64,000 nucleotides of DNA from Citrus sinensis (Eukaryota; Streptophyta; Magnoliopsida; Sapindales; Rutaceae), in the NCBI RefSeq assembly GCF_022201045.2, contig NC_068561.1, positions 25,302,501-25,366,500 on the forward strand, written 5' to 3'. This document shows positions 1 through 64,000 of this stretch, piece after piece; positions within the stretch are counted from its first letter, which is position 1, and every line of letters begins with the position of its first letter. A model generated the notes under the pieces. It saw nothing but the letters and a program-made list of their open reading frames with translations. It had not been told where the DNA came from and searched no databases. The translations under genes and the position numbers were made by a program.

Positions 1-349
1 GACTCGCGTCCTGTTCTATTCTTAGGACTATGATCGATAGGCAGCTAGCCGATGGATACCGGACAAGTGTCAAAAACTAAAAGCATTAAGGACTTGTACG
101 CCTACTATTCATAAACGGTGAAATTAATTTTTCAAATAAATATAAAATTGTTTTTAAATTTCAAATAAATTAATCACACCATCTCACTTTTCACTGTTCA
201 TTTAATAAATGTCACACAATAAGGTGACTTTCATCACTTGAATGCTGAGATTAAAAAATAAAATTTTTAATTAAATGATAAATGCTCGTATGTTTGAAGT
301 AAATTTATCACATTTTTCACCATCAACTTAAAAATCATATTATTATTAT
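1..349. other. AT-rich intergenic DNA left of the solo LTR
   Basis: No coding potential or RNA gene is visible. The sequence is AT-rich with short ATT microsatellite runs just before the LTR. The last five bases (345-349, ATTAT) match the five bases after the LTR and are read as the target-site duplication. Confidence 0.5.
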
Positions 350-1105
350 TGTCGTTGTTGTTAGACCAAAAATAAAATAAGTCTAGTTACAATCTAAATA
401 AATTTAGTACATATAAAATCCTCGTAAAGGTGGATAAGCCACCTATGAGAAACCTCTTAAGTAACAAGGCTCAAGACCTAAAATGTTTTAAAGTTCTAGA
501 ATTTTATCCTAAGACAAATCATCAAAGATCAACCTTTTAAGTGGTAAGGCTTGAAGGCCCAAAAAATTCTAAGGTCCTAGGATCTTATCTTAAGACAAAC
601 ACCTAGTATAAATCTCCTAGGTGGTAAAAATTCAAAGCCCAAAAGGTTTCAAGGCTCTAGGATCTTGTCTTAAGACAAACCATCTAGAATAAGATTTTTA
701 GGTTCTAAGGTTCTTATGATCTCATAGTTTGAAGAAAAACAACCTAAGACAAAAAAGTTTCGTTCTCTAATTCTCAGACAAGCTTGCATATTCATGTGTC
801 GATCAACATAGGTACAAGAAAACAAGTGTCTCTAGATGTCATGAGAACAATAACGCTTGTCATCAAAATAACTAGAACTTAAGTCAAATCAATTTCGCTT
901 ATAAATATCCCCCCCATTCTGATTAAAAAGTAAGAAAAAAGAGACTTGAGAGGGGAAATGGTAAATTTCTTTTCTAAATTCCTATTTTCAAAAATCTAGT
1001 GACTGACTGATTGACCGGATCCAACAAAGAGAAATCACAATCCTAAGCAGGCCATCCTCGGTTGGAATCACAACATAATAAATTGGGACAAAATTTGCAC
1101 CAACA
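350..1105 (+). mobile_element. Probable solo LTR of an LTR retrotransposon (Ty3/gypsy-like)
   Basis: The element starts with TG at 350 and ends with CA at 1105. It is flanked by the 5-bp duplication ATTAT (345-349 and 1106-1110). A TATA-like TATAAATA lies near 900, and the right end reads ...TTTGCACCAACA, which resembles the 3' ends of plant LTRs that I recall. No internal domain or second LTR is seen beside it, so it looks like a solo LTR, a fossil left by recombination. The boundaries are an inference because the left flank is a microsatellite-like ATT tract. Family assignment to gypsy rests on resemblance only. Confidence 0.55.
451..693 (+). repeat. Three diverged 80-bp tandem units inside the solo LTR
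   Basis: Three adjacent units begin at about 451, 531 and 611. Each contains an AACCTnTTAAG(T)GGTAAGGCT-like start, a GGTCCTAGGATCTTATC-like middle and a TTAAGACAAAC end. The spacing is 80 bp, with many substitutions between copies. They lie in the probable U3 part of the LTR, upstream of the TATA-like box. Confidence 0.7.
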
Positions 1106-3006
1106 ATTATTGTTATTATTACTTAAGTTAGTTTAGAAAATACTCGACCTAAATCCTTGAAGGCAATTTGATAGATAAAATTTGATTCATTATGAGTCTA
1201 GCTATTTGGATCACATCATCACATCATTATATAGTACTAAATATAATTGTTTCTAAAAAAAATTAATTTCAAATGGTCATCTAAAAAAAATATTTTTTTT
1301 TGATTTATTGGTCTTTAAATTGGATAAATTTTACATAAATGTATATGATTTGGTGGATGGTATGTCCAATTTGACGTCGATAAAAAATCACTGCCATTTC
1401 AAGTAAATTAGATTAAATGGAATGATCAATTCATTTAGAAGTGAAATTAATAAGAAAGAGTTTTGTCTATTAATAAAAATTGACTCATTATTAATATAAT
1501 AGAGAGAATCATTTCAATTTAGCAAAAATATCAAAGAAAAATGATTGGTTTGAACTATTGGGGATTTTCAAAATTTGAAAGTATCCAAATGGAAGCATTT
1601 TTTGGCCATCTTCAAAAAAATCTTCTCCTCGTGTGTATTCTTTTGGGCCACACTCATCGCATCATAAAATTCAAATAAAAATGCAGCTTGGTGACAATTT
1701 TCAAAGCAGCTGCTTCAGTAGTCATCTGATCTCCACTAGTAAAAACCAGTGCAGTTGGGTAATACAAACAAAATGCAAAAGCACAGTCAAAATAAAAGTA
1801 CTTCTAGAAAGAGAACAATCAAATTATTGAGAATTTTACTTAAAAAATCAAAAGAGAACAATCTAAGTAACTCCCTTAATTTCTAATTGGTGCATTGGTC
1901 TTTCAAGTCCTTTTTTTTTTGGTTGACTTATTTTTTTATAAATTTTTCCTCTTAATTTGATATTTTCACATTACAGCTGTTGACTATCATTTATTAGCTG
2001 AATGAATGATAATATTGAATACTATTTTGTTTGTTTGTTTGTTTTTTTTTTTTTTAATTTTAGTTTCCTGGTGTGTTTCAATTAAAGTTAAAATAAAATA
2101 AAATCAAAGAAAGGGTCCCACTCCCACCACTGTTTTTTCTCCCTTCTTCTTCTTCTTCTTCTTCTACAATCTTTCTAGTCAAACCAATAATAATATCTCA
2201 CGACTCATATAGACTTTACCAACAAATTTGCTACATTCACAAATAATAATAATAATGATGATTAAATTAATTCGGCTTCAACGATCATCTCCAATAATTT
2301 TCTCTGAAGTGGATTGGCATGTACATGCGAGGATCAAGTCATGAACTCAATTCAACGATAAACGTAACTTATGGGGTGATTGGAAATTGGCCCTTCTCTC
2401 CAATTATTATTATAATGAAAACATATAATATAATTAGTGTTTTGTTGTAATACAAACAAAATCCAAAAGCCACTTGTAAAGTTTTTACATCTTAATGTTG
2501 AAGGATGGACTTCCAAATCTTTGTTTTTGAAAAAAAAATACAAATTGAGTGAATTAGGAATTGTAATGGAAGTTAAAAATTTAGCTTGTGATTGTACTTG
2601 TGACTTGTCAGTGATTTCATTGGGCTTAACGCCTTAACCCAAAGTGGTGAATTGAATTGTGCCCAAATCATTTTGTCTACGCAGATTTAAAACTTGGGGC
2701 ATGCCCATTCAATTTTCACAACCCCAAGTTTTCACATGTCAATTAGTTTCATGATTTAAGCATGGCCGAGTTAACTAAGACCATCGTCTTAGCCCAAATC
2801 TTCAATTGGTAACTAAACTATGAAACTAAATTGACACTCAAATGATTTTATAAAATTCGAATATTAATATTTTCAGTACATTGCAAGATTTTTTTAATTA
2901 AAGAAAAATTAAAATAATTAATTGGGTTAATGACTTAATGTTATGTCACCCAAAAAATATTCTCGAGACACAAAGGTCTAGTACTTGAGTAGTACTTGTT
3001 GTACAG
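1106..3006. other. Intergenic region upstream of NRP1
   Basis: AT-rich DNA with no supported gene. A CTT/TTC microsatellite sits at about 2144-2165 and a TTTG run near 2027-2045. The small open frames here lack homology that I can recognise. The distal promoter of NRP1 probably lies in the last few hundred bases. Confidence 0.5.
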
Positions 3007-3014
3007 TATAAATA
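3007..3014 (+). promoter_or_regulatory. TATA box of NRP1
   Basis: TATAAATA lies 161 bp upstream of the NRP1 ATG, in the right orientation and at a plausible distance for a 5' UTR of roughly 130 bases. No other TATA-like sequence lies closer to the start. Confidence 0.6.
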
Positions 3015-3174
3015 GCTTCATTCCGAAGCCCCTTAAGCCGATTGCTGCAGTTCCTAGGAGCCAACAAAAACAAAACCCCTTCTGTCTTGTATCTCTTCTT
3101 CTTTATCTTTTGGCTTCTTATTTTCCGTTACTTTTCCGAGAAAATCACAATCAGAAAGTTGGCATTCGTGCAAT

Positions 3175-6100
3175 ATGGTGGCTGACAGGGGAAAGAAATC
3201 AAAGGTGGCTGAGGATGAGAATGCGGACGGCATCGACACTGAACTTGTTCTCTCCATTGAGAAATTGCAGGAGGTCCAAGATGAGCTTGAAAAGGTTCTT
3301 TAATTTAATCTCCCCTTATTTAAAACTTTGTGTATAAATGTACGCATGCATGTGTGCATGTATCATGTGCGCTATGTGTAAAAAGAGATATACGTACATT
3401 TTTAAAATTTGTGATTTTGATGGTGTGATATGATAGAAGTTATTAATTTGTCTGCTCTGAGGTATGAAGAGATATGAAAGGTGGGGTTTTATTTGTGGAT
3501 GTAAAGGGTATCACTGAAGGTATTCTATATTAATTGTCAGTTAATCATAATTATTTATATGTATCATGTATTATTAGTTTGTGCATTTGTAATATTTTTT
3601 ACGATATATGTGGTGTAGGTCAATTTTTTTTTTTTTTTTTTTCTCTATGTTGTATATCGGTCTTCTGAGAAAATGTGCCTGACATTAGCTATTATGATTT
3701 AAAGATTTGAGTTTTTTATTGTGTGGGAACCGATCATTACTCAATTGGGGCGTACAAGATTGTTTTAGGCTTGAGTTTTTATAATCTTTCTGAAATTGTT
3801 GTGGCCAGAGTGGAATAAACTTTAGGTTGTTCTATAATATGATTCGAGTTTTGCTGGCTGGGAATGAGGCTAATTAAGTGATTGCTTTTGCTTTCAATAG
3901 GTGAATGAAGAAGCAAGTGACAAAGTGTTGGAGATAGAGCAGAAATATAATGAGATACGCAGGCCTGTCTACAACAAGCGGAATGAGATCATCAAATCTA
4001 TTCCAGACTTCTGGTTAAATGCCGTCAGTGCTCCATATAATTAAACTTTTCAACTTTTTGACAAATTTGAGAATGCATTAGGAATTCATCCATTTAACTT
4101 GTACTGTATTATGATTTTACTTCTGCAGTTCCTGAGTCATCCTGTGCTTTGCGATCTTCTGAATGAGGAAGACCAGAAGGTTTGGCTCTTGAATATAACA
4201 AAGTTATTCAATTGTAATCCAACTCTTTAAAGCTACAATTTTGTTCTTTTGTCCTTTAAAGTGTTTGGTGCAGTATTAAATAGTGCCACTGACTTTCCTT
4301 ATGTCATTAGAATGAATACATTTTTAATTGCACAGATATACTTTCTTTTCCTTGTTTAAATAGATCTTCAAAAATATGAATTCTCTTGACGTTGAGGACT
4401 TCAAAGATGTGAAATCAGGATACTGCATCACATTTGTAAGTTTCTCATGTAATTCCTGTTTTCTAGGTCCAAGTTATAATTGATAAATCATAGCCTTAAT
4501 TTTTCTTTGGCAATTCTAGTATGTTGTTATTTGTAACTCAATTTCTTTTTTATGAGTACGCTAATAATGTTATGATAAGTTGTTGCTAATGATTTTTCCC
4601 CCTCTTTTAACCTAAAATTTTTCAGATTTTCAATGAGAATCCTCATTTTGAAAACACAAAGTTGTCAAAAACATTTACTTTCCTTGACGAGGGAACAACT
4701 AAGATAACTGGTACTGTCATTAAGTGGAAAGAAGGCATGGTAATGACGGAACACTCTGCTTTTGGCATTTTTCATTCTATTTTTATTCGTTTGGTAATAT
4801 ATGACAAATGTGACAAAACTTGTGAAGGGCTCTACTAATGGAATCAATCATGAGAAAAATGGAAACAAGCGACCATTGGCTGAAGAGAGGTGAATCTACT
4901 GATTTGTGATTTTGTTTTTTTAAAAATATCACAATTGTTTTACACTTGGCAGCAAAAGAAACGTCAGGCCAGTCAAATAGTGAATAGTCTCTAGGTTTGA
5001 TGCCATTGGCTTTTCAGTAAAATGTTTCAAATTAGGAAAATCATGAAGACACGTGCATGACATGAAGGATTAAGCCCTCCAGATTGCACTTTTGGAAAAG
5101 ACTTTATGAATGAATTAGCCATTCAGATTTTATTTTCCTTTCATTTATTTATCATTTCAACTAAATTGTTAATTTTAAGCATGCAGCTTCTTTAGTTGGT
5201 TTGCTGAAACCGAACAGAAAGATTTTGTTGAGCTTCAAGATGAGGTGACTACTTTCTTTGCTTCTTATCGCTGGTGTTTACATATTTTTGAGAAAGAATA
5301 TATTGAGTGCTGCAGTAATATGGGATGGTTATATGCATTTTTTGCTAATTTTATCATTATTTTTTTTCCTTTGCATGCGTTCATTCAAACCTGGTATTGC
5401 AAAACTGAAATTGAATCATCAAAGAATAGCTCCTCTTTTGTCTCTCTTTCCTTAAGTTGTTTTGTTTCAATTTGAATTGCAGGTGGCCGAAATTATTAAG
5501 GAGGATTTGTGGCCCAATCCTCTCAAGTATTTCAACAATGTAATATCTTTATCTATTTTCCTGTTATTATTTTGTTTTATACACATTATTCCTGTTTTAT
5601 GTTCCATTTCGTGGTGATATAGTAAACAAAGCTTTTTACAGAATAAAGCATTTTATAATTTGATCTCCATTCACATGGAAAGTTCGTAATTATATTTGTT
5701 GCAGGAGGCTGGTGAAGAAGAGTCTGATGGAGATGACGAGGTAAGGATAAAAGTATAACCTGCATGAACATATGAATGTATATATGGTGGTTGGTGGCAT
5801 TCCAATAACAGGATTTTTCCCCTATATATATTTTCAAAAAAATGTGTTTCATACATGGCCTTCACCTAGTTATTTCATTGGGAAAAATAAATAGATAAAT
5901 AAATGACTATCTAGGTGAGGGATCAAAGTTTATAAGTCAAACTCAAAACCTTTCAAATCTCAATCGGAGCTGCATCCAAAACACAGAAGGTTTATTATTG
6001 TTGAGGTTTAAGAAAAGCAAAGCCTCTCAAAGATTCAGCTCTTTCAAGAGACCTTCAAGTTCATCAGCCTGTCAAGAGTTTGCCTTGATCAGATTCACGA

Positions 6101-6254
6101 GTTATGCTTGTGTTTCAAAATCTGAAAATTACACCTGCTAATAGTTGATACTCTACAGTGTAAATTTATACCGTGATGTTACATATAACTTTGAATGATA
6201 CTCTTTTATCAGGAAAATGGCGAAAATGGCGATGGGGATGAAGATGGTAATTAG
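3175..6254 (+). CDS. NRP1: NAP1-related protein (SET/TAF-I-like histone chaperone)
   Basis: Ten exons give a 244-aa protein: 3175-3294, 3901-4023, 4129-4179, 4364-4435, 4626-4739, 4828-4889, 5187-5244, 5483-5539, 5705-5740 and 6213-6254, all with GT-AG introns and consistent phase. Residues about 25-70 form the N-terminal dimerisation helix of the NAP/SET fold ([20 protein letters not shown]), followed by the [17 protein letters not shown] signature and the [12 protein letters not shown] signature of the earmuff domain. The C-terminus is a short acidic tail ([22 protein letters not shown], split by intron 9) as expected for a histone chaperone. Plant NRPs bind H2A-H2B, act in the nucleus, and support nucleosome assembly, root meristem growth and homologous recombination (family knowledge). 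The length is close to that of Arabidopsis NRP1/NRP2, so NRP2 is an equally valid name. Confidence 0.93.
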
Positions 6255-6850
6255 GCACTTGGCCGCTTCTGGTCTTGCTGCAGGGAGTTCAAGTCAATGA
6301 TGGAGATGCTTAATGCATAGTTTAGCTTCCAAAATTACTGTTCACTAACTCAAATTTTCCAGGCTTCCATTTTTGGCTGTGGACCTGCTTGGTCTCTATT
6401 GAGTAGTTGTCCAAATGAATTAACTTCCATTTCCATTTTATCCAAGTTTTAGTAAAGAAAACGTTTAGGGAGTTTCTTCAACATGCAACTCTGTTGCTTT
6501 TCCATGATGATGTTTGATCCTACAAAATACGACAGTTCTTCGATAAGTACCATTACATGATTATGTCGACGAGATAATTTGATTTTGATGCATTAAGAAC
6601 AGTGTATTTAACTGCAAATTTTAGATTTTGTGTAAGTTTAAATTGATGGTGACCATAAACAAGCAAAAAGTTCCTCGTTAAGAGATTATATTTTTGAAAA
6701 CGAGAAAATGAATTAAAAAATATATATCTTGAGAGTTGTAAAGGAGAAATATTTCTTGAGTTGGAAAGGTAATAGAAAATATAATAATGGAGTTATAAAT
6801 TGTTTTATACAAATTAATGTCACGAATAAATTAACTAAAAAGTGATAATA
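6255..6850. other. NRP1 3' UTR and short intergenic spacer
   Basis: The first 200-300 bases are probably the NRP1 3' UTR. The rest is AT-rich with no feature, up to the 10-bp target duplication of the MULE-like element. Confidence 0.4.
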
Positions 6851-6860
6851 ATTTTTTTAA

Positions 6861-6990
6861 GGGATATTATCATTTTCCACCAAAGTTATTCTGACACATC
6901 ATGTCAGTACCACGGTTTGGTAAAAACATCATTTTACCACCAAACGTTTAAATTGTTAGCATTTTTCCACCATTCCATTAAAACACAGTT
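6861..6990 (+). repeat. Left terminal inverted repeat of the MULE-like element
   Basis: It pairs with the right end at about 7775-7901. Shared landmarks, read inward from each end, are ATTATCATTTTCC / GTTATCATTTTCC, then AAAGTTATTCTGACACATCATG in both, then GGTTTGGTAAAAA / GATTTGGTAAAAA. Confidence 0.85.
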
Positions 6991-7152
6991 AATATTTAAC
7001 AAAAATACATAAAAAGTCAATTTTACCTTGGAGCATAAAATACGATTTTACTTTTTAAAAATGAAGAACAAAAAAAGACGATTTAATTATAAAATTACCC
7101 CCAAAAGACGACAAGATGATTTTATCCTTTAAAAAGAAAGAACAACAAAAGA

Positions 7153-7514
7153 GCATTTTATTGCTTGGCAATATGGGTTCCGCAGAGTGTACGTGGAAGT
7201 AGACAGCATGTGTGTCATGAGGTTAATCTCCAATCCAAATCCTCCGATCAATGAGCATTTTATTCTCATTCAAGAAATCCAAGCACTCCTCCGGCGTGAT
7301 TGGATAACCAAAGTGGAGCATATCTATCGAGAAGCCAATGAAGCAGCTGATTTCCTTGCTTCGTACAGTTTTTCCTTTCCCTTGGGTTTACATTGTTTTC
7401 AATTTATTCCTCCAAATATGCTTAGCATATTGACTAATGATGTTCATGGGGTTGCACACTCCCGCTTAGTGTTGCCTTAGCTCTCTTATGAGCCCTTTAA
7501 TGATCAAAAAAAAA
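7153..7514 (+). mobile_element. 5'-truncated LINE (L1-like) 3' end with RNase H domain
   Basis: An open frame from about 7154 to the stop at 7478-7480 encodes the last ~108 residues of a plant L1-type ORF2. These are the C-terminal half of an RNase H domain (VYVEVDSMCVMRLI with the acidic VEVDS, then HIYREANEAADFLAS with the N..AD pair), followed by a short tail. After the stop comes a brief 3' UTR ending in TTAATGATC and an A-tract (about 7506-7517). A 20-bp direct repeat, AAAGAAAGAACAAC followed by AAAAGA, flanks the insert (7133-7152 and 7515-7534) as the target-site duplication. The 5' end is truncated, as is typical for target-primed reverse transcription. It is a dead fragment, not a host RNase H gene. 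Confidence 0.85.
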
Positions 7515-7774
7515 AAAGAAAGAACAACAAAAGACGATTTAATTACAAAATTACCCACAAAAGACGACACTAATGCTAGAGTGAGAGAGATATGGGTCAG
7601 TGACAGTGAGCGAGAGAGGGCGGAGATGGAACAAGAAACGAGAGAGAGGGGGGTTGATTTCAATTTATAGGGCTTCCATGTCCAAATTGCTTGTTTTTTA
7701 ACAATTACAAAACGCAACGTTTTGGCTTTCGCGTGAGATGTCCAAAATACCCTTACGATGTCAGTATAATTTTT

Positions 7775-7901
7775 ATTTAGTTAACGGAATGATGGGAAAA
7801 TACTAACAGTTTAAACATTTAGTGGTAAAATAATATTTTTACCAAATCGTGGTACTAACATGATGTGTCAGAATAACTTTGATGGGAAAATGATAACATC
7901 C
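7775..7901 (-). repeat. Right terminal inverted repeat of the MULE-like element
   Basis: This is the reverse complement of the left end with scattered substitutions and small indels. It ends at CATCC directly before the right copy of the 10-bp duplication. Confidence 0.85.
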
Positions 7902-7911
7902 ATTTTTTTAA

Positions 7912-8290
7912 TTATGTGAGTCAGAATAGTAAACACATCTTTTTTCATGAAGAAACAAACAACATTTTCTTTTGTTTTTAATGATCAAATAAGATCATTG
8001 AATCACTTTTCAGATTTCACAATGTTAAGAATGTGTATTTAATAAGATATGATCAGAAAGAGAAAACAAAAACAAAACGAAATGACAAGGAACTGTGGCA
8101 TAGTCTCTCATACAGGCCTTCATAGCACAATATATGTAGTTCATTACATGCTAGTACATCCATTGATGTAGAGAGCTTTGTGTCGTACATTCAAATATTT
8201 TGGATCACCTACAAAATTTTACAACCCTTTTTGCATCACAGGGCTGGGATATAAACTACAATATGCTAAAATTAATAAAAGTTTCAGTGT
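7912..8290. other. THADA 3' flank
   Basis: AT-rich sequence; the part from about 8050 rightwards probably contains the 3' UTR of the THADA-like gene, which is transcribed leftward. No other feature is visible. Confidence 0.4.
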
Positions 8291-11200
8291 TTACCTAAGA
8301 AGAAAATAAGGATCAAAACCATCCCAAATCATGTCAGCTCTGAATTCAACTGTGTGGTCAGCAGTAGCACCTGTCTGTTTCTCATGCAACTTAACAACTA
8401 GCAAGTAAAGGTTACCCACCAAAGGGTTTCTAAGAAATGGACTGATGATTCTACCAAGTTCAACCACGTCAGACAGCAAATGCATTTCATCTTCAGCTTC
8501 CACCTTAAAAATGCAGATTGAAAGTGCATAAAAGCCAAGCAAATTTGCATACAAAGGTAGAAATGCATCCTTGTGGTTACCAACACCACCAATCCAATCA
8601 ACTCCTTCATATTTCCTGCCATGATCCTTTGCAAATGACATCAACTGATGGGAAAACCTCTGTCTCCAACCAAGTAAATAATTTCTGGCATGATCTTTGT
8701 TCAATGAGTCAGCCACCCAGGATTTCAAAATCGGAATCTTCTCCAATTGAGAGCAACAGATTTGACTGATTAATAGCTTCTCTTCATGATGATTATCAAT
8801 TTCCTTGTCAAAAACCCGTCTCACTAGATCCCCTCCAGATACCACATGGCTAGCTGCAACAAGTACCCACTGGCAAAGGTAATCAAAATATTCAATCCAG
8901 CATCCAAAAATAGAAGATAGATGCTCAAAACTCAATTCAATCACTTTTTCCACTTGGTTGGGAACCCCATGCGAGCTACTTCCAAATCTTTTCAGAGAGA
9001 AACACTTTTGCACATCTATGGCAAGCCTCTGCCTAATCCCATCATCTTCGTCTTCCAGAAGTTTGATACACGTGAACCATATCACTAGAACTTGATGAGC
9101 ATACATATTACCAGCTTCTTGTGGTTCAAAATGCAATGAAGAATTTTCAGAGGGGATTTGGTGGTTGGACACGTACGAACCTATGAGGTCAGCTTGTTCA
9201 AGTAAACCTGATGCTACTATAGATCCAGTTGCTGCCTTGCGCATGTTCACTGGCTCAGATGAGGAACTATGCCGATTGATTATGTTCACAAATGCAGTAA
9301 TGCATGCAAACAAATGAGCGGATCTTCCCAAATGATCAGATTCACTGATTTCAATGGTTTTCTTCCTTGCATCAACAAGAATTGAGCTAGTAAATAAATT
9401 TGCAAAACGCCTTATGCATATAGCCATGCAGTTGATCAATGATTCCTTAATTTTAGCATGTCTTGTGAGCTCATATGAGGACATTAGCCTATCCCAGAAC
9501 TGAAAAACAGAATCACAATCCACGCTACCAACAAAAATTGTTTCAGTGCATACATTGCTCCCAAGTTTCTGAAACTGAAGCAAGTTCCAAGTGAATAGAA
9601 GCCTCAGAACATAATTCGTACATCTAGGATTCTTCTCCAACTCTAAACGACTCATCAATGTTGCTTGTAGATTATTTTTGGTCCAATTCTGAATGCTCTT
9701 TATTTCATAACTGGACAGTTCGCAGACTTCTCTATCTGATTCTGTTGATTTCAGGAACTTCAGCAGCCATTTCAATGTGGAAAGCCGTACTTCATATGAT
9801 GAATCTGACAAGGAGCGGACTAGCCTTTCCAGGAGCCCAGAAAAAGTATTTTCCATGTCTGGGATCTTCGACGACGTTGAATCAACCGGAGAACACCTCT
9901 GTGGCAACTGAAGAACTTCTTCACCAGATTCTTCAGATGCCTGAAAGACACAACTGAAATATGAGTTAGCTGCTTTTTTTCGAAGTTCAGTGATTGTTGG
10001 ATCATAATATGTCAGTCCATAAGAAGCGTCCACATCTAGGCAATCAGTAGATAATTCCAAAAGTAGATTCCGTACAGTGGAAAAACTTTTACTTGTATGG
10101 CATGTTCTTGCAATACTGAGCACGTGATCAAGCACTTTTAAGAAAGAGGCATTCAGAATGGGGCATGGGCACATTTTAGGGTTCGCAATCCATGAACAAT
10201 TCCCAAGAATTTTAATTAAGTCACCAAGAATTTGATCCTTCTTTGAGAAATCTACCAGGTTCCTGCAGTTGGCATCCAACAGAGAACCTAACTGCAATAG
10301 AATTCCATGAATTAAATTGAAGGAAGCCCTGTGAGTTCCACGCAACGAAGAAACAGGAGCAGCTTCATTTTGGTCCTCAACACAAAGTAACTCAGAGGCA
10401 ATATTAAGAAGGACATCAGGCAGTTTCTCATTAGGTACCAGGCCTGTTAAAGCTCGAGATGCAAGAACACGAACTTTTAAATTGCTTTGGGTTGAGCACC
10501 TTCTAATGAATGGCATGAACAGGAAAGGGTCCAGATCATCTCCACTTTCACCCGCAAGTGCTGAAGGTTTGAGCCTACACAAAAGAATCAGCATAGGGCA
10601 CAAGCTTGGGTGCACAACATTTGCCAGGTTGGATGCTGATTGACCAGATGATGCATTGCCAAGCAATTCCGTTATAACTCTCAGTTCATTGAATATAAAA
10701 GGATGCAATGAGGGGTACCTGCAGGAAAAAGGCAGATTAAAGTAATTGTTAGAAAGAGCAAGGGTATTAGAGTTGTAATAAGCAGTAAGCAAAAAGAGAA
10801 AGATTAAAAGCATGGCAACCTGCAAAATTGCAAAACAACAAATAGTTCAAAAGATGGGCCTACAAATTGAAATTTTACTGCAGTCGACCAAGAGGCTCTA
10901 TTCATGATAACTTAGGGAGAGAAAATATTCAAACTTTTGCTGAACCTCGACGAATCATGAACTTCTAAAAAAAACGACAATCTATGACAATGTGAGAACA
11001 CAGCAAATACAATAGAAAAAAACTGCGATCAAATTCTTTGGTCAAAGAAGTCATACCTATGAAAAAATTCCAGCCCCGTTAATGCACGTCGTGCAGATTC
11101 TCGTTTCTGAACATTAAGAAATCCAAGCATGCGTCGTATCAAGGCAGTGTATGCCAGACAAGCACTGTTCCGAATCTCCCAGTACGGAGAAGAGAATGAA

Positions 11201-14200
11201 CGGATTGAAATAATCAAAGCTTCAGCAGAAAAAGCCGAGGTATCAGCTGCCAGGTTGGTATCATTAAAAGCAGCTCTAAGGATGTTAAATGCATGTACTG
11301 TTGGAACGACACCCTCATCCCGGATCTTTGAGGAATTCCAGGTTGCATATATATCGGGTGGCACTGCAGACTCTGTCTCTTGGTTTGAATGTGAAAACTC
11401 ACACATGGTGGTTTTTGCACCTTTGTTTTCGATTAGATCCAGCAAAGACCTGTTAGCTACATCTATTAGCCACCGGAGTGCCTGAGGGAGAAGCTTCTTT
11501 GGTGCACCTTCTGGTTCTGCGAGAAATAAAGCAATGAAAGCAGCAGGAATACCGGCACTTCTTCGTAATAAATCATCCACAATTTGTCCCTTGGCCACAG
11601 TTCTTTCCATAAGTTGCTCCATCCAAGACTCTGTCAACCTACAAAGTCTACAAAGAGAGACAGCATCTCAGGAATGATAAACAACATCTTTCCAACACAC
11701 AGCTTAGCATACATTGAGTAAAGTTCAGACATGCAGCGTAAACTTTTAACATATAGAATATCTCTTAACATAAAAGCAATGGTGATGACTAGGAGCTCTT
11801 CAAAAAAAGCTCTTTCAGCAGAATGAAACCATGTCTATCTTTTAAACCTTAAATTAACACCATAATCCCTTCAGGGAGGGTTGGTGGGGGGGGGGGGGGG
11901 GGTTGGGTGTGGGGAGGCAAGGCATCAATTGACATCATAATCCCTTAAGACGATTGCTCACTCAGGCATGAATTGAAGCATAACATCAGGTAGTACCAGT
12001 TGAAAAAGACAAATAGAAACTTACCTTAGATCATTTGAACAAAGTAAACGATTGCAAAGAGCCGTGAATCCAGCTCTTGTCTTATCAATTGCACCATTAT
12101 GCTTCATCTTCAAAAGCACTTCCAAGAAATGGTTCCCAATTTTCTCAAGTTGTTTCAGATCAAGCATTGCATCAGACATTGTCATCAGCAAATCATCAGC
12201 AGCATCTGATGTGCCACTTCCAGAGTCTACTGTATCTGAAGAACTGTTAATTGGTAAAGGAATTTTTCTTATGATAGTCCCCAATAGAAGACTCACCTGA
12301 AAGCCAAAAACATTCTGTCACTCATAGCCTCACCCAAAGTTTTTTTTAAAAACTTTTTTTTAAAAAAAAAAGCGGGAACAGAGGAAAGGGCTACTACAAA
12401 TCCTTTCTCGATTAATTTGACTTTGGCAAAATGAAGAGTTAATTAAAAAAATCGTTTTGGATAGTTGGATCCCATGAAAGAACTAGAACTAGACAAACTG
12501 AGGGATGTACCTCTTTCATAGCCAGCCAGCAACCCACCATGACGACCTGTTCTGATGTTCTGACATCTTGTGCAGGCTTTGAATTTTTCTCTTCATCTTC
12601 TAAAGAACGCAAGGGCTCATCCATCTCCTCAGGAACATCCAACAACAAATTATCATCAATAATCATATCATCCATGTCCTCAGGCAGACACCAAGCATCT
12701 GCAGAAACCACCCAAAGTGCCAGTGAAGTTATTCGCATAACCAGTTCCAGAAGCTTCTCCAACGCACATTTCATCTCAGAATAACCAGACAGAACAGCAT
12801 TGGAATTCCAATCCAATTCCTCAAAAGTATATCGTAGAGCAAGTAATATGCCATGCACAAAACTGTTCTCACAGGATTCAGACAGATCTCTCTCTCCCTC
12901 CTTTACTGCCACTTCTAACCAGTCAATTAGTGATTTTATATACTCCACCACAGGAGCACTGGATTTACAAATCTGACCTTCTCCTTTTAGCTGTTGTGGC
13001 TGTGGATGAAGACAAACAACATTAACTGAAGCTCTAACTATCCACCCAAGGTCCAAGACATACTTCCTAAATATAAGCCGTAAAGCCAATGCTCCAGCAT
13101 CACTCTCTCTCACACGCGGACTGCACACTAATTTCTTAGACCAAGTTATTACTTTCTGGACCATGCCTTCACTTGAAATGCCAGGAAGTGGAGAAGGAAA
13201 ATGAAGCAATATGCGAAAAGAACTCTCTCTCAGCCTGTCCCAACTGTCAATTATTGATCCAACTAACAGCAAAGTTGAATTAGGTGCAGTAATTCCTTTA
13301 TTGTATGGATACAGAGAGCTTTCAAGAGAAACAGAATCAAGCTTTTCTTGAGGAGGTGCAATTGACCAAATATTCATCATTGTCAGAATAAGCTCCATGG
13401 CCATTATTTTTCTCTTATATGGAGCAGATGGATAGCATGAGAAAAACAAAAAACAACTCAACCACCTCATAAACTTAAACAAATTCTCTGCTTTACTTAT
13501 TACAGTATCAGTTCCATTGATTAAAGTTCTGTCACTGTTCTCGCAGGACACAACAGGTCTCCAACTCCCCTGCTTAAATTGCCTCTCCAAGGCTGTCCTA
13601 ACTCGAGAGAAAAACTTTCTAAACAAGCTAGTCCACTTCATCTGAAATGCTGTTGAGCAACTCCTCATGTTCAATGGCACCGCTTCTTTCATGAGAGTGA
13701 GTTCTAAATGGGAAGGCAGACTAGCTGTCTTGGGGTTCAAGAAAAGAGACTCTGCAGCATCTACACGAAGTAACTCGTCAGCATGAGTTAATGCCAGCAC
13801 TAACCAATCAACAAGGACCTTAAAGTTTATTCCCTTTATGCAGACAAGAGCATAAAGATTACTCCCTTCAGTTACAAACTTGCTGCCTGTGCGAAGTACA
13901 GAAGAATTCTTCCACAAATCAATATCCCCTTCAGCCAGAGCAAGTGAACGAGATACTTTGAGCAACGAGACAAAAACAGCCACTTGCTGTTCAACTTTGA
14001 GTTCGATGCTACTACAATCAAGCTCAGGATATGAAAGTCCATTCTCCTCCTCACTTGGCACAACTGAGACAAAAGCAAGCATAGGAAATATACCATCCAC
14101 ATCCATGTCTAAAAGAACTGGAAGGGCATAAGTATTCAAATTGGAGCGGAGCTTTGAAACTCCAGAAGCAAGCCCATACAAGAAAGGAGGCAAGCAGTGC

Positions 14201-15894
14201 CCTCTATAAACTGCATAGCCCCTCGAAATACCATTTGAACTCCAACATTCATCACGCAAGCATTCAAGGAAACATTTCAAAAATGATGTGGCAGCAGAAC
14301 ACACATCATCATCAATGTATGCATTGACAATTTCCGACAGCAGGTCAGGACTCATCCCCAACAGAGTCTTTGCACCTAACCTCTTAGTGAGTAAAGCCAA
14401 AGGAACATATCTACCTTTGCAACGTGGCCCCAGGCAAAGAAGATCAGAAGCAATCTTTTGCAAGAAAGATTTTATTCTTTCAGAACCCACATCCCAACGT
14501 AGGCTGGATTCAATATCTAGAAAAAGATCAAAAACAAGATGAACTTGCTTGACTGTTTGACTTAGAGGATCCTCCAAGTTATTCCAAATAATTCTCAATA
14601 TCCGTGTCCCCATATCCTCTGGAATTGGATCATAATCAAATGACACATTGGTTAAATTAGCTAAAATTGAGGTTTTTATCTGTTGCAAACATATTTGCAA
14701 AACAGTCAATGCATGAAAGTTAAAATGACTATCAGTTGGGTTCTCACAGTAGCTACACAGCTCAGGCAAAATCCCATTATACAATATAGTCTTTGCAGAA
14801 TCATCACCATTCTCACTCCCATTACTCAAATCTTCCTTTGATACAAAGAATAGGGCATTGAGCACATTTCTCGAAACAGCTGTAAGTATCCCTCTAATCA
14901 AGCAAAGTCTACTCAATACTGAAAAATTGTGTATTTCACTACAAACATCTCCATTAAATGGAGTCTTCCTAAAACACACTTGCAAAGCATCTTCAAACTC
15001 ACTCTTACTTTTTTCAGAACTAAAACTACAAGTTTTTTGATAAAATATACCTTCAATGAGGAACAAACCAAGTTCTTGTGGACCCAAACACACTTGTAAA
15101 GCAGCACACAGGGCAACTCCTGCCGCCACATAACAATCCCTTGAAAAAGCAGTCGACTTCAATATACTAATCAAAACCACGAAAATCATCTCCATGATAC
15201 TCTCTTTTTGACCACTCAAGCCCTTGAATTTATCCAGACAACGCTGAAGCAAATAATACAAGCAAGACAAAGCCTCCTGGCATTGCTCCATAACAATGGG
15301 AGATGGCCTAGCCCACTCTTGAGTCTCCAAAACCACACCATTCAACCCCAAAACCACATCCCAAGCAACCAAAACCGCACAATCTTGAATCACATCCATC
15401 AAATACCCCAACTTCGGCAAGCTCATTACAGACAGTACCACACGTGACACACAAAACCTCTTATTTTGATCACTCGCGCGGCCACCGCCACCATACTCAT
15501 CACAGAGATCACGAAAACAAGAAACAATCAAAGCTTGAAATTTTCTCTCCTTTGCCAAAGCAGAAACTAAAGTTCTATGCAGTGGCAATGAATTTTCTAA
15601 GAACATGACTTCTAAGTACACCCGTGTGGCTTTTGAGAGCACCCACTCATCGGCGGCAGCATTAGCTGAAGACAGCAATTCGATAAAAGATGAAGCAAAT
15701 TTCTTCGCATGATTCACTTGGGCGTATATAGAGTTAAGTGAAACTAATTCTCTGAACGCGTTATGGAACTTTGAAAAGGAAGAGTTTTGTGAAGAGGGTA
15801 TTTGGGTTAATGATTCCGTTAACGAAGTGGGGAAAACGACGGCGCTGTAAGTGTAACGGTGGCGGTGCTGCAACGCGCGCCATTTTGCTGACAT
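8291..15894 (-). CDS. THADA: THADA homologue (DUF2428 / tRNA 2'-O-methyltransferase-partner family)
   Basis: Four exons on the minus strand, 15894-12511, 12296-12025, 11638-11057 and 10718-8291, add up to 6666 nt, a 2221-aa protein. All junctions are GT-AG and in phase. The protein is an alpha-helical, HEAT/ARM-like repeat giant. The DUF2428 core spans the exon 1 end to exon 3: WDRLRESSFRILLHFPSPLP near residue 955, RRSAGIPAAFIALFLAEPEG near 1240, and SPYWEIRNSACLAYTALIRR near 1370. Its human relative is thyroid adenoma-associated protein. Yeast Trm732, in the same family, partners with the methyltransferase Trm7 for tRNA Cm32/Um32 2'-O-methylation; extending that role to this plant protein is an inference. 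The start is the first ATG of the long frame (MSAKWRALQHRHRY). The unusually long 1128-codon first exon and the terminal DPYFLLR look intact. Intron 2 holds a 17-G run (11886-11902). Confidence 0.92.
11886..11902 (+). repeat. 17-G homopolymer in THADA intron 2
   Basis: An unbroken run of 17 G, followed by TTGGGTGTGGGG, lies in the intron between exons 2 and 3. On the transcribed (minus) strand it is a C-run. Homopolymers of this length are also prone to assembly and length error. Confidence 0.9.
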
Positions 15895-17040
15895 GTTTGC
15901 TTAAATGTGGCGGCTTGGTTGATATTAGGAGGTTTTGTTAGTTATTACATGTAACAGACACTCAAATAACTTAGGGCAAAACAAAAGCAAGAGAAGGGGT
16001 TTAAGGAAGAAGACGTGGGTTAACTTTCGTGCTAGGGTTTTATGTTTGGGTTTTAGTGTGCAATTGGAGGCCCAATTTTTTGGATGACGAAAAATAATTT
16101 TAAAAAAAGTTTATTTTATTTCTAGTTTCTATTTCTTTTCCTTTTTTTATTTAAAAAAAAAAATCTTAACTGATTTAGATTTACCAGACAATCCGTTTTG
16201 CAGCATGAAAACTCATGCTTTCCAAGCCACTAGCGAAAAATTGTACGACGCATACGACCCTAATAACTTTTCTTGCATTCTTGCTTATAAGTACCCCACT
16301 GCTGTATGAAGATTTCATGAATAGAGTTCAATGGCAGAAAGAGGAAGTTGTAATGTTTCAACCACCTCCTCCCCTTCATTTGCATTTCTAAGTTGTATGT
16401 AAGAATTGGATGGAACTAAACAGATTAGTAAGATCAAAATATTCAGTTGCTGTTTAGTTTCCTCCAATATCTTATCTCCAGCTTCTAAACTATATATATA
16501 AACCAAGTTCTGAGCTGCAGGGATTGGTGAATCAAAACTTGTGCTTGGTTTACTCCAATATCTTTTCTTCAGCTTCAAAACTGAAACGATAGATCTTCAG
16601 CGAAGCAGTGTTCAGGCATTTTACAAGTTGTAAGTAAGAATTAGAGGAAGCTAGACACATTAGTAGAATTAAACATTCTATTTAGTTTCCTCTATAATCT
16701 TACCTCCAACTTCCAAACTACTAAGTACAAATATAAGTTCTTCACTTTGAAATAAAAGTTACATATTTTGTTTCCTAATAGCCCAATTTAAGTTTTCATC
16801 ACCATGCAGTTTTATCACAACAACTGGATAAAAACAAACATTTAGCTTGGCCTTGGATCTTTTTGGTTGGAATTTAAGACTGAATGAATAGGCAGAAAAT
16901 GAAACACAACAAATATGAAGTAAAATTGACCTGAACCTGTAGGTAATCCGAGAACAGTATTCCATCTTACAAATGGAGGATAGAATTCCAAAACCCCGTT
17001 AAAAAGCCCTGAAAGTGACACAACTAACATTTTTTTTCTT
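15895..17040. other. Spacer between the THADA start and the cullin-3 stop
   Basis: The left part contains the THADA 5' UTR and promoter; a reverse-oriented TATA box is not obvious. The right part, near 16800-17040, is probably the cullin-3 3' UTR. The middle holds the diverged direct repeats described separately. No gene is supported. Confidence 0.4.
16381..16741 (+). repeat. Diverged direct repeat, two and a half copies
   Basis: The segment 16381-16511 (AAGTTGTATGTAAGAATTGG ... TTTAGTTTCCTCCAATATCT ... AAGTTCT) recurs at 16617-16741 (CAAGTTGTAAGTAAGAATTAG ... TTTAGTTTCCTCTATAATCT ... TAAGTTCT), with a partial third copy at 16543-16583 (TACTCCAATATCTTTTCTTC). The period is about 235 bp. No transposon hallmarks are seen, so it is best read as an old local tandem duplication downstream of cullin-3. 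Confidence 0.65.
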
Positions 17041-20000
17041 TCAAGCAAGGTATCGGTACAATTTCCTGTCCACTTTGTCCCTCTCTAGAAACTCCCTTTC
17101 AATTAGGGACTCTATTCTTTTTTTAATTACAACTGGATTCGGCAGAAACCGAGATTGCAGCTGCTTTGTGACTTCAGTAACAATGTTATTGTGATCCAGC
17201 ACCCGTCTTGCCTTCATGATCCTTACAATTGCTGCCTCTATCTGGGGTTTCCTGTCTTCCTCCACTCTTTGTCTGGTTTCCTGATTTTCCGGTTCAGACT
17301 CTCTTTGTGCAACCACTGTACCTATCTTAACCTTAACGAACTTGCTTGTGAACTTGTCGTTGAAGAAGAAGGCATCATCTTCAGCTATGTCTTTGCTCAT
17401 GGGTTCCTTCCTAAGAACATGCTTACCCTTGACACAGGCCAGCGACTGCAGGCACCTCTTCAATTCTGGGGCAGGTATTTCTGTGGCCTGCTCAATTTCT
17501 TTGTAACTCAACCGATCAACGCTATTGAATAGCATCAGTACACACATCTGGTAAGTTGAAACATTCAGCTCATGTTTCTGGCCTTTTCCAAAAGTTCCCT
17601 TCAAATCAGCTGTGCCCATATTGGTTTGCCAAGTCAATCTTCGTCCAGTATGTGTCCCAAGATAATAACTACGGAATTTCTCACATATTCCCATGATTTC
17701 TGCAGGAAGATTGCATGTAGCACTTGGTTGAGTTGGCCAAGAACCTGTAGTGAGAACCTGGACGGTTAGTGTGGGGGAATCCCCCAACTCAGCACCCAGG
17801 CTGGCATAGAATCCCTGCATTGTATCCTGAGATGTCTTCATGTCAGTGAACATACCCTCCAATTTCGAAGTAAACTGATATCCGCACTCTGTTTTGAGTT
17901 TAACGATCAAACTTCTTTCTGCATCATCAGAGACTGTTTTCCCAGAAAGAAGCCTCTTGGCAAGGTGTTGCTTGTAATACTTCTCAAATACATCTTTCTC
18001 CTGAAGGAAACGGAAAAGCATCATGACCTTGTCAAGCACATTCTCCACATCCTCCTCACTAACCCCTCTTAGTCCTTTTCGGAGCTTGTCATCCACAAAC
18101 AATGAAATAAATTCCGGAGACCGAGAGTTCAAGTTAATGAAGTATTCAAAAGATGAATTTAAAGCATTTTGAAAGGTCTTGTCATTATTAAATGCTGAAT
18201 TGATAACTTTGTCATATTTATCCTTTAAATCCAAAAGGCGTTGAACGAAATCTACAGGATCCTTTAATCTTTCTGGATCGCTAACCAGCTGCTTACCGGT
18301 ATCCCGAATGTATGAAGTCATCACATCTCTTATTAAAATAAGTCCACTAGGTACCCGACGAAACAAGCAGTACATCCTTCCCAAGTCCTCATATTTGTCA
18401 TCCACGAGCATATTAACCAAGCCCGAGTTCTCCATATGAACTAGTCTGTGCATGTGACTTTCAATCATCTCCTTCTCGACGACATTAGTTATTTTGGCTT
18501 CACTCCTAGCATCCAAGTAATGAGAAACTCTCTCCATTTCTTCATTTAGACGTCTTTCAGCTTTCTTAAGATAATCTCCACAATCACAGGACTCAATAAA
18601 CTCTTGAGACTCGAGACGGTAAAAATCAGCTGAGACTTCGAGGAAATGCTTCTCAAAGTCATCCTGGTAAACAAAAGAACCTAAATCCATCAGCATTTTT
18701 GTAATGTTTCTCATCAAGCCCCTGTTTATAACTTCACCACTCCTTTCTCTCTGCACAAGTTCAAGAAGTGTATCCTGTAGCCTAGTCTGGATTTTGCTGG
18801 AGTGTATAACAACATCCCTCCACAGATTTAACCCTAGCTCATGTACAGGGGTTTTATGGGTGCTTGGGATGAATGTCCTATCCATGTACATCAATATGTC
18901 CCGGATCATTTGCAAAGCCTTGTTATGATCCGCCCATTTCCTGTTCAGTTCTTCCAAAAATAGACCCCCCTGAGCCGCTTCAATTGATTTGCATATTTCT
19001 GTGAGATGAAAAGTCATTGTTGTCACAAGTCCAGAGTAAAGTTTCTCACCAAATTTGTGCAGCACCATGTTGTAGGCATTCCTGATTGAATTACACATAA
19101 ACAAGACGTATGAATGGTTCAGGCTGAGTTAGGTATCAGCGAATGAGATGCATGAAATCATCATAATAAGGGGAAATTGGCAGAGAAACATAAAGATCCA
19201 GAAAACCACCTTTTAAGCCACACTGAGGATACAAAAAATATTCAATGTTTTCAATACAACATTTCAAAAAAGGACCAGATCCCAGAAAATAGTCTATTCC
19301 GTCAGAATAAATCTATATCCAGGAAAATCAGTAAAGTTTGTATTTGTAGCAACAAACACGAAGATGACTCCAACAACGTGAGAAGACATCACATTTGATG
19401 CAAAGGAAGGTAATCTCTGAGAAAAGCAAATAGATCAAAGGAACAAGGGTAGATAACTTGTCTGAAGAAAGAAAGAGAAAAGGGGAAAAAAAAAGGGTCA
19501 CAGATAAACATCTACCCAAATAGAGAAGAAATGGTAACATTGACAGGTGAACCCCTGTTTGCAGAGACATCCAGTCCCATGGATATCCAAGAGAATGGTT
19601 ATCGGTAACATAAGGTGGATAGAACAATGTTAGAAAACTTGTCTCAACTAGTCTAACAAGCAAAAATATTGTGATCAGCACAATAGCTGGCCTGCACATA
19701 AACTTCATGTTCACCTACTGACCTTAATTGCCCAGGATAAACTATCAACTTCAACCAATATCAAGAATACACAGGTAATTCATTTCTGATTAGCATTTTC
19801 AATGTATTCTAAGTCCAGACACTTTCCATCAGCAACTACAAGCATCTAAGCACATCACCACTCATATCATACAAATTCAAGAACAACAGCAATAGGGAGA
19901 AATAAAACATTAAGCATCATCTACACATTAGGACATGCTTAACATAATAGCTAAAATGTTTTTCAAAACCCTTTTCTACTGGGCAATGAATGCTTTATCA

Positions 20001-20617
20001 ACCACCCACCCACTTACTTGTATTTGAAAACTAGTGATTTGTTACAAAATGGATTAAAAATCACAAAAACACAATCTCAGATATGGCATTAATTCACTTG
20101 TGATAAGAAAAGTATTCTTCGATGCGAGAACTAATCAGTAAAACGATAAATTACCCCTAGCATAGCACTAAAACTAATCTATAAAATGGTAGCAATATGC
20201 AAAATTCAACCATACTATCATCTCAACAAAGTTTAACCAATTCTCAGCAACACTAAACGAACACAACCCGATTGTTTAAGTAACTTACTATTTACAAACA
20301 TAATCACTTAAAAAAAAAAAATTTGCCCAAAACACAATTTTAAAGCAATCAATCTCTAATAATCTTAATCAATCAATTAACACTCACTGTGCACATAAAT
20401 ACAAAAATCCACAAAAATATATAGCATAAAAGGCTAAAAGAAGAAAAGGAAAGGACCTATAAAGCTCCTCAAAGCTAAGCCCACTGGCGTTATGATTGTA
20501 AATCTCATGAATCGCATGCTCCAAAATCTTCCATGTCTTCTCTGCGTATTTTGGATCCACCACGACCCGGTGCTTAAACGCCTCTATTTGGAAAGTCCTC
20601 TTCTTCGGAGCACTCAT
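17041..20617 (-). CDS. CUL3: Cullin-3 (BTB-CUL3-RBX1 E3 ubiquitin ligase scaffold)
   Basis: Two exons, 20617-20457 and 19081-17041, joined in phase give 733 aa, almost exactly the length of Arabidopsis CUL3A (732). The protein begins MSAPKKRTFQIEAFKHRVVV, the CUL3 N-terminus that binds BTB adaptors. Cullin repeats follow (about residues 30-370), then the cullin homology domain (LFRFLQEKDVFEKYYKQHLA near 400) that holds RBX1, and a C-terminal winged-helix neddylation domain with RIMKARRVLDHNNIVTEV. The NEDD8 acceptor lysine is the K of that motif, near residue 677. The protein ends in YRYLA. CUL3 assembles ligases that turn over ACC synthases, NPR1-related and phototropin-pathway targets in plants. 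The long first intron (19082-20456) and two-exon layout match plant CUL3 genes. The gene looks intact. Confidence 0.97.
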
Positions 20618-22764
20618 CTCTTCTCAATCGCTCTCACTCGCTTTCTTTTAGTTAAGAAATTTGCAAACGACTCGATTAAACTTAAAAGCTTCAATTTTGA
20701 TTTTTGACCCGAATCTGAAGCTGGTAACCCGATTTAGACAGATTGACCCGAATTAGTGAGCTGGACTTGAGGGCCACAGCGAGTCAATTAACAAGCTTTA
20801 ATACCTTGCTCGGCCCACTTGTTAAAAAACACTTGTTACTTTATCTTTGTTTATATTGCAAATTTCGCCCCTCTTATAAATTTTTTAAAGCATTCCGATC
20901 CTTGTAAAACTGTTAATACAGCCACGAACTCTGTTATATAAAATTGATATGGCATCATATAATTTATTTTTATTGTTTTATATTATCACTCAACTAATTA
21001 TATAATATCATGTCAATTTATACAATAATTTATAGGTATACTATCATTCAATAATGAATGTGTAATCGTAATTTAAAAAAAAAATTGACTAATTTTTAAT
21101 TTGTCATGCGTATATATTTTGGATTTTCCCGTAAAGAACGGTTATCTTATGTTAATGTTTTCTTTGTAAAGTGCTCAAGTGACTTTTTAAAATCCAATTG
21201 TATATATTAATATATATAACTATTAATTAAGAAGTTTTTTACTTTATAGTTTCTTGTTGTAATTAGACAGCTGCAAAATGTGAGAAGAAGATTAAGATTT
21301 ATATTATCAAAAAATAAAATAAAAAATCATTTCTCATTTGTGTCATTAGCTTAGATAAAACGATTTATGTGCATAAATAAAGAGAATTTCAACATAAGCA
21401 AAATATATATTGCGATAACAATTAAATTATAAAAAGTTATATCTTTTTTTTTTCCACTCTCTTTTCCGTTTCTCTTCTCAAATGTAGTATGAAGTATAGT
21501 TAAATCTTGCTATTTTTTATGTTGATAAAAAAGAATTGTTTTGTAAATAACGGCGTATTCTTCTTTCGATTAAAGAATACGACAATTATTTTGTCCAAAA
21601 GAAAAAGAAAAAGTGGGAGGTCGTAACTAATAAATAAAAGCGTGTAATAGAAAGAAAAGGATGATTTGCTAGATTATACAGTGTCACAGTAATGAGCTCT
21701 TGCTGCTCTAGGGTTAGGAGTGTGAGCAGTCCGAGTTGAAAGGCTCCCGTACTGTTTGGAGCGAAGGTTTAGGGATGGAGAAGGATAATTCTCAACAGAA
21801 GAACCTGCTATTTGGGGTCGTATCCTTCTCATATTTTCATTTTTAGGTAATATTTATTTATTAAGCCTTAATCCCTTCAAGAGCATGTTTTAAATTTTAC
21901 CGAGATAATTAGTCTTTTAAAATCTTTTGTTACAGTTTCAATTTATGATTTTTTTGCCCTTCCATTTATAATCATTTTTTTTTCTTTCTTCTTTCAATTT
22001 ATGCTAGGCCATGTATGGTATGTTGAATATCAGAATATATCTATGTGCATATGTGTATGGATTAAGCTTCTCGATGGGCCAATTAGACAGAGAGATAGAG
22101 TCCAATTAAATTGTGTGGAGTCCAATTAGAACCAGAGCCCACAGTACTCGTGTCTACTGGTGCAGAATCGAAACTCGTGTCTTTACTGCCTTTTAACTTC
22201 GTTCGTTCACATTTTAAATTCTTCCAAATATCCACACCTGAGCGCCACTTGATAATCATCTATGTGTTTACCAACAATTGTGAAGAAACCCATAGTTAAT
22301 TAGTTATTTATTACTCTTATCACTCTTATTTATTTATTTATTTATTTAGTCAGTTGTGGTTTAGAAGTTATTAGTTTTGTCATATGAATTAGGACATATA
22401 ATGTGACATATTCTAGTGTTTACATATTCTAGTTTTAAAGAGCAGTGTGCAACAATAAAAATTTTGAACATTAACAGCTTTCCATATTCTTCGCCAGTTT
22501 TTTTATTCTATCCTAACAAACTTTGACCTACATTTTAGTGTTTGGAATATACATAATTATCCAACATTATTTATATAAAAAAAGGAAGGAAAATCCATAA
22601 TTATCCAACTTTTCGTTAATTATTTAACTTATTTTACTCTTCTTGACTTCTTATTGAGTCAAAAAATAAAAAATAAAAATGAAAAGGGGTAAAATGACTT
22701 ATCAGGGCCCAATTTGGGCCTCAAAAGCTTTAAGCTGTCTTTCAGGGGTTTAATGGGATTGGTC
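20618..22764. other. Intergenic region between divergent CUL3 and RPS9 genes
   Basis: AT-rich DNA that contains the CUL3 promoter at its left end and the RPS9 promoter at its right end. A GC-richer patch at about 21680-21825 includes CTAGGGTTAGG and an ATG-led short frame (MEKDNSQQKNLLFG...). It looks like a 5' UTR plus first exon but no continuation was found. A TTTA microsatellite lies at about 22325-22348. Confidence 0.45.
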
Positions 22765-22770
22765 TATAAA
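22765..22770 (+). promoter_or_regulatory. TATA box of RPS9
   Basis: TATAAA (inside GGTCTATAAAATAA) lies 69 bp upstream of the RPS9 ATG. Just upstream is GGGCCCAATTTGGGCCTC (about 22705-22722), with GGGCC/GGCCC motifs similar to the site II elements common in plant ribosomal-protein promoters. Assignment is by position and sequence only. Confidence 0.5.
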
Positions 22771-22833
22771 ATAATAATCACACAATTATCATTTTGATAT
22801 TTTTTTCCTCGTTTACATTTCGCCCACAGAGGC

Positions 22834-23667
22834 ATGGTGCACGTCAGTTTCTACCGCAACTGTATGATCTCTTTCTCTCTCGATCTCATTTTTATATAAC
22901 AGTGAATGTGGGTCTTTGACTAATAATAAGTAATTAATCTTTGTTTGTGTAATTCCAAAAAAAAATAATAATAAATTAATGGTGTTGGATTAATAGATGG
23001 GAAGACGTTCAAGAAGCCACGTCGTCCGTACGAGAAGGAGCGTTTAGATGCCGAGCTGAGGCTGGTGGGAAGTTTCGGGCTGCGGTGCAAGAGGGAGCTG
23101 TGGAGGGTTCAGTATGCATTGAGTCGGATTCGCAACGCGGCGAGGGATCTTCTCACTCTGGACGAGAAGGACCCTCGCCGCATCTTTGAAGGCCAGGCCC
23201 TCCTTCGCAGGATGTTTAGGTACGGCCTTTTGGAGGCGACTCAGAACAAACTTGACTACGTCTTGGCCCTCACTGTCGAGAGCTTCCTCGAACGCCGTCT
23301 TCAGACCGTCGTCTTCAAAGCTGGTTTGGCCAAGTCTATTCATCATGCTCGCGTCCTCATTAAGCAGAAGCACATCAGGTACCACTGCATACATTTATAT
23401 TCAATCAATTAATTTGTGTTATTTATCCAATTCTTCACTTATATAAATAATCAATTTGGTTAATTTGCATGTACAACGTGTAGGGTTGGTAGGCAAATTG
23501 TGAACATACCGTCTTTCCTGGTGAGAGTGGACGCCCAAAATCATGTCGGAGTCTCTCTGACAAGTTCCCTCACACAAACTGGCCGTCCTGGAAGGGTCAA
23601 GCGAAAGGCACAGAAGGCCGCTGCTAAGAAGTCTGCCGGTGGGGCAGACGAGGACGATGAGGACTAA
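22834..23667 (+). CDS. RPS9: 40S ribosomal protein S9 (uS4), diverged paralogue
   Basis: Three exons, 22834-22861, 22997-23378 and 23484-23667, give 197 aa, the usual length of plant RPS9. It starts [20 protein letters not shown]. The S4 RNA-binding domain lies at about residues 105-170 ([20 protein letters not shown], then [20 protein letters not shown]), and the tail ends in an acidic ADEDDED. uS4 sits in the 40S body near the mRNA entry channel. It differs from the highly conserved plant consensus I recall in several places: [11 protein letters not shown] in place of a YGLRNKRELW-type segment, and [19 protein letters not shown] where DFALTSPFGGGRPGRV is usual. The small first exon of ten codons matches known plant RPS9 gene structure. 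It is open throughout and probably functional, but may be a minor copy. Confidence 0.93.
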
Positions 23668-24403
23668 ATTTAATTAATTTGATTTATACCATTACTTGCT
23701 CTTTTAATTAATTTCTTTTATTTATATAGTCATCGCCATTTGAGACCTCCATCTTTGTTATTATTATTACTACTATTATTTTGCTTGATTGAATTAGAAG
23801 CATGCGGTTAGTGAATAAAATTATTGTTTTTATTTTCATCTTCTTCTTTCCAATAAGCGTGCATGCTGGTTTGCCTTTCTGCCAAACTTTCTACTTTTCT
23901 CGTCATGTTAGTTACAAAAGAAAGAGCTGATTTTATTTTTTGACGGGTGGCGCACGGACGCGTTCAATAAATTTTTAATCCAACTTTGTTTCCGCGAGAA
24001 ACTCGAACATTTACCTCACGACCCTGCTCGTGGCATAAACAATTTTAATAAGAGAGTACTGATTTTTAAATTTAAAAAAAAAAAAATCGACACAATAACC
24101 GAGAAATAATTATAAAATTATATGATACTACAGTGTTACATAAAAAATTGACAATATTTTTAAATTAAAGAAAAAATTATCTCTATTTTTCAATTAATAC
24201 AATTTTACAATTAATTTTTTTTTTTTTGGGGGCTCCTTGTGATTTTCCTTACAAAGATCTTTCAGTTATCATGTGAAAGCCATGGCCAATTGCAGTTTTG
24301 CCTTTGCTAATCAAATTTGACCACGTTTATTAATCAAATTTTGCCTACCTCTTCAAAGACAAATTTGACCCAATTAATATCTCCCGGTCCCACGTATCAA
24401 CGA
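23668..24403. other. RPS9 3' flank and distal promoter of the next gene
   Basis: Contains the RPS9 3' UTR, AT-rich spacer and a short segment near 23945-24025 with an unusual GACGGGTGGCGCACGGACGCG patch. No gene is supported. Confidence 0.4.
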
Positions 24404-24830
24404 CACGTGTTTCCCAATATCCGTCCGGGTCTCCAGGCTCACACCAGATGGCTAGATCTCATCCATCCACACCACGTGGATGACAAAAAAAATCATATTT
24501 AATTATCAACAACTCCAATTATTTGCCCACCCGATTACACAATCAACATCTAATTCAAGATTTGATGTTGATGTGGCAACCAATGCTGATTTTACACTTC
24601 ATAAATTGTAGCATTCCCAATTAACCTAAACTCTTTTAATTAACTAAAACCATCGTAACTAAACTGACCTGGCACTGGGGACCGTGTTGACGTGGCGGCG
24701 ATTTAAAGGATCCAAGACTTGTTGCTACCCAAACGGCAACGGTTTCTTTGGCCGAGTATATTCACCACATGTCTGTTAGTCAATTTTCGGACACGTGTCA
24801 TACACCCACATGCTTATATCCCCCACGTAA
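24404..24830 (+). promoter_or_regulatory. Cluster of G-box/ABRE elements upstream of an unknown gene
   Basis: CACGTG occurs three times: 24404-24409 (GACACGTGTT), 24473-24478 (CCACGTGGA) and 24792-24797 (GACACGTGTC). ACGT cores also occur as TGACGTGGC near 24688 and CCCCACGTAAC near 24822. ACGT-core elements of the ACGTG(G/T)C type are binding sites for ABF/AREB and other bZIP factors, so control by abscisic acid, drought or light is plausible. This is a motif reading, not proof. Confidence 0.6.
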
Positions 24831-24867
24831 CTCTCTTCCAGAACGCGCCGTTCTAGACTCCACTTCT

Positions 24868-24876
24868 TATATAAAT
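24868..24876 (+). promoter_or_regulatory. TATA box of the small plant-specific gene
   Basis: TATATAAAT lies 47 bp upstream of the first ATG of the 141-aa frame and just below the G-box cluster, consistent with a very short 5' UTR. Confidence 0.65.
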
Positions 24877-24914
24877 CCTTTGCTGTCGACCAAATCACTC
24901 GATCAAAGAATTTG

Positions 24915-25340
24915 ATGATCATGACTGTGAAGCCAGTGAACGAGATGTCGGTGTCGATGGATTCCTTTGAACTTGTTGGCCGAAACATCGGCGAAAAGAA
25001 GAGCGGTTTCCCGTTTTGGAAGGTGAGGACGGAGGTGCCGGAGGCGGAGGTCGATCAGGAGAGCGGAGGGTCGTCGACGGAGGAGGTGGAGTCGGAGTCG
25101 CCGAAATCGGTGGCCAACTTCGGGAGGAAGAAGATAGGAGGATTCGTTCACAGTCAGGTCCTGAGAGTAAAAGAAGAGGAGTTGCTTCTTAGAGAAGATA
25201 TCGATTCTGATAGAAAGAAGAGTGACTGTTACCAAGAACGACACGTGAACGTAGTCGTTTTTGCTAGGCCGATCTTGCCTAGCTCGCCTCTCAGTGGCAA
25301 GTCTGCTAGTTCCAGTAGTCTCAAGGCCGCCTCGCACTGA
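24915..25340 (+). CDS. Plant-specific small protein of unknown function, probably stress/ABA responsive
   Basis: A single-exon frame encodes 141 aa from the first ATG after the TATA box (MIMTVKPVNEMSVSMDSFEL...). In-frame ATGs also occur at the second Met and at codons 11 and 15, so the exact start is uncertain. I do not recognise a domain. The protein has a conserved-looking N-terminal block (SFELVGRNIGEKKSGFPFWK), an acidic Ser/Glu-rich middle (EVPEAEVDQESGGSSTEEVE), a FGRKKIGGFVHSQVL block, and a Ser-rich C-terminus (FARPILPSSPLSGKSASSSS). There is no signal peptide or membrane segment. Support for it being real comes from the well-placed TATA box, the G-box cluster, and higher GC content than the surrounding DNA. 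A possible intron in the 3' UTR (GTTCG at about 25362 to GGCAG at about 25932) is speculative. Confidence 0.7.
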   Translation: MIMTVKPVNEMSVSMDSFELVGRNIGEKKSGFPFWKVRTEVPEAEVDQESGGSSTEEVESESPKSVANFGRKKIGGFVHSQVLRVKEEELLLREDIDSDRKKSDCYQERHVNVVVFARPILPSSPLSGKSASSSSLKAASH

Positions 25341-26572
25341 CGGTTTTGTTAATCTGTCAAGGTTCGTTATTTATTTATTTGTTTATTAAGTTTCTGATCA
25401 TTGAATGTTGCTGAGAAAATGGAGTAAAAAACAAAGATTTTACTGTATTACTTTTCCTTTAAAAAAGGGAAATCATCGTTCTTGTTTGCTTTCCGAGAAA
25501 CCGAGGGAAAACAATCTAATCTTCAGTAGCTTTTTTTTTTTTCCCAACTCAGTAGCTTTTTATCGTTTTTGAAGTTTGGATGCTGAGAAAAATAGAGATT
25601 CGTTGTTCGGTTTTGTAAAATTTTCTCTTCTTGTTCGGTTTCGTAAAATTTTCTCTTCTTGTTTGGTTTCCCAGAAAAGGAGGGGAAAAGGAAATCGTAT
25701 CTTCAAGCTGATTTTGTTTTTTGATTATTTCCATTCACGTTTTAGTCGATTTTGTTAAAAATCTTGCTTTCCTTCTTTCTTGTTTGGTTTCCTAGAAAAG
25801 CGAGGAAATAATAGGATTCCCGCGAAAAAATCTCTCTCTTTTGAAATCTCCGGTTTGGGCCGGGCTGAAATCCTTATCCCGATATATTTAGACCCGGCTG
25901 TCGCTGACCCGTTTTTCCTGTTCTTTTGGCAGGAATTGGCTGATGAGAAGGAGGCAGTGTGAGTGATGCTCGAGAGGAGGAATCAAAAATCTTTTTGCTC
26001 ACCTTTTCCTGTTTTTGTTTCTGGTTTTTAATTTGGTAGCTTTCTTTTGTTGCTAGGACCCTAGAAGTATGACCAACCAAAATGAGAAGAAGGGTCTTGT
26101 CTTTTGTGTACAGCTAAAAAGCAAATTTCATGAACATAAAACTGTGTGAATAGAAACTCCATCATCTGTTTAATCATATGTTTTGTGTATGGCAAATCGT
26201 TGGTATTTCGGCAATTTGTGAATAACTCCAGAGTAGTGGTTTAAGATAGCGTGTCAACCCAAAAAAAATGCCAAGTGGTAAACGTGGCCCCCACAATAAG
26301 TAACTATGTCATCATTTACTCATCATATCAATAAGATCTCTGACGGTTGAATATTAAAAAAAAAATACTATAAAAGCTTTTTGTGCCTCAAATATATAAT
26401 AAATAAAGGTTGAAAACAGTGCAAATTTTGTTAACTCATTTGGGCCTAATATATAACACGAAAAAGAGGCAAAAAGAGCATAGGTTCGGCTACATATGAG
26501 TCTGGTATCATCCATTATAGCGAGGGCAGACCAATGAGTCCATTGGCAGAAGAACAAATCCAATATCACTGC
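25341..26572. other. Region between two convergent genes
   Basis: It contains the 3' UTRs of the unknown gene (rightward) and of alpha-tubulin (leftward, ending near 26400-26570). Two near-identical TTCGGTTTnGTAAAATTTTC units occur at about 25606-25660, and related TTTGGTTTCC(C/T)AGAAAAG phrases at about 25661 and 25782. No further gene is supported. Confidence 0.45.
25606..25680 (+). repeat. Short tandem repeat (about 29-bp unit)
   Basis: Two adjacent copies of GTTCGGTTT(T/C)GTAAAATTTTC followed by TCTTCTT, then a partial third copy that begins GTTTGGTTTCCCAGAAAAGG. They are located in the probable 3' UTR or UTR intron of the gene to the left. Confidence 0.7.
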
Positions 26573-28242
<1,670 letters not shown>

Positions 28243-28301
28243 TTAGAGATTTGAGTCGGGAATTGCGAGATTAAGAGTGGCTGAAAAATAAGATTGTAAA
28301 G

Positions 28302-28308
28302 TTTTATA
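28302..28308 (-). promoter_or_regulatory. TATA box of alpha-tubulin
   Basis: TATAAAA on the minus strand, 75 bp upstream of the ATG. It implies a 5' UTR of about 45-50 bases. Position and orientation are right, and no better candidate is nearby. Confidence 0.65.
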
Positions 28309-31300
28309 GAGAGCTGTGAAGTAGCCGTTTGAAACGACTATTAAGTTCAGATTTTTGAATTTCAAACAAACAAAGTGGGATCCAGCTATGGCTTCGACCG
28401 TTACGTTTTTCAGACTTACTGAGTCGGAATTTGAAAAGAATTTGGGCCAATCGAGTTGCCCCCAAAGCTATATGGGCCCAAAATTCAAAACAAGCCCAAT
28501 GATATGTGTTACAGGTCACCCATAATTTAGAACATATCAATGCAACTCCATCCTTAGAGACCTAATACATAGTGTTGTCGGTAGTATGTAGGGTAATAAA
28601 ATTAATTATTTTTAAAGAAAAGAAAGGTAAAAAAAAAGTGTATTTGATCAATTGAAAGAGAGAAAAGATGCTCACCATTCTCATACTTTGCGGCCATGCC
28701 CATTCCCAATAATGATGATCGAACAGTTTGACGATGTATAAAGTATAAAAAAAACAATTATTGATTTAAATGGGTTCTTCTAAGCTTTTGGGTTCATAAA
28801 AGTATATAATCATATTCATACACATGCACGCATATGAATTCAAAAGTTGGGGTTGGTCACAGCCACTTCAACTCTACATTTTGCTTGATTTTGGCTGGCA
28901 ATTGGCGGCGATAACCGAAGGAACTGATTTTTACGAAACGACACAAAAATTTTTATTGAGTGATATTTGGTTTAGGAGCTTATATTTGTGTTGAAATTTA
29001 AAATTCTCATTCAGATTGAAATTAGATTGTGCGTTGAAATTGAATTGGGTCTCACATTTTTATTAAAAAAAATACAACTAATTAAATATTATTTTAAAAT
29101 AATATAAAATGGTTTAGCTATGTGGCAACCCGTGCTCGGCTCGGAAAGGCCCATTTTGATTATGTTAACGGCCCAAAATTGAAAGGGATCTCAGGACATT
29201 CTTGCCCACGAATGGGTCAACTTGTGTACTCCGAGTTTTTATGAAATAAATAGTTGCTTGTGAACAAAACGTAAATGCTCAGTAAATGCTTTGCCTTGAC
29301 CAAAGAAGAAGGAAAAATGCTTCACTTGACCCAAGAAGGAAAACAAAATTGCTTTTTGATAACAAAACATGGAAAAAAAAAATTTTTTTTAAATATTTTG
29401 ATTTATTCTGCTGAAATTGAGATGGCTTTTAGGAAACTGGCCAGCACACTCTTGGCCATGGATCTGTGTAACAGCAAACAACTGTTCAAAGTAAGCAACA
29501 CTAATGTTGCATCCTTTTGGGAATAGTTTATGTGTTTTTGTAGGGCTTTTGAAAAAAAAAATTAATGGGTAGATAATTTAATGACGGATTTCATGAGAAT
29601 TTGGGGTTTAACAATAATGATTAATCTCAATTTTATATTTAAAAATATGTGAATACTCATACTATAAAAAATGACGACAAGTTTCGTGTATATAAATGTT
29701 TAATGAAAAAATCGAATGCCGTCGTGGAAGATATAATGTAAGTTCATCATGTCAAAGCCAAATAATTAAGCAAAGATAATGGAGGTTGCTTGTAACCTAA
29801 AGCCTAGCATGAAATGAAGTCATAAATTTTGTAAACTCATAGCCATTGATAAGTTTTCCACATGACAAAAAGCAACCCAAAATTTGTGGTACGATCATTA
29901 TTCATTGTTGCGAAAGAATGATTTGGATTTAAAAAGGATAGCGAAAACAGAAAGTTTGGGAAGGTGTATGTGGTCGAATTATGAAGATTATGATCGCTTC
30001 AGGGTCCCCCACACAATGTCAATGGTTACAAGGGTTTTGCTTGTTTGGCTGTGTAGGGTACATTTTTGGGGCCATTTTCCATTGCCATTTTCATAAACTT
30101 TAATTATTATCATGATTTACCACATAATTTCTACCTTTTTTTTTTGTCTTTTCGTATTGCTAACATAGGTTTAAATAATAAAAAGAATACATGGTAAAAT
30201 ACTTGGTATTGTTTGAATGAAACTGGCAAAAATATGGAAAAACCCAAAAGAAATAAGGATGCAAGTTATATAGGGTATATTTTCAATCAAAAAGCACTTT
30301 TTTTGAAAAAGCACTTTCAAGCTCATCGAGGGAGAAGTTAATTTAAATGGATAGTATCAGGGAAGCTGTCCAAGCTCTCATAGCCACACTTTTAAAGCAA
30401 AAACAATAATTATTTGCATGTTCTACAGGTGAGGTGTTGCACAGGCAGCTTGCCTTTTGGGGATCTCAATCAATTTTTAAGCTGTAAAAATATCCAGCAA
30501 ATGATTATTGGTTAGGTGTGATGACCGATCAACATGTACAATCAAATTTTTCTTTAATAGCTAATCGTATTTTTACATCAAATTATCGGCTAAATAAAGC
30601 CAATTATATAATTATCAGAACCCATAACATCAAAATTGTGGTCCATTCTGTTAGCAATGCATTCACTGCTACTTCTGGTAGCACTTAATTTTAATTCAAG
30701 CTTATCTTCTTAATTAACTTCGTGATTATCTCTTTATTAATCATTAATCCAATATTCCACACTTAGTTTCTGGATAGAGTAATATGAAACTCCTTACGAT
30801 CAAGTGATTTTTAACTCGCAAACATATTCAAATAATCTCTATATTCTCTCATTTAAAAAACGTGATACACCTCAATTTTTTTTAATTAAACCAATTTTAA
30901 TTTATGAAAAATGTTAGTGCATGCTTGTGGAAGCAAGCTCAGGAATCAAGATCAAAAGAGGACAACATATTGACAACCAAATTAAGATAAAATCTTCACT
31001 AAAATATTCATCTTGAAGAATGTAACATGCCTAGGTTGTAATAACTTTGGGTTATTGGATTAAAATAAAAACTATAAAGCAATAATAATAAGATTAACCC
31101 TTCACCAAAACAGATCTAATGTTCCCGAAAGAGGCTACAGCACAACCAAAGCCGCTTCATTTATTAAATCCTTTTAGGGTTTATAGAACAACTAAGGCTG
31201 GCTTTGTTCTTAATTAAATCATTGATTGTAATATTTTGATGTACTTGTTTTAATGTCCTTTTAATTAGAACCATAGAAGGCCAAAGGAAACACACAAAGT

Positions 31301-33810
31301 ACAAATGGAGTGTTAAAGGACTAGCCGACCATTTTCCTCTTATTTGCGACCTTGATATCACTTTTTAACGCCAAGCATCTTGTTAATTAATTTGTTAACT
31401 TATTAATCCAACAAGTACATAAAGGAAAAAATGAACTTCTTGCCAAAAAATATTTTTCTGCGCAACAAAGGAGTAAAGTAAAGCCAATTTAATGTTAGCT
31501 TATGATTATGGTTTTGGTAACACAATTTCCTAGAAGTCGGCACGATGCTACATGTTGGTAATAATGCTAAATTTTTATTTTTTATTTTTTCCGATCTGGC
31601 TCTCTCTCTTTTTTGTTACTTTATGAAACTTATTTATTTTTATATATAGTCTATAAAGGTCTAAGAATAGTAGTAATATAAAACGTTTTTACTTAAGTGT
31701 GAGTGAGCTATTAAGAAGAACAAATTAATATACTTTAGACAGATAAATATTTCCTTCGTTTTATTTCCTATTAAGATTTTGTTCGGTTACATATGATAGG
31801 TCCAAAAAAAAATATTTTTTTTTTAGGTAAATGATTTACAATCATGGGTGAGAGCATACAGATTCAAAACAAAATGATGCAAATCTTTTCTCCTTTTTCT
31901 TATCACAACTCTTGATAATCTTACGTAATTATTGAAGGTGTACTAATTGGCAGGCTTGGGCCATCAGCTATAATAGGCTTTTATCAAACATTTGATTGAA
32001 CTCAAGCTAGATCCAATTTCACAATTTTGGGGGGGAAAAAAGGAAGAAAGAAAGATAGAAGAGAAGGCCCATAATCAGACATTTAATCCTCTTTTTTTAA
32101 AAAAAAATTTCCCTCAACTCTTTTAGGGTCTTTGATTGAATCAATGAACCAAATGATTGCACCTGGATGTGACATGGAGCATGATTTATGGGAATGTTTT
32201 TGGAGGCTTATGTTTGGTCACGTAGCAATAAATAAATGCAAATGTAGCTCTCTCATTCACAATTACAATTAGTGGCTTTGATTTGATTTTTTTTTTTTTT
32301 GATTGGATATATAGAAAAAAGGACGACGACGATGCAACGATTTGAGGTGATATAAATGGGAAGGGAGAAAAGATCAATTGATCTTGGCGACTCAACTACT
32401 TCTCTTCATTTGGCAAGTAGTTAAAATTTGCCTACAAATAATATTACGTATCTAAACTTAAATATTCCAATTAAAATGCTGACTTAAATCTTGGTCAATT
32501 AGTTCAACCGATACAATTTTTTAATGTGGAAAAATCTGAATACAGAACTTCCCTTATGTCTTGCAGAAGGGAAAGGATTGAATTATAATTATTCTACTAA
32601 TTAAAAAAAAAATCCCAAAATGGCAAAAACTTAATTAAAAGTTTTCTATTGTAGTTAAAAAATCCATTTTGATTATTGAATTCGTCGATGTATTTGTTTT
32701 CTAGTGGTTTAAACTTTCTCAAAAGTTCTTTTTCTTTTTCTTTTTTTAAACCTCATTTGAATGAAATGAATATCTTTCATTCAAATGCATAAATAAACAC
32801 ACTGAATCTGTTAAATAGTAACTAAAAATGAACTACCTTATTTATTTATTTTTTTGGAAAAGAGGTTTTGTTTTTATTTTTATTTTTTTCAATACAACCA
32901 TACAAGAGCCAGCAAATGGTCAAACCCAGAAGAATGATCAATTATGGGTAAGTTCTGAAACTTTTGATGGCATGTATACAGAATTGGGTCCTAGTAATTT
33001 ATTGTAACTGTTCCATTGGGTCCCCATTAGATTTATCAAGAAACTTCTGTTTTTTTTACTGAACTTTTGCATCATCATAAAAAAATTTGATGATGATTTT
33101 TGTTTCATGTATATACGAGCAGTAGATTCTGTTTGAAATAAAATTGAGTAAAAAAGTTGGGACATTTTGCGTAATACCGTGTAATGTTTCTCTCGAATAG
33201 ATGAAGAATAAAAATGAACTCAGATGAATGGGGGGTTTCTTACCACACATCCAGACCCCTCTTCAGTTACCAAAATTTGAACTAAAAAAAACATTATAAG
33301 TTGGTGCTAATGGAAACAAATTAGGGACAATAATAGATAAAGGGGGCTGCAGGAAGGAACACATGCAATGTCAGTGAAGGAGTGAGTGATTCTGCAAATG
33401 GCTTACATACAAAATACATAACTTGTAACGATCAGACACTAAATGTATCGGATTTTAAACTATTTTTGAGAAACTTTTAAACTACACACTTTTAGCTCAA
33501 AGATGCTCAAATGTAAAATACCAATCAGGGTCAAACAGCTTGTATAACTCATCATTCAGCATCTTTTCTATTTACTACCGGTAACCTCGGTCAATGTACG
33601 TAGAACCCAAACTTTGTTTGTTTTTATTACATGCTTCTCTTAGGAATTTTTTGAAATTTATAATCATCAATTTGTTACAATTTTTTTAAATTAACCGTGG
33701 GATGATTTCCCTGTGGCAACCTTGTACATTTTATTAGTTAAATTAGCTAACACTTACGAGTATAAGCCAATTTATTTCTAATTGAAAATGTGTCGTCTGC
33801 TCATCTTGTC
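28309..33810. other. Gene-poor AT-rich intergenic region
   Basis: About 5.5 kb between alpha-tubulin and the SINE cluster. The open frames here are short, overlap on both strands and show no recognisable domains. Poly-A/T runs are frequent. A short direct repeat near 29285-29345 (AAATGCTTTGCCTTGACC / AAATGCTTCACTTGACCC, with AAGAAGGAAAA following both) suggests a small local duplication. No tRNA, rRNA or conserved ncRNA is seen. Confidence 0.45.
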
Positions 33811-33940
33811 TTTACTTACATTTTAACAATATTGCGGTGGGTTTACATTATTAGTTATGAATAGTTTTTTTTTTTTTTACTTACATTTTAACAATATTGC
33901 GGTGGGTTTACATTATTAGTTATGAATAGTTTTTTTTTTT
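33811..33940 (+). repeat. 65-bp tandem duplication beside the SINE
   Basis: The unit beginning TTTACTTACATTTTAACAAT and ending ATTAGTTATGAATAG followed by a T-run occurs at about 33811-33875 and again at 33876-33940. Apart from T-run length the copies are identical, so the duplication is recent. The second copy runs into the SINE's poly-T. Confidence 0.85.
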
Positions 33941-34118
33941 TTTTGGTTTAAACCATCCGATTTCCGGCGACCGCATTGGGCCCGACTAATTCGGATTCGG
34001 GGTGTAGTCACAGTTAAGGCTCTTTACCCCTCCCAAATGGTGTGTTTAGTGAGGATCGAACCCGAGAGCTCTTCCCACTTACCCAGCCTGCGCCGCCAAC
34101 TGAGCCACAACCGTTTGG
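33930..34118 (-). mobile_element. tRNA-derived SINE with poly(A) tail
   Basis: Read on the minus strand, the element begins CCAAACGGTTGTGGCTCAGT, with an A-box-like TGGCTCAGTTGG and a B-box GGTTCGATCC about 45 bases on, the internal RNA polymerase III promoter of a tRNA-derived head. A non-tRNA body follows and ends in an A-tract (the T-run at about 33930-33944 on the plus strand). A 14-bp duplication TTAGTTATGAATAG flanks it (33916-33929 and 34119-34132). It is about 190 bp. I cannot name the family. It shows little decay and the flanking duplication is perfect, so insertion was fairly recent. Confidence 0.87.
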
Positions 34119-34132
34119 TTAGTTATGAATAG

Positions 34133-34751
34133 TTTTAATTGATCATATTATTATTATTATTATTTTTTAAAAAAAATTTAGAACTACCAATCAATAAGTC
34201 TAATAAAGATAAGTCATTTTACAAGACGAGTAAAATATCATAACCTTCTCTAAATATATAGAAGGAAATAAATCCATCTTACTTGAACAAAAAAAGAATT
34301 AAATGATTATTCTTACAAACTGCTTAATTTAAATGAAGAAAAGCTAAAAAAAGAAACAAAATCCCCATTTTCTTCCATCTCTGAACATATCCATTGAAAT
34401 TGTAACATGCAGAATAAAATATAAAGAAAAAATTTTATAGGCACAAAACTCAAGACATTACAAACACAACACAGTAAACCAGATTCCAATTGAACTGACT
34501 GGATTGAGAATTCAATTCAGGTCACACATGTATATCATACGAACACATTTACAAGCCACAGTTAAAAAAACTTAAAGAGCACCACCACCTCACCAGTCAC
34601 CACTCACTATCAGACACTCTCTCCTCGCACTCATTACGTTGTATACATGCTCGTAGCGTGACTTGTGTCTTCAATCAATACATTTCATTTTTATTTTTGC
34701 TTTGACCACTGGACACTGGTCCAATACCAATACCACTTAACTTTCTCTTCC
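34133..34751. other. Upstream region of ABCB19
   Basis: AT-rich DNA containing the distal ABCB19 promoter. No gene is seen; an ATT microsatellite lies at about 34147-34165. Confidence 0.4.
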
Positions 34752-34759
34752 TATATATA
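34752..34759 (+). promoter_or_regulatory. TATA box of ABCB19
   Basis: TATATATA (in CCTATATATACACAC) is followed by a pyrimidine-rich leader (TCTTTCTCTCTTTC...) that leads to the ATG at 35000. This implies a 5' UTR of about 210 bases. Confidence 0.55.
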
Positions 34760-34999
34760 CACACTTTGCTTTCTTTGTAGTTCCTATGCGTCCACTCTTT
34801 CTCTCTTTCTTTTTCCGTTTTGCTTTGTTTTGCTCTTTGATAATTTCTAACAAACCAGGCTTCACCCGAACACTTTAACTGTGTTGTTAGTTCAAAAGGG
34901 TGCTTTGATCTTTCATTTTTTCAATGCTTTAATCGGCTTAGATCTCTCTTCATTGAGACTTGAATACGTTGGTTTTTTCTTGCTTTGGTGTATTAGATA

Positions 35000-37900
35000 A
35001 TGGCTGAGCCAACTACTGAAGCAGCAAAGACGCTGCCACCAGAGGCAGAGAAGAAGAAAGAACAAAGCTTGCCATTTTTTCAACTCTTTTCATTTGCTGA
35101 CAAATATGATTGGTGTCTTATGATCTTTGGTAGCTTAGGAGCCGTTATTCATGGCTCTTCGATGCCTGTTTTTTTCCTTCTCTTTGGTGAAATGGTTAAT
35201 GGCTTTGGCAAAAACCAAACTGATATTCACAAAATGACTCATGAAGTTTGCAAGGTGTCAACTTTTCGCAAACCCACTAATCAAAATTCAATCTTTTTCT
35301 ACTGTTTATAGCTATTTTGGATCTGGGTTCTGATTAGTTTTCTTTTCTGTTCATTGCAGTATGCACTTTACTTTGTGTATCTTGGACTCATTGTCTGCTT
35401 TTCTTCTTATGCTGGTATGTTATTTTTGTTCATTTTGTTTTCAGAAAATGCAATTGCTTCATCTTTGTTTAATTATTTGTTGATTTTTTATGTAACTTTT
35501 TTTTTTTCACCAGAGATTGCATGTTGGATGTACACTGGGGAGAGGCAAGTAAGCACTTTGAGGAAGAAGTATTTGGAAGCAGTATTGAAACAAGATGTTG
35601 GCTTCTTTGACACTGATGCAAGAACTGGTGATATTGTCTTCAGTGTTTCAACGGATACTCTTCTCGTTCAAGATGCCATTAGTGAGAAGGTCTAATTTTT
35701 GTTTAATATTTCTATTCTTTCTGCTATTTTTTTATTTTTATTTTATTTCGGTTTGTGTACTGTATAGTATGATATGGGACCAAATCTAGTAATTGATAGT
35801 GATAAATTGCAAAATGCTTATCTGGGTTGTTGATGATGCATTAATGCGGGTCCCAAAAGGTCACAACAGTTGTTTTCAATATTGGAGGCGCATGTTAGCA
35901 ACTTGAGTTAGCTTGCGCCTTTTGGGTGTGGTGGACTTTTGTGATTAGGGGTTCTTAATTGATCCATGGAAGTTTAAGCTCACAAACGTGTTTTTGTTTC
36001 TTGGCAACTTCAGGTGGGGAATTTTATTCATTATTTGTCAACATTTTTGGCTGGGCTAGTGGTTGGTTTTGTATCAGCATGGAGGTTGGCATTGCTAAGT
36101 ATAGCAGTGATTCCTGGTATTGCTTTCGCTGGAGGCTTATATGCATATACTCTCACAGGCCTCACGTCCAAGAGCCGTGAATCATATGCAAATGCCGGCA
36201 TAATTGCTGAGCAGGTGAGCGTCGTCAGAACAAAGCATGACAGTACTTTGAACTTTCTATGACTGGTGCATTTTGGTTTATATAACTCTTCAATCAGGAC
36301 GCTTGGTTGAGTAGCTGTTGCTTTTCTTGTTGGATAACTGTTCCATACATTTTCTTATTCTGGATTTGTGCTTGAACCTGAAAATGCAGTGAACTACACA
36401 ATGTTCACTTAGTTACTCTGGAAAAGGTTTTATGTGTTTGCATTTCTATGTCAACTTTAATTACAATTCTGCTATCTAACTTTTTTACTGTGTACACAGG
36501 CCATTGCACAAGTCCGGACAGTTTACTCGTATGTGGGTGAGAGTAAGGCCCTCAATTCCTATTCAGATGCTATACAAAACACACTGAAACTAGGATACAA
36601 GGCTGGTATGGCCAAAGGTCTTGGGCTTGGATGTACTTATGGAATTGCTTGCATGTCATGGGCCCTTGTTTTCTGGTATGCCGGTGTTTTTATCAGGAAT
36701 GGAGTAACTGATGGAGGAAAGGCATTCACTGCAATTTTCTCTGCCATAGTTGGTGGCATGTAGGATCCTTGAGTTAAACTTTGCCATTTCTGTCATCACA
36801 GATGTTTAAGCATTCTCTTAATGATAACTTAATAATTGGTTGCTGCAGGAGTTTGGGTCAGTCTTTTTCAAACCTTGGAGCATTCAGCAAAGGTAAAGCA
36901 GCCGGTTATAAGCTGATGGAGATCATCAAACAAAAGCCTTCCATAATTCAAGACCCAACAAATGGAAGATGCTTGGATGAGGTTAATGGCAATATAGAAT
37001 TCAAGAATGTAACTTTTAGCTACCCATCAAGGCCTGATGTGATTATCTTCCGGGATTTCTCTATTTTCTTTCCTGCTGGAAAGACTGTTGCGGTTGTTGG
37101 TGGCAGCGGATCTGGGAAAAGCACTGTTGTCTCTCTAATTGAAAGATTCTATGATCCTAATGCAGGTAATGAAAGATTCTTTGATCCTGTTTAAAGATTG
37201 AGTTTCTGTGGCTTTTATTGATGGTTGTAATGATATTTCTTGTTGGTGAACAGGGCATGTTCTGCTGGATAATGTGGACATTAAAACACTGCAATTGAGA
37301 TGGTTACGCGACCAGATAGGGCTTGTGAACCAAGAACCTGCACTTTTTGCTACCACCATACTTGAGAACATACTCTATGGCAAACCTGAGGCAACAATGG
37401 CTGAAGTGGAAGCTGCTGCTTCTGCTGCCAATGCTCACAGTTTTATTACATTGCTTCCTAATGGTTACAGTACTCAGGTTCGTTAACAGAGACATCAAAT
37501 TAGTTCTAATTTCTGTTTTGCAATTTTTTACCTTATGTTATAGGAAACAAAGATTTCATTATAACTCTTTTCCATCTCCCAAATCCCAGGAAGTTTCTCA
37601 AAATTTAATGATACTCACATTTTTTTTTTCCAAATTCAGGTGGGAGAGCGTGGAGTGCAGCTCTCTGGTGGACAGAAACAGAGAATTGCAATTGCCAGGG
37701 CTATGTTGAAGAACCCCAAGATCCTTCTTCTTGATGAAGCAACTAGTGCACTTGATGCAGGGTCAGAGAGCATTGTTCAAGAAGCTTTGGACCGTCTCAT
37801 GGTTGGGAGAACAACTGTAGTTGTTGCCCATCGCCTCTCCACCATTAGAAATGTAGACACAGTTGCAGTTATCCAGCAAGGGCAGGTTATTGAGACAGGA

Positions 37901-40900
37901 ACGCATGAGGAACTGATTGCTAAGGCTGGGGCCTATGCTTCATTAATCCGATTCCAAGAAATGGTGAGGAATAGAGACTTTGCAAACCCATCAACTCGCC
38001 GCTCACGTTCAACACGTTTAAGCCATTCATTGTCAACAAAGTCCCTAAGCCTCCGCTCTGGCAGCTTAAGGAATTTGAGCTACTCTTACAGTACTGGGGC
38101 TGATGGCCGGATAGAGATGGTTTCAAATGCTGAAACTGACCGCAAAAATCCAGCTCCTGATGGTTACTTCTTGCGGCTCCTCAAGCTAAATGCTCCTGAA
38201 TGGCCATATTCAATAATGGGTGCTATAGGGTCTGTGCTTTCTGGTTTTATCGGTCCGACCTTTGCCATCGTGATGGCCTGTATGATTGAGGTTTTCTACT
38301 ATAGAAATCCTGCATCCATGGAAAGGAAGACTAAAGAATTTGTCTTCATTTACATTGGTGCGGGTCTTTATGCAGTTGTTGCATATTTGATTCAGCATTA
38401 CTTCTTTAGCATTATGGGAGAGAACCTCACCACAAGAGTGAGGAGGATGATGCTTGCAGGTATAAAACTATTGATCTTTATTTGTCTCATTAGTTGAAAG
38501 TTAATTCAATTTCATCATGTAGATCCTAATTGGTGCTTTGTTTTCTTCAGCAATCTTAAGGAATGAAGTCGGATGGTTCGATGAAGAAGAGCACAACTCA
38601 AGCCTAGTTGCGGCTCGATTGGCAACTGATGCTGCCGATGTGAAATCAGCAATTGCTGATAGAATTTCTGTGATTCTACAAAACATGACCTCACTGCTCA
38701 CATCCTTCATAGTTGCATTCATAGTGGAATGGAGAGTCTCACTTCTCATTCTAGGCACATACCCTCTGCTTGTCCTTGCTAACTTTGCTCAGGTAATGCT
38801 CACTCTCAACTCATCCTTTCCCAATTCTTTTTCAAGTCCAGCTACTTGTACAAATAAAACTGTTAGCATTTTCCTAGATGGGTTGAAATTGAGCTGAACA
38901 AATGCACATGGGCAATTCAGTTTCTTAATGCACGTAAGATTTTTTACATCTGCTTTTGATCTCTGGAATCTAATAACTCCACTACATCTTTCTATAAAAC
39001 GACAAATACTTGGCAGTGCATTGATGCACTGCACGTGCTTCCTCCAAGTCAGCTGCATTAAAACCCCTCAAGTATAATATAAGCTTTATAAATTACTGTG
39101 CTCAATAAGATAGTCAAGATTCCATATTTACTCAAAAATTGTTATTTTTTAGCTTATTCCTCGAGGCTATGAACAAATTTTCTTTTCTTTTTAAGTTTTA
39201 GTCAACATTTCAACTTGTCTAGTTTCTCTCACAGGTTCTTTTTTCCACTTAGATTTTTACCACACACCGACACTGCCAATATACAGTGAATGGATATCAG
39301 TTCCGTGTCAGATTTTTAGCTGTCCTAGTTAAATGGGCTTGTGTTTTTCTCCTAGGTACATGAGCTTTCATTGCTTTTGTTTACTCTTTCTTAGCCAGAT
39401 ACCACCAATCTTCTGAGTGTTTCAAGAGATTCTTAGCCCGTGATCAATTATTCATGATATTTTTTTTTTCTCTCAAGTTTTTTTTTTTAATTTTTGAAAC
39501 GTTTTTTTTTCTCTCAAGTTATTCTTTCATAAAAATCTTTTTTTTTTTTCTCTCAAAGTTTGTAATTTTTTTCCAAAAAGGGTATCAGAGACAGAGGGTG
39601 ACAGTATTTGCTGGAATGGCAGTGAACGAAAAAGAGTGAAAGATGCTAACTTGCGCAGGGTGTGCAGACCTTTTTGGCACATTGTTTGTAGGCTTCAATT
39701 AGTGGAAGTCTTTGGAGCGCTACTTAGGATCTGGGTAGTTTTCAAACTGTGGAACCTCAGTCTAACAGTTGGTTAGGCTTTTTAATGGACTATTTGTGTC
39801 TAAATTCGTGCATGCTTTATACAGTGTGAAAAGAGACTGATTTCATCAAGCAGAGGAAAACAATATTTTGGTTACCCTGGTTTGGTACTGTTCAGTGGTA
39901 CCTTCACTTTGGGTGAGAAAACTATGGTGTGGTATCGTACCACCGTTGCACCGTGGCCAGACCCCACTTTGGGGTGTGCAACTGTTCATCTTGTTGAGCC
40001 TTTAACCAGAAATGACTGTTTTATTAGCTATGCAACAACGACCATGTTTACCCTAGAAGAAGAAAAAACCAATAACTAAAATTTAACACGATTACATTTA
40101 GGTAATTTTTGGACCAATGTTTAGACAAAAATATAGTTTTTAATGGTAGAAAGATACTTATTTCCATAAAAACATTAGGGGTGTGATTAACTGGGAACAA
40201 CTGATTGATTAAGTTATCTGACAGTTAATTTCTCTCATTTTTTGCGTCATGCAGCAACTGTCTCTCAAAGGGTTTGCTGGAGACACCGCCAAGGCCCATG
40301 CAAAGACAAGCATGATAGCTGGTGAGGGAGTGAGCAATATCCGAACTGTTGCAGCCTTTAATGCTCAAAACAAGATCCTCTCCCTGTTCTGCCATGAGCT
40401 TCGTGTGCCCCAAAGCCAAACCCTTCGTCGTAGTCTAACTGCTGGCATTCTTTTCGGCATCTCTCAGTTTGCTTTACATGCCTCTGAAGCTCTCATTCTA
40501 TGGTACGGTGTTCACCTTGTTGGCAAAGGGGTATCGACATTTTCTAAGGTTATCAAGGTTTTTGTTGTCCTGGTCGTGACCGCCAATTCAGTGGCGGAAA
40601 CTGTCAGTCTTGCTCCAGAGATCATTAGAGGTGGCGAATCTGTTGGTTCAGTGTTTTCCACTTTGGACCGCTCTACTAGAATTGACCCAGACGATCCAGA
40701 TGCTGAGCCCGTAGAAACAATTCGTGGAGAAATTGAACTTAGGCATGTTGATTTTGCCTACCCATCAAGACCAGATGTAGTTGTTTTTAAGGACTTTAAC
40801 CTTAGAATCCGTGCTGGCCAGAGCCAAGCTCTTGTAGGTGCTAGTGGGTCTGGCAAGAGTTCTGTGATTGCATTGATTGAGAGATTTTACGATCCTACAG

Positions 40901-41463
40901 CTGGGAAAGTTATGATTGATGGCAAGGATATTCGTCGATTGAACTTGAAGTCCCTTAGGCTTAAAATTGGTTTGGTGCAACAAGAGCCAGCCCTGTTTGC
41001 GGCGAGCATTTTTGATAACATTGCATATGGAAAAGAAGGTGCAACTGAAGCAGAAGTCGTTGAGGCCGCCCGTGCTGCTAATGTGCATGGGTTTGTTAGT
41101 GCATTGCCCAATGCGTACAAAACACCAGTTGGTGAGAGAGGGGTTCAACTCTCTGGTGGACAGAAGCAAAGGATAGCAATTGCTAGGGCTGTTCTCAAGA
41201 ACCCAGCAATACTTCTGCTTGATGAGGCCACAAGTGCCCTTGATGCTGAATCTGAGTGCGTGCTACAAGAAGCTCTTGAGAGGCTAATGAGGGGCCGAAC
41301 CACGGTTCTTGTGGCTCACCGATTATCAACAATAAGAGGTGTAGACTGCATTGGAGTTGTGCAAGATGGCCGCATTGTAGAACAGGGTAGCCACTCCGAA
41401 TTGGTTAGCCGTCCAGATGGGGCATATTCTAGACTTTTGCAATTACAGCATCATCATATTTGA
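35000..41463 (+). CDS. ABCB19: ABC transporter B19 (auxin efflux P-glycoprotein, PGP19/MDR1)
   Basis: Ten exons, 35000-35254, 35360-35414, 35514-35689, 36014-36214, 36500-36759, 36849-37165, 37254-37477, 37640-38459, 38551-38792 and 40255-41463, give 1252 aa, the same length as Arabidopsis ABCB19. Layout is TMD1-NBD1-linker-TMD2-NBD2. NBD1 has Walker [10 protein letters not shown] (about 400-408), signature LSGGQ (504-508) and Walker B ILLLDE (to 529). NBD2 has Walker [10 protein letters not shown] (about 1045-1053) and a second LSGGQ. The linker carries the family's Ser/Arg-rich [20 protein letters not shown], a likely regulatory phosphorylation region. The sequence follows Arabidopsis ABCB19 closely throughout as I recall it. 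ABCB19 is a plasma-membrane exporter of auxin for long-distance transport, partnered by TWD1, and recently also linked to brassinosteroid export. No damage is seen. Intron 9 is unusually long (1462 bp). Confidence 0.98.
38793..40254 (+). other. Long intron 9 of ABCB19
   Basis: At 1462 bp it is several times longer than the other introns of this gene (about 80-325 bp). It contains three T-rich units ending TTTCTCTCAAGTT/AAGTT (about 39458-39560) and a small imperfect palindrome GTGGTATCGTACCAC (about 39930-39944). No transposon ends are identified, so the origin of the extra length is unknown. Confidence 0.6.
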
Positions 41464-42054
41464 GTGTGCTTTTGGCCTTGATTGTGGTAATTATGTTTGG
41501 GTCCCATTAACCTCATGTTTCCATTTTTCTTTTTGAATGATGATATGATAGTTGTAGATATGGAAATGTGGAGATTATATCTTAAGAACTACTGCCCCAT
41601 TTTCCAATGGGGTATCATGTGTTATATTATTAATATCTTTGGTGTATAAGCCTGTTGATCTATCTGTGGTTGATTAGGTGATTGGTTGGCTTTTCATCTC
41701 CAGTTGTAATTGCAATTTTATAATATTTGAAAAGCAAATCAAGACGCAACCTTTCCAGCCCTCATGAGACTTTTTCTTATTCTAGCTTTGCACATAGCAT
41801 GTGGTTTGCTAAAGTTATCTTTCAATATTGAGATGAGGCCACGCATGTCCTTTGTTCCCGGCGCTTAAGACCCACATGGGACTAAATCAATTGCTAAAAC
41901 AGCAACAAAAAGAGCTAACCTATTATCTTTTTCAATAAAATGGGAGACATATTCATTTGTGGCAGATGCTATGAATTATTGTGACTTGTGTGAGTAATAG
42001 ATGTGTGAAAAATATCAATGAGATGTAAAGGTTAAGCATGTGTTGCACAAATGG
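41464..42054. other. ABCB19 3' UTR and spacer
   Basis: The first 200-250 bases are probably the ABCB19 3' UTR. No other feature is visible up to the target duplication of the inserted element. Confidence 0.45.
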
Positions 42055-42069
42055 GGTTCATGATCTACT

Positions 42070-42401
42070 TTTTTTTTTTTTTTGAGACTGATTAATCATC
42101 AGATTACTGCATTACACAGATATTTACAACAACTGCTTATTGTAGCAGAGGTATTGTACTGATATTTACAATCAGATATACATGATTGGGACTTACATTA
42201 TTACAATGAATTCTATGAAGTACATGCCCAATACAAATAATCCCTCACAGGAGAGGATATCCATACTCCACTTACATTTCGCAAGGGAGAAGGATATAAA
42301 GAACATTTAGCCCCCACAATGTTTTTGTGAGGGCTAGAACCGCTGCCCTCACAATGCTTGTGAGGGCAGCAGCCCACCACTTCGGCCTTGGCCGAAGTGG
42401 C
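42070..42401 (-). mobile_element. Retroposed poly(A) element with three 5' hairpins (unclassified)
   Basis: A 332-bp insert is flanked by the perfect 15-bp duplication GGTTCATGATCTACT (42055-42069 and 42402-42416). On the minus strand it ends in a tract of about 15 A, the mark of LINE-style retroposition. Its 5' end (right side) is three consecutive inverted repeats, described separately. The body is AT-rich with a TATATCC-like motif near 42294 and two TGTAAATAT motifs, and contains no open frame. It lacks a tRNA-like A/B box, so it is not a classical tRNA SINE. It could be a retroposed non-coding RNA, a fragment of a longer retroelement, or a new SINE class. Confidence 0.8.
42308..42400. repeat. 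Three tandem hairpins at the 5' end of the retroposed element
   Basis: Hairpin 1: 42308-42319 pairs with 42325-42336 (12 bp, one mismatch that can be a wobble, 5-nt loop). Hairpin 2: 42342-42354 pairs with 42358-42370 (13 bp, perfect; GCTGCCCTCACAA, loop TGC). Hairpin 3: 42377-42387 pairs with 42390-42400 (11 bp, perfect; CCACTTCGGCC). Hairpins 1 and 2 share the arm core GCCCnCACAA, so one probably arose from the other. The three stems are 5-6 bases apart, and the last reaches to within one base of the target duplication. Confidence 0.9.
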
Positions 42402-42416
42402 GGTTCATGATCTACT

Positions 42417-43501
42417 AGTGCGCCATAGAATGGCCCAACTTTGCTCACTCTTTTGAGCAACTGCAAATGGCAATGCCCTTTTCTTCAATATCTGCACATC
42501 GGTTTTCCCCTTTTTGAAAGTGAGGATAGCTTCTTCAACAATCACACTGACCATTATTACACGTACTTGGTCTGCCATAAAGGTTAAAAAATAAATAAAA
42601 AAATTGAAGAAGTCTCCAAGAAGAGTAGGCCCTTAACAACTTTTACGGTTCATTGATGATACTGCCATTGACACTGAGTGAGAAGAAAAGAAAAGATAGT
42701 AAAGTTAAAGCGTGGCAGTGCGCACAGAAGAAGCAGAGGAGTGGGAGCCCCCCTTCTCTGAACAAAGAGTGCATGTGGCTGCAAAAGAAAATAGCGGTGC
42801 AGTCTGTACAGATGTAGATCTAATCGACATTTTGGCAGAGATGATGAATCACGTCTGTCCTTTGTAGCTCAGTTGTATTATACGTGCCCTTTTACTAGGG
42901 ATTTTTTAAACTACCTAACATCATCTCACATGTAAAATATATCAAATAAAAAATAAGTAGAGAATAAAAATAATTACATACCACAAGAATTTACATAAAA
43001 AGGTCTTGTATAGAAAAAAAAAAAAAACCCGGCTGTATGGGAGAAAAATAGATGAAAAATAAAATAAATAAAAAATAAATTAAGAATAAATCAATCACAC
43101 AACATAAGAATTTATATAAAAAAAAACTCTTATATTTAAGAGAAATCATGGTTGAAAAAGATGATGAAAGATAAATTTACTGTAAAAAAAAAAAAATTCT
43201 AATAACACTCAATCTCTCAATGATTTACTATTTCTCTAACATTAAAAACTTTTTATTTACAGAAAAGTTAATTATTGTGTTATCTAAATAAGGGAACCTA
43301 ATCTCCCTATATATAGAGTTTATTTTCTTTAAAGAAAATATTTCTGTTAATATTTATCAATAGAGATTATTTATCAAGCTATATGGCTTCTGTTAATACC
43401 ACAAACATATATACAAAGCCAAGTACATTACTTAACTTCCATTACAAAGGCATCTAGTAAAGGTTGTTCTTCACAAATGCACCATAGTATTATATATATA
43501 T
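42417..43501. other. Intergenic AT-rich spacer
   Basis: No gene is supported. Several AT-rich phrases repeat loosely around 42950-43160 (AAATAAAAAATAA(G/A)T(A/T)..., AGAATTTA(C/T)ATAAAAA). A TA microsatellite occurs immediately before the MITE. Confidence 0.4.
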
Positions 43502-43510
43502 ATTTTTTAA

Positions 43511-44216
43511 AGGGTAATTTTTAAAAACCTCCCCTGAGGTTTGAGGCTGTTGCAAGTAGATGGTGAAAATTATTTTATTTGTAAAAAATCCCCTACCGTT
43601 AGTTAAAATTTTCATTGACTAACTGTTGACTTTAAAAAGACAATATTACCCCCAATAATAGTTTACGTCAGTTAAAATTTCCTTAAAATCTTAAAAAAAA
43701 TAAAATTACAAACATTAAAAAAATTATATTTTATATCAAATAATTAAGATTTGTAATTTTATTACAAACTTAAAAAAAAGTTTATGTCAGTTAAAATTTT
43801 CTTAAAATCTTAAAAAAATTAAAATTACAAACTTAAAAAAATTATATTTTTATATCAAATAATTAAGATTTGTAATTTTATTACAAACTTTAAAAAATTA
43901 CATTTTTATATCAAATAATTAAGATTTGTAATTTTATTACAAACTTAAAAAAATTATTTTAAGATTTGTAATTTTATGTTTTTAAGATTTTAAGGAAATA
44001 TCAATAACTTGATCATAGTGAAAATAATTGTTTTAATTACTTATGAAATTATAAATATTTAGAATTGTAAAATTGGGGGTAATATTGTCTTTTCAAAATC
44101 AACAGTTAGTCAATGAAAATTTTAACTAACGGTAGGGGACTTTTTACAAATAAAATAATTTTCACCATCTACTTGCAACAGCCTCAAACCTCAAGGGAGG
44201 TTTTTAAAAATTATCC
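43511..44216. mobile_element. MULE-type MITE with long terminal inverted repeats
   Basis: The outer ~145 bp at each end are inverted copies: left 43511-43655 (GGGTAATTTTTAAAAACCTCCC...) and right about 44072-44216, whose reverse complement reads GGATAATTTTTAAAAACCTCCC. They match at more than 90% by eye, including CCTACCGTTAGTTAAAATTTTCATTGACTAACTG. The element is flanked by the perfect 9-bp duplication ATTTTTTAA (43502-43510 and 44217-44225). It is 706 bp with no coding capacity. The TIR length and 9-bp duplication point to the Mutator superfamily. Confidence 0.9.
43690..43975 (+). repeat. AT-rich tandem repeats inside the MULE-type MITE
   Basis: The phrase ATATCAAATAATTAAGATTTGTAATTTTATTACAAACTT occurs three times, at about 43733, 43852 and 43905, with spacing of about 53 and 119 bp. 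A fourth partial copy has AAGATTTGTAATTTTA near 43962. TTTGTAATTTTATTACAAA within it is itself nearly palindromic. Confidence 0.75.
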
Positions 44217-44225
44217 ATTTTTTAA

Positions 44226-46200
44226 ATTTATATTTTTAAAAATATATTAAAATAAATATCCACACTCATGTGCGTATGCTGATTGTTTGTTGTTAATCGG
44301 CTGGTGACAATTGAAATGAAATGAGACAGAGCACATGGTAAAAGTGAAAATTGCAAGTTGATAATGACACACTGACAGAAGCAGAGCTGGAGTTTAGTGT
44401 GGGGGGTGTCTGTTGCTGTTAGATTCTCTGATGTTTCATCATCTGCGGTTTGTACATTCAATTTAATGGCAATTGTCCTGCGTCGTCTGTTATCTGTTAC
44501 AGCAATAGTGTTTGCTGAGTAAAACTGTTGACTTTTTAGTCTCTCTTCTACCTCCAACCAATTATTGAGGCCGTACCATTTTGTTTTCTTTGCTAATTCA
44601 CAAGGAGAAAGAAAAAAAAAAAACACAGAATATTCAATTTGATAAGCCACTAATGCTTGTGGACCAAATGCCAATGGTCGATACATGAAAGGTTAGAGAT
44701 TCGGGCAAAATCAGCAAATATTTTGAGTTGATTAATGGATTTGTTTGTAATACAATACAAGATACTAGCATTTTAAAAGGTGGCAAGAAAGAAAGAAAAT
44801 AAGTCAATAATTGAGATATTTAAAGAAGCTCAAGTGGTCATAAAATCTCTCCTTAAAAACTATACAAGATAATGTTAGTGATAAAGTTTGCCAACCAAGT
44901 CACTCAATTATTGTCAGAAGCAAGCAAGCAGCCATTGAAGTTGATAGAAGCTAGTGCATGAAAAAAGGTTCGTTACGTAAAGGAGATATTGAGAAAATTG
45001 ATGAACCCCTGTCTGTCATCCATGTTTTGTTTCAATCAAAAGGTTTGAATTTTGAGGTCGATATTTTGGACTGAATCCCCTTGTCTGCTCCCAAAGGGGG
45101 GGAGGGTGTGCATGTAGTTGATTGGGCTGATGATTGTGATGGGTGGGAGCTTTTTAGCGTGGAAATGGACCTAGCAAGCCCATGTTTGATTTGGTAAGTT
45201 GCGAATTCTCATGGGCATTTCTAGTTTTTTCAAATGGCCTTTTATAACTTTTGTCAAGATTCTCTGCAATCGAATCATTCCGGTGATTGATTACTTGCAA
45301 ATTCGGAAAGGGAATTGGAATCGAATTAATAGGTTTTACTCAAAAATAAAAATTATTACTAGAATTCTAATTTAAAAAAAAGGATTTGAGAATCAGATTT
45401 TTTCTCTTTTGACTGACTAAACTACCCTCATTCAATTTTTAAACTAGCCAATTTTTTATCATGCTCATACTTGAGAGCTAATAAATTTCATTTATTAACA
45501 GCTGTAAATTAGAAGCGACAACATCTTATTCAAAACATAACCAAGTAACCAACCTTGAGAAATTTTCTTAAACAATAGAAATAACTTAATTAGGCTAACA
45601 CATCGACAACTTTGACATTCAAAATTTCATTTGGCTAATGCCTCACAAGCTGGACGTATATTTAATGGGGTTTGACGTAAGCTTTAACAAATGAGTGTAT
45701 CTTCTAAACACCCCTTAAAAGTCCTATGAAACCCCCACTGCTCATATTTATAATTATTTTTTCTTTTTTATAAAATTGCAAAAAAGAATAAAAAATTTCA
45801 AATAGTTTAATTGAAGTTACTATCATCTAGAATATTAATTAAATTGTAAATATATTTTTCAAAATAAAATTCATATTATTAGGAAATTTATTTTTTCATT
45901 GTATCAAAATTATTTTGATAAAATCATATATTAGTATTTAAAGATAGTTATGTCCTTTCATGTAATTTCTTCTAAAAATAGAACTACAACTACAAAAAGA
46001 AGATTTTATAAGGATCTGAAGGGGTGTGTGAAATTGGGCCAAGCATAAAAGGTTGGATACTACTAGGATACCAAAAACTGCGAAAGGTGTGATTACTGGG
46101 CCTCTTATTGGACCAGCGAGCAAACAGCAGCAGAGTTGTTAGCTACAGAAGCACAAGCTTTCTCACAGCATGTAATATCCAACTGCTAAATTTGTCACTT

Positions 46201-46238
<38 letters not shown>

Positions 46239-46440
46239 TGACAAATAACATGTTCTTCACCTTATGGGTCCATTTAACGTTTCATGTTACGAGTTGGAAT
46301 GTTGGATAATAAATCTTAACAAATCTTTGGGTTTTTTTTTTTTTTTTTCTTGAGTTGATTAATGGATAAATTAGTGTAAGAAGCTAGCGGCCATTGAAGC
46401 TGATATAAGTTGAAGAAGATAGACCAAATTACTTGCGCTT
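44226..46440. other. Degenerate region preceding the NLR remnant
   Basis: Contains modules that recur around the NLR remnant (see findings), for example TTTTGAGTTGATTAATGGAT near 44730 and TCAATCAAAAGGTTTGAATT near 45032, but no gene. An A34 tract lies at 46202-46235. A 152-codon frame on the minus strand at 44228-44686 has no recognisable domain and is not called. Confidence 0.45.
46190..46246. repeat. A34 tract flanked by a 10-bp inverted repeat
   Basis: ATTTGTCACT (46190-46199), then 34 uninterrupted A (46202-46235), then AGTGACAAAT (46237-46246), the exact reverse complement of the left arm. Confidence 0.9.
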
Positions 46441-46441
46441 T

Positions 46442-47290
46442 GTCAATCAAAAGCCTTTGAATTTTAAGGTCCATATTGTTTATGTCTTGGAACCCTGCAA
46501 GCCCAATTTTGAAAAACCTCACAATCGTGTGGCAACAGCTGAAGAGTTCTTCGAAAAACCAATCAGTAGAGGCCTTGTTCGAGTGAAGAATGCAGGAGCT
46601 GGAGGCAAAATCAAAGCAATCAATATTCCCATTGTTGGAAGCCTGGCTATGTTCCGCTCTTTAATGCGGGCTAACACACACCTTCGTTCTTTGTTGCACC
46701 TACACTCAGATAACCAACCCTCTGCCGCAATAGATTGTGTGAATATTTGTAAAATGTTCAAAATCCTCAGGGTTTTGGACTTGCGAGGAATTAATAGCCA
46801 ACAGGATTTGGAAATTTTTGCTGTTTGAGATATTTGAAGTTGGATATTCCTTCCCTTTCCTTCATCATTATGCAACCCTCTCAACCTTTATACGCTAGAT
46901 ATGTTATCCAGCTTCATAGATTGCGTGCCTGTTGAATTTTGGACAGTGCATGAACTGATGCCTCTAAATTCTGGTTACATCACTCTGCCTCCACATCCAG
47001 GAAAATATTGCAGGTCTTTGGAAAATATAAATTTCATTTCAGCCTTAACATATGACCCAGCTGTTGTACTCCGGATATATTGGGAAGACTGCCCAATCTT
47101 GAACATCTCCGAACACATAGAGATTTAAGTTATTATCAGCCCGCGTTGTCCCTAGGCCTTGCCTTTTCAGGCCGAGTTGTCTCAAATCCTTGAAGCTGCA
47201 GCAGCCAGCAGGGGTTTCAATTTCATCTGGAACTTAGCATTAATCCAATACGTCTTCATTTCAGCTGATCAGTGCCCCATAAATCAGTCC
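46442..47290 (+). pseudogene. Fragment of a CC-NBS-LRR resistance gene (late-blight R1/RPP13-like)
   Basis: Translations show the end of the NB-ARC region and the start of the LRR of a plant CNL: EEFFEKPISRGLVRVKNAG and GGKIKAINIP, then SLLHLHSDNQ, KMFKILRVLDLRGINSQQD, YLKLDIPSL, SSFIDCVPVEFWTVHEL, GYITLPPHPGKYCRSLENIN and ALTYDPA. The order and spacing fit a CNL, but the match moves between frames near 46828 and again near 47060-47110. There is no P-loop, kinase-2 or GLPL motif upstream, and the LRR stops early. It is therefore a 5'-truncated, broken remnant. NLR proteins sense pathogen effectors; this copy cannot make a full receptor. Confidence 0.85.
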
Positions 47291-47299
47291 TTATAATCG

Positions 47300-50200
47300 A
47301 TGCAGGGCGTTGTTTGGTTTCAGGGATATGCTACAAGTAATGTCATGGTTGAATTATTGAGTTGAAAGTTGAATAATTGTTCTACTTCTATAATTTCGGA
47401 TTGGCTGTTTGTATTTGGCTTGTTAATTCGGGAAATAGCTGTATAAAAATAATTTCAGTGATTAATAACATGTTCTTGGTCTTATGCTTTATTTGCTTAT
47501 GTCATCATTTCGATGTGCTACATATTATAAGTTTAAGGGTTCATGTTACAATTTCGATATGAGCTTTAGATGCCAAAGCAGTGTAATCTTTTGAGTTGAT
47601 TAATTTAATACAAGATACCCTTAATTTTGAAGGTGACACGGACAAGAAAGAACTCACTAATTGAGGGGGATTCAAATTAAAGAAGCTCAAGTGCAAACTG
47701 CGAAAGATTGATTACGAGGCCTTGTGTTTGACCCTTCAACAAAAATTTCTATGGGAATATATCTCATGAGCTGAAAGTTAAAATCTGACCCGAACAAATG
47801 AGATCATTAATGCCCAAATTAAAGGTTTTTTTTTAAAAAAATGTTGATAGTTTCTCGCATAACAAGTTTACCCTTTTTTCTTAATAATAATAAAAAAAAA
47901 ACAGTTCTGGAAAAAAAAGTGAATTAGATAGAATACTCAAACTTCTAGATCATTAAAATTAGTACTTGTTATTGACTACAAAGTTGTGTCCGTCCCCTAT
48001 ATTTAAAACCGAAATTAAAGTCACTGACCTTTAATTTATTTAGGGTTTTCTTGAGATTAGTATAAGGTGAGTAATGCTACACATCTTAAATTTATCATCC
48101 AAGAAATTATCCTAAATGATGTGAAATTCTTAAATTGAATAATGAGATGATATAATTAATTCATTTAAATCTTTAAAAAATTAATAATCACTCAATAAAT
48201 GGCATATTATTTAGAATAAAATTTAGTATAAAATATTTTAGATAGTTATTATTTCTCTTATTATAAGTTGAAATGTAAACATGAAAAATAAATTGGAAAA
48301 GAAAGTACTTCTATCATGAGTTTTATTTTCTGTGTCAATGGAGAAATTAAGAACCCTCCGTGACTTTCACTTATATTGTACATGCATTATCTCTCACATT
48401 TGCAAATTCACTTGTAAATTTTCTAAAACAATCAATTGCAGTTGAAAGAAAAGAATCAAGAGGGAGATGTGAGAATCCCCGCTTGGCCACTTCAACGAAA
48501 TGGAGCTTTCCAAAGTTGACTGTTTTTGGACTTCAATGCACATGTGCTTGCATATAGTCATGTCGGTGCATTTGTTAATTTTGATTTGACTAAACCTAAT
48601 CGTATTAATTATCATATGCTTGAATATCTTTCCATTTTCTTTAATTGTCTCCTTAAGCATCCTTAATTGTCTCGTACTTAAATGTTAAGGAATATTTTAT
48701 GCATAAATGTGTCCACTCTCTTGGACACGAAAATCTTCGCCCACCATCATGTAAATTCAATCATTATTCATCATAAATAATAAATGTCAAAGAGTGACTC
48801 TATATATACACACCCGCGCGTGTCTCAATTTATTTATAAACCCCTTTAAGGACGAGAAATTAAGGGGTGAATTAGATTAAGATGATTTTTCAAAGTAACA
48901 ATTAAAGATTACATTGAAAAGGTTTGGTTTTTAAGTGTTATTATTTGGTTTCTGCTACTTTGTTTTTAAATTTGAATGGAATCTACTTGAGAAGACCAGA
49001 ATGGAAGTTATCTCAAATGGATAGAGTGGAGTAATTCAAAGAGTTACTTTAAGCAATGATTGATTGCGTGGATAGAGAGATCCAACGAAAGTGAAAAGTG
49101 CATTTGATGAATGGAATTAAACAATTAAAATAAATTCATTTATTGTTATTGTTCTTCGTCACCGCTTTCTTCTTCTCTTATTCTGTGTGAAAATATCTAT
49201 GGATCATTGTCAAGCCACAAGCCTACAAAAAGCAAAGCAGAGCAAATAAAAAGGTAACGTCGGCAAGAAAATAGCATGCATGCAATTAGCAACAATAATT
49301 ACAAGTACCCATTCAAATGTAAATCAAGAAATTTGAGGTTTTTATATAAAGTTGAATTTAATTAATTAATAGTGATCAAAGTTGGTGGGAGAATGCTTAA
49401 ACATCATTTATTGTATGTCGGCGACTCTAATTCATGCCCAACAATGTATTAGCAAACAAAATCCAGCAACATTAAGCTTGTCGGGGACCGATAATCCCAA
49501 GTTCCAACACTACATAAAATTTGGTTTATTCATCAATCAGAAACTATCAAATCGGAAACAGAATTAGGGTTTCGTGAGGACATTTTGGTCTTGTTGATAA
49601 AATGTGGTTGATAATATCTGATATATTGAAAAAAAAAAAAAAAAACGAAGGCAACAACAAAACAAAACAAAACTCACATGGATTAGCATGTGAGGAGACT
49701 ATGTAATCAATCAATGAGAAAATGGTGGGTACAATTTTCTTTATTTGGTCATGTGAAGAGATCGACATAGTTGATATACGTTGACTTTCTTTGAATTTAG
49801 ATATCTATATGACACTTACGAACTTCATATAAAAAAAATGGTTTTGAGTAATAAAAAGTGAAAGCAAAATACGGTATGAAAAATATTGACAGAAATTGAT
49901 GGAAATAGCCTAAAGTTTGGTGCGCATTTATAAATTTTGGTCATTAATGTTCCATCTCTCTTTGTTATTATAGCCAATAAATACTAAGAATTGTTGATGT
50001 TTGAGACTCGATTGAGAGTGATACATAATGACTTTGATACAATAGATTAAGATATAGTAAGTGAAATGTTATGTGATTGATGGAGTGATTTTTTTATTTT
50101 AAGGAAGAATTTATAACTTAATGACTTTTTAATTTTGGGGGGGGGGGGGGGTGGGGTTGGTCAATGATAGGTATTTTTAATTATAAAAACAAGGAAAATC

Positions 50201-50659
50201 AGAAATTGGCTAAAATTATAAATGATCACCCAAATTTCGACTACTTTTATTATTAATTTAAACATGATCATAAATATTTTAGTTTTGATTGACACAAGAC
50301 GCAGAATTCAATTTAAATAAATTTATACCATGCAACTAAATCTATCAATTTGATTTGATGGACGATATATAAGAGCTAGAGAAACAACTGTCAAAAACCC
50401 TTATCAATAATTTAGACAACGAAATCCTGATTTAAGAACTTGTTGGTTGTTGGCTAAAATTTAAGCTCTCAAATAGAGACTGAAATGAAAATTAAAAAAA
50501 TAATAATAATTAATGAAGGGGCCTCAATTGGAAATAGCAAGTAATGCAAGTTTCTAGTAACACGTGACACTGCTTGACAAAAGCTATGAAATTTCAATCT
50601 TCATGGCCTTGTTTTAGAAACTCCATAGATCCCTCCATGATGTTATGTACTAGACTAAG
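47300..50659. other. Gene-poor region right of the NLR remnant
   Basis: No supported gene. Near 47461-47730 modules similar to those left of the NLR remnant recur (AATAACATGTTCTT, GAGTTGATTAAT, TTAAAGAAGCTCAAGTG, AACTGCGAAAG). A G15 tract lies at 50137-50151. Otherwise AT-rich and featureless to my eye. Confidence 0.45.
50137..50151 (+). repeat. 15-G homopolymer
   Basis: An unbroken run of 15 G followed by TGGGGTTGG in otherwise AT-rich intergenic DNA. Confidence 0.9.
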
Positions 50660-50677
50660 ACATGACACGTGTCATGT
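50660..50677. promoter_or_regulatory. 18-bp perfect palindrome with G-box core
   Basis: ACATGACACGTGTCATGT is its own reverse complement and centres on CACGTG. It lies about 1.42 kb upstream of the HLH start codon. Another CACGTG (AACACGTGAC) sits near 50560. G-boxes bind bHLH (PIF) and bZIP factors. Its control of the HLH gene is an inference from position. Confidence 0.55.
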
Positions 50678-52099
50678 CGTGTGAGTGAGGAGATGGGGCA
50701 TGTGAGGTGATCAAAGTTGCATTCACTCACGTAGATATGTCCCAAACAAGGAAGAAAAACAATTATTTAGAGAGAGAGAGAGAGAGACTTGGGATTTGCT
50801 TGGTGAGTGAAATTCTGGAGGTAAAATTTATAATACATGGCTTGGAGTCTTCAGTAATATAATATTTATACATAGTGTTAGATAAAAACAAAGTTTATTG
50901 TAAAGAACTAGGTAATGATAAGGTGTATGTATAAGCTGCGTATGCGTGCCCACGTCAACTACTACTTTTGCAACTAGGTCAATCACCAATCAGTGCACGC
51001 CATCTAAAGGTTATGGGCATAATAGTAGAAAATAACTACCAAGGTTCATGGAATGCCAAAAGAAAGTCTCCCGTGGTGTGCATTTATCACATTATTATGT
51101 TTAAAGTGTAGTATGGTCCTTAGATACAATATCTTTTTTTAAAAAAAAAAAATAGGAATACATCCACTTTGAACATGCATGATACTTTAATTTGAGCCTA
51201 CATTTTATTGGGTTTTTGTTCTTATTTTTTGTTACTTAAGATATGCTCACACTTTGAAGAATTCTTATTAGCTTATTAGCTAACGTGTGATAGATAGATG
51301 ATTTATTTATTTGAACTAAGACAGTTGATCTCTATGAATTAAAGGAGAAATTTTAGAATACATCAGAGGTGCTATATCAGTCATATAATAAATAAATAAT
51401 ATTATGATATATGTGTATTTATTTTGAAAAACAATCATGGATGTGGTGGTTATATTAAATTTAATTACACATGTCATACATTCATCAATTTATTGTAATA
51501 CATAAGAGGTATTTTAAAATTTCTCCCGAGATAAAAAGGAGACCTTTTAAATACAGACATAAGGTGGCAATCCTTGATTTGCTAACGAAATAAAGCGATG
51601 AAGACCGTAATAGGAGAGGATGACTGCCCTATGATCACATGGTATTGCGTATTGAGACGTACACACGAAGGCCCACTTTGTTAGGTGAAGAACGAACACA
51701 TTTCTTAAAGCCCACTTGAGATCAAACCCCAGCTTGGAAACACAAAGAAGAAGAGTTGTATGGTCTCTCTCTCTCTCTCTCTCACAAACTTAAAAACCAA
51801 GACCCCTTCTGCTTTCTCCAATGCACTTGTCTTCTTCAATCCAACATCACTGTCTTTGTTGTGGTCCAATTCCTCTTTATAACTGATCTCTTATCACATT
51901 CTCCATATAGCTCTTTAAGTCCATCTTGCTTCTCTTGCCCTCTCTTGAACTTCATTTCAGAGTTCATTCTGCGCAACCCCTTCGGCCTTCAGTATCTTTC
52001 TTTTTTATTTTTCCCAAGTGAATATTGCAAGTGCCTTTTAATTAGCTCATTTACATTAATATATACAAAGCAAGTCAGCAGCTAGCTCCAAGGATCATC
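50678..52099. other. Promoter and 5' UTR region of the HLH gene
   Basis: Contains an AG microsatellite at 50769-50787 and a TC microsatellite at 51764-51783, the latter probably in or just before the 5' UTR. The leader from about 51770 to 52099 is pyrimidine-rich. No convincing single TATA box can be chosen. Confidence 0.45.
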
Positions 52100-52980
52100 A
52101 TGTCTAGCAGAAGGTCGAGGCAAGCTGCCGGTGTATCGAGGATCAGTGATGATCAGATCATTGAACTTGTCTCAAAGCTACGCCAACTCCTCCCTGAGAT
52201 TCGCGATAGACGCCCACAAAAGGTACATATAATTACAAGTTATTACTTTCACATTATTTTCCAAGCCTGCACCATGGAGTTAATTAGCGTGTACCAAAAC
52301 ACCGTTTTACTTTCACTACATGTACAGCGTATTGCAATTATTTTAGACGACTTTAATTTGTAGAAAATAAATAGTTTGAACTTTGACTCAAAAACTTAGG
52401 GACAATAACGAAGCATCTTCTAGGTTTTCTCTTCTCTACAGACGTTGGTACTTTACAAAATACATACCACATACCATAGCATTAAAACGTTATTTTATAC
52501 TTACGGAATATAATACTGTCTCAATCTTTATTTTGGAATATGAAAATAGTATAGTATTAATATTTCATAAGAGTTCAGGTGCTGATTGACTTGAATACTA
52601 TTGAAGCTGGACTTGGAACTTGGAAGAACCAAAACCCACGTTGGGTTCTTAAATGACATAGCTCATGTATAAGTCAAAAGTTTGTGCGTAGCTTCAGCCT
52701 TATTCTATGGCACAATAATATATGTATGTACATGGTTTCATGTGCATTATGTTTAATGTTTGTTGATTATATACATCTCATTTAACGCCACAAGAAAATG
52801 ACTCGTTTCTAATTTATTTTGTGACAGGTTTCAGCTTCTAAGGTTCTACAGGAAACTTGCAATTATATTAGAAGCTTGCACAGGGAAGTTGATGACCTAA
52901 GTGAGCGACTATCCCAGCTTTTATCTACTATAGATGCTGATAGTCCCGAAGCTGCGATAATTAGGAGTTTAATTATGTAA
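52100..52980 (+). CDS. PRE: Atypical HLH protein of the PRE/ILI family (non-DNA-binding)
   Basis: Two exons, 52100-52222 and 52828-52980, give 91 aa, the typical PRE length. It begins [20 protein letters not shown], with helix 1 [14 protein letters not shown], a short loop at the exon junction ([12 protein letters not shown]) and helix 2 [27 protein letters not shown]. The basic DNA-contacting region of true bHLHs, with its E-box Glu, is absent. Such proteins sequester other HLH factors (IBH1/AIBH1, PAR1, HFR1) and promote cell elongation downstream of brassinosteroid, gibberellin and auxin (family knowledge). The single intron at the loop matches PRE genes. Which PRE member it is cannot be told by eye. 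Confidence 0.95.
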
Positions 52981-55900
52981 TTCTGTAGCCTTAATTACTT
53001 AATTATCTTTCTAGTTCTTCTCTACTTTAATCTTACTAATTAAGTTCTGGTCACTACATAGATCAAACAAGAACTAGAATGTATTGTAACTATAATTAAG
53101 TTTGTATAATAAAAGGACTTGCACTAGCAAAGCCCAAGTTATAATCAATATTATAATATATTTTTTGGATTTTAGTTAGTTGATTATAAACTATATGTTG
53201 TAATCCATTGACATGATTTGTAATTAAATTAATTTAAATTATGATTATAGTAATTTAATAGTGAGCTTTTGTCGGTAAGTTGGGATCAGGTAACATAATG
53301 TCAGGAAAAAAAAAAAAAAAAAAAGGTTTCACATGCATGATTAGCAAGTGATTTGATGGAATACTAGGCACTTCTGTTGCATGAAATTTATTCTATTGAA
53401 TTTCCCATATCCCTTGTCAATTAAATAGATTATTTTTGTTCGCCAGCCAACGTATTATCTTAATTTTGTTCGTTTCTAAGCTTGTGCCGTGCATTTAAGA
53501 TAGGGTAAATACACTTCTATATATATATTTTAAATTTTAACACTGATATATCTGTCGAGAATTTGTCGTGAATTTGGACAAATTTACAGACTTGTAACTC
53601 TAGAAACTTGTGAATAGTCAAGAAAATTATTCATTTATTGATATTATTATTACGGCATAACGTCGACGTAACGAAAATACTTAATTATTTTGGAAGTGTA
53701 CTTCTTTTACGAAGGAATATGCCATATTAATTCTTCAGAAATCTCTTGATAAAACATGATATAAATATGTAATTGTGCTGTATTAGTTCCAGAAGTCGAT
53801 CAATTAATCCAGAGCCTACAGACCACTAACAAAAAAATTCTCTAGTACCTTCATGATTTATCTATACATGATCTTTTTACCTCAAACACTCAATGTACCC
53901 TTGATTTTTGTCTAACTTATACTACTTGTATTGATATTCTACAGTTTGGAAAATGACCCTTTTTTTTTGGGGGGGGGGGGCGGGGGGGCTACACCTCATA
54001 ATTAGGGGAAAAAGTACTAAGCTAAACAGAAATTGTAAATGCATGAATTTTGAGAATATTTAAAACAACACGAGAACCAAGTAGAAAAATCTTTGACTTG
54101 AAAACCTGCAGGTATCATGGGATTAAAAAAAAAAAAAATTTGATTTCATCATTCGGAGGACTACGCCACCACATAACATTACTACACTGCAACTCCCAAC
54201 AATATATTTCCGACTGTAGGTGTACCGAGAATTTTCTAGAGCTATGCAATTCATGAAACAAAGATTTCTTAAGGAAAAAGTCTTGGGTGCTCAAGTGAGA
54301 CTTTTTCATTCGCTCCTTAATCCTTATCATTTGTATATTTTAAGAAATCATAAAAATATTATTTACATATATACACACATGTGATAAACAGTAAATGGAT
54401 AAGAAACAATTTTCCTTTTCCAGAAACACCAAAAACTTTTCCTCTTGAAAACCATGAGAAATTAAGAGATTGATTTTGTAATAAATGGATTACTAACAAG
54501 AAGTAGTCACTCTCCAACCAAACATTTTACCAATCTCTGTCAAAAGTTTTTTGAATAACCAGAATCACAGCCATAATTTCTGCGTAGCATGCCATATATG
54601 TATTTAATTTATTTGGAGCAATAAATATATATATGATGAAGTTGAAAAGGAAGATGCATGAGACATTATATGAAAGGTGAATAAAGCTTGGTGGTTACTG
54701 ACAGACTATGAAAGGAGAGTAGGTAACATTATTTTCAATATGCTTTTTCCATCTGAGGCCATAAAGACAATGCAATAAATCTTGAATTTGAACAATCATA
54801 GCTAAAACTACTGCTCTCTCCATTATTGATTCCTCAAAGTGAAATTGACTGAGACCTTGCATCGATTTTATACATTCATAAACAATTAATAAATTGCAAT
54901 ATTTTTTTTTCAAACTTGTTGTCATTTTAGGTCAAAGGTAAGTTAATTCAGAAGTAAAGCACCAATCAAACATGTTTTTGGCCATAAATCACGAACGCAA
55001 TTGATAGAGATATGAGATCTAGATGCTGGATTATGTTCGCTAATTAACTAAGTTTGGTCAATTGTATCATTTGAGGGGAAAAAAGAACTTGCTATTGCAT
55101 ATGCATGCGACCAATAGTTAAAGCAACTGTTGAGACTCCTTAAAAAGGGCGTTGTTAGTTCATACACATGCGACCTAAAAGTTGTTCTTAATCATTCTCA
55201 TAGTTATAATGAAGAAGCATAACTTAAGGAGAATTTAAAGTTATTTTATATATTCACATTTCAGCTAAGTGGCAAGAAATTAATAATATGACCAAACTAA
55301 TAATATTTTATGCAAGTGAAATTAGAAATATTCACTTTTCAATTATATTCATGCTCAACATATAAAATAAAGAGAAAAGATAGAGTTACAAATTCTTGTA
55401 CAAACTTATTTTTGTACAGAATACAATTTTTTTGAATAATGAACTAATGAAAAATTGTTAAACGCAGATGTTCATATTTTAGAAATTATAGATTTGAAAA
55501 GTTCACCATTAATTGTTTTGTTGCGTAACAATTGTTTTATTTTGTTATACTATTATTTTGGTGCATAACATCATTGTGTTACTTAAATTTTATGTTTTGA
55601 AACTGTAAGAATTAATATCCGCATTGGAGAAGAACTAAATCAAACATCAATAAAAGAAAAACTTGCAGAATGAAAGAGACATATATGTATGGGGTGTATG
55701 TAAATAAATGTGAGAAAAGAAAAAGAAAATGAAAAACAGTCTAGTTATGTCTAGTAAATTAGATTCCGAAATTTGGATGTTATTGCCGCCCCAAATTAAT
55801 GGCCTATTACAAGTTGTGTGGTACAGAAACAAGTTGCCTTTGGTAGTGGGCAAGAATCAACAACCAAAAAGAAAAAAAAAAAAAATCTCAATTGTTGTTT

Positions 55901-56880
55901 CAGAAGTTTTACAATAAATGAAAACAAAACTCAATCAATTTTGCATGTTCGTACGATCATAAGAAGTCCCTTTCATACTCCCCGCTACCGAAGGAAGAAA
56001 AATGTCGATGAAGGAAAACCTAACAAAAAGACCATATGAGAGGATTCCATCAGAAACATACACTTTATCTTAAGAGTTTACGAATTTGAAAAACATTTTT
56101 ATGAATCCAATGAAATTTTACCAATTCAATCAATAATTTATCTTTTGTCGTGTCAAATTATAAATAAGTTATGTGTTCTTTTAATGTTTTTAAGGTAAAA
56201 ATAAATCAATTTAACAGTAAAAAAGAGGCCATTGGACGAGGGCAAAAGATAAATTCATTATACTAGATTATCATTCTACGAATCTTCTCTATTTTGCATT
56301 TGATAAAAAAAAAAAATTATATGAAAAGCATTTAAAATGTTTTCTCTCTTTATTTAAAGGGCTTCTTAGATTTCGTTAGATTTGATTACTGTAGTTAAAA
56401 ATGCCATCAAACATTGATTATTGGGCTGGGCCTTTTAATGATGTTTTACGAGAACTGTTCTTCACTCTTCAGGTATCTCAATGACACATTATAATCATTC
56501 ATTATTTTTTTGGAATTGTAAAAACTAGTAGGGCGTTTTATGAAAATTTCCCAACGGTTAACCACTCCTAAAGTACTTAATTACATTCGCCGCCAAAATT
56601 AATAACAGAAACCCGTGATGCGCGAGACTATTCGAGTAAATTCCACACAAAAATAAAGACGAATCCACGCTCTTTTCGAACGTGCACCACGCCACGCTCT
56701 CTTTATCTTTAACAGATTCATAAAAATAAAATAATAAATTTCATGATTTGCTGGTTCATGATTGCCCTTTATTCACGCGTGGGGTTGGTTAGTTCGTTAG
56801 ATTAGGAACGTACTGTGAAACGAAACAAGTAAGGCGATAAAAAGAGGTAAAAAGGGTATGTTTGGTAATCAAAATCTCGT
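52981..56880. other. Gene-poor AT-rich intergenic region
   Basis: The first few hundred bases are the 3' UTR of the HLH gene. The rest lacks supported genes. A poly-A tract lies near 53308-53325 and a G12-C-G7 tract at 53969-53988 directly after a T8 run. Small frames are dispersed on both strands without recognisable domains. Confidence 0.45.
53969..53988 (+). repeat. G12-C-G7 tract following a T8 run
   Basis: T8 (53961-53968), then 12 G, one C and 7 G. It is the third long G-tract in this window. Confidence 0.9.
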
Positions 56881-57852
56881 CTTCGTCTCTGACCTCTTAT
56901 CAGTTATCAAGAACAGAGAATAATAACAACAGGTACGCTTAAAGTTCAGAAGTTTCAAGTTCTTGGTTTTTTTTTTTTTTCTTTTTGTAAGTAAAATAAA
57001 TGAACAATTATAGATTTATTTGCTAACTTTATGTGTAAATTGAGGTTGATGCTTATCACGCCATGTTGAATTTGAGATAAAAGCATTTTTGGGTATTTGA
57101 AATTGTTTTTGACTTTGCAAAAGAACAGTCATAAACAGTCCCATAAGTGGGTTTGATAATTTATCACGTCATGCGAATTGCCTTACTTTTAGTTTTAACT
57201 TTAATCTGCTTTTTTTCTGCCTTGTTTGACTTTGATTGTTACTTAAAGTACAAGCTAAGATTTGCTTTAAAAGATTCCTATGCAACTTAGTGAAACAAAG
57301 TATGTTTGTTTCCATTATTGAAAGGTTTACTTTCTTTTCAAAAAAAAAAAAAGTATGTTTGTTTCCATTAACAGTGATTCCTGGGATCCTCTAAAAAGGA
57401 GCTAATTGGGATCATAATTGGGTAGTTGATAATCCAAACCAACAGTATGTAGATGAAATGAACCATCAAACTGGGAACAAATGACTTGTAATTTATCGAG
57501 TAGATGTTAGAAATCAGCCATTTTGTCTTTGATTGTGCGCCGATAAGGGTTTGATGTTGTGAGGTAGGACCACTAGAAGATATGAACATAAGATCATTGA
57601 AGTCACCACCAATGTGATAATCTATTATCTCTTCCTGACATTTCCGTTATCATCTTGGCCATTCCTTGCAAAAATGGCCTCTTCTGTGGACTGCTGAATA
57701 TAAATTTCACTGTTATTTGTTGAATTTGGTGAGATGATTTCTCAATGATCGGATTAGCTTTGTCAAAATAGTTTACTGAAATTTTATTCTGTATCTCTAC
57801 CATTAGGTACTCATAGTCCTTGTTTTAACATTTTTGTGAAATCTCCGACACA
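56880..57852 (+). other. 5' UTR exon and 5'-UTR intron of the BPA1-like gene
   Basis: A leader exon ending AATAACAACAG|GTACGC places a donor at 56933. The acceptor CTACCATTAG|GTACTC ends at 57806, leaving 46 bases of leader before the ATG at 57853. The T-rich start of the intron (from about 56966) is typical. The leader start is not fixed; a CTCGTCTTCGTCTC-type sequence at about 56876-56890 suits it. Confidence 0.55.
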
Positions 57853-60207
57853 ATGTATGCTGGTGGTTATGTTGCTGAAGTTGTAGGCCTGTCTCCTAAT
57901 GCAACAGAAAAGGACATTCATGAATTTTTTTCCCACTGTGGTGACCCAGTGCATGTCGAAATCATCAGGTAGTGTTTTTGTTCTTAGTTTTCGTTAATGA
58001 ACATGAAATTACTTCTCCAGTTAATCTGCATAATGGTGGCTTGGCCATGATCACGTATAAATTTTATGCACCGTCCATTTCAAACTCATTGAATTGACTA
58101 TCCATTGTTATTTGATAAATGTAAAGGTCATTATTGTGCTTTAAAATGTTGAACACGTCTGCTATTGAATTAAATACATTATTGTTACCATAAGCTTCTA
58201 GGCTATCCTTTCCTTTCCTGATCAGTGTAATGTACTGGACTCCACTGAATGGCATTTGGAGCATATAGCATCCACTATTATCTGAACTTCTGAATTAGAA
58301 ACAATAATTTATACTAGTGGGGCATAAATATTTGTTTAATGCTGATCAAATGCATAATCATAATCAGAGGGGATCATGCATTTAAGAAGTTGATTTTTTT
58401 GTTGAAATACAGATCTGGTGAATGTGGTGGTACTGCATATGTGACATTCAGCAATGCTTATGCTCTGGAGACTGCTGTTTTGCTTAGTGTACGTTGCCTT
58501 TCATACTCTTTTTAAGAGAGTTGAGTACTTATTATGGAAATGGTAACACATTTGCACCGAATTTTTAGCTATTTTATTTCTGATCCCTTCCTGCCCCAAT
58601 CTGTAATATCTAGTTCTGAATTCTGAAAAATGACTGGTTTGAAGCGGACTGCTTTAGTCGTAGGCTTACTTTAACTGTCAAATATGCAGCCGAGTGAGGC
58701 TTCAATTGTACTTACAAATCTTAAATGTGCCCGTCGTGTATCATTGGGGAAAGCTGTTAAGAAATTTACGATGTTGGAACTCTGCTAATTACTCAAATCT
58801 GTACATTTATAATCAAACTTAAGAAGAATTACTGGTGGCAAGTTCCTATGACTTGTGTTTAAGAGATAAAAAAAAATGGTAATATTCGTACTTTTAGATT
58901 TTATTGGCAATGAGCTCAGTGCTTCTCTTGGGTGGAAAGCGGCTCTTTTCAAATTGTTTGGCTGTGAATGTAACAAATCTAGTGATTTGTCCCATTGCTT
59001 GCCTGTCTTACCTTTTCTGGAGAATTCTTTTATTTTCATTTTGGCTCAATCTGTCATAAACTTGAGATTTCAGGGAGCTGCAATAGTGGATCAACCAGTA
59101 TGCATAATACGGTGGGGAGCGTTCACAGATGAACCTAACCCTTGGATCAGTTCATGGGGCTTTGATGAAAATTCTGGCTCAATGGTATGTTTCAAAATCC
59201 TCCAGTATGCAGTTGATTAATGGTTCATTTCCCAAAAGCTTATATAACTTGTAGATCTCTTCAACCTGGGAATTGAAGAGAACATTGAACATGATTTTGG
59301 AACTTCCAATTTTGTTTTAAGGAATTTGATAGGAAGGAAAAGAAATATGTTGTTCTCACATGTATGAATATCATAATTTGGTTACATTCATTGATAAAGC
59401 AAGTAATCAGAACTGTTGAATATGATTCAGTAACTATGCTAATAATTTGGGAATCTTTGGAAATCTAAGTATTTGTTTAAGGCAAAATTAGGGGACTGAT
59501 CAGTAGGCAGAAATTTTTTCATGAAGGGGAAAAAAAAAGGGGATTGTCATGAATGGGAATAATTATAGAGTTTTTGAACTTAGATGAGTCTCGTGGGCTG
59601 ATAAAATTGCGGATCTGTGATCTTTCTCTCTTTCGCAATGAAGCAGGATCAAACCTACAGTCTGTAGCACTTGAGTATGAACACAGTAACCTGTATAATA
59701 TGTGGAATCAACAATCATATTTCATTTTAAGTTAATTAACATTGATGATTCTGTTAAGCTAACAGTTTATAATTTTAGCAGACCACTCATGTGGGGCAGT
59801 TTGTTTCTACCCCTGGAGAAGCAGTAACTGTTGCTCAGGATGCCGTTAAAACAATGATAGCCAAAGGGTACGTTTTGAGCAAAGATGCATTAGTCAAGGC
59901 CAAAGCTCTAGATGAGTCTTATGGACTCTCAGCTTCTGCAGCAGCAAAGGTAGCTGAGCTTAGCAATAGAATTGGGCTCACTGATAAGATCAATGCCAGC
60001 ATGGAGGCTATAAAATCAGTGGATGAGAAGTATCATGTTTCAGACATCACCAAATCAGCTGCATCGTTCACAGGGAAAACAGCTGTTGCAGCTGGTACTG
60101 CTGTAGTCAATAGCAGATACTTTGCCGAGGGGGCTCTTTGGGTTTCTGGAGTTTTGGAACGCGCAGCTAAAGCTGCAGCTGATTTCGGTGCTCATGGTGC
60201 TAAATAA
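57853..60207 (+). CDS. BPL: RRM protein, binding partner of ACD11 (BPA1)-like
   Basis: Four exons, 57853-57968, 58413-58488, 59074-59184 and 59782-60207, give 242 aa. An N-terminal RRM occupies residues about 6-75, with an RNP2-like VAEVVGLSPN and an RNP1-like GTAYVTFSNA that lacks the usual aromatic pair. The remainder is the helical C-terminal half typical of BPA1-like proteins: GEAVTVAQDAVKTMIAKGYV, KALDESYGLSASAAAKVAEL, then an Ala/Gly-rich segment ending GVLERAAKAAADFGAHGAK. In Arabidopsis, BPA1 and BPLs bind the ceramide-1-phosphate transfer protein ACD11 and restrain ROS and cell-death signalling. The exon pattern is in phase and the protein is complete. The exact paralogue (BPA1 or BPL1-6) needs an alignment. 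Confidence 0.93.
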
Positions 60208-63200
60208 AGGATATTTTAGGTTTATAAAATTATCTATTTTCAGTCTGTTTGCCCAAAAGATCAATTGCAAATAAACAGTCAAATAAATAAATTCTGAGAT
60301 ATACCAGGCTTGTTTAGGTTGTTTGGCTTGCATCTGTGAATTACAGTTCCTGACCTGCTTCTTTATGGATTATATGGCTGTTAATACATCTCAGGCTTAG
60401 CAGTTCCTAAGCAACACACGTTTTGCTAGCTCCATTGGTGCACAATAAAATCCCATAACATTATATTTCAGAAGGAGACATTTCCTTGTCCATGAATTGC
60501 CTAGGATTCCTTATAATATGATAGATTGTCTAGGATCACCATGGTTAGCATGTACCTGATTTTGATATGACGAGAATGGCACAGAGGGACCATCCATTTG
60601 TACTCTTTTTGCATTTTTGCTTCTTTTCTATGTTAATTCAGGTCATGTACGAAATCCAGGTTCTAAATCTCGTGATGACTTGACTCATGCTTTTTCCAGT
60701 GTGTTTGCTCCCGGCAGATGCGCTGTCCTGCAATACATGTTCTTGGAATTATATTGCTTTTGAGTTTTGTATTCATTCTCTGATGACTGATGTTCATGCT
60801 TTTGTTTTATCATTTACACTGGCTTGTGATCGAGGACCACAGTTAAAATCCTCAGGATCTGAATTCAATGACCCTTTTTTAAAGTTGGTCCTCCAACAAA
60901 GCTGCCCGTGGGGCAATAAGCTGGTCTTATTGGGCAAGACTGTTGACCATCCGTTAGAATTTTCAGACAGCAACATGCATTGCACCATCAATCTGCTTTT
61001 CATCTGTGTACGCTAATAAATCATAGGCTGTATGGTTGTTACTTCCACATTTATGGAGCCAGCTCGATAACATTACTGCTTTTGAGTTACCTGTTAACTA
61101 ATTCTTGATTTTCTTGATTGGCATTTTCTTGTCTGCCAACCATACATGATTTATATCGCATCTGAATTTTAATGCAGCAACATTTTATTCGCAAATGCTG
61201 TGCCTAAAGAAATTTCATATAGGCATCATCCCATAGTTTCCCCTTGCTTTGCCGGAAAAAGAGACGGAAAAGAAGAATGATAAGTCATTAATATTTTTTT
61301 TTCCCCCCCCTAAACTTTCTTCCTGATATGTATCTCAATTTTATGCATCATTTTATAGTCTTCAGTGAACAAAAACAGATAAAAATCAAACATAGAAATT
61401 TCATTTTATAAAAAGGGAAGAGATTATGTTTTACTGATAACTTTCTAAAGCAGTTGGAACATTTGCTGTCATGTTCAGATGATTGAACTGAACATATCCA
61501 TATAATGGTTTAATTGCATGTAGAATATCAAATTCTACAGCATGATTGTAATTTGGCAAAATCATAATCTAGCAGCATGGCCTAACGTTCTTGCTAATCT
61601 TGATATTGCTTTACATCAAGACAAACGCAACCATATTGAGAGCGGATCAAATCCTATTTAATATGTGGTGGTTAGCTTAAGATGGGGGCCTGGTACCAAA
61701 AGTTTAGCAACATCTAGTTGTTGCAATTACCCTCAAAACAATGAAACTGCGTTGTGCAGCATTTATGACACATATACCCGATAGCAAGGGTTTTGTTCAT
61801 TACTTAATAGCTCCTTTTGCACACTAATTGTCCTTTATCTGTGTCCAACACAAGTGACTTTCACTTGATTATAGATGGCAAAGTGTCGTCTAGCCTCTTG
61901 TGATTTTCCGGGTATTGGCCCCTTATCTATAGGAAATGCAATGACACAATTTGAGCCGAGATTTTTGCAACCTAAATCTTAAAATTTGCTTCAACATCAT
62001 TTTGTGGGCTAATGCCTAATTGTTTCACTTTTTCTGACCAACCCAAATGAGCCTGACTTGATTAGATGGCAAATTGTTTGTTAGCCTGTTGTGTTTTTTT
62101 GGGTAAAGGACCTGAAGGATGTGAATTCTGTGACAGAATTTGAGACGGGAAATGAGTAGGTAAAAGGAAGATGCCTATATCTTTGTCGCATATATTTTGC
62201 ATTATTTAAGTGGCATTTAGTTGGCACCACCTTTATGTTATGGGCACAGCTTGAATATCAAATTCTCCGGAGTATTTTATGCACTGTCAAAGATTATGCG
62301 GCGCCCTATAGCTTATAAAAATCTTTAAAAATGATAAGGCTCACAATTTTTTATTGAAAAAAATAGCTTTAATAAAAGTGAAAAATACCATGTGGTGATA
62401 TATTGTGGAAACAAAAACGACAAAACCACTTTTTTTATTGTCAAAATGAAGAAGCTTCAGTTCTAGATGGGAATTCTTAATCTGAATGTTGCAGTTTCTC
62501 GAACTCAAGTGGGGCGATGATAAGAATTTTTCTATTGCCGTCTCATCAAGGGCTTAAAAAAAAAATTGGAGTTTTTAGTGCCTTATTGGACTTTTGTGTG
62601 GCTTTCAAAGGAAATGGTCTTGAGGTTTGAAACTTTGAAAAAGCAACAAATGCAAGCCACCATCCAACTTTTAGGATTCTTTTTCTACTTCTTTGGACCA
62701 AAGATACAGAATAGACCTTGTCCCCCACCCCTCTTCTTAAGGTCACCAGCCATTGCTGACCGACCCATTTACATTTTCCACCAAACTTGCTTGCTTTCTT
62801 CATTATTTAAGATCAACTACAATTATTACTAATACGACTACAATAGCTCGAGGAATTAGTTAATATGTTCTAATGAGAGGGTATAGGTCGGTGTAATGCT
62901 GCTACAATAATTATTGAACTAATCCACTTTCCTGAAAAATAAACTATACTCCTAGTTTTTAATTCAACTAAACCATATTTACCTACTTCTTAATTAGTTT
63001 TAATTTCCCTATATTTTTTGGGGGTGGGGAAAAAAGAAATTCAAAGCCGGCTCACACCAGGATTGGAGAGGTGGGTTGAACTATTATTATACATCGTATG
63101 TGAAAAAGCAGAGCTGTGGAAAGTTTGAAAATGAATGATTAAGAGGAAAAGGCACTAATGCATCTTATGCGTATTGTAAATTTTCCAGGAAAGGAAAAAG

Positions 63201-63450
63201 TGTACAAGCTTTTTCTTTTCTTTTCTTTTCCTTTTTCTTTTTTCCCCTCCTTTCTGAAAACATGATGAGAGTATACAGCCATCAAGACACATGACTAGAA
63301 CACATTATTCTCTCTGTTCCCTATTGCATTTTCAATATGAATCTCCCTTCAAACATACCGAAAACTCCTCATTTCTGTACAGCAAGCAACTCAAAAAACA
63401 GAAAAACAAAAATAACAAGAACAAAAATGGTAAAAATTTATGCTTATGAA
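60208..63450. other. 3' flank of the BPA1-like gene and intergenic region
   Basis: The first few hundred bases are the BPA1-like 3' UTR. The interval 60690-61010 is less AT-rich and has a 109-codon frame with no recognisable domain. A diverged direct repeat at 61861-62155 is listed separately. The last ~150 bases probably hold the 3' UTR of the glutaredoxin-like gene. No further gene is supported. Confidence 0.4.
61861..62155 (+). repeat. Diverged direct repeat, two copies about 190 bp apart
   Basis: Copy 1 at about 61861-61975 (ACTTGATTATAGATGGCAAA, TAGCCTCTTGTGATTTT, GACACAATTTGAGCCGAGA). Copy 2 at about 62053-62155 (GACTTGATTAGATGGCAAAT, TAGCCTGTTGTGTTTTT, GACAGAATTTGAGACGGGA). Both also have a GGGTA and an AAATG phrase in the same order. 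Confidence 0.65.
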
Positions 63451-64000
63451 CTAAAAGCAACATATGGGACATCTGGTTAGCCCATTCTCATTGCAATCAG
63501 GACATCTTTGGAAGCCAAAGTCAGCTTCTTCCCCGACCCATCCTCCTTCACTATCTTCTTCTACTTCTTCTTCCTTTTCGTAGTAAATTTTACAGCTCCC
63601 TGAACATGTTTCACAAGGCACAAATCTTACATCCCCACAGGCTTCACAAGCTCCAACATTGCCTCTGCCGCCATCATCAATCATTTCACAGCCTTCAACC
63701 ACCTTCTCCAGCTGTCCTTCCTCGTGCATTCGCCGTATCTCTTCAGCTCCACCAATGTACTTTTTCCCCACAAACACTCTTGGCAATCCTCCCCCACTAA
63801 ACCCATCTCCCAAAAGCTCTTTTAGCTCATTCTTGAACCCCGAATGCATTGATAAATCTCGCTCATCAACTCTAACACCTAAGCCTTTCAAGATCACTCT
63901 CACATGGCAACAATCCTCGTATGTTTTCCGAATTCCTCTAAGGCTAGTGAAGTACACGACAAGCTTTTCTTTCCCACATTTGTGATCTAAAACAGCCCCA
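63451..64000 (-). CDS. Glutaredoxin-like protein with C-terminal CxxC zinc motifs (5' part beyond window)
   Basis: The reading frame enters from the right edge and ends at the TGA/TAA-side stop near 63451, giving about 183 C-terminal residues. The visible part opens GAVLDHKCGKEKLVVYFTSL, followed by the glutaredoxin fold: RGIRKTYEDC in place of the redox CPYC motif, VRVDERDLSM, LPRVFVGKKYIGGAEEIRRM. The C-terminal domain has four CxxC pairs (CEAC, CETC, CPDC, CPIC) that probably bind zinc. This is the plant At5g39865-like family. The absence of CPYC suggests it is not a classical thiol reductase. Family members typically have a long disordered N-terminus, here outside the window. Function in plants is poorly known. 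Confidence 0.92.
   Translation of the reverse strand, partial: GAVLDHKCGKEKLVVYFTSLRGIRKTYEDCCHVRVILKGLGVRVDERDLSMHSGFKNELKELLGDGFSGGGLPRVFVGKKYIGGAEEIRRMHEEGQLEKVVEGCEMIDDGGRGNVGACEACGDVRFVPCETCSGSCKIYYEKEEEVEEDSEGGWVGEEADFGFQRCPDCNENGLTRCPICCF

Follow-up and report, generated by a model that had tools for sequence, protein, structure and literature searches.

Minus-strand positions 42070-42401 of the window (the whole 64-kb stretch of Citrus sinensis DNA analyzed here) hold a sequence that bears the marks of poly(A) retroposition and opens with three hairpins in a row, which raises the question of what kind of element begins in this way. The original prediction left three readings side by side, namely a new SINE class whose head is not of tRNA type, a retroposed structured ncRNA, and a fragment of a longer retroelement transcript. 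We arrived at a fourth: it is highly probable that the element is a tRNA-derived SINE, mobilised by an L1-type LINE, whose promoter boxes were refolded into hairpins and whose hairpin loops were inverted by template switching. The parts of the window copy are the following.

42402-42416, minus strand: 5' target-site duplication, 15 bp, perfect, adjoining element position 1
42070-42401, minus strand: complete SINE copy of subfamily A, 332 nt including the A14 tail, with its 5' boundary as in most fetched copies
42377-42400, minus strand: hairpin 1, 11-bp arms, 2-nt loop at 42388-42389 in the inverted AA state here
42377-42388, minus strand: A-box-like sequence AGGCCGAAGTGG (family: TGGCCGAAGTGG), largely identical with the 3' arm of hairpin 1
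42342-42370, minus strand: hairpin 2, a stem of 18 pairs counting G-U, 13 bp of them a perfect core, closed by the loop GCA (42355-42357)
42331-42341, minus strand: B-box-like sequence GGTTCTAGCCC (subfamily B: GGTTCAAGCCC)
42308-42336, minus strand: hairpin 3, a 12-pair stem that overlaps the B box, with AAACA as its loop here versus AAGCA in the family
42084-42307, minus strand: SINE body, without a T4 run and without a long frame
42070-42083, minus strand: A14 tail (14 T on the plus strand)
42055-42069, minus strand: 3' target-site duplication, the second copy of the 15-bp duplication

Several features that had been predicted for this copy were confirmed: the 15-bp perfect duplication (GGTTCATGATCTACT, identical at 42055-42069 and 42402-42416), the minus-strand terminal A-tract, the three packed hairpins, which lie side by side within the first 94 nt, and the lack of an open frame, no stop-to-stop frame of at least 100 aa overlapping 42070-42401. 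The arm said to be common to hairpins 2 and 3 is indeed common in this copy and is partly accidental, hairpin 3 having CCCTCACAA here versus CCCCCACAA in the family. The insertion had also been called recent, which was only moderately right, as the copy has 97.3% identity with the subfamily A majority sequence and differs at 2.7% of positions (one loop inversion accounts for two of the differences), while the closest copies show 0.3% difference.

The genome searched comprised 299.7 Mb in 11 contigs, with almost the whole sequence in nine contigs of 25-52 Mb. A search with the whole element gave 691 candidates, and the 40 places that were scored, its own place included, matched at 93-100%; the body query gave 630 candidates and the head query 263, with 40 scored for each. 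The hairpin-1 pattern (up to 3 mismatches) had 161 forward and 155 reverse matches and its reversed control 0, and since this palindrome is matched on both strands, the number of heads is about 160. With the 3' end pattern (within 3 mismatches) there were 151+115 = 266 matches (control 0), and judged by this end the genome contains at least about 260 relatives, the listed places occurring on all nine large contigs. The sequence was neither single-copy exonic DNA nor were all of its copies found inside an LTR element or a LINE, and in size and dispersal it behaves as a SINE (332 nt, non-coding, many dispersed copies), truncated copies such as L038 and L050 being present as well. Without duplicates, 133 copies aligned over 150 bases or more were fetched, some through the head and others through the body, and six further heads were obtained; 105 headed copies start at BLAST coordinate 1-3, and 103 at 1 or 2. 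Subfamilies A, B and L084-type were distinguished (B matching L084 at 81-83%), and the least diverged copies belong to subfamily A.

When characterizing the hairpin loops, we found that the same loop occurred in two opposite orientations. Among 70 perfect-stem places, the hairpin-1 loop was TT in 62, AA in 7 and AC in 1, with TA and AT absent; the hairpin-2 loop was GCA in 23, TGC in 9, GGC in 3, GTA in 2, ACA in 2 and GCT in 1 of the 40 perfect-stem places listed with letters, a count that leaves out 51 further zero-mismatch places listed without letters. Exact reverse complementation turns TT into AA and GCA into TGC, GGC (3/40 places) stands two of three bases towards TGC, and hairpin 3 was inverted (AAGCA to TGCTT) in L128 and L170. 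Both hairpin-1 states were seen at one locus, L105 (C3:45755163-45757964), where two oppositely oriented copies, separated by 1.6 kb, carry TT and AA, respectively. Altogether 18 of the 155 scored hairpins 1 and 2 carried inverted loops (hairpin 1 and hairpin 2, respectively: 7/50 and 5/45 in A, 1/27 and 3/12 in L084-type, 0/13 and 2/8 in B), with 15 (hairpin 1) and 40 (hairpin 2) of the 105 copies dropped because the stem motif was unmatched or the loop was in another state.

These loop variants might instead have been passed down from different source genes and reassorted among the copies by recombination, with no repeated inversion at all, an explanation that we regard as unlikely. On a quick tree of the bodies alone, the 8 AA copies need 8 changes and the 10 TGC copies need 9, and when weak branches were dissolved the forced changes (AA and TGC) were at least 5 and 8 at SH-aLRT 80, only 3 and 5 at 90, and only 2 and 3 at 95, so the weakness of the deep branches leaves some room for inherited markers. 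However, the nearest scored body relative was uninverted for all 18 inverted copies (8 AA, 10 TGC), this relative having TT or GCA in 17 cases and ACA in the case of L168. In addition, TGC was present in A, L084-type and B copies, and in B it sits between the B-specific hairpin 1 and the B box, so that recombination could have placed it there only by crossing over twice within some 50 nt. Independent point changes would be expected, by a rough estimate, to produce fewer than 0.001 cases each of AA and TGC. Repeated exact inversion of a loop between inverted arms, here with perfect arms and in independent events, is a signature of template switching, and we infer that a polymerase switched template between the arms and in this way inverted the loops again and again.

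Similar events were known from other systems. Passages of one study (PMC8794818) describe, for MIR633, a template switch in which an inverted duplicate creates a stem and the loop is later inverted, which resembles the head of the window SINE, although that study concerns microRNA and rRNA genes, in contrast to the numerous copies of a single SINE head considered here. In yeast, according to parts of PMC8604942, spacers of 2-5 nt between inverted repeats with arms >9 bp were inverted, some of them repeatedly and reversibly; arm size, spacer size and recurrence are like those of the SINE loops, whereas the yeast report concerns ten events in coding genes against 18/155 scored hairpins in a single SINE family.

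As to the time of inversion, the inverted copies of subfamily A were no older than the others (median divergence 1.46% vs 1.45%, p 0.59, n=11 and 34), and inverted hairpins made up 5/51 in the least diverged third (0-1.4%), 4/51 in the middle third and 9/51 in the most diverged third (p 0.21). These numbers permit inversion during copy-making and slow later accumulation alike. We offer only tentatively, and with more doubt than belief, the idea that the head was built stepwise from the SINE's own promoter by inverted duplications and that its loops are still inverted at a high rate, mainly during target-primed reverse transcription rather than slowly later on. If so, the family would record in nature how a LINE reverse transcriptase switches template. 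The many parallel loop inversions in one sequence could serve to test the timing of template switching.

The original prediction had reported no A or B box in this element, a statement that fails because words of both boxes are present in the window copy, in subfamily B and in an older relative. The window head has the A-box-like TGGCCGAAGTGG, which reads AGGCC... in this copy since its hairpin-1 loop is inverted, and the B-box-like GGTTCTAGCCC, the two starting 47 nt apart; GGTTCTAGCCC follows hairpin 2 and runs into hairpin 3, and it equals a B box with one change. The head of subfamily B reads TGGTCGGAGTGG ... GGTTCAAGCCC, with a full B box at the correct distance, and in the older relative L174 the A box is canonical, TGGCCTAGTGG, and the start of CGTTCAAGCCC lies 32 nt downstream. 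The canonical A-box head pattern had 8 matches in the genome and none in the control. The SINE-Finder criterion asks for internal A and B boxes close to the 5' end and 25-50 nt apart. In the form RVTGG-N25-50-GTTCRA, 12/13 headed subfamily B copies fit it, 50/61 of subfamily A and 23/29 of L084-type (73/90) fit only with GTTCTA, and neither form was found in 18/103.

Could such words have arisen by chance in a head that consists of hairpins only, is not derived from a tRNA, and is served by Pol II or an external promoter? Some results would suit this explanation: a search with Rfam at permissive thresholds gave no tRNA match in the window element, L129, L130, L134 and L139, the B box of subfamily A has one mismatch (T where a purine is expected), the A box has one extra base relative to the usual spacing, and when the paired box score was tested against 1000 shuffles at two A-box spacings, the usual two-base spacer let a few shuffles (3, 9 and 2 of 1000) reach the score of the window, the A consensus and L130. 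With the three-base spacer, however, 0/1000 shuffles reached it for any of these three, and the canonical A box of L174, the 8 places with its pattern and the full, correctly spaced B box of subfamily B speak against chance as well, so that we consider this explanation quite improbable. For L174 the paired score was reached by 0/1000 shuffles (two-base) and 13/1000 (three-base), and for L124 by 8/1000 with either spacer.

We therefore read the head as tRNA-type because its A- and B-box words, most evident in subfamily B and L174, are spaced much as in a tRNA; the A box may resemble that of tRNA-Leu/Ser. A T4 run, which would stop Pol III, was absent in 4/4 sequences checked. Pol III would transcribe the SINE from its internal A/B-box promoter, and the tRNA cloverleaf would have been lost when the A box turned into one arm of hairpin 1. 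The window element is most likely a tRNA-derived Pol III SINE whose head has been refolded, a state known from Brassica SB1. Excerpts of the report on SB1 (S1) describe a tRNA-derived plant SINE whose RNA lacks the tRNA fold, has three stem-loops and interacts with HYL1, a dsRNA-binding protein (PMC2408557). The likeness lies in a probable tRNA descent, a lost tRNA fold and three stem-loops, and it provides a precedent for a three-hairpin head; as far as descriptions in that source allow comparison, the difference is that SB1 stems are bulged or mismatched whereas the arms of the window family are perfect or nearly so and its loops invert (PMC2408557). By analogy with SB1 RNA and HYL1, a dsRNA-binding role of the citrus RNA is possible. 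Most likely, then, the window SINE is not the new class with a non-tRNA head that had been suggested, and the noteworthy part is the repeated loop inversion; taken simply as a SINE, the family is unremarkable and chiefly of use for annotation. Its head would illustrate how promoter boxes of tRNA type stay readable within a series of hairpins.

Inverted duplicates of segments around the B box would have made hairpins 2 and 3. In nine aligned diverged heads, the second arm of hairpin 2 was missing in seven (L123, L173, L172, L174, L175, L119 and L124), partial in L170 and whole in L171, in a sample biased by the use of L124, itself without this arm, to find six of these nine heads. L123 and L172 have the junction ACAAGCGATTC in common. 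An armless-head pattern had 5 matches, one of them exact (control 0), two of the five in L123 and L149. Such armless heads would fit a tRNA-like spacing that was later given an inverted duplicate of 14-16 nt. L149, of L084-type, has nearly the same junction as L123 and L172, and the absence of its arm is better read as a loss because a derived B box is present. In a crude motif count, 14/105 headed copies from all groups were without the hairpin-2 arm, and in the younger copies L030 and L035 pieces of it were missing. We considered the armless head as the ancestral state and give it no preference over loss of the arm, L149 being better read as a loss and younger copies also lacking the arm or pieces of it in an unrooted comparison. 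Other rearrangements were a different 5' arm in L174, CCACTGGGCC, which still pairs with that copy's own A box, and a hairpin-3/B-box unit of about 35 nt present three times in tandem in L031.

The fold itself is very stable. The 102-nt head folds at -73.6 kcal/mol vs -34.1 +/- 3.6 for shuffles (z -11.0, 0/200), and the whole element has a z of -10.7 (0/100 shuffles). Covariation in the stems, which the original prediction had proposed as a check, was not significant, since among 16 heads 2 pairs changed on both sides and 52/500 shuffles did as well. In all 55 A copies the head diverged less than the body (1.31% vs 2.12%, p 0.0004), many of these copies having been fetched by head patterns, and the signal is not upheld because it vanishes once the set is limited to the 27 A copies that body or 3' queries had retrieved as well (1.17% vs 1.33%, p 0.66). 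Between A and B, differences were found at 3/94 positions of the head vs 19/217 of the body (p 0.09), the head being not clearly more conserved; the old copies L119, L123 and L124 seem head-conserved, a biased impression given that they were fetched through the hairpin-1 pattern. Selection on the fold was thus supported by neither the covariation nor the conservation tests. Very stable hairpins in series could also have an independent function, as parts of a retroposed structured ncRNA or a microRNA precursor, which we hold to be very improbable here: all Rfam scores were 12-23 bits and under the gathering scores (36-115), the copies run into hundreds with subfamilies, and arms of 11-13 bp with loops of 2-5 nt would be short for a plant miRNA precursor.

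The ends of the copies agreed with the retroposition by LINE machinery that had been predicted. Duplications of at least 9 bp, mostly 14-17 bp, were found in 94/103 headed copies, and in 90/94 the duplication stops exactly before element base 1. Fetched copies carried A tails, so that duplication and tail occur together as in a SINE. Further, L124 and L169 lie in a duplicated region in which L169 keeps the empty insertion site: it is without the insert of L124, with matching flanks on both sides. The common first base, the duplications and the empty site indicate that the 5' end is the true end of the element. That the element is a piece of some longer LINE or LTR retroelement is therefore the least probable of all the readings, even though such a piece would share the A tail and the LINE-type target, because the first base is fixed beside the duplication in these 90 of 94 copies.

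The target sites were biased. The base preceding the duplication was a pyrimidine in 88/94 cases (61 T, 27 C), the rest being 4 G and 2 A, and the duplication began with A in 90/94 and had A as its second base in 85/94, an AA start that is partly a product of matching because leading A's of the duplication are indistinguishable from tail A's; the scarcity of G (4/94) is not affected. This bias corresponds to a nick at pyrimidine/AA with priming on the A tail, a pattern that an L1-type endonuclease would leave. In the mobilisation that we propose, an L1-type LINE would nick the target, prime on the A tail and insert the copy, giving duplications of the observed length.

Among the entries listed by literature searches on citrus SINE families and on SINEs with template switching there was no paper on this SINE family, and a text search with the first 12 letters of the element found none either. 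Meng et al. 2020 (DNA Research) reportedly surveyed citrus SINE families, and the present family may already be included in that survey. A citrus TE library contains 57 SINE entries (PMC11397423), and PMC5723288 states that the Satsuma assembly has no SINE and gives 0.00-0.11% in its table.

Within the 64-kb window, 42070-42401 was the only full SINE copy; it lies about 600 bp past, and antisense to, a reading frame that we take to be ABC-transporter-like. An open frame at 7133-7480 encodes a putative RNase H fragment of a retroelement, judging by its translation. A 65-bp unit is duplicated exactly in tandem at 33811-33943 (100% matches), and at 43660-43897 an AT-rich 119-bp unit occurs twice together with an overlapping 56-bp repeat. 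Finally, a MIR2275 precursor was found at 16390-16484 on the plus strand (RF03896, 67.6 bits vs gathering score 60.5), MIR2275 being associated with reproductive phased small RNAs.
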